Below are positions 1 to 43,148 of a stretch of DNA of 43,148 bases, in pieces; the stretch's first letter is position 1, and each line of letters opens with the position of its first letter. This DNA comes from Candidatus Peregrinibacteria bacterium (lineage in GTDB: Bacteria; Patescibacteriota; Gracilibacteria; UBA1369; LOWO2-01-FULL-3), in the NCBI GenBank assembly GCA_030688025.1, contig JAUYJL010000031.1:1-43148 (forward strand), read 5' to 3'. The translations under genes were made by a program, and so were the position numbers. The notes beneath the pieces are model-generated. The model was given only the letters and a program-made list of their open reading frames with translations, was not told where the DNA came from and did no database searches.

Positions 1-301
1 ACTTAAGGCTTTGTCTGATGCACTCGATCAGGCGGCGGAAATGCTAAATATTGGTGGTCGGATTGCTGTGATTTCATATCATTCGCTTGAAGATCGTATT
101 ACGAAGCAATTTTTTAAGAAGCTGGAACAGCCTGAAGTGACAATGGAAGAATCAATTTACAGAAACCACGGTGACAGCATTTTTGAACCAATTATACGAA
201 AACCGATAGTCCCGACAGATGAAGAAATAGAACAAAACAGGCGAAGTAGAAGCGCAAAACTGCGAGTCTACAAGAAGGTGAGAGAGCTTCCTCAAAGCTG
301 A
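1..301 (+). CDS. rsmH: 16S rRNA (cytosine1402-N4)-methyltransferase RsmH, C-terminal part
   Basis: The reading frame is open from the left edge (codons for L-K-A precede the first TTG at 11), so only about the last 99 residues are present. It carries the family signature GGRIAVISYHSLEDR followed by a C-terminal tail ending in a basic SAKLRVYKK stretch. RsmH methylates N4 of C1402 in the 16S rRNA P-site using S-adenosylmethionine. The gene normally heads the dcw division/cell-wall cluster next to ftsL, and an ftsL-like gene follows 27 nt downstream here. The stop is TGA, showing that UGA is not recoded. Identification is firm; the N-terminal SAM-binding region lies outside the window. Confidence 0.93.
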   Translation, partial: LKALSDALDQAAEMLNIGGRIAVISYHSLEDRITKQFFKKLEQPEVTMEESIYRNHGDSIFEPIIRKPIVPTDEEIEQNRRSRSAKLRVYKKVRELPQS

Positions 302-328
302 CTTACAAAAATAATAAATTCCTAAAAA

Positions 329-691
329 ATGTCACAACTTATCCTCTCAAGAGGAACACCATACAGGTCAGGTATTAAAAACCTTTTAACAAAATTTTTC
401 CCAAATGTTGAATTTGGGTCATTTTTCCTGATGTTTTCGCTTATTTCTTTTGTGGTGTTGGTGACGGTTATTACGCTTGTTTTCTCTACAAGACAGGTCA
501 CAAAAGGGTATCTTTTGAACTCTCTTGAGGATTCTCATCAAGTTTTGATCAAAGATGGTGAGCAGATGGATATGCGGCTTTCAGATTCACGTTCTTTAAG
601 ACACATTCAAGACCTTCCTCGTGTTGCGAAGATGAGAAATCCAAATACAGTGGTGTATTTGAGCGGGGAGACTTCTATTGCGAGTAGGTAG
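329..691 (+). CDS. ftsL: FtsL-like cell division protein
   Basis: A 120-residue bitopic membrane protein. It has a cytoplasmic N-terminus of about 30 residues, one transmembrane helix at about 31-52 (FFLMFSLISFVVLVTVITLVF), and a short periplasmic region with coiled-coil tendency (residues 55-85). The C-terminal NPNTVVYL motif resembles the end of many FtsL proteins. FtsL links FtsB/FtsQ to the septal synthase FtsW-FtsI. Its sequence is poorly conserved, so the call rests on topology, size and the position directly after rsmH. The next expected dcw gene (ftsI/pbpB) is absent, and an unrelated island begins instead. No clear ribosome-binding site precedes the ATG. Confidence 0.7.
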   Translation: MSQLILSRGTPYRSGIKNLLTKFFPNVEFGSFFLMFSLISFVVLVTVITLVFSTRQVTKGYLLNSLEDSHQVLIKDGEQMDMRLSDSRSLRHIQDLPRVAKMRNPNTVVYLSGETSIASR

Positions 692-716
692 GGGGGGTGC
701 TAGTTGTACGATATTG

Positions 717-1220
717 TCATAACTCTATCCAATATCTTAGTTTTGGTTCTCCTTCTCCAAGTACTTTGTCCTGAAACTTTCCTTTGTTTTTTTCAATAAT
801 TTTTTGCGATGCAATGTTGGATTCATTACATGTTATTAGAACTTTTTGAAGCTCGAGTTTTTTAGCTTTTATGAGGGCAAGTTCAAGAATTTTTGTCCCA
901 TATCCTTTGTTGCGGGCGGAAGGGCGGATGTAATAGCCGATATTCCCGCCAATTTTTGCCAAATAATCGTTAAGTTTGTGACGAATGTTTGTATGTCCGA
1001 CAAATTGATCTTTATCAATTAACCAGAATGTAGTTGAAGGTCCCCAGTCTTTTGGTAAGCTTTTGCCGATTTTATTATCTTTAGTTAGTTTTATATAATC
1101 TTCTAAATTTGTTGGTTCTTTCTCCAGATTCCAAAAACCTTTCCGCTTTTCTGCTCTAAATTCAGCGAGGGCTTCGTGCCAGCTTTTCTCGTATTTTTTA
1201 GTTGGTTTGACTAATTTCAT
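717..1220 (-). CDS. GNAT-family N-acetyltransferase
   Basis: A 167-residue single-domain GNAT acetyltransferase. Residues about 95-115 (GYYIRPSARNKGYGTKIL) form motif A, where the R-N-K-G-Y-G segment binds the acetyl-CoA pyrophosphate. The following ALIKAKKLELQKVLITCNESNIAS and the YWIEL end match motif B and the C-terminal strand. It resembles small predicted acetyltransferases that act on small molecules or protein N-termini; the substrate cannot be told from sequence. It is convergent with the ftsL-like gene and stands alone, with no operon partner. The position, between the broken dcw cluster and an IS element, suggests it belongs to an accessory island. Confidence 0.85.
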   Translation of the reverse strand: MKLVKPTKKYEKSWHEALAEFRAEKRKGFWNLEKEPTNLEDYIKLTKDNKIGKSLPKDWGPSTTFWLIDKDQFVGHTNIRHKLNDYLAKIGGNIGYYIRPSARNKGYGTKILELALIKAKKLELQKVLITCNESNIASQKIIEKNKGKFQDKVLGEGEPKLRYWIEL

Positions 1221-1300
1221 TGGGGAAAATTATATGTAAAAAACAATTTCAGCATAATAAAAAACTTTAGAAAGGGCAAATTGTCGGTTTCCAATACGGA

Positions 1301-1951
1301 TTAAGTCGCGGCCACTTGGAAACACTTACTAAGCTCACTGTGAGCTTCTTCAGGAGTTAAAATGGTTTTTCTTTTACGGACCATTAGTAAAAGAAAGTCG
1401 GTATAACTTGGTTTATTTTCTATACTATTTTCTGCTACTCCTAAGTTAGGATATATGTCTACTAAAGTTTTCGGACCTATAACCCCAGTTTGAGATGGAT
1501 ATTCATTTGTAGCTAATTTTCTAGCAGCTTCAGCTGTGCCTTTTGGTTCCGTGATGACTTCGAGTTGCTTACGTCTAGTCCAATCACTGACTTGATCTAA
1601 AGCAGGCTGGATAGATGCTACTCTAACAACTTCTGTATCATCTTTCTTTACCAATAAGCACATGACGATTTCTTTTTTTATCTTGGCTATTATTTTAACT
1701 ATTTCGAACTTTCTTACTGCCTCTATAGTAGGTTTAATCAAACCAATCAAATTGTTATTGCCTGCTATCAGTACCAATCCTTCTGCATGATTGTAAGTTG
1801 CCTGAGTCATTGCATCTAGAGGAGTACCTGCGAATTTAGGTTCTATGCCGCTTAATCTTGAATCTTGTGCTTGAAGATCCATTAAAGCCCCGTGATTAAA
1901 ACTCCCTGGTCCTGCCTGTACGTAAACTATTTCTTCAGCTGAATTAGTCAT
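1301..1951 (-). CDS. Prephenate-dehydratase-fold protein with eroded active site
   Basis: A 216-residue protein with the order of motifs of the prephenate dehydratase catalytic domain. The N-terminal AGPGSFNHGAL corresponds to GPxGTFS-A. A central ASIQPALDQVSDW corresponds to the SHPQALAQC-W segment. Next come GTAEAARKLAT (the STAEAA segment) and a C-terminal IENKPSYTDFLLL (IxDxxxNxTRF). The catalytic T-R-F becomes T-D-F and the ENS segment becomes N-N-L, so ordinary prephenate dehydration is doubtful. No ACT regulatory domain follows. I chose the ATG at 1951 rather than the upstream in-frame TTG at 2005, because that TTG is part of a TTGACA promoter box. A related ligand-binding or decarboxylase role is possible. 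It lies beside an IS remnant. Confidence 0.6.
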   Translation of the reverse strand: MTNSAEEIVYVQAGPGSFNHGALMDLQAQDSRLSGIEPKFAGTPLDAMTQATYNHAEGLVLIAGNNNLIGLIKPTIEAVRKFEIVKIIAKIKKEIVMCLLVKKDDTEVVRVASIQPALDQVSDWTRRKQLEVITEPKGTAEAARKLATNEYPSQTGVIGPKTLVDIYPNLGVAENSIENKPSYTDFLLLMVRKRKTILTPEEAHSELSKCFQVAAT

Positions 1952-1976
1952 AGGTAGTAAATCATAAAAGAGATGT

Positions 1977-2005
1977 AGTGTACTATATAATGAGAGGCGT
2001 GTCAA
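1977..2005 (-). promoter_or_regulatory. Sigma-70-type promoter for the prephenate-dehydratase-like gene
   Basis: On the minus strand a perfect -35 TTGACA (2005-2000) is followed after 17 bp by TACACT (1982-1977), a four-of-six -10 match. Transcription would start near 1970 and leave about a 19-nt leader before the ATG at 1951. The promoter stops 11 bp short of the left end of the IS element. Confidence 0.6.
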
Positions 2006-2015
2006 CTGAAAGCGT

Positions 2016-2945
2016 CTAAAAAGACCCCAGTTTTTCTGTGATGAAATTTAAATATGATTTGAAATAAAGCCAAAAAGGGTGTTTAAATTTTGACGCTACA
2101 TCAAATTTTAACCCCCTTTTAGCATGTATAAATATATTCAAGATTCAATGAAAAACAATAGCAGATTTGTTTTTCATGGATTAACAAAACCTCAAAAAAA
2201 GGCTTTAAGTGAGGTTGTGAGAGGGCTTTTTACCGCAGGAGAACCCATTCTTCGGCACATTGCACAAGATGAAACAAAATCAGCAAAAAAGCAGGCCGAA
2301 AAATATTCACATCATCTTGGAAATGTTCAAATTCAGGGAAAAGTTGAAGAATTAGCCCTCAAACAAGCTCAAAAACAAATCAGAAAAAGAACAATAATTG
2401 CATGTGATTTAACAGATATTTCTAAAGAATCTGCGAAGAAAATTGAAAAACTTTCACAAAGACAAAGAGCCGATTCGCCTTATCCATAGCCTAAAATACA
2501 GCTATTCCAAAAATCAAATTGTGAATATGTATTTGGAAAGATGGGGCGTGGAAAATATTTTCAAACGAGTGAAAGAAAAATTTGAACTTGAAAAAATTCG
2601 CGTCCTAAAATACGAAAAGTTCGTCAATTTGGTTGCACTTGTCCAACTGGCCGTTTTGGTCTCCATAATCACGTTTCTGAAGATTCAACAATCAACGAAT
2701 GCACTAATAATTGGGGTTCTTTTGTATTACAAAAAATTTCTAAAACTCAAAACTTTAAGTTTCAATCTTGATTCATTCATCACATTTATGAAAAGTGTAC
2801 TCAAACCCATTGTTTTCAGGCTCGAGAAGCCACCAAATCAGCTTAGTGTGTTCTCAAAACGACAATTGGATGGATTAGTCGGGTAGCCGAAAATCACCTT
2901 ACTCAAGCCATCATTTGGCTACTGGAAAAACTGGGGTCTTTTTAG
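2016..2945. mobile_element. Internally deleted IS4-like insertion sequence
   Basis: The element is about 930 bp. It is bounded by a perfect 21-bp terminal inverted repeat at 2016-2036 (starting CTAAAAAGACCCCAG) and 2925-2945. Between the ends lie the two halves of a DDE transposase in different frames. Full IS4-type elements are about 1.3-1.6 kb, so a large internal piece is missing. The direct flanks (CTGAAAGCGT on the left, TTTTGCC on the right) show no obvious target duplication. That suggests either an old insertion or loss of one flank by recombination. Because both ends are intact, it could still be moved by a full-length relative elsewhere in the genome. Confidence 0.85.
2124..2886 (+). 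pseudogene. IS4-type DDE transposase, deleted and frameshifted
   Basis: Two fragments lie in different frames. The first, 2124-2489, carries the N-terminal helical region and the first catalytic segment IIACDLTDISKESAKKIEKL, where the Asp-Leu-Thr-Asp part fits the first D of the DDE triad. The second is the C-terminal part, about 2460-2886. It contains Y-L-E-R-W-G-V-E-N-I-F-K-R-V-K, the Y-(2)-R-(3)-E-(6)-K signature with the catalytic Glu, then LEKIRVLKYEKFVNLVAL. The central beta strands with the second Asp are gone, roughly 150 codons judged from a usual length near 400. The product cannot be an active transposase. Confidence 0.85.
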
Positions 2946-3248
2946 TTTTGCCGTATTGGTATAATCAAAGTTTGTTTTGTAATTCATCAGTGCAGACACT
3001 TTTGTTTCTTGTCTGTTTTTGGCTTGTGCCTGCCGAGAGTGTGAGGTGTGCTGAGACGGAGGTTTTGATTTCGTATAACGTCCGAGACTAGGCGATGTTT
3101 GCTGGCTGGTATAATATAACGCCGATAGGCGTTTTACCAACCGAAAATATGGGTACAGTGAACGAGCGTAGCGACTGAACGGAACCGCCCAAACACCTAA
3201 TCCGTTCTTTTTTCCGCACTAGCTCCACACTATGTAAATACAACACTG
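2946..3248. other. Gene-free stretch with structured, locally GC-richer sequence
   Basis: No convincing gene is seen; a 73-codon minus-strand ORF here has biased composition and no recognisable features. From about 3074 the sequence becomes GC-richer and structured. At 3104-3142 an imperfect hairpin has arms GG, TGGTA and AACGCC around a GATA loop (3124-3127), closed by GGCGTT, TACCA and CC. Further right, 3160-3190 holds ACGAGCGTAGCGACTGAACG and CCGCCC. The layout recalls folded recombination sites or dispersed palindromic repeats, but no integron R-box pair could be placed. It may be the remnant of a mobile element. Confidence 0.4.
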
Positions 3249-3276
3249 TTGACAGATGTCAAATGCTTGATATACT
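3249..3276 (+). promoter_or_regulatory. Strong sigma-70-type promoter of the attenuator/zinc-ribbon transcript
   Basis: TTGACA (3249-3254), 16-bp spacer, TATACT (3271-3276). Transcription should start near 3283. That gives an unusually long leader of about 190 nt before the ATG at 3471, and it is packed with secondary structure. The same TATACT -10 occurs at other promoters in this window. Confidence 0.75.
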
Positions 3277-3313
3277 GTCTGCAGTTAAGTGAAATTTAAC
3301 TTAAATATGACTA

Positions 3314-3450
3314 ATTCTGTCTTAAATCAGTCTCGGTTTGAAATGATGATGAGCCCCACGGACTTCGTGGTGAGCTCTTCTAATGCTTAAGACAGAATAG
3401 AAGATTAACACTCACATCCACGAAGTTCGCATGAACTTCGTGGATTTTTT
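3314..3450 (+). promoter_or_regulatory. Attenuator-like structured leader RNA (candidate riboswitch or cis-regulator)
   Basis: A closing stem ATTCTGTCTTAA (3314-3325) pairs perfectly over 12 bp with TTAAGACAGAAT (3387-3398). Inside it, CCACG (3356-3360) pairs with CGTGG (3366-3370), flanked by GAGC/GCTC. Downstream lies an intrinsic terminator at 3417-3450. Its 5' arm begins CCACGAAGT (3418-3426) and is exactly complementary to ACTTCGTGG (3362-3370), which is the 3' arm of the first hairpin. So segments 1:2, 2:3 and 3:4 can pair in mutually exclusive ways, the classic antiterminator/terminator arrangement. It sits between a strong promoter and a zinc-ribbon gene whose ATG starts 20 nt after the T-run. 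I recognise no known riboswitch class; a terminated small RNA is the alternative. Confidence 0.6.
3417..3450 (+). terminator. Rho-independent terminator inside the leader
   Basis: A perfect 12-bp stem TCCACGAAGTTC (3417-3428) / GAACTTCGTGGA (3433-3444) with loop GCAT is followed by six T (3445-3450). It lies before, not after, the coding sequence it precedes. Its natural reading is therefore premature termination of the leader transcript. Confidence 0.8.
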
Positions 3451-3470
3451 ATGCGTAAATTTTTATCACA

Positions 3471-3770
3471 ATGACAGACTTACTAACACAACAAGGTTGT
3501 CCAAGCAGGAATTGCAAAAGCTATGGAAATAGTAACGATGTTGTCTTGCATGACAAAAAGCTCAATCGTTTGCGCTGTAAGGTTTGTGGCAAAACATGGA
3601 GTGCTCATCATCTGGAGTTTCATTTTGGTTTGCGTACAGACACTGTGAAGGTTCGTAGGGCTGTAGATATGTTGAAGGCTGAAATACCGATTCGTAAAAT
3701 CGCACGGCTTGTGGATGTAAGTGCTGGGACTGTCATGCGATGGAAGAAGAAACTTAATAAATTTAACTAA
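3471..3770 (+). CDS. Zinc-ribbon plus helix-turn-helix protein, IS1 InsA-like
   Basis: A 99-residue protein. An N-terminal zinc ribbon is formed by C-P-S-R-N-C (residues about 9-14) and RCKVCGKTWS (about 35-44). A C-terminal helix-turn-helix follows at about 72-95 (IPIRKIARLVDVSAGTVMRWKKKL). This is the architecture of the InsA-type N-terminal part of IS1 and related transposases, but no catalytic domain follows and no inverted-repeat ends surround it. It may be a domesticated DNA-binding regulator. The gene lies 19 bp before a DUF62-like gene and behind the structured leader, so the two probably share one attenuated transcript. Autoregulation or control of the neighbour is an inference. Confidence 0.65.
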   Translation: MTDLLTQQGCPSRNCKSYGNSNDVVLHDKKLNRLRCKVCGKTWSAHHLEFHFGLRTDTVKVRRAVDMLKAEIPIRKIARLVDVSAGTVMRWKKKLNKFN

Positions 3771-3789
3771 TTTTTAACCACTTATTACA

Positions 3790-4785
3790 ATGAATACTTT
3801 AACACATATCACTGATGTTGGTGCGCCTTATGGTGAAGGCACCGACTCAAATGAAAGAATACGCAAGCAGTATAATCGCTTAGGGGTAGAACCTCGTATT
3901 GTTAATGCGGGGCAGTCGCCTTTACATGTGGCTTTTACCGCTTGTACTGATATTATACAGCATGCGCGTGAAAATGCCTGTCAACTGTTGAGGAAATTGG
4001 GTATTGAATCAGAGTCTTTGCCGCCAACAGCGCTGAATAGTGCTCCTAGAAATGCTGTAAAACGTCTGCCAAATGGACAGGAAGATCATATTTTCAGGGT
4101 TAAACATCCCGATATAGACACTTTGTTGCTCTATGGCCCAGAGGTTTTATCATGGGTTTTAGAGTTTCGTGGCAGGACAGATGTTGTACTGGATAGAATT
4201 GTATCACTGGGAGATGGCGGAGATATTATCAATAACACCTCAAATGGTTCTCAATTTCGATCCTCAGAGCATTTGCCATTAGCACACTTCCTGGAGTCTT
4301 TAGGCAGACTGGATGAATTTTCTGAAAGAGAAGCTGTAGATCCAGACGGTATTGTTTCGATTGCTCATGATCATGACTCTGTTTTCCCACTTCCACCTGA
4401 CGAATATGGGAATGGGCGTTTGTTGGCAGAAAAAGGGTTGTTTGATGAAATATTGGATAAGGACTATGTTAGGATTCCTGGACTGCTTAATAAACGCCCG
4501 ATCGCCGTTCGACAATCGTTAACAGATGTTGAACAAACTAATAGAGGTGATAACCCAGAACTTGCAGTTTGGCCAAGTTCTAATCACTTCCCTGGCGGTA
4601 GGTTCGGCGTGTTAAATATTGGTGCTCGTTATGGAGATGGAGAGACCAAGTTAAGACATGATGGTGTTCTTCTTGATTTGATTCTTAAATTGAGAGAAAG
4701 ACTTGGGAATGGTTTTGCCGTGGAATTTGGCTATTTCGATAATGATGCTATACAGCGTGGCGCTGGTGTGGGGCGTTTTTGTTGA
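3790..4785 (+). CDS. SAM hydroxide adenosyltransferase (DUF62 / chlorinase family)-like protein
   Basis: A 331-residue soluble protein whose motif order fits the DUF62/fluorinase family. The start HITDVGAPYGEG resembles the (T/S)D-x-G substrate loop, and EPRIVNAGQSPLHVAFTA the IVDITHxVxP region. DTLLLYGPEVLSWVLEF matches the VGPxNGLLS segment, and GSQFRSSEHLPLAHFL the F-x-GRDxFAPxAAHL helix. In the C-terminal barrel, PDEYGNGRL matches the IDxFGN segment and LAVWPSS with FGVLNIGARYG the GSSGRLxIAxNxGNA segment. Family members cleave SAM to adenosine plus methionine, or halogenate it. Several usual active-site residues are not evident, so the activity is uncertain. It follows the zinc-ribbon/HTH gene by 19 bp. 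Alignment was by eye only. Confidence 0.5.
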   Translation: MNTLTHITDVGAPYGEGTDSNERIRKQYNRLGVEPRIVNAGQSPLHVAFTACTDIIQHARENACQLLRKLGIESESLPPTALNSAPRNAVKRLPNGQEDHIFRVKHPDIDTLLLYGPEVLSWVLEFRGRTDVVLDRIVSLGDGGDIINNTSNGSQFRSSEHLPLAHFLESLGRLDEFSEREAVDPDGIVSIAHDHDSVFPLPPDEYGNGRLLAEKGLFDEILDKDYVRIPGLLNKRPIAVRQSLTDVEQTNRGDNPELAVWPSSNHFPGGRFGVLNIGARYGDGETKLRHDGVLLDLILKLRERLGNGFAVEFGYFDNDAIQRGAGVGRFC

Positions 4786-4828
4786 TTAATCAAATAATTG
4801 GGAGGAGAGGACAAAAAATAATAAAAGC

Positions 4829-4860
4829 GTTTTTGCTCCCGCTTTGTCGGGGGCGAAAAC
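4829..4860. terminator. Stem-loop after the DUF62-like gene
   Basis: A 13-bp stem (two G-T pairs) GTTTTTGCTCCCG / CGGGGGCGAAAAC encloses a 6-nt loop CTTTGT. The plus strand lacks a T-run after it. On the minus strand the stem is followed by TTTTATTATTTTTTG, so as an intrinsic terminator it works better for transcripts from the right. Confidence 0.5.
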
Positions 4861-4962
4861 ACCTTATTCCCCCTCTATCAAAAAAGAAAAATCAAATTCG
4901 TTTCCTGATTAAAAAAGCTAAGGCGTTAGCCTAAAGGAAAACCTATTCTACTGATATTTTAT

Positions 4963-4990
4963 TAAATATTATGGAAAAGTAAAGTTTTTT
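4963..4990. repeat. 28-bp direct repeat, copy 1
   Basis: A 28-bp sequence beginning TAAATATTATGG and ending in a run of T is repeated exactly at 5287-5314, 324 bp away. The two copies bracket a small truncated ORF. Apart from the hairpin at 4829, these repeats and that ORF, the 575-bp gap between 4785 and 5361 shows nothing else I can name. Confidence 0.85.
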
Positions 4991-5172
4991 TGTTGATTTT
5001 TTAGATAACATTTGTTAATATTTATGTGGAAAAGGCTTTCGGCCCGTGGTTTATATACCACAGCTAGCGGGAGGTCTTTTTTCTCTTGTTGATATAGTCT
5101 GGAGGCTTTTTTGCGAATTTCGCGAAAATTTGTTCCAGATAGTTTTGCTGATTTTGTTTGATAAAACTTCAT
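4969..5172 (-). CDS. Small hypothetical protein, probably a truncated gene
   Basis: A 67-residue ORF. Its first half (MKFYQTKSAKLSGTNFREI, then RKKASRLYQQEKK) looks like a genuine protein start with a charged amphipathic helix. The second half (after about residue 33) changes in character. It is encoded by sequence including a GTGGT/ACCAC palindrome (5047-5062), and its last codons run into copy 1 of the 28-bp direct repeat. I read it as the N-terminal fragment of a longer gene cut off by recombination or insertion. No function can be given. The T-rich stem-loop at 4829-4860 could end its transcript. Confidence 0.35.
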   Translation of the reverse strand: MKFYQTKSAKLSGTNFREIRKKASRLYQQEKKDLPLAVVYKPRAESLFHININKCYLKNQQKNFTFP

Positions 5173-5286
5173 GCGCTATGAGTATATGTTTCTGATTACG
5201 CCTTGTCATTTGATTTTCGAAATAAAAAGTTTATAAATATTTTAAGAAGATTTTAGACCCGTGGAGAATGTGTTTTTTTTAATCTG

Positions 5287-5314
5287 TAAATATTATGGAA
5301 AAGTAAAGTTTTTT
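5287..5314. repeat. 28-bp direct repeat, copy 2
   Basis: Exact second copy of the sequence at 4963-4990. It ends 46 bp before the aldolase start codon, so it may overlap that gene's promoter region. Confidence 0.85.
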
Positions 5315-5360
5315 ATGCTAAAGTATCTTCGGTCAAAGGGCATTTAATTTTTATAAATAT

Positions 5361-6287
5361 ATGGATAAATCTTTAAGTTTTTTTCAAAATCTGCATTATT
5401 CGGCTGGGGAACTTTCGCATGTGAAGGAGTTTGTGCGTGAAAGCGGAAAGACTATCATTCTTCCTTATGATCAGTTTATTGAACATGATAATAGGCACAT
5501 TGATCCGAATCCTGAGGCCGGAAATCCTGATTATATCATCAAACTTGCTATGGAAAGTGGATGTAATGCGGTGGTTTTTCACTATGGTGTTGCGAAAAGA
5601 TATTGGACAAAATATGCAGGTCAAATGCCGCTTATCCTAAAAGTGAATGGAAAAACTTCTATTCCTTCTCAAGATAATGCGCTTTCTGTGCATACTTCTT
5701 TTGTGGATGATGCTGAAAAACTTGGGGCGAGTGCTATTGGATATACGATGTTTTATGGATCTCCAAGGCAAGATGAGGATTTACCACAATTGGCGAATGT
5801 TCGAAGAGAATGTGAAAGAGCCGAGCTTCCTTTGATTGTTTGGGCTTATCCAAGAGGAAGTGCGATTGAGGCGAAAGGTGGAAAAGAGAGTAGTTATGCT
5901 ATCGAATCTGCTGTGAGAATGGCGATGGAAATGGGGGCGACGATTATCAAAGCGAATTTGCCCACAGCTTCTAGCCAAGAATTTTTGGAGAATCCAAATG
6001 TGCCTTCATATTACAGAAAAATTGAAAAAGAACTTTTAAGTCTTTCTTCAAAAGAGCAAAAATGGGAACGCGCAAAACGTGTTGTGGCTGCGGCGCAAGG
6101 AGTTCCGGTTCTTTTTTCAGGAGGATCTGAAATTGGGGACGATGATTTGATTGAAAATGCGAATGCATGTATTGATGCCGGTTCTTTTGGATTTATTTTT
6201 GGAAGAAATGTTTGGAAAAGACCAAAAAATGAAGCGGTAAAAATGGTTGAGAAATTTCAAAAATTACTTGATGACAGCGCAAAATAA
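5361..6287 (+). CDS. fbaB: Fructose-bisphosphate aldolase class I, DhnA/FbaB type
   Basis: A 308-residue TIM-barrel aldolase of the archaeal-type class I family. Recognisable segments are ILPYDQFIEH near the N-terminus and PLIVWAYPRG (about 157-166). ATIIKANLP (about 193-201) carries the candidate Schiff-base lysine, and VPVLFSGGSEI with FGFIFGRNVWKR supply the phosphate-binding loops. It reversibly cleaves fructose-1,6-bisphosphate to DHAP and glyceraldehyde-3-phosphate in the cytoplasm without a metal ion. GAPDH follows 39 bp downstream and uses its product, so the two likely form a glycolytic operon. The length is normal for the family. Confidence 0.9.
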   Translation: MDKSLSFFQNLHYSAGELSHVKEFVRESGKTIILPYDQFIEHDNRHIDPNPEAGNPDYIIKLAMESGCNAVVFHYGVAKRYWTKYAGQMPLILKVNGKTSIPSQDNALSVHTSFVDDAEKLGASAIGYTMFYGSPRQDEDLPQLANVRRECERAELPLIVWAYPRGSAIEAKGGKESSYAIESAVRMAMEMGATIIKANLPTASSQEFLENPNVPSYYRKIEKELLSLSSKEQKWERAKRVVAAAQGVPVLFSGGSEIGDDDLIENANACIDAGSFGFIFGRNVWKRPKNEAVKMVEKFQKLLDDSAK

Positions 6288-6326
6288 ATTTTCACTTTAA
6301 AATAATTTTTTAAAAAAACATAAGAA

Positions 6327-7328
6327 ATGCCTATCAAAATTGCCATCAACGGATACGGAAGGATTGGAAGAGATCTTCACAGACAGCTTATCGGACGCGA
6401 TGACATGGAAGTTGTTGCGATAAATTCGAGGTCGGATGCTCATTCTCATGCGTATCTTTTGAAGTACGATTCTTTGTATGGAATTTTGGATGCTGACATA
6501 AAAGTTGATGGGAATGATTTGGTGGTTAATGGCAAAAAAACTTATGTTTATCAAATAAAAGATCCGCTTGATGCCCCTTGGGCTAAACATGATATTGACA
6601 TTGTGATTGAGTGTACGGGAAATTTTACGACGATGGCGGACAGTGAAAAACATTTACAGGCGGGTGCGAAAAAAGTGCTTATTACTGCGCCTTGCAAGGA
6701 AAAAGAAATTCCAAATATCGTGATAGGAGTTAATGAAAAAGATTATAATCCTGCAGATTTTAAAGTTGTTTCAAACGCTTCATGTACGACAAATTGTCTT
6801 GCGCCTGTGCTTCAAGTTTTGAATAAAGAATTCGGAGTTAATTATTCTTTGGTGACGACTATTCATGCGTTTACTTTTACGCAGAACTTGCTGGATAATT
6901 CAAATCCGGAAGATTTTAGAAGATCTCGCGCGACGACAGAATCGATAATTCCTACGACGACCGGTGCGATGAAAGCGATTTCAAGAGTGATTCCGGAACT
7001 TGAGGGAAAGGTCGATGGAATGGCTTTCCGAGTGCCTGTTCCGACTGTTTCTTGTATTGATTTGGTTGCGGAACTTGGAAAAGATGTGACGGTTCAGGAA
7101 ATAAATGATGCGTTTAAAAAATATGAAAATGGTGAGATGAAGGGAATTTTGGGGACTACTGGTGATGAAGTTGTTTCTGTGGATTTTAGAGGAGATAACA
7201 GATCTTCGATCGTCGATTTGCTTAGTACGAAGGTTCTTATGAGTAACAAAGTCAAAGTTATTTCGTGGTATGATAATGAGTGGGGTTATGTTTCTAGGAT
7301 TAAGGATTTGATCACTTGGTTTAAGTAG
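6327..7328 (+). CDS. gap: Glyceraldehyde-3-phosphate dehydrogenase, type I
   Basis: A complete 333-residue GAPDH. The N-terminal Rossmann fold starts IAINGYGRIGR. The catalytic cysteine is C153 in SNASCTTNCLAP, the partner histidine lies in TTIHAFT, and the C-terminus ends with SWYDNEWGY. It oxidises glyceraldehyde-3-phosphate to 1,3-bisphosphoglycerate. After the second strand the sequence reads INSRSDA where NAD-specific bacterial GapA usually has IN-D-L-T-D. Loss of the acidic residue and gain of Arg would favour NADP(H), or dual use; this is an inference. It lies between the aldolase gene and an ECF sigma gene 24 bp downstream. Confidence 0.95.
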   Translation: MPIKIAINGYGRIGRDLHRQLIGRDDMEVVAINSRSDAHSHAYLLKYDSLYGILDADIKVDGNDLVVNGKKTYVYQIKDPLDAPWAKHDIDIVIECTGNFTTMADSEKHLQAGAKKVLITAPCKEKEIPNIVIGVNEKDYNPADFKVVSNASCTTNCLAPVLQVLNKEFGVNYSLVTTIHAFTFTQNLLDNSNPEDFRRSRATTESIIPTTTGAMKAISRVIPELEGKVDGMAFRVPVPTVSCIDLVAELGKDVTVQEINDAFKKYENGEMKGILGTTGDEVVSVDFRGDNRSSIVDLLSTKVLMSNKVKVISWYDNEWGYVSRIKDLITWFK

Positions 7329-7352
7329 TTTGGTTTTTAAAGACAGGGCCTG

Positions 7353-7931
7353 ATGAATGAAATTAATTCAAAACGAGAGAGAATTGAAGAGTTGGTTCGG
7401 GAAGTGAAAAATGGCAGTCATGACGCATTTTCTGAACTTTATGATATTTTTATCGATCCTATTTATCGGTATGTCTTTTATAGGGTGAAAAATGAAGACG
7501 CGGAAGATATTACGGAAAATGTTTTTTTGAAAATTTGGGAAAATATACAAAGTTATAAAGAAAAAAAGGATATATATTTTTCGTCGTGGATTTTTAGAAT
7601 TGCGCATAATGTTGTCATAGATTATTACAGGGCTTCGAAGGATCGAATGGTGGGTGAGATTGATGTTTCGATTCCTGATCTGAATAGGGAACATAATCCT
7701 TTGCGAAAAATCGAGAGACATTTGGATCAAGAGGTTTTGAGAAGTGCTTTGTGTAGGTTAAAAAAAGGGTATCAGGATATTTTGATTTATAAATTTATTA
7801 ATGATTTGTCGAATGCTGAAATTGCGGAGGTTTTGGGCCAAAGCGAGGGAAGTATTAGAATCCTTCAATTCCGTGCGCTAAAGGCTCTAAAACAAGAATT
7901 TGAGCAAATGGGGATTAAGTACGAGATTTAA
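7353..7931 (+). CDS. ECF-type RNA polymerase sigma factor
   Basis: A 192-residue sigma-70-family protein with only regions 2 and 4. Region 2 (about 22-95) contains AFSELYDIFIDPIYRYVFYR, AEDITENVFLKIWE and the -10 recognition helix SSWIFRIAHNVVIDYYR. Region 4 (about 128-182) has the HTH NDLSNAEIAEVLGQSEGSIRI. It directs RNA polymerase to a special promoter set. The next gene, 38 bp downstream, encodes a membrane protein with a FecR domain, the usual arrangement of an ECF factor with its membrane-bound controller. Its closeness to gap may mean co-transcription with glycolytic genes. Confidence 0.92.
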   Translation: MNEINSKRERIEELVREVKNGSHDAFSELYDIFIDPIYRYVFYRVKNEDAEDITENVFLKIWENIQSYKEKKDIYFSSWIFRIAHNVVIDYYRASKDRMVGEIDVSIPDLNREHNPLRKIERHLDQEVLRSALCRLKKGYQDILIYKFINDLSNAEIAEVLGQSEGSIRILQFRALKALKQEFEQMGIKYEI

Positions 7932-7969
7932 TGTAACAAATGAAATTTTAATTCGTTTGAAAGGTTAGT

Positions 7970-9829
7970 ATGGAAACAGAAAAAGAAACAGACAGGGTGG
8001 AGAAGATTCTCGCTGCAGTTGCGGTGCCTTCCTTAGACGCTCGGGCGAAAGCTCGACTCAAGGGTCGTATTTTTATGCGCCTTGACTACCCAATAGTGGA
8101 AAGTCTAAGGGAGGCAGCCTCAAACACGCACGTGAGTTTGTACGATGCGGCTAAAATTAAGGAAGCCGTATTTGTCATTATTGCTCAGAAAAAACAGAAA
8201 TGGTTTTTTTGGGAAAACTTTTTTGCTCTGCAGAAAAAAGTTTTTGCGGGAGTGCTTGCAGTTTTGATGTCGTTTTCTGTTTTTAGTTTTATGAGTTTTG
8301 ATTTTTCTGTTGCGAGAGCTGATAGTTTTACTGTTTTGAATTCTTATAGAGGTTATGTTTCTGTTTTGAGAGATGGTAAAGTTTTGTCTGTTTCTGAAAA
8401 TATGAAACTTGAGGAAAAGGATCAGGTCGTGACGGGAGATGATGGATATGCGTCTATTAAATTTTTTGATGATAGTATGAGTAGGCTTGCAAATGATACG
8501 GTGGTTGTTTTGAATAAACTTGATAAAGTTGATGATAGTAAAGTTAGAAGTTATGTGGAAGTTTCTTTAAAAGAGGGAAGACTTTGGACACGAGTACTTA
8601 ATCTTGTGCAGAGTCATTCTTCTTTTACTGTTGAGGCAAATCAGCTTTATGTCACCGCAAAAAAAGCGGCTTTTGATGTTGTAGTTGATGATAAAAAAAC
8701 TGATGTTCAGGTCTTTAATCATGTTGTTGATATTTCCGGAGGTTCTGTGAATAAGGCTGTGAGTGGACAAAAAGTTACAATGGATGATCATAAAAAAGTA
8801 AGTGTTGGAATTTTAAGTAATACTGAAAAAAATGATGATTGGGTTACAACGAATCTTGATGATGACAAGAAATATCTTGCAGATACGGAACAAAGGCTTT
8901 TGGCTGCAAAGGTTGAGAGTGTTGGAGGCAAGGCGGAAAATGCTTCTTTTGGGAATTCATTAAAGGAAAATGCAATTTTATTTTTGACTTTCGATGATGT
9001 AAAACAGAAAAAAATAGAGCTAGATCTTTCTGAGAAAAATTTCGTGACGGCCCAATTGGTGCTTTCTTCAGCCACTTCTTCTGAGGAGGAAAAAGTGAAG
9101 GCGAAGGAGGCTCTCGATAAATTTTCTGTTGATGTGAAGAATTTCTATACGTTTGTGGGAGTTGTTTCTAGTACTGATGTGAAGTATGCGGAAGAGCTTA
9201 ATAAATATGTTGGTGATAAAATTTTAGCGCAGAAAAAAGGCTTGAGTCTTGTTCTTCCGGATTCACTTTTGTATGCGGCAAAAGTTACACTTGATGATCT
9301 TGAAACTTCCGGAAATTTGAAGCCTGAGGATCTTGTTGCAATAAAAATGGACAATGCTTTGGGAAAACTTTCTGATGCGCAGGAAGTTGTTGTCGAAGGG
9401 AATAAAGAGGCTTTTGATATAGCTTTTGAAGGATATAAAAATGATGTGAAAGATGTCATTAATGTTATTCAAGATATGCCTGCAGAGCAGGAGGTTAAGG
9501 ATAAACTTACTGAGAAAGTTATTAGCGATATTGATTTTGCGAAGAGTGTTACAACTCCTGATAGGGGAATTAGTGAGCTTAAAACAGCGGCGCTTGGAGG
9601 AAAAGATGTTGAGGTGCCGGTTGTTGTAATTGAAAATAATGTTGGTGTTGCTAAGGAAAATGCAAAGAGTAGTGGGGGTGATGCTTTAATAAAAGAAGAG
9701 GTCGGCTCTGCCGACGTGGTTGCCACTTCTGCTGTTCCTGAGGCTAAAAGTGATGAGAGAAATAATGCTAATGAATATGGCGTAAAAATGAATGGAGATA
9801 AAGTTCTTCCTCCATTGATTGGAAAATAA
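7970..9829 (+). CDS. FecR-domain membrane protein, probable anti-sigma/sensor partner of the ECF factor
   Basis: A 619-residue protein. The cytoplasmic N-terminus (1-75) contains an amphipathic segment, VPSLDARAKARLKGRIFMRL. One transmembrane helix lies at about 83-105. A FecR-like beta domain (about 108-260) follows, with VSVLRDGKVLSV, DDGYASIKFFDDS, and LKEGRLWTRV. The rest (about 290-619) is extracytoplasmic, helical and rich in charged residues and Ala/Val, with a low-complexity tail. An anti-sigma role is inferred from the ECF gene just upstream and the topology. AAAGG six bases before the ATG is one of the few clear ribosome sites in this window. Near the 3' end (9701-9726) two tiny GC-rich hairpins lie inside the coding frame. 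Confidence 0.75.
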   Translation: METEKETDRVEKILAAVAVPSLDARAKARLKGRIFMRLDYPIVESLREAASNTHVSLYDAAKIKEAVFVIIAQKKQKWFFWENFFALQKKVFAGVLAVLMSFSVFSFMSFDFSVARADSFTVLNSYRGYVSVLRDGKVLSVSENMKLEEKDQVVTGDDGYASIKFFDDSMSRLANDTVVVLNKLDKVDDSKVRSYVEVSLKEGRLWTRVLNLVQSHSSFTVEANQLYVTAKKAAFDVVVDDKKTDVQVFNHVVDISGGSVNKAVSGQKVTMDDHKKVSVGILSNTEKNDDWVTTNLDDDKKYLADTEQRLLAAKVESVGGKAENASFGNSLKENAILFLTFDDVKQKKIELDLSEKNFVTAQLVLSSATSSEEEKVKAKEALDKFSVDVKNFYTFVGVVSSTDVKYAEELNKYVGDKILAQKKGLSLVLPDSLLYAAKVTLDDLETSGNLKPEDLVAIKMDNALGKLSDAQEVVVEGNKEAFDIAFEGYKNDVKDVINVIQDMPAEQEVKDKLTEKVISDIDFAKSVTTPDRGISELKTAALGGKDVEVPVVVIENNVGVAKENAKSSGGDALIKEEVGSADVVATSAVPEAKSDERNNANEYGVKMNGDKVLPPLIGK

Positions 9830-9845
9830 TTGGATTCTTTATTTA

Positions 9846-10904
9846 TTATTTTAAAGTAGAAAGAGCGAGGACTACTCCCATTGAGGTCATGATTCCTCCG
9901 ATTGTCCAAAAGCGCATAACGACTGTGAATTCAGCCCATCCGCTTTGTTCGAAGTGATGGTGAATTGGTGCGATTTTGAAAACTTTTCTTTTGAAGAATT
10001 TTTTTGAAAAGAGTTGGATGATGACTGAAAGAGTTTCAATAACATAAATAAATCCGATGAGTGGAAGTGTTAATGCTTGATCTGTGAGCATTGCAATGAC
10101 TCCCAGCGTTGCGCCGAGGGCGAGGGAGCCTGTATCTCCCATGTAGAATTTTGCGGGCGGCACGTTGAACCATAAGAAGGCTGAAATTGTTCCGCATATA
10201 ACTCCGCAAAGTGCTGCCAAAATGAACATTCCTTTTACAAATGCGATGATTCCGAATGCACCAAATGACATGATTAATAAGCCACTTGCTAGTCCGTCTA
10301 GTCCGTCTGTGAAGTTTACTGAATTTGCTGTCGCGTTGATAACAAATATAAAAAGTGGAATATACCACCATCCTAATTCTATTGAGCTGACGCCTGAAAT
10401 TGGCACTGAGATGCTAGTGAATCCGAGTTTTTCATAAAACCACCATCCTCCTGCCGCACTGAAAACTATTAGCCAGAAAGTCTTTAATTTTGCGGAAATT
10501 CCTTTTGTTTTCCCTACGCCTTTTATGTTTAAATAGTCATCAATTGCGCCCAATATTCCGCATGTTACCATCGTAAAAATTGGGATCCATGTTTCTTTTC
10601 TGTTTAAAAGTGAACGGTCGAATAATCCAAATCCTGATGCGATTCTTGAGATTACTATTACTACTAAAACTGTTCCCCAAATTAAAAGTCCGCCCATTGT
10701 TGGAGTGCCGGATTTTTTTGCGTGAAGTGCGTTGAATAGTTCTGCTTTTTCTCCGGAGATAGCATTTTCCCTGATTTGTTTGCCAATTTTAAATTTTATT
10801 AAAAGTCTTGTGAACCATGGTGCCAGTATGAATGCGATTAAAAATCCTGTGACACTTGAGCCGAGTATTAATGAAAGTCTTTCTAAATTTTGAGTAAGAA
10901 ACAT
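9846..10904 (-). CDS. mraY: Phospho-N-acetylmuramoyl-pentapeptide transferase MraY
   Basis: A 352-residue polytopic membrane enzyme with about ten helices. Diagnostic segments are KKSGTPTMGGL, the Asp-rich ILGAIDDYLN, NSVNFTDGLDGLASG, and the C-terminal APIHHHFE motif. It transfers phospho-MurNAc-pentapeptide to undecaprenyl phosphate, making lipid I at the inner face of the membrane. In most bacteria mraY sits inside the dcw cluster. Here it is the last gene of a minus-strand envelope operon, about 9 kb from rsmH-ftsL and in the opposite direction. The dacA stop lies 18 bp upstream. It is convergent with the FecR-domain gene, with only 16 bp between them. Confidence 0.96.
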   Translation of the reverse strand: MFLTQNLERLSLILGSSVTGFLIAFILAPWFTRLLIKFKIGKQIRENAISGEKAELFNALHAKKSGTPTMGGLLIWGTVLVVIVISRIASGFGLFDRSLLNRKETWIPIFTMVTCGILGAIDDYLNIKGVGKTKGISAKLKTFWLIVFSAAGGWWFYEKLGFTSISVPISGVSSIELGWWYIPLFIFVINATANSVNFTDGLDGLASGLLIMSFGAFGIIAFVKGMFILAALCGVICGTISAFLWFNVPPAKFYMGDTGSLALGATLGVIAMLTDQALTLPLIGFIYVIETLSVIIQLFSKKFFKRKVFKIAPIHHHFEQSGWAEFTVVMRFWTIGGIMTSMGVVLALSTLK

Positions 10905-10922
10905 ATTTTTGATAATTATTTT

Positions 10923-11825
10923 TTACCAATTAAATGCCCGAAAAACCCAGTCTATGAGGACTTTTGCTTCTGTGAATCTGTCTGGGCTGTGTAGTAATAC
11001 TGTTGTTATTTCGCGTCCTTTGTCGTTTTCTGCTACTGTGACCAAACATTGTCCCGCCGCGTCTGTGGTGCCTGTTTTTAGGCCTTTGATGTTCAAATAT
11101 CCGCCTAAAAGATCATTGGTTGTTTTGATTTTGTGCGTGATTGATGCATCTGTCGAAAGAACTTCGATTTCTTTTAATTCTGCGGCGTGTTTGATGAATT
11201 TGTTTTTGTATACTTGCTGGGCGAGGATGGATAAATCTCGTGCTGATGAGTAATTATTTGTTTCTCCAAGTCCATTTGGTGTTGAAAAATGTGTGTTTGT
11301 GAGATGTATGGCTTTTGCTTTTTTGTTCATTTTTTCTACAAATGCGGAGGTTGAGCCGGCGTTGTGTTCGGCTAGAGCTGTTGCGGCATCGTTTGAGGAT
11401 CCGATTAATGCGCCATATATCAAGTTTTCCACTGCGATTTCTTCGCCTATTCTTAAAAACATTGTGCTTCCTCCAGTGGATGATGCGTTTGACGATACTG
11501 TGACTGTGTCTGACAATTCATTTTCGTCTAGTATTATTAGAATTGTCATGAGTTTTGTAATGCTTGCGATTGGCAATTTTTCATCTGGATTTTTTTCATA
11601 TAAAATTGCTCCCGTGTCGTTGTCTACTGCAATCGCGCTTTTTGGTGAGATGATAGGGGAAATGTAGGTGTTTTTTTTGACCGGTACTGATTTTGTGCTT
11701 AAAATGTCTCCTAAATCTATGTCAAAGATATTTGCGAATCCTATGTCTGTGTAAGATGGAACGGCCTCGAAATCGGGGTTTATTATTGATGCTACATATA
11801 AACTTAGGATGCTAGATATTATCAT
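10923..11825 (-). CDS. dacA: D-alanyl-D-alanine carboxypeptidase (PBP5/DacA family)
   Basis: A 300-residue serine peptidase of the S11 family. The three active-site motifs are present: S-I-T-K (about residue 88, in LPIASITKLMT), S-S-N (in LIGSSNDAAT) and K-T-G (in GLKTGTTDAAG). A short hydrophobic N-terminus (1-16) acts as a signal or anchor. It removes the terminal D-Ala from peptidoglycan pentapeptides in the periplasm/wall. The C-terminal PBP5 beta domain and membrane anchor seem to be missing, since the protein ends shortly after the catalytic domain. Its start overlaps the end of the pseudouridine synthase gene by 14 bp, so the two are translationally linked. Confidence 0.93.
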   Translation of the reverse strand: MIISSILSLYVASIINPDFEAVPSYTDIGFANIFDIDLGDILSTKSVPVKKNTYISPIISPKSAIAVDNDTGAILYEKNPDEKLPIASITKLMTILIILDENELSDTVTVSSNASSTGGSTMFLRIGEEIAVENLIYGALIGSSNDAATALAEHNAGSTSAFVEKMNKKAKAIHLTNTHFSTPNGLGETNNYSSARDLSILAQQVYKNKFIKHAAELKEIEVLSTDASITHKIKTTNDLLGGYLNIKGLKTGTTDAAGQCLVTVAENDKGREITTVLLHSPDRFTEAKVLIDWVFRAFNW

Positions 11826-12513
11826 TTATTTCTTCTTTTGTTAGTTTTCTGAATTCACCCAGCTTTAAGTCGCCGAGTTTTATCGTTCCTGTCTCTATCC
11901 TCTGCAAGTATTTCACATTGTGGCGGAATATTGCAAACATATTTCGTACTTGGCGGTTTCGGCCTTCATGGATTTCTATTTCGAGCTCGGTCTCGTCTTT
12001 ATCGCGCCTGATTCCATTTATTTTTGCCGGATATGTTTTTTTCTCTTCTAGCATGACTCCTTCTTCGAGTTTTTTCTTTTCTTCATCGGTCAAAAATCCA
12101 TCAATTATTACGTGGTATTTTTTCTTACATTCGTATCTTGGATGAGTGTGTTTTAGGATGAAATCGCCATCATTTGTGAAAAGGAGCAGGCCTTCCGTCT
12201 CTTTGTCTAGCCTTCCAACTGGTTTGAGGTTATCAATTTTTGGAAGTAGTTCCATGACTGTTCTTTTTGCGTGTCTGTCTTCGCGAGTTGAGATGAAACC
12301 CATTGGTTTATTTAATGCAAAATATACTTTTTCTTCTTTGTTTGCGGTTATTTTTTCTCCGTTGATTTCGATTTTGTCTTTTTCAGGATCGATTTGAATG
12401 CCTAGGGAATCGGCTGTTTTGCCGTTTATCAGCACTAATCTGTCTTTTATCAAAATGTCCGCTTTTCGGCGGGAATATTTTGAATTTTCTGCGATGAATT
12501 TATTTAGACGCAT
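11812..12513 (-). CDS. rluB: RsuA/RluB-family pseudouridine synthase
   Basis: A 233-residue protein with an N-terminal S4 RNA-binding domain (1-60, MRLNKFIAENSKYSRRKADILI) and a RsuA/RluB/E/F catalytic domain. The catalytic aspartate is in GRLDKETEGLLLFTNDG (about 101-117). Other family landmarks are NKPMGFISTR and EGRNRQVRNMF. It converts a uridine in ribosomal RNA to pseudouridine, most likely in 23S helix H89 as RluB does; the exact site is an inference. Both ends overlap the neighbouring genes by 14 bp, so it sits in the middle of a cell-wall operon despite its RNA role. Confidence 0.92.
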   Translation of the reverse strand: MRLNKFIAENSKYSRRKADILIKDRLVLINGKTADSLGIQIDPEKDKIEINGEKITANKEEKVYFALNKPMGFISTREDRHAKRTVMELLPKIDNLKPVGRLDKETEGLLLFTNDGDFILKHTHPRYECKKKYHVIIDGFLTDEEKKKLEEGVMLEEKKTYPAKINGIRRDKDETELEIEIHEGRNRQVRNMFAIFRHNVKYLQRIETGTIKLGDLKLGEFRKLTKEEINDNI

Positions 12514-14044
12514 TTGTTGTTGGTGTTTCTGGCGCTGGTGTCGCCGCCGGTGTTGCTACTGGTTTTGCCGGTGCGATCATTGGAAGGCTGTAGAAAGGGT
12601 CTTCCATGTAATTTGGTGAGTTTGTGTAATCGGTTCCGAGTTCGATTATTATGTCTGATTCTGTGTAGCCCAAATCTATGTATGTTTGTGGAATTCCTTC
12701 AACTTCTTTTCCCGGAATAAGTTTTTTTAGAAAATCTAATGCGAGAGGTCTGGAGTCTAATTTTTCGCCTTTTTCATTTAAATTAATTTTGTAGTAGTAG
12801 GTTGTTTGTGTGATGTTTTTTGTTTCTGCGTTGCCAAATCTTGTCATGTCGAAACAAAATCTTTGGAGTATTTGTTTCGCTTCTCCTGCGACCCCTGCGC
12901 GTGGGGTGCCGTTTAATATTTGTATTTTTGCGTTTTCTTTTGCAATGCCTGTAAATCCGAAAATCAAATCTGCGTATTTGTGTATAATTTCAAATCCTCC
13001 CGCTGGGATAAGCACGAAAGCGCCTCCGTAATATGATCTTTCGGGAGTGTAAAGAAATCCTCCGCATCTTGCTGGATCGTCGTGAATAAGCCTTGTGACA
13101 ATGCTGTCTTTTGAATAATCTTTTGCGATACTTCCGAGAGTAAGTATTTCTTCGATCGTGATGTCGGTTGTTATGTTTGAATTTATTATGCCTAAGATGT
13201 TTTCTATTTTTTCTTTACTTAATAAAACGTCTGCTTTTAGTGCGCTCTCTTTGATTGCCATGATGATTTGCTGTTGGCGTTTTGATCTGTCGAAATCCGA
13301 TGTTGTTTCGCGGCTTCGTGCGTATTTTAGTGCTGTTTTTCCGTCGAGATGTTGGAGGCCTTTTTGCATTGAGAATATTTCATAGTCTGTCGTTTCTCCT
13401 TTTGGATAAAGTGGATCGTAAATTGATTTTTCGACGAAAACATCTACGCCTCCAATTGCGTCTACGAGATCGGTGAATGCGTCAAAATTTACGGATGCAT
13501 AATAGTGAATTGGGACACCAAGAATTTCTTCTATTTTTGTTCTTAAGTGCTCCATTGCTTGTTGATTTGAGATTGGATCTTCAGTTTTTGCTGGGACTTT
13601 GTTTTGGTCTTCGTAGTGAGTTTTTGCGTTTATGTAGATTTCATTTATTTTTGAATTTCCGACGATGTTGTCTTTTACCCATAAATCTCGAGGAATTGAG
13701 AGCATTGTGACGGTTTTGGAGGAGTTGTCCAAGCTTGCGACGATCATTGTGTCGGTGAGAGTTCCTCCATCATGATTAATCCCGCCAGAGCCTAAAAGTA
13801 AGAAGTTTGTGTGTCCGTAGGAGTCTTCTTTTAAATCGGTTCCGGCTATTTTTAATATTATGCTCATGTCTATGCTTGAAACCGCTTTTGCGATTCCAAC
13901 GCAAAGAATTAGAATTATCGTTATTGCGATTAAGATAGGAAGATTTATTTTGATTCTTTTTCCTTCTGTGGCCGATGATATTCGGGATGACAATCTTTCT
14001 TTTATGCTAGGTTTTGTTCTTATTTTTTTCGTTTCGAAATCCAT
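12500..14044 (-). CDS. LytR-CpsA-Psr (LCP) family glycopolymer ligase with LytR_C domain
   Basis: A 514-residue protein. It has a cytoplasmic basic start, one transmembrane helix (about 35-56), and an LCP catalytic domain (about 78-300) with NFLLLGSGG, TDTMIVASL, MLSIPRDLWV and the arginine/aspartate-rich LKYARSRETTSDFDRSKRQQ. A LytR_C domain follows (about 375-470, IQILNGTPRAGVAGEAKQIL), then an Ala/Pro/Thr-rich tail. LCP enzymes transfer undecaprenyl-linked glycopolymers onto peptidoglycan or proteins outside the membrane. That fits its place between an SLH/CAP surface protein (1-bp gap) and wall genes: it may attach the polymer to which SLH domains bind. The stop overlaps rluB by 14 bp. 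Confidence 0.93.
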   Translation of the reverse strand: MDFETKKIRTKPSIKERLSSRISSATEGKRIKINLPILIAITIILILCVGIAKAVSSIDMSIILKIAGTDLKEDSYGHTNFLLLGSGGINHDGGTLTDTMIVASLDNSSKTVTMLSIPRDLWVKDNIVGNSKINEIYINAKTHYEDQNKVPAKTEDPISNQQAMEHLRTKIEEILGVPIHYYASVNFDAFTDLVDAIGGVDVFVEKSIYDPLYPKGETTDYEIFSMQKGLQHLDGKTALKYARSRETTSDFDRSKRQQQIIMAIKESALKADVLLSKEKIENILGIINSNITTDITIEEILTLGSIAKDYSKDSIVTRLIHDDPARCGGFLYTPERSYYGGAFVLIPAGGFEIIHKYADLIFGFTGIAKENAKIQILNGTPRAGVAGEAKQILQRFCFDMTRFGNAETKNITQTTYYYKINLNEKGEKLDSRPLALDFLKKLIPGKEVEGIPQTYIDLGYTESDIIIELGTDYTNSPNYMEDPFYSLPMIAPAKPVATPAATPAPETPTTNASK

Positions 14045-14045
14045 T

Positions 14046-16430
14046 TTATTTATTGATGATTATGAAGGTATTTAGTATCCCGGCCAAATCTGTCTGAATA
14101 TCTATTCCGATCTTGAGCCAATCTGCGGTGTAAAGGGATTCTTCGTCGTTTAATATTGAGTCAAGAATTGTTGACCATAGGTTGTAGGAATGGCCGATAG
14201 CTTCGGATTGCCCGCCTATGTTAAACGAATCTAGCGTATCTGAAAAGACCTGATTTGTAAGTGTGGCATTTTCATTGATGATTTTGTTGTTTAGATATTT
14301 ACTTGCATCGTCTAGTGTTTGGTCTGGGGCGAGAGCGTTTAAGCTATTGTCTGTGCGTTTTTCGTTTATTTTGGTGAGAGCTTCTTCTTTCATCGTTGAT
14401 AAACTTTCTGTTGAGATTGGATTGGTCGAAAATTCTTGATCTATCAGTAAATATCCTCCGTCGTTTATTGTTTTTGTGACGCCTATTCCGACGCGTGTCC
14501 ATTCTTTTTCCAGAATGTTGCTGCGATGAGAACCGCTACGCATAAGGCCTTCGTGTGCGAATTGTATAGATGTTTCTTTTGCCATATTTTCTTCGACCGG
14601 AGTTGAAATTTTTAATGCTTTTCGTCTGTCTTCAGGTGAATTTCCGCTTAAATCTACGTGAGCGAAATAATTATTTTTGGACATGTCGTCGGTGTGAAGT
14701 TGCGCTAAAGTGTTTAGTTCATCAGCTAAAACGACTTCGTTTAAACCATGTTCTTTTCTGGATTTATTTATTTCGTTGAGCATTTCGTTTCGCATTGTGT
14801 CTAGTGAAACTGTTCCTGTGAAATATTTTCTTTTGTTTATGTCGAAGAAATCCGGAAGGAGTGGAATTGTGTTTCCTATGTAGACCGGATGATTTATTAC
14901 TGCGATGCCTTCTGTGTTATTTACTTCTACGATGTATGTTCCGGAAGTTTCCGGAGTATAGGAATAGGTGTAGGTGCTGCCGTTTTTTGACAGTTCGATT
15001 TCCTCTACTAATCCGTCCGGTGTCGTGACGTAGCCCGTTGTTTCTACGGAAATGGAGGTTATAACGGTGAATGAAATTTTGGAAGGAGAGCTCATCGTTT
15101 CCGGAGGAGAGGCGGTGGTGTTTTCGTTTATAGTTGAGAATGCGTGATATGTTGGAGTGAAAGTTTTTGTTTCACTTTTTGAAAAATCCGATGAAATTAT
15201 TAGCGGTAAGGATGATGATATTTTTGCGGATTCTATCTGGTAGGAAACTGATGATGAAGTGAAATCTTGAAAGTCTTTGTAAAATATTGAAATTGTATTT
15301 TCGTTTTGTCGTGAGAGGTAGGATGTTGATTTTGAGCCTTGTGTTAGCGTTAATCTTTTTATGGTTGAATATGTGTTCTGAAAATTTACGGATGTTTTTC
15401 CGTTTGAAAATTTTATTTCCGGTGCGAGTTTTGATGGAGGAATTTCTTGATTTGTGGAGGAGGGGAGAGTTGGGAGGACGGAAATTGTTTGAATTTTTGT
15501 GTTGCCGCTGTTTCCCGGTAAAATTCCTAGGGAAAGATTTCCTGTTTTTTTGAAGATTACAGGTATTTCGAAATGATTATTTGAGAGGGATTCTGTGAAA
15601 GTTTCACTTCCCAATGAGACTGTGGCCTCTTTGTCTGAGCCGGAGGTTATAGTGCCTTTTATTATGTAGATTTCGTTTTGATAAAATGTGTTTGGGAGGG
15701 CTTCATCAAGGGAAATGTTCGCATAGTATGTTGAGGATATTTGAGAAAAATTGGCAGGAGAGAAGTCGAGATTTGATGGCGTTGTGGGTTGTTCGGTGGT
15801 TGGGGTAGGTTGCGTCGAGATGTTTTTTATGATTGTTCTGTAGACTATTTCGCTTATTTTTGCGCGAGACATTTCTTGATTTGGGAAAACCAATTTTCCG
15901 GCTGTTTCGAGGAGTTCATTTTCTTTTGCAAATGCGATGTATGGAGCGAACCAATCTGTTGTTTTTGTGTCTAAAAATGGGGCTTTTGTGACGGTGGACA
16001 TTTCCCAATTTTGGACTTCTCCAAGGATTTTTAGGGCTTCGGCTTTTGTGATTGTTTGTGATGGTTTGAATGTGCCATCTGTGTAGCCCTGAACCCAATT
16101 TGCATAGTAGGCTTTTTGGACGTATGGCGCGTACCAAGCTGTATCGTCTGTGTCGCTGAACGGAGTTTCTGCTTTGTCATCGGTTTTTATTCCTGAGCCT
16201 TCGATTATTATTTTTAGAAATTCTGCACGGTTTACGAGTTTATCCGGCTTGAATGTGCCGTCGGAATATCCGTTTATTACGCCTTTTTCTTGGAGGTAGG
16301 TGATTGCTTCGAAGTTTTGGTATGATTCTGAGACGTCCGAGAAATCGGCAAATGCTGTTTGTGGAATAAGAAATTGTGAAATGGTTGCCGCAAGGAGCAC
16401 GAATGTCGAAATTCTTTGGTTTATTTTCAT
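14046..16430 (-). CDS. Secreted SLH-domain protein with C-terminal CAP (SCP/PR1) domains
   Basis: A 794-residue surface protein. The signal peptide is residues 1-28 (cleavage near QTAFA-DF). Three S-layer-homology domains follow (about 28-205), each with the GYSDGTFKPD-type motif; the first reads VINGYSDGTFKPDKLVNRAEFL. A Pro/Thr linker and two to three beta-rich modules come next (about 220-545). The first CAP domain (about 555-690) keeps the His/Glu residues in NYFAHVD, EENMA and SGSHRSNIL. A second, degenerate CAP-like repeat (about 695-794) lacks them. SLH domains bind pyruvylated wall polymer. It heads the operon with LCP, RluB, DacA and MraY, so it is probably a major envelope component of a layered cell surface. 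Confidence 0.88.
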   Translation of the reverse strand: MKINQRISTFVLLAATISQFLIPQTAFADFSDVSESYQNFEAITYLQEKGVINGYSDGTFKPDKLVNRAEFLKIIIEGSGIKTDDKAETPFSDTDDTAWYAPYVQKAYYANWVQGYTDGTFKPSQTITKAEALKILGEVQNWEMSTVTKAPFLDTKTTDWFAPYIAFAKENELLETAGKLVFPNQEMSRAKISEIVYRTIIKNISTQPTPTTEQPTTPSNLDFSPANFSQISSTYYANISLDEALPNTFYQNEIYIIKGTITSGSDKEATVSLGSETFTESLSNNHFEIPVIFKKTGNLSLGILPGNSGNTKIQTISVLPTLPSSTNQEIPPSKLAPEIKFSNGKTSVNFQNTYSTIKRLTLTQGSKSTSYLSRQNENTISIFYKDFQDFTSSSVSYQIESAKISSSLPLIISSDFSKSETKTFTPTYHAFSTINENTTASPPETMSSPSKISFTVITSISVETTGYVTTPDGLVEEIELSKNGSTYTYSYTPETSGTYIVEVNNTEGIAVINHPVYIGNTIPLLPDFFDINKRKYFTGTVSLDTMRNEMLNEINKSRKEHGLNEVVLADELNTLAQLHTDDMSKNNYFAHVDLSGNSPEDRRKALKISTPVEENMAKETSIQFAHEGLMRSGSHRSNILEKEWTRVGIGVTKTINDGGYLLIDQEFSTNPISTESLSTMKEEALTKINEKRTDNSLNALAPDQTLDDASKYLNNKIINENATLTNQVFSDTLDSFNIGGQSEAIGHSYNLWSTILDSILNDEESLYTADWLKIGIDIQTDLAGILNTFIIINK

Positions 16431-16509
16431 TTTTGTAATTTAGGGGTTTCTTTGTTTTTTCGTTCGCCGTGACATTTTAGAATTTTTTTAAGAAAATTTT
16501 AAGTCTTCC

Positions 16510-16540
16510 TTGTATGGTTATCTCGTAACTGTTTTATAAT
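16510..16540 (+). promoter_or_regulatory. Candidate promoter for comEC placed at the start codon
   Basis: TTGTAT (16510-16515), a long 19-bp spacer, and a perfect TATAAT (16535-16540) that ends only 3 bp before the comEC ATG (16544). If used, the message would be leaderless or would need a later start. The -35 match and spacing are weak. Confidence 0.4.
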
Positions 16541-16543
16541 TAT

Positions 16544-17710
16544 ATGGAGAATAAAAGTCAGAAATCTTTCTTGTTTGTAATCTTTGCCTCATTTTTTCTT
16601 GTTGGAATTGTTTTTGGGTTTTTCTTTTTGAACGGAATGTGGAATGAAATTGTGTTTTTGTTTATTACTATTCTTCTTTTGCTGAGATTTTTGTTCGCTG
16701 TTTTTAGGAAAATATTTTTGTATGTTTTTTTGTGCGTTTTCCTTGGATTTTTTTGTGGGATTTTTAGATATTTTTTGTATTTGGATTATGGCGGTTTTGA
16801 TTTTCAATTTCTGGGTGAATATTTTTCTTTTATGGGGGAGAGGATTGATACTGTTTTTAGAAGTGTTTTGCCTGAGCCGTATTCTGGTTTTGTTGAAGGG
16901 CTTATTCTTGGGAAGAAAAACGGTTTAGGTAAAGATCTTTTGGAGAATTTTAATGCGACTGGACTTACTCATATCATTGCGGTTTCCGGATATAATATTT
17001 CTATACTTATTGTTTTTTGTACGAAATTTTTTGGATTTTTGGGGCAAAGAATGAAGTTTTTTGTGATGATTTTTTTGATTGTTTTGTTTGTGGCGTTGAC
17101 CGGTTTTTCCGCTTCGTGCATTAGGGCTGCGATAATGGGAATCGTGGGTTATTATGCGATGTTTTCCGGTCGTCAGTATATGCCTTTTATCGGACTTATT
17201 TTTGCCGCATTTATTATGAATTTATTTTTGCCGACGCTTATTTTTGATGATATAGGTTTCCAATTGTCTTTCGGGGCGACTTTTGGAATTGTTTGTTTTT
17301 ATCCGAAAATGGAAAATTCGCTAAAATTCGTGCCAGATTTTCTTGGCTTTAGAAGCGCGTTTTTGATGACGATTTCAGCACAAATTTTGACGATGCCTGT
17401 GATTTTATTGAATTTTGGAAATTTCAGTGTGATTTCTCCGATAGCTAATATTTTTGTTTTACCGCTTATTCCGATTGCTATGTTTTTTGGTTTTGTAATT
17501 TTATTTGTTGGGTTTTTTTCTTTGAAGCTCGGGATGTTTTTTGCTTTTATAGAATATGCCGTTTTGAAGTTTGTTCTTTTTTTGGTGGAGTTGTTCGCCA
17601 ATTTTCCTTTTGCGTATTACAAAATCGATTGGTTCACGTCCGAAATATTTTTTATTTATTATTTCGTCGCGATTTTTTTTATGTTGAAAAGATTAATTTT
17701 CAGAAGTTAG
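16544..17710 (+). CDS. comEC: ComEC/Rec2-type DNA uptake channel, membrane domain only
   Basis: A 388-residue protein with about ten hydrophobic helices. It contains the Competence-domain core: EPYSGFVEGLILGKKNGL, then GLTHIIAVSGYNISIL, then GFSASCIRAAIMG (about 185-200), and FQLSFGATFGI. ComEC passes single-stranded DNA through the cytoplasmic membrane in natural transformation. Full-length homologues of about 700 residues have an N-terminal OB-like domain and a C-terminal metallo-beta-lactamase nuclease domain. Here the first is reduced to a short stretch and the second is absent. CPR bacteria often carry such versions with type IV pili. The 3' end overlaps the convergent 846-residue gene by 18 bp. 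Confidence 0.9.
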   Translation: MENKSQKSFLFVIFASFFLVGIVFGFFFLNGMWNEIVFLFITILLLLRFLFAVFRKIFLYVFLCVFLGFFCGIFRYFLYLDYGGFDFQFLGEYFSFMGERIDTVFRSVLPEPYSGFVEGLILGKKNGLGKDLLENFNATGLTHIIAVSGYNISILIVFCTKFFGFLGQRMKFFVMIFLIVLFVALTGFSASCIRAAIMGIVGYYAMFSGRQYMPFIGLIFAAFIMNLFLPTLIFDDIGFQLSFGATFGIVCFYPKMENSLKFVPDFLGFRSAFLMTISAQILTMPVILLNFGNFSVISPIANIFVLPLIPIAMFFGFVILFVGFFSLKLGMFFAFIEYAVLKFVLFLVELFANFPFAYYKIDWFTSEIFFIYYFVAIFFMLKRLIFRS

Positions 17711-20233
17711 TTTTGTGTGCAGTCGTTTGTTTAACATTTCTTTTGCTTTCCTTTTTGCGGCTATTCTTTGCGTTAAATCGAATACTTCCGCTCCTTCCGG
17801 AGTTCCTTTTTTTGTTGCGATGTTCTCTTCCATGTTTTCCATTATTTCTTCTTCGAGATTATCGACATCTTTTTGTTGTAATCTTTGTGCTTCTTTTGTC
17901 GTGATTGCTTTCCCGTCTTTATCTTTCAGCACTGTGTCGACAAGTCCACGTTTTTCTCGAAGTCTGTCTTGTTTGTGGTATACCTCTTTTTTGAGATCCT
18001 GTACTTCTTCTTTTTTGTACTCTGTGTCGTCGAATTGGACTTCTGTTACTTCTTCTCCTTTTCCTTCTTTGTCCAAAATGAATTCTTCGTCGGAATTTTC
18101 ATAGAAATCTTGTGTCAATTCCGCTTCCAGTGATGTTGTCCCAACGCGGCTTAACGACTCATCTTCCGCTCTTTCTTTCGCTGATTTTTTGTTTCCATGA
18201 AGTCTTTCGCTTTCTTCTGTTCCTTCCAAACTTAATGTTTCGAGTTGCTCTTCTTCTATGAATTTTTTTGTTTCCTCTTCTCCCATTGCCTCTTCTATTT
18301 CGTCTTCTAGTTCTGCTTCAAAAGATTCATCGATTTTCTGTTTGCCACTACCGAATGATCTTATGTATTCCGCTGTTTTTTCCAGCCAAAATAAGATTTT
18401 TGGATGATCCGGATCTCTGTCGTTATATTCTAAAAGAACTTTTAAAGCTTCTGCTCCTTCATCGTTCATCAAAAGTTTGTTTGCGGCTTTTATTGCTGTT
18501 TCTGGTGTTTTTGGACCGTCTTCGTTGTCTTCATTTTCTTTTCCGGATTCTTTTTTCTTTAGCTTTTTTCCTTTTGTGAGTTCTTTAGTGTCTGCAACTT
18601 TTGTTACACGTTTCATCTTGTCGTGTTTTTCTTTGGCTTTTTCAATCTGTTTCTCCAATTCTTCTTGTAGATCTTCTCTGTCTGTCCAGCCTTCTTTGTC
18701 GTATTCTTCCTGCATTTCCGCAAGATCTTTTTCGTCTAAATCGTCATCAAATTCTCCAAGGCGTTTTAAACCTTTTTCGTATTCTTTTCTTGATTCCTCA
18801 TATGCCGCGAGGTTTTTGTATTTTTTGTTTGGACTCTTATTTATGAGTAATTCATAAGCTTTCTTGAGTTCGCCTAAGTCTCCTTCTTTTCCTGTTTTTG
18901 GGTTTTTGAAATTTTCTTCGTCTTCGAAAAATTCTTTATATTTTCCTTGTGTTTTTTCTTTTCCTTTTGCGATTATGTTGTTTCTTGCGGCTTCGTCGAG
19001 TGCTCCGTGTGCGGCTTTGATTGTTAATTTTGTTTCGAGTTCTTCTTTGTTTGTGGCTGTTTCGACCAAGAGTTTGTGTTCTTTCAAAGCTTCTTCTTTT
19101 TCGTCGAATGTTAAGTGTTGGAAACTGCCCATTGCGAGTTTGAATCCTTCTGGGTTGTCTTCATATATTTCCAGCAAATCTTCTGCGAGAGCCGCTTCAT
19201 CTTCTATGAATTTTGGCCACATTCTCACGTTTTCTTCTCTTTCGTCTAATGAAACTGTTTTGTAATAATCGAGCAAGAAATCTTTGCCTTTCTGACTCAT
19301 TTTTCTGATTGTGATTCCACCGACTGTTGTTTTTGAATCAAGATGAGTGAAGCTTTCAGATTCAAGTCTGGAAACTTTGTCTAACTGTGATTTTAGCTCT
19401 CTTTGTTTTTCAGGAGAATCGGCTGTGAGCGCTTGTTGCATTGTGTCTCGAATAACTTCTTTTGAATAAAATCCTTTTTCTTTTCCTTTCATTAATTGGT
19501 CTTCGATGGCTTCTGCATTTTTTCTGTAGGCTTTGCGTTCGCTTAATCCTTCTTCTTCTATGTATTTTGAGTCTTCAGGTTTATCTAATCCATGTTTTTT
19601 GAAAAGTCTTTGAAGATTTCCGTATTCTTCGCGGCGGGGAGCAAGTCCGCCGGAGTCGGTTGATTTTTCTCCTTTTAGTCTTTTGATTACGTCTTTTAAG
19701 TGTTTTATTTGAGGCTTTTTGTCTATTTCGTTTTTAAACCAATTTTTGAATCCGTTGACTTGTTTTGTCCCGATGTATTGGATATTTTCGTCACATGTTT
19801 CGTCGAATTCTTCTTTTAATTCTTCGAGTCGTGGATCGTCTTTTTCCAGTGTTTCGCTTTCTGCCTTGTCTTCTTCCATTTCTTTCTCTTTTCTTCCCGG
19901 AATTTCTTTTATTTCGTCCAAAATGATTTTCATTTTTTCCGCACTTTCTGTTTCTTGGATTTTTTCTGAATATTCTCGGTATTCTTTTAGGCTGATTACC
20001 TGTTTTCGATCTTTTGAGGAAGACGCGAGTTTGCCAAGTTCTTTTTTTGCTTGATGAGCTGTACGATCTCTTTCGTTTACTATGTCTCTTATGGAAAGAG
20101 TACGGCCTTGAACTGCCGCAATCTCTGAAGGTGTTAGCTTTGACTGATTTTTCCCTTCAAAAAGATCTTTTGGATCTTTGTTCTCATTTTTCCCCTGATT
20201 TTCAGTTTGATTCTCAGCTAGGTTGTTTTCCAT
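17693..20233 (-). CDS. Large highly charged helical protein of unknown function
   Basis: An 846-residue protein made almost entirely of Glu/Lys/Asp-rich helices, with no signal peptide, transmembrane helix or cysteine-rich site. I recognise no catalytic family. The N-terminal 60 residues are polar and disordered-looking. Residues about 60-560 are long charged helices with coiled-coil tendency. A short TPR-like pair of helices occurs at about 600-650 (ETAIKAANKLLMNDEGAEALKVL with HPKILFWLEKTAEYI). An acidic region and another coiled coil follow, and the end is basic (RIAAKRKAKEMLNKRL). It has its own promoter (TTGACA-17-TATCAT) and is monocistronic. A structural or scaffold role in the cytoplasm is a guess; I cannot assign a function. 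Confidence 0.8.
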   Translation of the reverse strand: MENNLAENQTENQGKNENKDPKDLFEGKNQSKLTPSEIAAVQGRTLSIRDIVNERDRTAHQAKKELGKLASSSKDRKQVISLKEYREYSEKIQETESAEKMKIILDEIKEIPGRKEKEMEEDKAESETLEKDDPRLEELKEEFDETCDENIQYIGTKQVNGFKNWFKNEIDKKPQIKHLKDVIKRLKGEKSTDSGGLAPRREEYGNLQRLFKKHGLDKPEDSKYIEEEGLSERKAYRKNAEAIEDQLMKGKEKGFYSKEVIRDTMQQALTADSPEKQRELKSQLDKVSRLESESFTHLDSKTTVGGITIRKMSQKGKDFLLDYYKTVSLDEREENVRMWPKFIEDEAALAEDLLEIYEDNPEGFKLAMGSFQHLTFDEKEEALKEHKLLVETATNKEELETKLTIKAAHGALDEAARNNIIAKGKEKTQGKYKEFFEDEENFKNPKTGKEGDLGELKKAYELLINKSPNKKYKNLAAYEESRKEYEKGLKRLGEFDDDLDEKDLAEMQEEYDKEGWTDREDLQEELEKQIEKAKEKHDKMKRVTKVADTKELTKGKKLKKKESGKENEDNEDGPKTPETAIKAANKLLMNDEGAEALKVLLEYNDRDPDHPKILFWLEKTAEYIRSFGSGKQKIDESFEAELEDEIEEAMGEEETKKFIEEEQLETLSLEGTEESERLHGNKKSAKERAEDESLSRVGTTSLEAELTQDFYENSDEEFILDKEGKGEEVTEVQFDDTEYKKEEVQDLKKEVYHKQDRLREKRGLVDTVLKDKDGKAITTKEAQRLQQKDVDNLEEEIMENMEENIATKKGTPEGAEVFDLTQRIAAKRKAKEMLNKRLHTKLTSEN

Positions 20234-20271
20234 TTCGTATTAAATATTTTTCAAAATATTACAAGCGTGCA

Positions 20272-20300
20272 ATGATATAATATTTTGCCCACATTGTCAA
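20272..20300 (-). promoter_or_regulatory. Promoter of the 846-residue protein gene
   Basis: Minus strand TTGACA (20300-20295), 17-bp spacer, TATCAT (20277-20272). The start of transcription would be near 20265, giving a leader of about 32 nt before the ATG at 20233. It lies just after the nrdJ stop, so the gene is expressed separately from nrdJ. Confidence 0.7.
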
Positions 20301-20321
20301 CCCCTATTTGTGTTTAAATAT

Positions 20322-22706
20322 TTAAGCTGAACAAGCTGAGAATCCACAGCTTAAGCAAAGCATGCATCCTTCCGCAATTTGAATTGGATTTGAGCATTCA
20401 GGACATTTACGGCTTTTGATGATTTCGTTTTTGCTGAGGGACATGTGTGCGCGTGGATCGTGATCGTGTCCTGCGTGTTCATCTGTATTTCCGACAGGTG
20501 GTGGGATTACTTCTTCGAAATTTTGTTTTAATTCCATTTGTTCCGTTGCTTCGCATGTCTCGCATGAAATTTCGCATGGAGTGTCATTTGTTTTTTCTTT
20601 TTGTTCTTCTGTGTCTTTTGCAATTGTCAAAACTTGTTCTTTTCGGCTTCCATCACGGTAAACTGTGCATCCTTTAAGGCCTGCTTTCCATGCCATGATG
20701 TATCCTTGGCGAACGTCTTCACGAGTTGCGCTGTATGGGAAATTGATTGTTTTTGAAATGCTGTTGTCGACTTCGCTTTGGAATGCCGCTTGCATTCTTA
20801 TGTGAGCTTCTGCTGAAATATCCATTGCTGTGACGTATACTTTTCTGATGTCTTCAGGAATTTCTGCGATGTGCTGGATTGATCCTGTGCGTTCGATTTC
20901 TTTTAGAATGTCGTCTCTATATAGGTTTAGTGATTTAAGCTCTGCTTCTAAGAATGAGTTTAGATACATTAGTTTTTGTCCGCTCATAACTTCTTTTTGG
21001 AATGATAGTGCGAAGAATGGTTCTACTCCTGAGCCGCAATCAAGAAGCATTGAGATTGATCCTGTTGGTGCGACTGTTGTCAAAGCGGCATTTCTTTGTT
21101 TGCGGTTTTTTTCTTTTGGTCCGAAGATTGAGATTTCCCAGTTTGGAAATGTGCCTTTTTCTTTTGCGATTTCCTCTGAATAATCATGAGCTGTGACATT
21201 TATTAAATGCATAACTCTTTTTCCTGTCGCGAATCCTTGTTCTGAGTCGTAAGGAACTTTTAATTGGTAAAGCATGTCTGCAAATCCCATTATTCCAAGT
21301 CCGACTCTTCTGTTGTTTCTGAAGACTTTATTTATTTTTTCGACAGGGAAGTCTGACATGTCGATGACGTTATCAAGAAGGCGGACAGCCATTTTTACAA
21401 CGTGTTTTAGTCTTTCTTCTTCAACTTTTCCGTCTTTAACAAATTTTGCTAGATTGATTGATCCAAGGTTACAAACGTCTCCGTCATGAAGCCATTGTTC
21501 TCCACATGGATTTGTTGCTTCAAGTCTTCCTAGTGCTGGAATTGGGTTTGTTTTGTTTGCTGCGTCCGGAAAAAGAACTCCAGGTTCTCCGTTTCTCCAA
21601 GCCGAATTGATGATTTTGTCCATCAATTCAGAAGCGGTGATTGTTTCTTCAATTGCTTCTACGAAAGCGCTTCTTTTATTTCTGATGATTCTTCTTGGTT
21701 TCATTTCCTTGTCTTTGTATGTGCACATCCATGGCTCTTTTGAGCCCTCTTCGACTTGTTGCATGAATTTATCTGTAAGTGCAACTGAGATATTGAAGTT
21801 TACAAATGATCCTTCTTCCCATTTTGATTCAATGAATTCTAGAATATCCGGATGATCGATCCTCATGACTCCCATATTTGCGCCGTGACGGCCTTGTTGT
21901 TTGATAACGCTAAAAGCTTCGTTGTAAACCTTCATGAATGAAACAGGGCCTGATGCGACTCCCTGTGTTGCGCTGGCACGTGTTCCTGCCGGCCTTAGTA
22001 AGTGCCATGGAAATCCAAGTCCTGACCCGGCTTGTTGAAGAAGTGATGCGTCTCTTAATGTGTCGAAAATTCCGCGCATGCTGTCTTCTGCGTGGAGAAC
22101 GATACAGTTTGCAACGAGTTTTGTCTTTCCTCCTGCGTTTGCAAGTGTGCGTCCTGCAGGGATAAATTCAAAATTATATAAAATATCTCTAAATTTTTCT
22201 GCAAATTCTTCGATTTCTTGTTCGCTTTTCCCATATTGTTTTTCAACGCTTGCAAGCGCTCCTGCAACTCTTGAGAACATTTCTTCTGGAGATTCTGTTA
22301 CTTTCCCTTGATCGTCTCTTTGTAGGTATCTTCCTGCTAAAACTCTCAAAGCGTTTATGCTAAATGGAAGTTTTGTTGTTTTTCCGTTTAAAATTTCCTC
22401 TTGTTTGTAGCGAATGTTTTTATGCTGTTCGCGGTATAGAATGTATGCCTTGGCGGTTTTTGCGTGGCCTCCTTCTATCAAAATTTTCTCAACCAAATCC
22501 TGAATTTGTTCGACTGTAGGCACATTGCTTTCGTCTTTGAAAAATACTTCAAGAACTGCCGCGACTTGATTTGAGATTTGTTCTGCAACAGTGGTGTTTT
22601 CTCCCCCTACTGAATTTGCGGCTTTCCATATAGCTTCTGTGATTTTTGCTTGGTCAAATTCAACGACGTCTCCGTTTCTCTTTTTAATTTTTTTGATAGG
22701 GGACAT
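20322..22706 (-). CDS. nrdJ: Adenosylcobalamin-dependent ribonucleotide reductase (class II)
   Basis: A 794-residue class II enzyme that reduces ribonucleotides to deoxyribonucleotides using a B12-derived radical. An N-terminal ATP-cone (about 1-95) starts KKRNGDVVEFDQAKI. In the barrel, the redox cysteines are in VANCIVL and DVCNLGSINL, and the thiyl-radical cysteine region is ATNPCGE. GANMGVMRIDHPDI and APTGSISMLLDCGSGVEP are further family segments. The C-terminus holds cysteine pairs (CEISCETC and CPEC...CMLCLSCGFSACSA) that fit a zinc ribbon and redox tail. Two NrdR-box-like palindromes precede the gene. No radical-generating small subunit or NrdG is present, as expected for class II. 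Confidence 0.96.
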   Translation of the reverse strand: MSPIKKIKKRNGDVVEFDQAKITEAIWKAANSVGGENTTVAEQISNQVAAVLEVFFKDESNVPTVEQIQDLVEKILIEGGHAKTAKAYILYREQHKNIRYKQEEILNGKTTKLPFSINALRVLAGRYLQRDDQGKVTESPEEMFSRVAGALASVEKQYGKSEQEIEEFAEKFRDILYNFEFIPAGRTLANAGGKTKLVANCIVLHAEDSMRGIFDTLRDASLLQQAGSGLGFPWHLLRPAGTRASATQGVASGPVSFMKVYNEAFSVIKQQGRHGANMGVMRIDHPDILEFIESKWEEGSFVNFNISVALTDKFMQQVEEGSKEPWMCTYKDKEMKPRRIIRNKRSAFVEAIEETITASELMDKIINSAWRNGEPGVLFPDAANKTNPIPALGRLEATNPCGEQWLHDGDVCNLGSINLAKFVKDGKVEEERLKHVVKMAVRLLDNVIDMSDFPVEKINKVFRNNRRVGLGIMGFADMLYQLKVPYDSEQGFATGKRVMHLINVTAHDYSEEIAKEKGTFPNWEISIFGPKEKNRKQRNAALTTVAPTGSISMLLDCGSGVEPFFALSFQKEVMSGQKLMYLNSFLEAELKSLNLYRDDILKEIERTGSIQHIAEIPEDIRKVYVTAMDISAEAHIRMQAAFQSEVDNSISKTINFPYSATREDVRQGYIMAWKAGLKGCTVYRDGSRKEQVLTIAKDTEEQKEKTNDTPCEISCETCEATEQMELKQNFEEVIPPPVGNTDEHAGHDHDPRAHMSLSKNEIIKSRKCPECSNPIQIAEGCMLCLSCGFSACSA

Positions 22707-22762
22707 AGGATAAAATGGTTAATGTTTACGCAGGAGACATTTCCCATAGGAATGAGGGATTC

Positions 22763-22805
22763 CTATATATAGTAGCCGTTTTTTAATAAGCATACTACAT
22801 CTAGT
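22763..22805 (-). promoter_or_regulatory. Tandem NrdR-box-like operators upstream of nrdJ
   Basis: On the minus strand two palindromes occur. The distal one is CACTAGATGTAGT (core 22794-22805) and the proximal one TACTATATATAG (core 22763-22772). Both fit the known NrdR-box consensus acaCwAtATaTwGtgt well in the core. Their centres are 32 bp apart, about three helical turns, which is the usual pairing for cooperative NrdR binding. They lie about 60 and 93 bp upstream of the nrdJ ATG. NrdR itself is not in the window. Confidence 0.65.
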
Positions 22806-22955
22806 GGGTGCTTTAAATAATATCAGAGTGTCTGAGGGATTAAAAGGGAATTATCGGAAGAAGATGTTGCGAGTTTTTATTTTTGTTTTTGTGGGATGGT
22901 TTATGTTAGTATTTCAGTAAATTTCTATTTAAATCCTATTTTAATAAAAAATCAA

Positions 22956-24974
22956 ATGAAAATATTAAAATTCATTGTAGCCCTTGTGCTTGCGGTTTCT
23001 TTGATTGCTTCGGTGTTCGTAGGTTGGTTTATGGGCGTAGCTGAGGCGGAAACGATTGGTGATAAAATTCATCAATATAATTCTGACATTATTGTGAATG
23101 AAAATGGGTCTATAAATGTGGTTGAGAAGATTTTGTATGATTTTGGTGATTTGCCCGGGCATGGGATTATAAGGGATTTGCCTTTTGTTTACGGAAGTGG
23201 AGAGGATCAAGTTGCTGTTATTTTTAGTGATTTTTCGGTGACGGATGAAAAGGGGAATCCGTATAATTTTATTGATTACAGGGATGGATATAGTTTGAGT
23301 GTGCAGGTCGGGGATAGTGATAAAACTTTGACTGGAGAGCATTGGTATTATTTGAAGTATAAGGCACATGCTGTGATTGATAATTTTTTGGTTCATGATG
23401 AGCTTTATTGGAATGTGACCGGAAATTATTGGGAGGCTGAAGTTGAAAATTCTGTTGTGACGGTGACTGTTCCGGGTGGAACTAAGGAAGGGAAAAAAGC
23501 GACTTGTTATAGTGGTGAATATGGTTCTGAAAACCAGGATTGTACTGCGGAAGTAGTTTCCGACAACAGTTATAGATTTACTTTGGGTAAGCCGATTTAT
23601 GGAGGTGGCTTTACGATTGTGGCGGGGTTTGAAAAGGGAATGGTGAAGGAAAATGCGTCTATTGGTTTTAATATTTTTGGATCGTCTGTATCTGTTTATT
23701 CTTCCGATGTTTATATTGATGGGAATAAGGTTTTGGGTAATTTTTATGACAGTATTATGGTTTTCTCTGGTGAGCATTTGGTGGAAGTGAAAAGTTATGG
23801 TTATGAGGATTATTCTGCAAAAATAATTGCGAATGGCTTCAAGACAAAGATGATAGATATTGTTCTTGAGAAAACTTTCTTTTGGAAATTTATGGGTGAT
23901 ATTTTTCCGTGGATTTTGTTGGGAGTTGGAATGCTTTTGGTGTTTTTGATGTGGTTTTTTAAGGGGAGGGATCCGAAGGGAAGGGGCGTGATTATGCCGC
24001 TTTACGAAGCTCCGGATAAACTTTCTCCCGGGGAAGTCGGCGTGATTTACGACGAGGTTGCGCATTTGCATGATATTAGCGCGAGTATTATTAATATGGC
24101 CGTGAAGGGATATTTGAAAATTGAAAAAGTTGAGAAAGAAAAGAAGTGGTACCAGTTTAGGGATCAATCTGAATATTTTTTCTTGTTACAAAAAGATGCG
24201 GCGGACGGCACAAATCTTGAAGAGTTTGAGAAGAAAATTTTTGCAGGAATTTTTCCGAAAGGTGGAAAATCGCGCGTGAGTTTGCAAAGTTTGGGAAGAA
24301 GGTTTTATCCTGTTTTGCCGAAGGTCAAGGAGTTGCTCTATGAAAGTATGGTTGATAAAAAATATTTTGTTACGAATCCGGATGATAGGAGAACGAATTA
24401 TATGGTTTGGGGAATTGTTTTGATTTTTCTGACGACTGCGGTTGGTGTTGGTTTGACTATTTTGCTTGATAGTGGGTTTTATTCGATGTTGCCGATCGTG
24501 GCGGTGTTTTTCCTTATTGTTGCGAAGTTTATGCCGAAAAAGACTCTTTTTGGAGTGGAAGTGAATGAGAAAGTGCGTGGCTTTCAGATGTTTTTGAAAG
24601 CGACGGAAACGGATAGACTTAAAAAAATGTTTTCGCCGACTGAATATAAAAATGTGTTTGAGAAATATTTGCCGTATGCGATGGTGCTTGGAGTTGAGAA
24701 AGAGTGGGCAAAGCAATTTGAGGACTTATACAAGGGAATGCCGGATTGGTATGTCGGGGCGAATCAGACTGGTATGTTGATTTTCATGAATGATTTAAAT
24801 AGGTGGAGTAAAATTGGTGAAAATCAATTTGTGGCTGGGGCTCCAAATTCCGGATGGAAATCTTCGGGATGGGGAACGGGTAGCGGTGGATCGAGTTCAT
24901 GGGGAGGCGGGAGTGGATTCTCTGGAGGTTTCTCCGGTGGAGGATTTGGTGGAGGTGGAGGGGGAAGATGGTAG
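22956..24974 (+). CDS. DUF2207-family membrane protein with Gly/Ser-rich tail
   Basis: A 672-residue protein from the ATG at 22956. The in-frame ATG at 22896 would add 20 residues before a good signal-anchor (KILKFIVALVLAVSLIASVF), so I prefer the later one. An extracytoplasmic beta domain follows (about 40-310), with the family's INVVEKILYDFG and GIIRDLPFVYG. A transmembrane helix lies at about 315-335. The PLYEAPDKLSPGEVGVIYDE segment starts a cytoplasmic winged-helix-like domain. Two helices lie at about 485-525. The tail (from about 625) is rich in Gly and Ser, as typical of DUF2207 proteins. The family is widespread, but its molecular function is not known. Confidence 0.85.
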   Translation: MKILKFIVALVLAVSLIASVFVGWFMGVAEAETIGDKIHQYNSDIIVNENGSINVVEKILYDFGDLPGHGIIRDLPFVYGSGEDQVAVIFSDFSVTDEKGNPYNFIDYRDGYSLSVQVGDSDKTLTGEHWYYLKYKAHAVIDNFLVHDELYWNVTGNYWEAEVENSVVTVTVPGGTKEGKKATCYSGEYGSENQDCTAEVVSDNSYRFTLGKPIYGGGFTIVAGFEKGMVKENASIGFNIFGSSVSVYSSDVYIDGNKVLGNFYDSIMVFSGEHLVEVKSYGYEDYSAKIIANGFKTKMIDIVLEKTFFWKFMGDIFPWILLGVGMLLVFLMWFFKGRDPKGRGVIMPLYEAPDKLSPGEVGVIYDEVAHLHDISASIINMAVKGYLKIEKVEKEKKWYQFRDQSEYFFLLQKDAADGTNLEEFEKKIFAGIFPKGGKSRVSLQSLGRRFYPVLPKVKELLYESMVDKKYFVTNPDDRRTNYMVWGIVLIFLTTAVGVGLTILLDSGFYSMLPIVAVFFLIVAKFMPKKTLFGVEVNEKVRGFQMFLKATETDRLKKMFSPTEYKNVFEKYLPYAMVLGVEKEWAKQFEDLYKGMPDWYVGANQTGMLIFMNDLNRWSKIGENQFVAGAPNSGWKSSGWGTGSGGSSSWGGGSGFSGGFSGGGFGGGGGGRW

Positions 24975-25027
24975 TGGAAGATAATTAAAAAAACACACAG
25001 AAAACGGGCTTCAGCAGGAGATGTGAT

Positions 25028-25102
25028 TGGTAGTGCCAGGGAGAATTGAACTCCCGTTTACGGGATGAAAACCCGTTGTCCTAACCACTAGACGATGGCA
25101 CC
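25028..25102 (-). tRNA. tRNA-Glu (anticodon UUC)
   Basis: The minus strand folds into a full cloverleaf of 75 nt. The acceptor stem is GGTGCCA / TGGCACT, with an encoded CCA end at 25030-25028. The D-arm contains the AGTGGTTAGGA loop. The anticodon stem ACGGG / CCCGT encloses the loop TTTTCAT, giving anticodon TTC. The T-arm is CGGGA-GTTCAAT-TCTCC. The tRNA is charged by GltX, whose gene is also in the window. It has its own strong promoter. Confidence 0.97.
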
Positions 25103-25138
25103 ATGATGATTTGTGTTGCGTACGAGTACGCGAGCATT

Positions 25139-25166
25139 AGTATAAGGCCTTAAAGGTTAAAGTCAA
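25139..25166 (-). promoter_or_regulatory. Promoter of the tRNA-Glu gene
   Basis: Minus strand TTGACT (25166-25161), 16-bp spacer, TATACT (25144-25139). Transcription would begin near 25132, about 30 nt before the mature tRNA. The leader contains the palindrome GCGTAC-TC-GTACGC (25131-25118). The -35 box lies just outside the 3' end of the neighbouring minus-strand gene. Confidence 0.75.
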
Positions 25167-25168
25167 TT

Positions 25169-25480
25169 TCATTTTACCTCGTTGTCTTTTTTCGTTACGT
25201 ACTGCTTGTTTTCGGGAGTTTGCATTTCTTTTGTTTTTTCGTCTTCGTTGATTTTTGTGAAGGCGGAGGAATCGGTTATTTTTGAGTTTAAGCCTGAGTT
25301 TTCGGTTTTTAATATTTCGTTTTTTAGTTTTTCTTGCTGTAAGGCGTAACCTTTTTGAGCGGAATCATTTGTGACTAGGAAAAATACTCCCAACAAAATG
25401 ATAATCATTGAAGAAAGAGTGATTATCAACATTTTTGCGGCCCGTTTTGCTTCTGTGCGAAGCGTGGTTTTTTGGTACAT
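25169..25480 (-). CDS. Small bitopic membrane protein, FtsL/FtsB-like topology
   Basis: A 103-residue protein with a short basic cytoplasmic end (1-16), one transmembrane helix (about 17-38, MLIITLSSMIIILLGVFFLV) and a periplasmic helix with heptad character (LQQEKLKNEILKTENSGLNSKI), then a polar tail. This is the layout of FtsL, FtsB and DivIC proteins, but the sequence is too weak to name it. Its start codon overlaps the stop of the SLH-RlpA gene as TAATG, so it is translated with it. It is the last protein gene of the rpmH-to-rlpA operon. A division or wall-related role is inferred from that neighbour. Confidence 0.6.
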   Translation of the reverse strand: MYQKTTLRTEAKRAAKMLIITLSSMIIILLGVFFLVTNDSAQKGYALQQEKLKNEILKTENSGLNSKITDSSAFTKINEDEKTKEMQTPENKQYVTKKDNEVK

Positions 25481-26427
25481 TATGGCAAATGAATTACTTT
25501 GTCTTGTACATTTATAACGCCTACGGATAAATCTGCAAGTGCGGCGAATGCGCCCAATGATAAGTCGATTATTCGTCCGTGGCCGTATGGTCCGCGATCT
25601 ATGATTTTTACTTGAATTGATTTTCCTGTTGCGAGATTTGTAACCTCAACTATTGTTCCGAATGGGAGCGTTTTGTGTGCCGCGACGAAACTTGCGTTGT
25701 CTAATTTCTCTCCGGAGGCCGTGTTTGCGCCGTTTGCGCCATTTCCATAGTAAGTTGCTTTTCCGAATTCTACGAGGTTTACGGTATCATTTATTATTTT
25801 TCTGTAGATGATTTCGGCCATGTATCCGCGTGTCATGTCCTGGTTTGGATCGATTTTATTTTCGAGGGTGATGTTTACGAGTGTTTTTTGTTTTGCGTAT
25901 GCGGCGTATTTCGCGAACCAATCTGTGCTTACTGCGTCTGCAAAAATGTCATCTGTGGATGGATATTCGAGATCAGGATAAGAACTCAAAAATATTTTTA
26001 ATGATTCTGCGAGGTTTATAGTTTTGTCCGGCTGAAATGTGCCGTCTGAGTATCCTGAGATTATTCCTTTCTCTTTTGCAATTGCGACGTATGGCGCGAA
26101 CCATGAGTCTGCAGGAACGTCTGAGAGAGGAGATTCATTGATTTCGACAATATCGGCTTCTTGAACTGCTTTACTTGCTAATATGAAGATTTTGAGGGCT
26201 TCCGCGCGTGAAATTTTTTGTTTGGATTTGAATGTGCCGTCTTCGTATCCCTGAATTATGTTGTTTTCACGCAAATAATCTATCGCAACGAAATGCGAGT
26301 TTCCTTCTTTTACGTCGGAAAAATTATCTGGAGACTCTGCTCTGATTATTGTTGGTGTATGCGAAATTGTCGCGATCAAAGTTATTATAGGAATGAGTAA
26401 CCAAGTTAGGGTTTTTTTGGTACTCAT
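25480..26427 (-). CDS. Secreted SLH-domain protein with RlpA-like double-psi beta-barrel
   Basis: A 315-residue protein. It has a signal peptide (1-30), two to three SLH repeats (about 34-215) with GYEDGTFKSKQ and GYSDGTFQPDK motifs, and a C-terminal RlpA domain (about 222-315). The residues linked to RlpA lytic transglycosylase activity are present: Glu in TASGEKLD, His in AAHKTLPFG, and Asp in IIDRGPYGHG. RlpA enzymes cut glycan strands lacking stem peptides at the septum. SLH domains replace the SPOR domain that guides RlpA in proteobacteria, so targeting is probably through the surface polymer. It lies 21 bp after jag and overlaps the next small membrane gene. Confidence 0.88.
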   Translation of the reverse strand: MSTKKTLTWLLIPIITLIATISHTPTIIRAESPDNFSDVKEGNSHFVAIDYLRENNIIQGYEDGTFKSKQKISRAEALKIFILASKAVQEADIVEINESPLSDVPADSWFAPYVAIAKEKGIISGYSDGTFQPDKTINLAESLKIFLSSYPDLEYPSTDDIFADAVSTDWFAKYAAYAKQKTLVNITLENKIDPNQDMTRGYMAEIIYRKIINDTVNLVEFGKATYYGNGANGANTASGEKLDNASFVAAHKTLPFGTIVEVTNLATGKSIQVKIIDRGPYGHGRIIDLSLGAFAALADLSVGVINVQDKVIHLP

Positions 26428-26448
26428 GAGATTGTTTTTAAGGGTGTA

Positions 26449-26910
26449 TTATTTCGTTTTAATGACGATATGGCGCATTTCGCCTTCTCCATCGCTGAAT
26501 GTTTCAATGTCTTCATATCCTGACCCCATGCACATTAAATGGATTTTTCGTCTGAAATAAGCTGACATTGGAGGAAGTCTTTGTGGCCGGTGAAATTTTC
26601 TGGCCATTTCAATTTTTCTTTGGGCCATGTTTATCATGCTTTCTTCTTGGCGTTTTCTATACTCATCCACGTCCAAAGTGATTGAAAAATTTTCTGTTTT
26701 GCATTTTTGCCATGCCATTACTTTTAAAAGATGCTGAATTGCTTGAATGTTCATTCCTCTGAAGCCTATGAGCAAATTTGGGTTTTCGCTTTTTATGTTT
26801 ATAAGGAATGTGTCTTTTTCATCTTCTACGATGTCCAAGTCCGTGTAAGGAACTTCGATTCTTTTTAGAATCTCTTCCAGGGTTTCCTTTAATGCTTCTA
26901 TTATTTCCAT
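26449..26910 (-). CDS. jag: Jag/KhpB-type KH-R3H RNA-binding protein
   Basis: A 153-residue protein with a type II KH domain (about 30-85), including the loop LIGFRGMNIQAIQHLL, and an R3H domain (about 88-150) with FRRKIH as the R-x3-H signature. The N-terminal Jag_N domain of many homologues is missing; the protein begins with a short helix instead. KhpB with KhpA binds many RNAs and affects division and wall growth in Gram-positives. It sits 19 bp after yidC in the conserved rpmH-rnpA-yidC-jag order, which supports the name. Confidence 0.9.
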   Translation of the reverse strand: MEIIEALKETLEEILKRIEVPYTDLDIVEDEKDTFLINIKSENPNLLIGFRGMNIQAIQHLLKVMAWQKCKTENFSITLDVDEYRKRQEESMINMAQRKIEMARKFHRPQRLPPMSAYFRRKIHLMCMGSGYEDIETFSDGEGEMRHIVIKTK

Positions 26911-26929
26911 AATATGTGGTTTTTAAAGT

Positions 26930-28156
26930 TTAGTTTGTTGTAATAACTCTGACTGTCGGCTCGTTATCGTCTTTTTTGTGGTTTGATTTGCCTTTGTTTA
27001 CAAATATTTGCTGAACTATTCCGTAAAGTGTGGAAGTTCCCCAGTAAAAGCCGACGCCCGCTGGTAATGATGCTGTGAATACTGCGATCATGACCGGCAT
27101 CAAGTATATCATAGTTTTTGATGCGCTAGCCATTTCTCCTTTTGGACTTGATTGTCCCATGGAGAGTTTCATCTGCACGAACTGAAGTCCTCCGATGATG
27201 ATTGGGAGTACGTAGAGATTTGGTTTCGATAGGTCAATTATTCCGAAAAATGTGTGTGAAATGTCGCTTAGCGCGAAATTTTCGTATGCTTTGTATAAAA
27301 GGTATGTGTTGTCGGGATTCAGGCTGTCTTTTACGGCGTAGAAAATTCCGATCAAGAATGGAAGCTGTAAGAGTAGGGGAAGGCAGCTTCCCATTGGATT
27401 TACCTTTGCTTCTTTCCATAATGCCATTGTTTCCATGGCTATTTTTTGTTGATCTCCTTTGTATTTTTCTTTGATTTTTTCGAGTCTAGGTTGAACGTCT
27501 TGCATGCGTTTTTGCGCTTTCATAGCCTTTTGAGAAGGTATTAGCAAAATTGTTCTTATTAGTAGTGTAAGAAGAATTATGGCTAGTCCAATGTCATGAT
27601 TTGGCATTACTTTTGCAAGGAAGATCATTGTGTTGTAGATAGGGCGGTAGAAAACTCCTACCCAAAGTTTGCTGAAAATTCCTTCTTCTACGACGGTGAA
27701 TTCGTTTGAAGTAAGCGTTTTTTCTTCTTCGCCAACTTTTGTTTTCATTTCAATTTTGTATCTGCCCATTTCTCCAAAGAGTGTGTGATTCCAAGTTGAA
27801 TATGGGATTGAAATTTCTTTTGTAGGGAGAATTTCTATGTCTTTTTTGTTTGTACAATCAAGTTTTGGAGAATATGTCTTTTTTACCCATTCATTATTTT
27901 CGTTTCTGAATGTGTCGAATGGTTCTGCTGGGCATTTGTTTGGAATTGTTATTGCGGCGGAAGTGTTGTTTTTGATTTTTACGGTGACGATGTCGCGTCT
28001 TGAGTATTCGTTGTCTGTTGTTTCGAAAACTATTGTGCTTGGAGTGGTGTTTTCGGGAGCTTTATCTCCTTTAAATAGGTTTATTGCGTAGTTTACGGCT
28101 AAAAATATGGCTAAAAATATTAAGACATTCTTTACTAATTTGTTGAATTTTTCCAT
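26930..28156 (-). CDS. yidC: Membrane protein insertase YidC/Oxa1
   Basis: A 408-residue protein. The first transmembrane helix is at about 10-30. A small extracytoplasmic beta domain (about 40-150) follows, much reduced against proteobacterial P1. The Oxa1-type insertase core (about 185-385) has ILLTLLIRTILLIPSQKAM with the groove arginine, the cytoplasmic coiled-coil hairpin MQDVQPRLEKIKEKYKGDQQ, and NPMGSCLPLLLQLPFLIGIF. It inserts membrane proteins alone or with SecYEG. Spacing to rnpA is 1 bp and to jag 19 bp, a clear operon. Confidence 0.95.
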   Translation of the reverse strand: MEKFNKLVKNVLIFLAIFLAVNYAINLFKGDKAPENTTPSTIVFETTDNEYSRRDIVTVKIKNNTSAAITIPNKCPAEPFDTFRNENNEWVKKTYSPKLDCTNKKDIEILPTKEISIPYSTWNHTLFGEMGRYKIEMKTKVGEEEKTLTSNEFTVVEEGIFSKLWVGVFYRPIYNTMIFLAKVMPNHDIGLAIILLTLLIRTILLIPSQKAMKAQKRMQDVQPRLEKIKEKYKGDQQKIAMETMALWKEAKVNPMGSCLPLLLQLPFLIGIFYAVKDSLNPDNTYLLYKAYENFALSDISHTFFGIIDLSKPNLYVLPIIIGGLQFVQMKLSMGQSSPKGEMASASKTMIYLMPVMIAVFTASLPAGVGFYWGTSTLYGIVQQIFVNKGKSNHKKDDNEPTVRVITTN

Positions 28157-28157
28157 T

Positions 28158-28490
28158 TTAGAGCTTTGTTATAGTTTCTTCCGCTATTTGAGAGATTTCC
28201 TTGAATTCTTTAGTCAGAATTTGTTTTTTTGGAATGAGTATTATGTCTAGCGGGCGTAAAGTTGAGTTTTCTTTTACTATGAGCCTAAGTGCTTCGTAAA
28301 TGCGTCTTCGCGTTTTGTTCCTGTCTACTGCTTTTTTTGCGAATTTTGTGCTTACTATTATCCTAAATCTTGGGAATCCGATTTTATTCTCCCAGAATCT
28401 TATCACGAAAAGTTTTGAATCAAAAGACTCACCTTTTTGCAAAATGAGTGCTATGTGTTTTTTTGGGATCTTAAATTTTTTTGCAATCAT
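28158..28490 (-). CDS. rnpA: Ribonuclease P protein component
   Basis: A 110-residue basic protein with the RnpA signature FAKKAVDRNKTRRRIYEALR (the RNR-type motif that contacts P RNA) and the preceding beta strand FPRFRIIVSTK. It assists the RNA subunit in removing 5' leaders from precursor tRNAs. Its ATG overlaps the rpmH TGA by four bases (ATGA), so the two are translationally coupled. The N-terminus is slightly shorter than in many homologues. Confidence 0.93.
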   Translation of the reverse strand: MIAKKFKIPKKHIALILQKGESFDSKLFVIRFWENKIGFPRFRIIVSTKFAKKAVDRNKTRRRIYEALRLIVKENSTLRPLDIILIPKKQILTKEFKEISQIAEETITKL

Positions 28491-28618
28491 CCTTTAGAGT
28501 GGATCTTAACAGTAAGGCTCTTTCTGCCTTTTGATCTCCTTCTGTTGAGCACAACTGCACTTCTTTTTCTGAAGCCGTGAGTTTTTAGTCTGATTCTTTT
28601 CTTTAGTTTTCCTAACAT
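28487..28618 (-). CDS. rpmH: 50S ribosomal protein L34
   Basis: A 43-residue, very basic protein beginning MLGKLKKRIRLKTHGFRKR and ending with RRRSKGRKSLTV, the conserved L34 core, plus KIHSKG. The usual MKRTYQPS start is replaced by MLGKLKKR, a divergent N-terminus. The stop overlaps the rnpA start (ATGA). It is the first gene of the rpmH-rnpA-yidC-jag operon. A TTGCAA/TAAAAT promoter lies about 45 bp upstream. No dnaA or clear replication origin is visible beside it, unlike in many bacteria. Confidence 0.93.
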   Translation of the reverse strand: MLGKLKKRIRLKTHGFRKRSAVVLNRRRSKGRKSLTVKIHSKG

Positions 28619-28663
28619 GGTATTTAATTATTTCTATAATGTATATTAGTGCTTTGCGTGGTG

Positions 28664-28692
28664 ATTTTACAGAGGAAAATCTAATCTTGCAA
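28664..28692 (-). promoter_or_regulatory. Promoter of the rpmH operon
   Basis: Minus strand TTGCAA (28692-28687), 17-bp spacer, TAAAAT (28669-28664). The transcript would begin near 28657, about 40 nt before the rpmH ATG. The -35 matches four and the -10 five of six consensus bases. Confidence 0.6.
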
Positions 28693-28724
28693 CAGAAAAT
28701 CTTGCGACATGAACCTCCTGTTTT

Positions 28725-29360
28725 CTAAGAATTCTGTAGCGTTTCCGTTGTTTCTTCATCTTCTGTTAGTTCTTCTACTTCATGAGCAATCATTTGTATG
28801 ACGAAAATTGAGAGTAGGATTGTAGTTGCAATGAAGAATTTTCTGATTGGAATTTTTTTTGCCGCTACGATTATCAAATATCCTAATATTATTGCGGCGA
28901 TTATTCCAAGACCTGCTCCTATTATAAAATTGCTTTGATTGTTTATGTTGAATGCTCCTAGGAAAACTACTGTTTCGATGCCTTCGCGTAGTACTGAGAT
29001 GAATGTTAGGAAGAATATTCCCATTTTTTTCTCTTGGCTAAGGTGTTCTGAGATTTTGTCTTCCAGCTCTTTTGACTTATTTATTTTCGTGAATGACCAA
29101 TAAATCGCTGTAAGAAGCAATAATATGGCGATTATTGTTGTGCTTATTTCGAAGATCTCTTTTCCTTCTCCGGTGAAGTCTCCTTGGAGTTTAATAAAAA
29201 TGAATGCGCCAAGTATGCTACAAATTATTCCTGCAAGTACTCCATAATATACAATCTTTTTGTATTTTGGCTGGTTTACTTTTGACAAGTATCCAAGAAT
29301 AATACTTACGATAAGTGCGGCTTCAAGCGTTTCTCTGAATGTGACTATAAAATTTTCCAT
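28725..29360 (-). CDS. FTR1-family iron permease
   Basis: A 211-residue integral membrane protein with six to seven helices. It has two R-E-x-x-E iron-binding motifs: R9-E-T-L-E13 in the first helix and R125-E-G-I-E129 in the fourth or fifth. This is the core of the FTR1/EfeU high-affinity ferric/ferrous iron importers. No EfeO or EfeB partner is nearby, and the acidic tail (HEVEELTEDEETTE) could bind iron. It is divergent from the PP2C-like gene, with a promoter whose -10 box ends about 9 bp before the ATG. Confidence 0.9.
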   Translation of the reverse strand: MENFIVTFRETLEAALIVSIILGYLSKVNQPKYKKIVYYGVLAGIICSILGAFIFIKLQGDFTGEGKEIFEISTTIIAILLLLTAIYWSFTKINKSKELEDKISEHLSQEKKMGIFFLTFISVLREGIETVVFLGAFNINNQSNFIIGAGLGIIAAIILGYLIIVAAKKIPIRKFFIATTILLSIFVIQMIAHEVEELTEDEETTETLQNS

Positions 29361-29369
29361 AATGGCGAG

Positions 29370-29397
29370 AGTATATCAGTTAAACTTTTTCTTGCAA
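29370..29397 (-). promoter_or_regulatory. Promoter of the FTR1 gene, near-leaderless
   Basis: Minus strand TTGCAA (29397-29392), 16-bp spacer, TATACT (29375-29370). Initiation six to seven bases after the -10 falls within about 3-4 nt of the ATG at 29360. The message would therefore have almost no 5' leader. Confidence 0.6.
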
Positions 29398-29466
29398 AGA
29401 ATATGTTTACTAAAGTATATTTGTGTAGTAGGATAAGCTCTAATTTACATTTTGAAATATAAGGTT

Positions 29467-31458
29467 ATGGCAATTAAAGCGGGATATGAGTTTCTGTTTT
29501 TTGGAAAGGATGACAATAGTTTTTTAGAAAATTATTATTATGATCTTTTTCAGGATTTTGGAGACAAGAGCGGACAGATTTTTATAAATTTGGAAATTCA
29601 GAACAATCCAGTGGATGCTGAGGAGATTGGGCAGGTGCTTTTTGAGACAATGCAGAAAGTGTTTTTTGAAGATGTTGGGAAGGATCCGTATGAGAGATTT
29701 GAGGCTGGACTTAAATCTGTAAATGGAGTTTTGAATGAATTTAAGGCGCAAAAAGTTTCAGGATATATTGGAAATCTGAATGTTATTATTGGAGCGATAG
29801 TCGGGGATACATTGTATTTGACTCAAGCTGGAGACAGTGAGGCTTATCTTATAAGGAAGAGATTTATTAGTGTTGTGAGCGAAGGGCTTAGTGATGATTT
29901 GAGTAATGGAGATGTGTTTGGAAGTATCGCTACTGGGAAAATAGATGTTGGAGACACGGTTTTGTTCTCTTCTACAAGGCTTTTGCGTTATATTAGTAAA
30001 ACGGATTTGGCAAAGGCTACGAGCGGGAATGATATTATGAATTCTTTGAATGAGATTAAAGATACGATGTCTACCGAGATTTTTGGGCGCGTTGGGCTTA
30101 CCGGAATTTTATTTTCAAAGGCTACAGAAGCTGAGGTGGAAGATTTTCTTGATGACATTGAGTTTTCTGAGAAGGGAGTGCTTGAATCTTCAAAAGGGCA
30201 TGTTTCTGCGCAAAAAGAGACTTTGACGGGAAAATTTTTGACTGCATTTAAAGGATATAAATCGAAAGGGGGAAGCAAACTTTCTGGTATTGGATTTTTT
30301 GAAAAAATTAAAGATTTCTTTTCAAGATTTGTTTCCGGGCTTTTTTCAAAGGGATTTGGAAAGGACAAGATTTTGGCTCTTTTGGTGGTGCTTATTATAG
30401 TGCTTGGTGCTGGGATTTGGGTTTATGGAGTAAATAGTGCGCAGAGGGAGCAATTAGCTCAGCTTGATGAGGTTTTGGATGGTGTTCAGTCAAAAATAAC
30501 AGAAGCTGATACGAAAGGATCTTATGATAAGGTGGCGGCGAAAGAGGTCTTGGATAAGGCATATGTTGATGCTATGAGTGTGTTGAATTCCGGATATTAT
30601 AGAGATAAAGCGAAATTGTTTTTGGTTCAAATAGATGAGACAAGGGATAAACTTGATAGCGTGCAGAGGATAGAAACTCCGAAGGTTGTGGCTGATCTTA
30701 CAAAAAAGAGAAGCGATGTGAATGCGCTTGGTTTTGTGGAGATGAAAGGTAGAATTTTTGTTTATGAGTACAATGCATTTTATGAGCTTGTTCTTGATCA
30801 GGTTCAGGATCCTTTGACTATTGATAAAGATGAAACTGTGATTGCCGCGACTGGTTTTTCGGATAGGAATGCGGTAGTGTTTTTGACGAAAAATGGCAAG
30901 ATGATTCAGTATAGCAATGGTACGATGAATTTTATGGATACTGCGGATACAACTTTCCACAAGGGAAGTTATGTCGTGGACTGGGGAAATAAAGTTTATT
31001 TGTTAGATACTGAGAACAGTGAGATTTGGAAATATGCGTATAAAGCTACGACAGGTGGTTTTGGAAATGCTGAGGCGTATTTTGCAAAGGAAAAGGTTGA
31101 TTTGGCCGGAGCAAAGAGCTTTGCGATTGATGCAAATCTTTATGTTTTGATGAATAATGGAGATATAAATAAGTATTATGGGGGAACTAAGGTTGATTTT
31201 TATATAAATAATCCTCCGTTTAATTCGTTGAAAGATCCTTCTATTATCTACACTAATGATAAACTTGATTATGTGTTTGTTGTCGATTCTCAGGGTAGAA
31301 TCTTGTTCTATCAGAAGGATGCAAAAACGGGAAATCTTGTTTATACAATGCAGTATTTGTTCCCAAGTGTCGGTGAAATTCGTGATCTAAGTGTGGATCC
31401 GGATTCAAAGAAAATCTTGATACTGACGAAGGACAAGATATACGAATTGAATTACTAA
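29467..31458 (+). CDS. PP2C-like N-terminal domain, transmembrane helix and extracytoplasmic beta-repeat domain
   Basis: A 663-residue protein from the ATG at 29467; a TTG at 29452 would add five residues. Residues about 1-215 resemble a PP2C-type phosphatase fold: NLNVIIGAIVGDTLYLTQAGDSEAYLIRKRF, then GSIATGKIDVGDTVLFSS. The AGDSEAYL segment matches the GDSRAYL motif, but the metal-binding DGxGG motif is not seen, so it may be inactive. A linker (about 220-300) leads to a single transmembrane helix (about 303-322), a coiled coil (about 325-395) and a C-terminal domain of repeated four-strand units (FVEMKGRIFVYEY, VDWGNKVYLLD, LYVLMNNGDI, YVFVVDSQGRI), probably a beta-propeller. This looks like an outside sensor coupled to an inside phosphatase-like domain. 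A weak promoter TTTACT-17-TAGGAT lies at 29406-29434. Confidence 0.7.
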   Translation: MAIKAGYEFLFFGKDDNSFLENYYYDLFQDFGDKSGQIFINLEIQNNPVDAEEIGQVLFETMQKVFFEDVGKDPYERFEAGLKSVNGVLNEFKAQKVSGYIGNLNVIIGAIVGDTLYLTQAGDSEAYLIRKRFISVVSEGLSDDLSNGDVFGSIATGKIDVGDTVLFSSTRLLRYISKTDLAKATSGNDIMNSLNEIKDTMSTEIFGRVGLTGILFSKATEAEVEDFLDDIEFSEKGVLESSKGHVSAQKETLTGKFLTAFKGYKSKGGSKLSGIGFFEKIKDFFSRFVSGLFSKGFGKDKILALLVVLIIVLGAGIWVYGVNSAQREQLAQLDEVLDGVQSKITEADTKGSYDKVAAKEVLDKAYVDAMSVLNSGYYRDKAKLFLVQIDETRDKLDSVQRIETPKVVADLTKKRSDVNALGFVEMKGRIFVYEYNAFYELVLDQVQDPLTIDKDETVIAATGFSDRNAVVFLTKNGKMIQYSNGTMNFMDTADTTFHKGSYVVDWGNKVYLLDTENSEIWKYAYKATTGGFGNAEAYFAKEKVDLAGAKSFAIDANLYVLMNNGDINKYYGGTKVDFYINNPPFNSLKDPSIIYTNDKLDYVFVVDSQGRILFYQKDAKTGNLVYTMQYLFPSVGEIRDLSVDPDSKKILILTKDKIYELNY

Positions 31459-31471
31459 AGCTTGAAAATCC

Positions 31472-31578
31472 AGAAAAGGTGAAAATGTCTTTTTGGCCTT
31501 AGGTGCTTTTTTGATCGCGAATTTGTATTCTGTCTAAATTGAACGCAAAGCGTCCAAAAAAACATTTTCACCTTTTCT
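31472..31578 (+). terminator. Large stem-loop after the PP2C-like gene
   Basis: AGAAAAGGTGAAAATGT (31472-31488) pairs perfectly over 17 bp with 31562-31578. After one mismatch, seven more pairs follow (TTTTTGG 31490-31496 with CCAAAAA 31554-31560). The loop of 57 nt holds one copy of GAACGCAAAGCG. The T-rich sequence after it fits transcript ending for the plus-strand gene. Confidence 0.5.
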
Positions 31579-31613
31579 CTTTCACTTTTAATAATTCATA
31601 TTCTGAAGAAATT

Positions 31614-31830
31614 TAGTTGGGAAGCGAGTGGAAAGTATCTTTTCAAGCGCTTTGCGTTGGTTTTAGATTTAAGCGTTTTCTCTAAAACATTACTTCGAGC
31701 TTGGGTGCTTTTTTTGTTTATTTTTTTGTGTTTTGAGTAATAGAACGCAAAGCGCTCTCAGTAATGTTTTAGAGAAAACTTTAATACGAAAAAGAAGCAC
31801 CCAAGCTCGAAATAACATTTCCCAACAAAA
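31614..31830. repeat. Interleaved inverted repeats between convergent genes
   Basis: Arm A, GTTTTCTCTAAAACATTAC (31675-31693), is perfectly inverted at 31761-31779 (19 bp). Arm B starts at the very next base: TTCGAGCTTGGGTGCTT (31694-31710) is perfectly inverted at 31795-31811 (17 bp). The order is A-B-A'-B', so the two stems cannot nest and would form a pseudoknot or alternate. AGCGCTTTGCGTT (31646-31658) is inverted at 31744-31756, and a third copy of the core lies at 31541-31552. TAGTTGGGAA at 31614-31623 faces TTCCCAAC at 31819-31826. No gene is seen from 31459 to 31831. Confidence 0.75.
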
Positions 31831-31831
31831 A

Positions 31832-32944
31832 CTAATTAGAGATTTCTTTCGCTATCTGGAGTTCTTCGTCAGTTTTGATGACAAGGACTTTGGATTTGCT
31901 TGTTTTTGAGGAGATTACTTCTTTGGATAGTCGGTTTGCTTTTTTGTCCAGAGAGATGCCGAAATGTGAGAGGTAATTGATTGTTTTTTCTCTTACGTAG
32001 TGTGCGTTTTCACCGATTCCTGCTGTAAAAACTATTGCGTCTATTCCTTGGATTGATGCGGACATTTCTGCGATGTTTTTTGCGAGATGATATGAAAACA
32101 TTTCAATTGTGAATATGGCTTTCTTTTCTTTCTTTAGTGCTTTTTTGTGGATTTTTCTCATGTCCCAACTTATTTCTGAAATTGCTTTAAGCCCTGATTC
32201 TTTTAAGTAAATTTCTTCGATTTTTTCGAGGGAAAGTTTTGCTGTTTTTGAAAGGTAGAATGTGATTGCTGGATCGATTGAGCCGCATCGTGTGCCCATC
32301 ATCATGCCTTCAAGCGGGGTAAATCCCATTGTCGTGTCGACCGCTTTTCCTCCTACTGATGCGGTGATAGATACGCCGTTTCCAAGATGACATGAAATTA
32401 TTTTTGCTTTTTTATTCTTCAAAATTTGTAATGCTTTGTTTGTTACGAATTTGTGGCTTGTTCCGTGAAATCCGTATTTTCTTATTTTGTATTTTTTGTG
32501 CAATTCGCGTGGAAGGGCATATAGATAGGCTTTTTCCGGCATTGTGGAATAAAAACTTGTGTCAAAAATTGCATAATTTTTTGCGTGTGGTAAATATTTT
32601 TTGCATGCCAAAATCCCTTCAAGATTTATGGAGTTGTGAAGAGGGGCGAGAGGGAATAGTTTTCTTATTTCTTCTATTAATTTTTTGTCGATTTCTGTAG
32701 TTTTTGAATATTTTTCTCCGCCATGTACGACCCTGTGTCCAATCTTTTCTATCTCTTTTAAAGATGATATTTTTTTGGAATCGAGAATTTCTTTCATCGC
32801 TAATTTAAGCGCTGAATCTATTGTCTTCGTTTTTGATTTTTCGCTGACTTCTATTAGATTTTTTGCTAAAACTGTAAAATTTTTCCTGTCAAAAAGTTTA
32901 TATTTTAGAGAAGATGAGCCGGCGTTGATTACAAGGGTTTTCAT
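31832..32944 (-). CDS. ackA: Acetate kinase
   Basis: A 370-residue ASKHA-fold kinase, somewhat shorter than the usual 395-405. Motifs are VINAGSSSLKYKLF at the N-terminus, GHRVVHGGE, FDTSFYSTMP, YGFHGTSHKFV, HLGNGVSITA, the signature TTMGFTPLEGMMMGTRCGSIDP, and FTAGIGENA. It makes ATP and acetate from acetyl phosphate, or the reverse. No phosphotransacetylase gene is adjacent. Its ATG overlaps the stop of the elongation-factor-like gene (ATGA), making it the last gene of the gltX operon. The 3' side opens into the stem-loop region at 31459-31831. Confidence 0.95.
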   Translation of the reverse strand: MKTLVINAGSSSLKYKLFDRKNFTVLAKNLIEVSEKSKTKTIDSALKLAMKEILDSKKISSLKEIEKIGHRVVHGGEKYSKTTEIDKKLIEEIRKLFPLAPLHNSINLEGILACKKYLPHAKNYAIFDTSFYSTMPEKAYLYALPRELHKKYKIRKYGFHGTSHKFVTNKALQILKNKKAKIISCHLGNGVSITASVGGKAVDTTMGFTPLEGMMMGTRCGSIDPAITFYLSKTAKLSLEKIEEIYLKESGLKAISEISWDMRKIHKKALKKEKKAIFTIEMFSYHLAKNIAEMSASIQGIDAIVFTAGIGENAHYVREKTINYLSHFGISLDKKANRLSKEVISSKTSKSKVLVIKTDEELQIAKEISN

Positions 32945-33486
32945 AATTCTTTATAGACATGAGTTCCGACTTTTGGAGCTATTAATACTTTTACTCCGAT
33001 ATCACTTCCTGATTTTGCTATCGATACATCTTTTCTGTCGATTTGGAGGGAGTCGATTACTTGCTCGAAAAGGCCTCCTTCTTTTTCGAAAATAAGTGGA
33101 TCACCTTTGTGAATTGGGCTTGTAACCTTGATAATCGCTACATTGATTTTGTCGAAATATCCTTCGCAAATTCCGCATATTTTCATTTCTCTAAAATCCG
33201 AAGAAGATTTTTTTATTGTTTTTTCTTCGAATTCTTCAAAAAGTCCTTGTGAAGGAAGTGGTTCTCTTTCGTAAATTTCCGGTATTAAATCTTGTTCAAT
33301 AAAGGATGGAGAATTGTAATTTGTTTCTACAGGTCTTAAGATTTTACTGCGACGAGTCGTTGTTCTTTTTGTTGAACCTGATGCGGTTTTTCGCTTTTTC
33401 GGCAAAGCAGTTTTTTTTCTGCCTTTTGCGGCTAAACTTCTTTTTCTTTGAAATGCCGGAATATTGTAAACGTTTATTTCGTCCAT
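32941..33486 (-). CDS. Elongation-factor-like beta-barrel protein with basic N-terminal tail
   Basis: A 181-residue protein. The C-terminal part (about 100-181; KICGICEGYFDKINVAIIK, SPIHKGDPLIF, VIDSLQI, SIAKSGSDIGVKV) is the small translation-factor-like beta barrel. It resembles domain 2 of GTP-binding factors and the C-terminus of U32 peptidases. The N-terminal 55 residues are rich in Lys/Arg/Thr (for example GRKKTALPKKRKTASG) and probably bind nucleic acid. A linker rich in Glu and Pro joins them. A role at the ribosome is plausible given gltX in the same operon, but it is not shown. It overlaps ackA by four bases. Confidence 0.7.
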   Translation of the reverse strand: MDEINVYNIPAFQRKRSLAAKGRKKTALPKKRKTASGSTKRTTTRRSKILRPVETNYNSPSFIEQDLIPEIYEREPLPSQGLFEEFEEKTIKKSSSDFREMKICGICEGYFDKINVAIIKVTSPIHKGDPLIFEKEGGLFEQVIDSLQIDRKDVSIAKSGSDIGVKVLIAPKVGTHVYKEL

Positions 33487-33524
33487 AGGTTTGAGGTAAC
33501 TTCAACTTTTATTATAACAGATAT

Positions 33525-34247
33525 TTATTTTTTTAAGAAGTTTTTTATTTCTTGTTTTGCAATTAATTTTGCAATTTTAAAATATGATATCGGTTGAGAT
33601 ACTAGTTTGATTTTTTTGTTTAAAAAAGAAGATTTTTTTATTGTTTCAATTATTTGTTTTGTTGTTTTTTGGCTTTCAACAAGGCTGTATGAAATATCCA
33701 GATTTTCTAAATCGTGACAGTCCGCTGTGGCGATCATTGGTAATTTATATTTTTTTGCGATTGATTCCGCTTCTTTGTTGTAATTTTTTGTAGAGGTATA
33801 GCAGAAAGAATGTTCGACTGCATCAAAGAGTTCTATGTTTGTTGGAAGATCTTTTTTTAGTGTTACTTTGCCGGGGAAAAATGGATGAGGAGCTATTATT
33901 AAACAATCTTTATGTGTGGATTTGTATTTTTTTAGGTCCCCAAATGTTTTTATTTTTTCAATTTTTTTGTCGATATTTATTCCCAAAATATGTTTGCCAT
34001 TTATTTCAAATTCTATTCCGGGAATTAGTAAAATTCCTTTTTTTTGTGCATATGATTTTAACTCTTTTGTGAAAATTACTTTTCGGTGAGAGGTGATTGA
34101 AAGAACGTCATACCCTAGTTTTTTGGCTTCATCTATTAGTTTTTTTGGGGTATGGGAAATATGGTCTATGCCATCTCCTGCGGCGTGTGTGTGAAATTGG
34201 CATTTGAGAAAACCTGTAGAATTAAAGGATTTTTTTGAAATTGCCAT
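33525..34247 (-). CDS. PHP-domain metal-dependent phosphoesterase
   Basis: A 240-residue PHP domain protein from the ATG at 34247 (a TTG one codon upstream is less likely). The metal ligands follow the PHP pattern: HTHAAGDGIDH near residue 20, DVLSITSHRKV, IPGIEFE, IAPHPFF and IATADCHD near the C-terminus. Such enzymes hydrolyse phosphate esters, such as nucleoside 3',5'-bisphosphates or small phosphates; the substrate cannot be told. The start overlaps the zinc-ribbon gene by 26 bp and a 38-bp gap precedes the next gene, so it is part of the gltX operon. Confidence 0.88.
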   Translation of the reverse strand: MAISKKSFNSTGFLKCQFHTHAAGDGIDHISHTPKKLIDEAKKLGYDVLSITSHRKVIFTKELKSYAQKKGILLIPGIEFEINGKHILGINIDKKIEKIKTFGDLKKYKSTHKDCLIIAPHPFFPGKVTLKKDLPTNIELFDAVEHSFCYTSTKNYNKEAESIAKKYKLPMIATADCHDLENLDISYSLVESQKTTKQIIETIKKSSFLNKKIKLVSQPISYFKIAKLIAKQEIKNFLKK

Positions 34248-34530
34248 CAAAGTTTTGTAGGAAGTTTTTCATATCTAGTACGTCGTTTTTCGAGATATTT
34301 TCTATTTTTGAGTGTTTTCTGGTTTGGCCTTCTAGTCTTATTCCTTTGCTGATCATTACGGTGACTAAAGATGTTGAATGACATTTATCACAGTGCATTT
34401 CGAAGAGTCCTTCTTTTTTTGTTGTTGCGATTACGTTAATTTTATCTTCTTTGTATTTTGTTTTACAGCTCAAACATTCACAGGTTTCTGTGAGTTGTTT
34501 GACGGTGGATTTTATTTCGTTTGTGTTCAT
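34222..34530 (-). CDS. Small zinc-ribbon protein of unknown function
   Basis: A 102-residue protein with two cysteine pairs, C-E-C-L-S-C (about 17-22) and C-D-K-C (about 47-50), separated by a short beta-rich stretch, which is the pattern of a zinc ribbon. The rest is polar with no signal or membrane segment. I do not recognise the family. It lies 2 bp after gltX and overlaps the PHP gene, so it is co-expressed with both. A role in RNA or nucleotide metabolism is only suggested by that context. Confidence 0.65.
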   Translation of the reverse strand: MNTNEIKSTVKQLTETCECLSCKTKYKEDKINVIATTKKEGLFEMHCDKCHSTSLVTVMISKGIRLEGQTRKHSKIENISKNDVLDMKNFLQNFDGNFKKIL

Positions 34531-34532
34531 TT

Positions 34533-36110
34533 TTATAGTTTTGCTAATGCTTTTTTCATTCTTTGTAATGATTCTTCTTTGCCGAGTGTATACATTATTT
34601 CGAATACTCCAGGAGAGAAGTCAAGTCCGCTTAACGCGGCACGTAGAGGCCAAAAGACCTGTCCGTTTTTGCATTCTAATCTTTCAACTATTTTTGTAAG
34701 AACATCTTTTATTTCAGGAATATTCCAGTTGTCTAGTTTTTCGAGATCTTTTTGTGCTTCTTCTATCGATTTCTTTGCCCAAGAAAAGTCTACTCCCATT
34801 TTTTCGTTCGTCAATAATTCCTTTGAATAGTTTGGTAGCGTAAAATAAAAATCTATTTGTGATGAAACTTCTTTTGCGTCGCGTAGAATTTTTTCTTCAA
34901 CAGTTACGAGCATTTTTGAAATATTTTTGTCTGACAAATATTTTTCGTCCAAATATTTTTTACATATCTCGAGTAATATTTTTCCTTTTTCTTCGATGAA
35001 TTTTTCTTCTTTGTCTGCGGACGTGAATGCGAATTTTGGCTGGTCTTTGCGGGATAAATCGATTTCAACTTTTTCATCTATTTCTTTTGCTAGTGCAAAA
35101 ATCTTTTTATTGAAAATTTCTTTTTGCCATCTCCAGTTGAACCAATCTAGTTTTTCTATATTAAAAATTGCGCCGGCTTTGTGGACATGTTCTATTGAAA
35201 AAACTTCTTCGAGTTCTTCTAAAGTGAAAATTTCTTTTTCTTCTCCGCTTCCTGGATTCCAACCTAAAAATGCTGCGAAATTTATTATCGCTTCTTTTAA
35301 ATATCCTTTTTCAATGTAGCTTTCGACAGAAACGTCGCCTTGGCGTTTTGAAAGCTTGGTTTTGTCTGCATTCAAAAGTAGTGGTAGATGCGCAAACTGC
35401 GGATGTTCCCATCCAAACGCTTTGTATAGTGCGATATGTTTTGGCGTTGATGGAAGCCATTCTTCACCTCTTATCACGTGTGTTATCTCCATGAAGTGGT
35501 CGTCAATGACGTTTGCCAAGTGATAAGTAGGGAAGCCGTCTGATTTTATTAAAACTTGGTCGTCGATTATTTTTCCGTCGAATTGTACGTTTCCGCGAAC
35601 AAGATCTTTGAATTTTATTAATTCATAAGGCATTTTTTGTCTTATGACAAAAGGAGTGTTTGATGCGAGTTTTTCTTCGATTTCTGATTGTGGAAGCTTT
35701 GCGCATGTTCTGTCATACATCGGTGGAAGCTTGTTTTTCTCTTGTGCATCACGCATTTCTTCGAGGCGTTCTTTTGTGCAAAAACATCTGTATGCATGAC
35801 CTTTTTCGATAAGTTCGTCTGCGTGTTTTTTGTAAATTTCTGTTCGTTTTGATTGAGTGTAAGGGCCGAATTCTCCCTTCTCAGAGCCGTCAAGCAATGG
35901 TCCTTCATCGTGATCAAGTCCGATCCATGAAAGTGTTTTTATCAAATTTTCAACTGCACCTTCGACGAATCTTTCCTGATCTGTGTCTTCAATTCTTAGC
36001 AAAAATTTGCCTTTGTTTTTCTTTGAGAATAAGTAGCAATATAGCGCTGTGCGAAGCCCTCCAATGTGCAAATATCCTGTCGGTGATGGTGCGAAACGTG
36101 TGCGGACCAT
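34533..36110 (-). CDS. gltX: Glutamyl-tRNA synthetase
   Basis: A 525-residue class Ib aminoacyl-tRNA synthetase. The HIGH motif is H-I-G-G in RFAPSPTGYLHIGGLRTAL, and the KMSKS motif is K-L-S-K-R in DKTKLSKRQGD. The Rossmann segments LLRIEDTDQERF and FPTYHLANVIDDHFMEITHVIRGEEW and a C-terminal helical anticodon-binding domain complete it. It charges tRNA-Glu and, if the organism uses the GatCAB route, also tRNA-Gln; neither GlnRS nor gat genes are in the window. It is the first gene of a five-gene operon with a TATAAT promoter 28-40 bp upstream. The length is normal. Confidence 0.96.
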   Translation of the reverse strand: MVRTRFAPSPTGYLHIGGLRTALYCYLFSKKNKGKFLLRIEDTDQERFVEGAVENLIKTLSWIGLDHDEGPLLDGSEKGEFGPYTQSKRTEIYKKHADELIEKGHAYRCFCTKERLEEMRDAQEKNKLPPMYDRTCAKLPQSEIEEKLASNTPFVIRQKMPYELIKFKDLVRGNVQFDGKIIDDQVLIKSDGFPTYHLANVIDDHFMEITHVIRGEEWLPSTPKHIALYKAFGWEHPQFAHLPLLLNADKTKLSKRQGDVSVESYIEKGYLKEAIINFAAFLGWNPGSGEEKEIFTLEELEEVFSIEHVHKAGAIFNIEKLDWFNWRWQKEIFNKKIFALAKEIDEKVEIDLSRKDQPKFAFTSADKEEKFIEEKGKILLEICKKYLDEKYLSDKNISKMLVTVEEKILRDAKEVSSQIDFYFTLPNYSKELLTNEKMGVDFSWAKKSIEEAQKDLEKLDNWNIPEIKDVLTKIVERLECKNGQVFWPLRAALSGLDFSPGVFEIMYTLGKEESLQRMKKALAKL

Positions 36111-36144
36111 GTTTTATTGTGTAATTTAAGTAAATTCCTGTTGG

Positions 36145-36150
36145 ATTATA
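36145..36150 (-). promoter_or_regulatory. -10 element of the gltX operon promoter
   Basis: A perfect TATAAT on the minus strand places initiation near 36138, about 28 nt before the gltX ATG. No good -35 box is seen 17 bp upstream. A perfect TTTTTCC-TCT-GGAAAAA palindrome (36156-36172) sits there instead, and a regulator could bind it. Confidence 0.5.
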
Positions 36151-36238
36151 CATGGTTTTTCCTCTGGAAAAAAGGGGCTAGATGCTGTAGAATAAAAGGG
36201 CTTGAAATGAGTGTTTTTTATTAAAGTTAAACTTTCAT

Positions 36239-38470
36239 ATGGCAAGACGACGAAGGCTTAGAAGGACGGTGCGAAGGAAACGTGCCACTGTTAATATAAA
36301 AGTTGATCCGTTAATCGCCAGAGAGATTTGGTCGACGATTTTGTTGTCGATTGGAGTTCTTACGATTTTGAGTATTAAGGGGTCTTTTGGGCCCGTGGGG
36401 AATCTTTGGGTTGGATTTTTGAGTCCGATTCTTGGATGGGGGATTTATATTATTCCTGTGCTATTTATTCTTGTTTCGGCGATGATGTTTTTGTCGAAAG
36501 ATATTGAATTTGGTGCTTCGAGAGTTTTTGGAATTATTCTGTTTATGACTTTTGGGCTTAGCTTGATTCATCTTTCTGTTCCGACGGAACATATTTATGA
36601 TTATGCTTCGGTTGGGAGTTATGGAGGATATATCGGATTTGTGACGAATTTTTTGTTTTTGCAGGTTTTGAATGTCGGAAGAATTGGGGCGACGATTATT
36701 TTTATTACCGGGTTTGTGGTCTCACTGATGCTGGTTTTTGAGCTTTCGATTATTGAACTTGTGCGTTTTGCTATTCCACAAATAAAAATTGAAACTTCTC
36801 GTTCGCGTGGGAAAACTAAAAAGCGTGGAATTTTTGATGGGGATGAGGATTATGATGACGAGGAGGAGGTTTCTGAGCCTGAAATTTTTATACATAAATC
36901 GAAAATAAGTGCTTCGAGGCATGAAGAAGAGGATATAAAGAATACGCGCAATGAGGCTGATGAGTTGATGGATGAAGATGATGACGAAAAGTCTGAGGTA
37001 GTTGCGATAAATCGCATGGATGCGACGGCGGCGGCGCTTGATAAAGCCGTAAAAACTGAGCGTGAAGAAATTGAATGGGAATTTCCGTCGCTTGATTTAT
37101 TGCTTAATGGAGACAGTAATGTGGTGGTGGATGAGAAATTTTTGAAAGAAAGTGCGGAAAAAATCAGAAAGAAACTTTCGCAGTTTGGAATTGAAGTTGC
37201 GATGCATGAAGTTAATGTTGGGCCGACGGTTGTTCAGTATACTTTGAAACCAAATGAGGCTGTGAAGCTTTCTAAAATTACGTCTTTAAAGAATGATATT
37301 GCGCTTGCCTTAGCGGCGGAGAAGGTTCGTATTGAGGCGCCGATTCCCGGAAAATCTTTGGTGGGAATTGAGGTTCCGAATTCTTATAGAGCGATTGTTT
37401 ATCTTCGTGAAATTCTTGAAAGTCCTGAATTTGGGGCTTCGCCTTCAAAACTTACTCTTCCTCTCGGGCGTGATGTTTCAGGAAAACCTATTGTTGCGAG
37501 TCTTGATTCGATGCCGCATTTGCTTATTGCCGGAACGACCGGAAGTGGAAAATCTGTTTGTATGAACACGTTTTTGGTGTCATTGCTTTATCAAAATTCG
37601 CCTGAGGATTTGAGATTGATTTTGATTGATCCGAAGAGAGTTGAGCTTTCTTCTTATAATAATATTCCGCATTTATTGACGCCTGTGATTCAAGATCCTG
37701 AAAAGGCTGCCATTTCTTTGAGGTGGGTTGTTGGTGAGATGATGAGGAGATATAGAGAACTTTCTACAAAAAGAGTGAGAAATATTGCTGAATTTAATGA
37801 AGTGGATGGTGTTCGAAAAATGTCGAGAATTGTTGTTGTTATTGATGAGTTGGCTGATTTGATGTTGGCGGCGGGAAAAGAAGTTGAGGCTTCTATATGC
37901 CGTATTGCGCAGATGGCCAGAGCTGTTGGAATTCATTTGATCATTGCTACACAGAGTCCGAGAGTTGATGTAATTACCGGACTTATTAAGGCAAATATTC
38001 CGGCGAGAATTGCGTTTGCGGTTTCAAATTCTATTGATTCAAGAATTATTTTGGATTGTATGGGGGCGGAGGATTTGGTCGGAAAAGGGGATATGCTTTA
38101 TCTTCCTGTCGGACGCAATAAACCGCTTCGTGTTCAAGGAATTTATGTTTCCACGGAGGAAATCGAGAGAGTTGCAAATCGTGTAAAACTTACTGTTGCG
38201 CCTGAATATGACAATGAAATTACTTCAAATGAAACTTCAAAACAAAAGGTTTTGGGTGTTCCTGATTCTGACAATGCTGACGATAGTTTGTATGGACAGG
38301 CCTATACTGTTGTAATGGAGAGCAGAAAAGCTTCCGCTTCGTTGCTACAAAGAAGGCTGAAAGTTGGATATGCGAGAGCGGCAAGACTTCTTGATTTGCT
38401 TGAGGAAAATGGAGTCGTGGGCCCGGCAGACGGCGCAAAACCTAGAAGGATTATGAATGAAGAGAGCTAG
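36239..38470 (+). CDS. ftsK: DNA translocase FtsK/SpoIIIE
   Basis: A 743-residue protein. The N-terminus is very basic. Four transmembrane helices lie at about 30-175. An acidic linker (about 190-275, with DGDEDYDDEEE) leads to the alpha domain and RecA-like motor. Walker A is GTTGSGKSVC, Walker B is VVVIDELADLM, and the arginine-rich segment RIAFAVSNSIDSRIILD follows. The C-terminal winged-helix gamma domain (about 680-740; SASLLQRRLKVGYARAARLLD) reads KOPS-like polar DNA sequences. It pumps chromosome DNA through the division septum. The linker is short compared with E. coli FtsK and close to SpoIIIE. The 3' end overlaps the next minus-strand gene by 4 bp. Confidence 0.96.
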   Translation: MARRRRLRRTVRRKRATVNIKVDPLIAREIWSTILLSIGVLTILSIKGSFGPVGNLWVGFLSPILGWGIYIIPVLFILVSAMMFLSKDIEFGASRVFGIILFMTFGLSLIHLSVPTEHIYDYASVGSYGGYIGFVTNFLFLQVLNVGRIGATIIFITGFVVSLMLVFELSIIELVRFAIPQIKIETSRSRGKTKKRGIFDGDEDYDDEEEVSEPEIFIHKSKISASRHEEEDIKNTRNEADELMDEDDDEKSEVVAINRMDATAAALDKAVKTEREEIEWEFPSLDLLLNGDSNVVVDEKFLKESAEKIRKKLSQFGIEVAMHEVNVGPTVVQYTLKPNEAVKLSKITSLKNDIALALAAEKVRIEAPIPGKSLVGIEVPNSYRAIVYLREILESPEFGASPSKLTLPLGRDVSGKPIVASLDSMPHLLIAGTTGSGKSVCMNTFLVSLLYQNSPEDLRLILIDPKRVELSSYNNIPHLLTPVIQDPEKAAISLRWVVGEMMRRYRELSTKRVRNIAEFNEVDGVRKMSRIVVVIDELADLMLAAGKEVEASICRIAQMARAVGIHLIIATQSPRVDVITGLIKANIPARIAFAVSNSIDSRIILDCMGAEDLVGKGDMLYLPVGRNKPLRVQGIYVSTEEIERVANRVKLTVAPEYDNEITSNETSKQKVLGVPDSDNADDSLYGQAYTVVMESRKASASLLQRRLKVGYARAARLLDLLEENGVVGPADGAKPRRIMNEES

Positions 38471-38760
38471 GCCGTTTTTATTATTAAGAGGAAGCCTACG
38501 ATTAAGACTGAGGCGAAGATTGTTGTTGAGAGCATGCCGTATACTATGATTCTTGGGTATGTGTTTTTTTGTGTTTTTTTGAATCCGATAAATATGAGTG
38601 CTATCATTGAAAGTAGACCTGTAATGATTCCATATTCTCCTAAATATTTTGAAAGAAGTGCCCAGAGAATCGCGGTAACGAATGCGCCAAAAAAGAACAT
38701 TGAGATTTTTGAAAGGACTGTCGTTGATCTACCCTGATCTGTAGTTATTATGATTTTCAT
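38467..38760 (-). CDS. Small three-helix membrane protein of unknown function
   Basis: A 97-residue hydrophobic protein with three predicted transmembrane helices (about 18-38, 42-60 and 72-95) and a short polar start. No family is recognised and no motif beyond hydrophobicity is visible. It lies 16 bp after purQ on the same strand and so may be the last gene of the purL-purQ transcript. It overlaps the ftsK stop region by four bases on the opposite strand. Confidence 0.6.
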   Translation of the reverse strand: MKIIITTDQGRSTTVLSKISMFFFGAFVTAILWALLSKYLGEYGIITGLLSMIALIFIGFKKTQKNTYPRIIVYGMLSTTIFASVLIVGFLLIIKTA

Positions 38761-38776
38761 TGGAAAATTTGAGAGG

Positions 38777-39676
38777 CTATTTCGTAAAGTATTCTATCGC
38801 GTTTTTGAATACTTGCAAACCTTTGCCTAGAGTTGGAAGTTCTTTGCCTTCGCGGAGAAGTTTTTCTTTTTCAAGAGTCCAGCCGTCTTCATTTGTAAAT
38901 GAATTGAATCTTTCTGGATGTGGCATCAGACCGAAGATACGGCCGCTTTCGTCGCATATTCCTGCGATGTCGAGCATTGCACCATTTGGATTGAATGGGA
39001 ACTCTTGGTTGGCAGGGGAGTCGTCATCTTTGATATATTTGAATGCGATTTGATCGTTTTTTATTAGGCTATCTATGACTTCTTTTTCTGCGTAAAAATT
39101 TCCTTCACCATGTGCGATAGGGCAATGTAGTGTGTCGATGTTGCGAGTCCATATGCATTTTTGAGATGTGTTTTTTAGCTTAACCCAGCGACATTCGTAA
39201 CGTGCGTGTGCGTTGTGCATGAGGACTGCTTGGCGATCTCCGTATTTATTTTCTTTTGCAGGAACGAGTCCGAGGTTTGTAAGAATTTGAAATCCATTAC
39301 AAATTCCGATAATTAATTTGTCTTGTTTTGCGAAATCTAGGATTTCTTTTTCGATATTATTTTTGATTTTGTTTGCGAGTGCGTTTCCTGAACCTGTGTC
39401 GTCTCCATATGAAAAACCTCCTGGGAAAGCCATGATTTGGTAGTCATTTAACATCTTTGGGTTTTCAATCAGGTCATTTATGTGAACTATTGTTGGAAGT
39501 CCTCCGGATAATTCGAAAGCTTTTGCGGTTTCTTCTTCGCAATTGATTCCATAGCCTGTCAGAACAAGAACTTTAGGCAAAGCTACGCTTCCTTGAGACG
39601 TCCTCGACAACGAAGTTGTCTGCGGAATGTCTCTGCGAAAGCGATCTTTCCCTAAAGTTATATCGTTGTTTGACAT
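38777..39676 (-). CDS. purQ: Phosphoribosylformylglycinamidine synthase, glutaminase subunit PurQ
   Basis: A 299-residue class I glutamine amidotransferase. The catalytic cysteine is in GICNGFQILTNLG, and the His-x-Glu pair is in LMPHPERF. VLVLTGYGINCEEETAKAF is the usual first strand. PurQ feeds ammonia to PurL in the fourth step of purine synthesis. From the ATG at 39676 (1 bp after the purL stop) the protein has about 33 extra residues before PKVLVLTG. These are coded by a 91-nt palindrome (39569-39659). A TTG at 39580 directly before PKV would give the standard PurQ start, so the true start is open. It is co-transcribed with purL. Confidence 0.93.
   Translation of the reverse strand: MSNNDITLGKDRFRRDIPQTTSLSRTSQGSVALPKVLVLTGYGINCEEETAKAFELSGGLPTIVHINDLIENPKMLNDYQIMAFPGGFSYGDDTGSGNALANKIKNNIEKEILDFAKQDKLIIGICNGFQILTNLGLVPAKENKYGDRQAVLMHNAHARYECRWVKLKNTSQKCIWTRNIDTLHCPIAHGEGNFYAEKEVIDSLIKNDQIAFKYIKDDDSPANQEFPFNPNGAMLDIAGICDESGRIFGLMPHPERFNSFTNEDGWTLEKEKLLREGKELPTLGKGLQVFKNAIEYFTK
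39569..39659. repeat. 91-nt palindromic element at the purL-purQ junction
   Basis: A long imperfect hairpin. The outer arms AACTTTAGG (39569-39577) and CCTAAAGTT (39651-39659) pair over 9 bp. Inward follow AAAG/CTTT, CGCTT/AAGCG, GAGAC/GTCTC, CC/GG and GACAAC/GTTGTC, closed by the loop GAA. The element is open in the purQ frame and adds about 30 residues. It is GC-richer than its neighbours and looks like an inserted REP-type or protein-coding palindromic repeat. Confidence 0.75.
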
Positions 39677-39677
39677 G

Positions 39678-42600
39678 TTAGTAATTTTTAAATGTGGATT
39701 TGTATGCTTCTTCTAAAGTTTTTATATCTGTATCTATTATAGTTTTGTCGGTTATACCTTTGATTGTGAATTTTTGAGAGTCGAGGACTTGGCCTACACA
39801 TGCGAAAGATTCACTCTCGAAAAGTTTTTCGAATTCTTCTTTTTTCTTCGGGTCTATTGTTACGACAAATCTAGATTGAGTTTCTGAAAATAAAATAAAA
39901 TCATTTCTTTGTAGATCTTTTTCGCGTGGAATTTTGTTCAAATCTATTTCCATTCCTAGTTGTCCCGCGATTGTTTTTTTTGCAAATGTCGCGGCTAGTC
40001 CTCCGTGCGAAGGGCTTAACGCAGAGGCAATCATGTTCTTCAAAATTGCTTTTTCAACTTTTTCGTAAAGTTTTTTTGCAGATAGAGCATCTACTTTTGG
40101 AACATTTTTACCTTCTGGGAAATATTCACTTCCAGCTAATTCATCTTTAGTTTCTCCTAGTATGTAAACCAAATCTCCGGCGAATTTTGTGTCTAATGAA
40201 ACCGCTTTTGTGACGTCATCCATTACACTTAATGATGAAATCAAAAGTGTTGGTGGGGCTGAAATTTTGATTGCGTTTCCGTTTTTGTCGAAGCCATTGA
40301 AGTCGTTGAACATTGAGTCTTTTCCTGATATGTAAGGCGTTCCGTATGCTACGGCATAATCGTAACAGGCTTTTGCGGCGGACGACAATTGTCCTAATCT
40401 TTCTGGTTCTGTTGAGCTACACCAGCAGAAATTGTCCATCAATGCCATGTGCGAAAGTTTTCCTCCGATTGCGATAGAATTTCTTACTGCTGTATCTATA
40501 GAGCACGCGGCCATGTCGTACGTATCGATTTCAGAATATTTTGGATAAAGTCCTTGTGAACAGACTGCTCCTTTTGTTGTTTCTATCATTGGTTTTGTGA
40601 CTGAAGCAGGGGACATGACTCTGCCTTTTCCGTGTAGTGGTCCCAAAACTGCGCCTCCTTGAACTCCATGATCGTATTGTCTTGGAATAAATTCAGTACT
40701 TGCGATGTTTGGATTTTTCAATAATTCAAGAAGTGTGGTCGTAAGGTTTTCTGGCTCTTTAAGCGCTTTTTCTTCGCGTTCAATTTTTGTGTAAGTTGTG
40801 CGTAATGTCTTTTTTGGAAGTCCGTTGTGTAGGAAATCCATACTTATATCCATTATTTTTTCGTCTTTGTATTTTAGGATGCATTTTCCGCTGTCTGTGA
40901 ATGTTCCGATGACTGTGGCTTCAACTCCGCGGCGATTCATAAGGTCTATGAATTTTTCTAATTTTTCTTCGGGAATTGAGAGTGTCATTCTTTCTTGTGA
41001 TTCACTGATCCATATTTTCCATGGTTCTAAATTCGGATATTTTAATGGGACTTTGTCTAAATCGACTTCGCATCCGCCGCATTCTTTAGCCATTTCTGAG
41101 ACTGAAGAAGAAAGTCCTCCTGCTCCATCGTCAGTGATTGAATTGTATAAATCCATTTCTCTAGCTTCTTTTATTATTGCGTCTGAGAATTTTTTCTGGG
41201 TAATCGGATCGCCGATTTGCACTGCGGTTGCGGGACTTTCTGCCGACAATGTTTCTGAAGAAAATGTTGCGCCGTGGATTCCATCTTGTCCTACGCGTCC
41301 TCCTATCATAACGATTTTATCCCCTTTGTGTGCGCTTTTTTCGTGTGAAGGTTTGCCATTTATCATCTTTGGAATAAGTCCTACTGTCCCGACGAAAATT
41401 AGTGGTTTGCCTTTGTAGTCTTTGTGGAAATAAGAAAATCCTTGAGGAGTAGGAATTCCACTTTGGTTTCCTCCTGCGTTTACTCCTGCAATAACTCCTT
41501 CAAAAATTCTTTTTGGAGCAAGCGAAGCTTCTTTTAAATCTTTGTCTCGGTAAATCGGTTCTTCGTCATTTGGAAGTCCAACGCAAAATCCGTATTTATT
41601 TAGAACTGGTTTTGCGCCCTTACCGAAGCCAATTGTGTCTCTGTTTACTCCTACAATTCCAGTGATTGCGCCTCCGAATGGATCGAGTGCTGATGGGCTA
41701 TTGTGGGTTTCTGCTTTGTCTGTGATTAAATAATTTTCATCAAAAATTATTGCTCCGGAATTGTCTGAAAAAACTGAAACACAAAAATCATCTTTTCCTT
41801 TTTTGTTGCGAATATCTATTGTCGCCTTTTTGATATAGCCTTTGTATAAGCCATCTTTATTGATAAGCTCGCGTTGCTTAGAACTGGCAGAGCCAGATTC
41901 TTCACTAGCTCGCGCTCGTGCCGTGCGCTCGCTCTCATCTATTTCTGCTGCGAAGATTGTGTGTTTGCAATGTTCTGACCAAGTTTGGGCAAGAGATTCG
42001 AGTTCTATGTCAGTGGGGGAACGACCTTCTTTTTCAAAATATTGTTTGATTGCGTAGAGATAATCTTTCTCAAGGGCAAGCGGTCCGCGGCGTGTTCCGT
42101 CGTGATTTAAAATTCCTTCTTTTCCAAGTTTTAATAGTTCTTCTTCTGAAATGTTTAAGTCTACTTTTGTGATTTCTATTTCTGAAGAAAGGTGAACTTT
42201 CGGGATACTTAAGCCCATTCCGTCGTCTTTCTCAAATGAAGTTTTGTCTTTTACTGAGATTCTTTGAATCAATTTATTTGCAAGAATATTTCCAATTTTT
42301 TTTGTATCTTCTTCTGTGATTTTCCCTTTCAAAAAGATCAATGTCGAAGTGTGTAAACTTTCTTCTTCAATAAAACTTTGTTTCGTAAGTCCTTCAATAC
42401 TTTCTTTTGCGGTGGTGGCGATGTTGTCTGTTACTCCCGGAAGAAAGCCTATCTCTAGCGCAAAATCAAAGTCTATGTCTTTGAATGGTTCATTGATTTT
42501 GAATCTCTGCGAAATTGGATTTGATAAGATCTCTGCAATCTTTTTTATTTCTTCTGAATTGAAATTTTTGTTTACTGTGTATACTTCGAGGACTTTTGCG

Positions 42601-42695
42601 GTTTCGATGGCAAAACCTTCTGATACAAGGTTTTTTCTCATAACTTCCGAACGTGTGTCGTTTACGTGCGTAATAACTTCGATCCTATGTGCCAT
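39678..42695 (-). CDS. purL: Phosphoribosylformylglycinamidine synthase PurL with N-terminal PurS-like domains
   Basis: A 1005-residue protein from the ATG at 42695; a TTG three codons upstream (42704) is less likely. Residues about 1-170 form two PurS-like halves (RIEVITHVNDTRSEVMRKNL and DFALEIGFLPGVTDNIAT). The PurL core follows, with TWSEHCKHTIFAAEI, ETHNSPSALDPFGGAITG, VGVNRDTIGFG, GKDSMFNDF and two AIRS-type halves. It uses ATP and PurQ-derived ammonia to make FGAM from FGAR. Fusion of PurS to PurL explains why no separate purS gene is present. After the SEHCKHTIFAAEIDE segment, a low-complexity insert (about 25 residues, Ser/Ala/Arg/Glu-rich) is coded by GC-rich repeats at about 41866-41940. 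Confidence 0.95.
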   Translation of the reverse strand: MAHRIEVITHVNDTRSEVMRKNLVSEGFAIETAKVLEVYTVNKNFNSEEIKKIAEILSNPISQRFKINEPFKDIDFDFALEIGFLPGVTDNIATTAKESIEGLTKQSFIEEESLHTSTLIFLKGKITEEDTKKIGNILANKLIQRISVKDKTSFEKDDGMGLSIPKVHLSSEIEITKVDLNISEEELLKLGKEGILNHDGTRRGPLALEKDYLYAIKQYFEKEGRSPTDIELESLAQTWSEHCKHTIFAAEIDESERTARARASEESGSASSKQRELINKDGLYKGYIKKATIDIRNKKGKDDFCVSVFSDNSGAIIFDENYLITDKAETHNSPSALDPFGGAITGIVGVNRDTIGFGKGAKPVLNKYGFCVGLPNDEEPIYRDKDLKEASLAPKRIFEGVIAGVNAGGNQSGIPTPQGFSYFHKDYKGKPLIFVGTVGLIPKMINGKPSHEKSAHKGDKIVMIGGRVGQDGIHGATFSSETLSAESPATAVQIGDPITQKKFSDAIIKEAREMDLYNSITDDGAGGLSSSVSEMAKECGGCEVDLDKVPLKYPNLEPWKIWISESQERMTLSIPEEKLEKFIDLMNRRGVEATVIGTFTDSGKCILKYKDEKIMDISMDFLHNGLPKKTLRTTYTKIEREEKALKEPENLTTTLLELLKNPNIASTEFIPRQYDHGVQGGAVLGPLHGKGRVMSPASVTKPMIETTKGAVCSQGLYPKYSEIDTYDMAACSIDTAVRNSIAIGGKLSHMALMDNFCWCSSTEPERLGQLSSAAKACYDYAVAYGTPYISGKDSMFNDFNGFDKNGNAIKISAPPTLLISSLSVMDDVTKAVSLDTKFAGDLVYILGETKDELAGSEYFPEGKNVPKVDALSAKKLYEKVEKAILKNMIASALSPSHGGLAATFAKKTIAGQLGMEIDLNKIPREKDLQRNDFILFSETQSRFVVTIDPKKKEEFEKLFESESFACVGQVLDSQKFTIKGITDKTIIDTDIKTLEEAYKSTFKNY
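41866..41940. repeat. GC-rich repetitive insert in the purL frame
   Basis: AGCTCGCG occurs at 41866-41873 and again at 41907-41914, flanking a hairpin (AGAA, CTGGC, loop AGA, GCCAG, TTCT at 41880-41901). GCGCTCG then repeats at 41912-41918 and 41925-41931. The segment codes for an Arg/Ala/Ser/Glu-rich loop with no counterpart I know in PurL. Confidence 0.6.
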
Positions 42696-42729
42696 TTTTA
42701 ACAATGTTTAAAAATCTGCCCGCACCAGA

Positions 42730-42758
42730 AAAATAGCAAAGATTTGAATATTTTTCAA
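42730..42758 (-). promoter_or_regulatory. Promoter of the purL-purQ operon
   Basis: Minus strand TTGAAA (42758-42753), 17-bp spacer, TATTTT (42735-42730). The start would be near 42723, about 28 nt before the ATG at 42695. No PurR-type operator or guanine riboswitch could be seen. Confidence 0.55.
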
Positions 42759-42769
42759 TGGGGTCCGCT

Positions 42770-42809
42770 AAAATTTCGTCGAAATCTGGAACAGATTTCT
42801 CGAAATTTT
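42770..42809 (-). terminator. Stem-loop after secA
   Basis: AAAATTTCGTCGAAATCTG (42770-42788) is inverted at 42792-42809 with one base missing on the right arm and a GAA loop. It lies between the secA stop and the purL promoter. There is no strong T-run, so termination is likely but not proven. Confidence 0.5.
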
Positions 42810-42876
42810 GCCTATTGCTACAAGAAACTCTCGCGGAGCTCGGTTTCTTTTCGCTTTCGGCACGCTATCTCTCCAC

Positions 42877-43148
42877 TTATCCGCAACATTTCTTGTATTT
42901 CTTTCCGCTACCGCATGGGCAAGGGTCGTTTCGGCCTATGACAGGGCCTGCGTCTTTATCTGAAACGTGGATGATTGTGCCTCCTGTTGAAGCGCGTTCA
43001 CCTGAGGCTTTTACAATCACAGGATTTCCGTCTGAAGAAAGTGGTTTTTCGATTTCCGCGTCATTTGTCTGAATTTGTTTTATCTTAGCTTGTTGGAGCA
43101 TTTCATGTGGAACTACTTTTTCGAGATCGATTTTGAAAAGTGTGTTTA
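42877..43148 (-). CDS. secA: Preprotein translocase ATPase SecA, C-terminal part
   Basis: The minus-strand frame is open through the right edge (codons for [15 protein letters not shown] precede the first ATG at 43101), so only about 90 residues are present. LFKIDLEK fits the end of the SecA helical scaffold domain. A flexible linker follows, then the zinc-binding SEC-C motif [16 protein letters not shown], with the C-x-C-x8-C-C ligands. SecA drives protein export through SecYEG, and the SEC-C tail binds SecB, lipids or ribosomes. Several other proteins end in SEC-C, but the preceding residues favour SecA. Confidence 0.85.

Follow-up and report, generated by a model that had tools for sequence, protein, structure and literature searches.

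A candidate methionine-codon attenuator in front of a zinc-ribbon/HTH gene in Patescibacteria, and its relatives with other amino-acid runs

Known attenuators and the present locus

The ribosome-mediated attenuators of Proteobacteria control the trp, his, thr, leu, ilv and phe operons, and the leader peptide of E. coli thrL, for example, is rich in Thr and Ile codons. Leader-peptide attenuation was formerly known from Proteobacteria and Actinobacteria only, until Firmicutes were added (PMC2965389); attenuators of this type have been described in Actinobacteria (PMC1262725), for hisS/hisZ in bacilli (PMC2965389) and for the branched-chain operon of S. aureus (PMC5794164), and the regions in front of the methionine operons of Actinobacteria showed no RNA structure (PMC1262725).

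The leader studied here lies in a stretch of 43,148 nucleotides from a Candidatus Peregrinibacteria genome (hereafter, the window). It shares with the known ribosome-mediated attenuators a leader ORF carrying a run of control codons, an alternative antiterminator and terminator and, in several of its homologous loci, downstream genes that would fit the same pathway. It differs from them in being patescibacterial, in its Met run, in having a zinc-ribbon/HTH regulator (ZnR-HTH) as first target, and in that runs of several different amino acids occur within a single orthologous family. In the open papers that we searched, we found no report of leader-peptide attenuation in Patescibacteria or of Met control codons; the mechanism is a known one, and it is for the phylum, the amino acid (Met) and the target that no prior report was found. 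Two other types of leader invite comparison. Like SAM riboswitches (S-box and others), the present leader would control Met/SAM metabolism via premature termination, but it has no aptamer or Rfam match, and sensing would occur by translation of Met codons. As in T-box leaders, amino-acid status would select antiterminator versus terminator, but no T-box match was found in Rfam, and a translated ORF would take the place of direct base pairing with tRNA. Some relatives resemble E. coli thrL in design, though not demonstrably by descent (L018 ...TITTTIFIAG, L051 ...TTTTTTTLVAG); the gene downstream is that of ZnR-HTH, and ThrS is found in the same gene string in one genome (G581).

The leader and its pairing segments

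The features of the locus are as follows (positions in the window, + strand).

3226-3248 (+): conserved upstream element CACACTATGTAAATACAACACTG, candidate operator, whose form CACnnTATnnnnnTACAnnnT stands directly 5' of TTGAC
3249-3276 (+): sigma-70-type promoter TTGACA-16-TATACT, with TG before the -10 and 11/12 matches
3249-3262 (+): palindrome TTGACAGATGTCAA, with the promoter -35 inside it
3307-3390 (+): predicted leader-peptide ORF, 27 codons, MTNSVLNQSRFEMMMSPTDFVVSSSNA, stop TAA at 3388-3390
3314-3398 (+): 12-bp closing stem, 3314-3325/3387-3398, seen in the fold, unconserved
3343-3351 (+): putative control codons ATG ATG ATG (Met-Met-Met, ATGATGATG), invariant in 8 Met-group leaders
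3356-3360 (+): segment 1, CCACG, 5' strand of the 1:2 hairpin
3359-3374 (+): segment 2, 5' strand of the antiterminator and, alternatively, 3' strand of the 1:2 hairpin (CCACG 3356-3360/CGTGG 3366-3370)
3411-3429 (+): segment 3, antiterminator 3' strand, CTCAC..CCACGAAGTTCG, of which 3416-3428 doubles as terminator 5' arm
3416-3450 (+): intrinsic terminator with U tract, stem 3416-3428/3433-3445
3471-3770 (+): ZnR-HTH gene, zinc-ribbon + HTH_23 protein of 99 aa, first gene behind the attenuator
3790-4785 (+): second gene, 331 aa, rare, DUF62-like only in a weak motif resemblance

The original prediction had placed a promoter ahead of a long leader and an intrinsic terminator shortly before the downstream ATG, and both are confirmed. 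The terminator (3416-3445) has 13 perfect pairs and a 4-nt loop, is followed by a T run, ends 25 nt 5' of the ATG at 3471, and has the longest stem among the terminator-like sites detected in the 43-kb window. The leader sequence is single-copy in its 1.18-Mb genome and its fold is much stabler than those of shuffled sequences (z = -5.7, 0/200). An IS element bounded by perfect terminal inverted repeats of 21 bp lies upstream of the leader (2016-2945); the coding sequence of its DDE transposase is broken into two frames that overlap (2124-2489, 2443-2886), so that the gene is probably frameshifted or inactive.

The exact complementarity of ACTTCGTGG (3362-3370) to CCACGAAGT (3418-3426), which was at the heart of the original prediction, belongs to an antiterminator helix of 12 bp in full (3359-3370/3418-3429), which folding extends through GTGAG/CTCAC. 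The three alternative pairings that had been proposed (protected, antiterminator and terminator) are real, and antiterminator and terminator are mutually exclusive, as is expected of a ribosome-mediated attenuator. A repeated palindrome or uptake sequence was considered for the ACTTCGTGG arms and rejected, since within the window the motif is limited to position 3362 and the two arms of the terminator, and the genome has no other copy of the hairpin. In a comparison of 8 related leaders, pairing persists in 91% of cells for the antiterminator, 93% for the inner hairpin and 81% for the terminator. The 12-bp closing stem, also part of the original prediction, fares less well: it is present in the fold, but it is paired in only 55% of cells, which puts it outside the conserved core, and it is probably accessory.

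The leader ORF was absent from that first description. Its Met-Met-Met run lies immediately 5' of the hairpin and of the segment that would choose between antiterminator and terminator. Start codons of the leaders were picked by inspection, and no Shine-Dalgarno sequence is evident 5' of the ATG at 3307. In the 8 Met-group leaders MMM follows the ATG at a constant distance of exactly 12 codons, with no indels, and in two of them (G424 and G425) an extra base 3' of MMM shifts the frame with the pairing retained; what seems to be important is therefore the reading frame as far as the run and, beyond it, the RNA pairing. The ORF, the run and its position, and the paired segments with their conservation can all be read directly from the sequences and their comparison.

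Homologous loci and their codon runs

The second gene being too rare for the purpose, loci were gathered via the ZnR-HTH gene, whose profile search gave matches in 16/89 genomes of the order and 19/353 of the class (some of them partial or to unrelated HTH proteins), and 21 loci were read. In 20 of these 21 the ZnR-HTH gene is preceded by a predicted leader ORF, an antiterminator and a terminator that is either strong or at least recognisable, the ORF ends about 20-34 nt before the terminator, and a leader segment is complementary to the terminator 5' arm; in the lone exception (L067, in G452) no leader ORF, antiterminator or terminator was found. The homologous loci thus support the attenuator with mutually exclusive antiterminator and terminator that had been predicted in front of the zinc-ribbon/HTH gene. 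The runs of the 20 leaders are Met3 in 6 (plus 1 separate), Thr3-7 in 4, Val4 in 1 and Ile/Leu/Val-rich in 5, with no clear amino-acid run in 3 (L053, L055 and L059).

Met leaders: window ...FEMMMSPTD..., G394 ...FIMMMSPTD..., G689 ...FEMMMSPTD...
Met leaders, continued: G388 ...SSMMMSQHE..., G406 ...PSMMMSPTN..., G424 ...SSMMMRLHK...
Separate Met leader with unrelated flanks: G451 ...THMMMHHMPEK...
Thr leaders: L051 ...VVKTTTTTTTLVAG, L063 ...VSTTTTTTRKVWR, L065 ...STKTTTTPAVG, L018 ...TITTTIFIAG
Val leader: L056 ...KSVVVVKYSS...
Ile/Leu/Val-rich leaders: L066 ...SILVIPKK..., L064 ...LVIIKLLPK..., L054 ...TLIINQRES
Ile/Leu/Val-rich leaders, continued: L057 MINKGLILGLILITA..., L060 ...ILALLNRSRD

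Against the background proteins of the loci, Met3, Thr7, Thr6, Thr4, Thr3 and Val4 each have P <= 0.0015 for that run (0.0012 for the Met3 of the window, the others reaching values as low as 5e-5, the limit set by the sampling); for Ile/Leu/Val the enrichment is less marked (P 0.02 to 0.3). In one of the Ile/Leu/Val-rich loci, that of G155 (L017 / L066), the ZnR-HTH gene is interrupted by an in-frame TAA in its middle, although the leader and both its antiterminator and its terminator seem to be intact.

Apart from G451, the Met triplet is for the most part confined to one lineage. A covariance model built from the Met leaders and searched over 341 genomes of the class returned the six known leaders and two new ones with Met3 (in G425 and G450). 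The terminator of the G425 leader (MNQISFGQARSSMMMRLHILRGEHFLMRR) stands directly before a SAM-hydrolase-like gene, with no ZnR-HTH gene between, whereas in the congener G424 a ZnR-HTH gene lacking an evident ATG lies between leader and SAM-hydrolase-like gene. The G450 leader (L095, G450:C15:2762-2920) has no gene in the same direction behind it and may be the remnant of an operon that has been lost; the gene now opposite its terminator is convergent and, by reading only, TrpG/PabA-like.

In the tree of ZnR-HTH proteins the Met leaders form one group (support 70/90), the Thr and branched-chain types are not grouped, and on this poorly resolved tree at least 4 changes are required to account for the four leader types. 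Specificity was probably exchanged repeatedly among these leaders. The antiterminator segments themselves differ widely between loci (CGGACTTCGTGG/CCACGAAGTTCG, AGTGTGGAG/CTCCACACT, TAGCAGGGT/GCCCTGCTA, and also GTTTCGCGGTT/AACCGCGAAAT and TTCGCGGGATTA/TAATCCCGCGAA). The duplex between leader and terminator arm has a mean of -18.7 kcal/mol within a locus (20 loci), as compared to -11.1 kcal/mol (sd 3.3, n = 346 pairs) between loci of different groups, and the own leader is the strongest partner of the terminator arm in 14/20 loci. Judged from these sequences, compensatory change in the antiterminator, of the kind proposed as a check of the original prediction, exists between groups of loci; within the Met group it does not appear, because the pairing segments are too conserved to reveal covariation.

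Ribosome position, mechanism and rival readings

We consider it very likely that the window leader is a ribosome-mediated (leader-peptide) transcription attenuator, and our confidence is high that it would sense charged tRNA-Met by translation, Met being the likely signal. We infer that the leader ORF is translated, that ribosomes stall in it and that readthrough follows from the stall. With plentiful Met-tRNA, the ribosome would pass Met13-15 and reach the stop codon, covering segment 2 (3359-3374), so that segment 3 (3411-3429) would be free for the terminator (3416-3445) and transcription would end near 3450. With scarce Met-tRNA, it would stall at the Met triplet, masking segment 1 (3356-3360) and leaving segment 2 free to pair with segment 3 once the latter is made; this would forestall the terminator and let transcription proceed into the ZnR-HTH gene and its downstream neighbour. 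The related loci would use the same scaffold for other amino acids.

This scheme was modelled by sliding-ribosome folding, in which the transcript extends to the terminator 5' arm and is masked as far as 12 nt beyond the first base of the A-site codon. In 20/20 leaders the predicted antiterminator forms with the A site upstream of the run and fades within it or a few codons after, and its probability is about 0 with the ribosome at the stop codon. This result is partly built in, given that segment 2 is close to the 3' end of every ORF; what is informative in the model is that the runs, and not other codons, border the switch point, sitting at or beside the last codons where a stalled ribosome leaves the antiterminator free. 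In the ribosome-free model most leaders antiterminate too (0.60 for the window), so that low basal expression would require efficient leader translation. At equilibrium with all segments present the terminator wins, and antitermination must therefore be kinetic.

The strong leader fold and the SAM-related genes downstream in several loci might also suggest a riboswitch for SAM or a related ligand, with the closing stem and inner hairpin as an aptamer controlling the terminator. We give this reading next to no credence: a cmscan of the leader, at the gathering cut-off and with E up to 5, gave no Rfam match, including SAM riboswitches and T-box; the closing stem is unconserved; and the parts that are kept are a reading frame with a codon run and the attenuator segments, with no conserved aptamer-like core. 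Besides, orthologous leaders exchange Met for Thr, Val or Ile/Leu runs, which is unlike an aptamer. The original guess of a SAM-related ligand was near the mark on other grounds: Met codons would be read, and Met3 leaders in relatives precede SAM-hydrolase-like and homocysteine methyltransferase genes.

The original prediction also considered binding of the leader RNA by the HTH protein. Zinc ribbons are able to bind RNA and the ZnR-HTH gene directly follows the leader in 20 loci, but it is very improbable that this protein sets termination on its own leader, given that in G425 the Met3 leader is followed directly by an enzyme gene and not by an HTH gene, that the Met3 leader of G450 is not followed by ZnR-HTH, that no motif resembling a protein site is conserved across groups, and that an HTH protein would more plausibly bind the DNA element 5' of the promoter. 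Nor do we find much to recommend the idea that the leader is a mobile terminator or attenuator of a transposon-like element, blocking read-through into a ZnR-HTH gene that would be a transposase remnant. Mobile attenuators are on record (PMC2965389), transposase HTH profiles match ZnR-HTH weakly, the distribution is patchy (19/353 class genomes) and an IS element lies just upstream (2016-2945); however, a catalytic domain is lacking, the genome contains only this one copy, and locus-specific runs with second genes related to the same amino acid would be left unexplained, which makes this origin highly doubtful.

Regulator, downstream genes and significance

PF13384 is matched in 17/17 ZnR-HTH homologs, and the zinc ribbon is assigned from conserved cysteines. 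In most loci TTGAC has the 23-bp element CACnnTATnnnnnTACAnnnT in front of it, and TTGACnnnnGTCAA covers the -35 in 10/21 loci versus 0.04% in shuffles. In 11 genomes all matches to CACnnTATnnnnnTACAnnnT with 0-1 mismatch are in front of a ZnR-HTH gene; as no copies, and hence no multicopy regulon, were found outside the ZnR-HTH loci of these genomes, we claim no global regulon. In G425, where ZnR-HTH is missing from its place, CACnnTATnnnnnTACAnnnT and TTGACnnnnGTCAA are partly decayed. These observations suggest that ZnR-HTH may regulate its own gene through the palindromic candidate operator.

The downstream genes fit the coded amino acid in part of the loci. A SAM hydrolase (DUF62 family) releases Met from SAM, and a SAM-hydrolase-like gene is present behind Met3 in G689, G424 and G425; the G425 protein matches SAM_HAT_C with E 4.5e-5 (24.1 bits versus a cut-off of 25.5), and the gene in the same place in G689 gives a match of this type at 0.016. 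Behind the Met3 leader of G406 there are a methyltransferase-like gene and a homocysteine S-methyltransferase (8e-65). IlvC follows an Ile/Leu-rich leader (G412), and the operon of the Thr6 leader (G581) consists of a gene of no known family, an Asp/Glu racemase and ThrS (2e-197). The leuABCD operon behind the Met3 leader of G394 (L068), on the other hand, is a clear misfit to Met: a methyltransferase-like gene is followed by leuA, a PLP aminotransferase, leuC, leuD and leuB. This gene string could serve either leucine synthesis or the elongation of a Met-derived keto acid. The second genes of G388 and of the window match no known family, and those of other loci have no known family or no obvious link (an ABC transporter or acetate kinase, for instance). 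In L053 and L054, from two genomes of the family, the ZnR-HTH cassette adjoins, in convergent orientation, SUF-like iron-sulfur cluster genes, among them (by reading only) a cysteine desulfurase and NifU-like proteins.

For the 331-aa product of the window's second gene, whose DUF62 label is tentative, there was no Pfam or NCBIfam match and no SAM_HAT_N or SAM_HAT_C domain, and no canonical SAM_HAT_N gene was found in 41 relatives. A search of 287 genomes of the phylum gave a single homolog, from Candidatus Magasanikbacteria (MFRA01000005.1), which shares 47% identity and is accompanied neither by ZnR-HTH nor by this leader; GTDB contigs gave the same one, and there was none in viral contigs, phages or plasmids. 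The AlphaFold model (mean pLDDT 39) is unusable. In the long gap between this gene and a DeoC/LacD-type aldolase gene, an exact 28-bp direct repeat, TAAATATTATGGAAAAGTAAAGTTTTTT, occurs at 4963-4990 and 5287-5314, 324 bp apart, and is possibly a duplicated promoter sequence.

Tentatively, and with somewhat more doubt than belief, we would see in these loci a patescibacterial cassette, in which a ZnR-HTH regulator family with its own conserved operator would be switched on by exchangeable attenuators sensing Met, Thr, Val, Ile or Leu. In the Met version, Met hunger would turn on SAM-cleaving and homocysteine-methylating enzymes, and a cell that makes few amino acids could recover Met from SAM, the products thereby restoring its Met supply.

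The mechanisms that govern differentiation of Patescibacteria have been called completely unknown, and inducible expression tools still need to be developed (PMC11665869); the leader could double as such a tool. The present leaders would carry a mechanism known from the textbooks into a phylum without an earlier report in our searches, and apparently to an amino acid of which the same is true, and an orthologous family with exchanged specificities offers a natural experiment on sensor evolution. Nutrient sensing is almost unknown in these ultrasmall, mostly host-dependent bacteria. Since the sensed amino acid is explicit in the sequence of an attenuator, the leaders may be taken as readable records of the amino-acid shortages that such cells meet.
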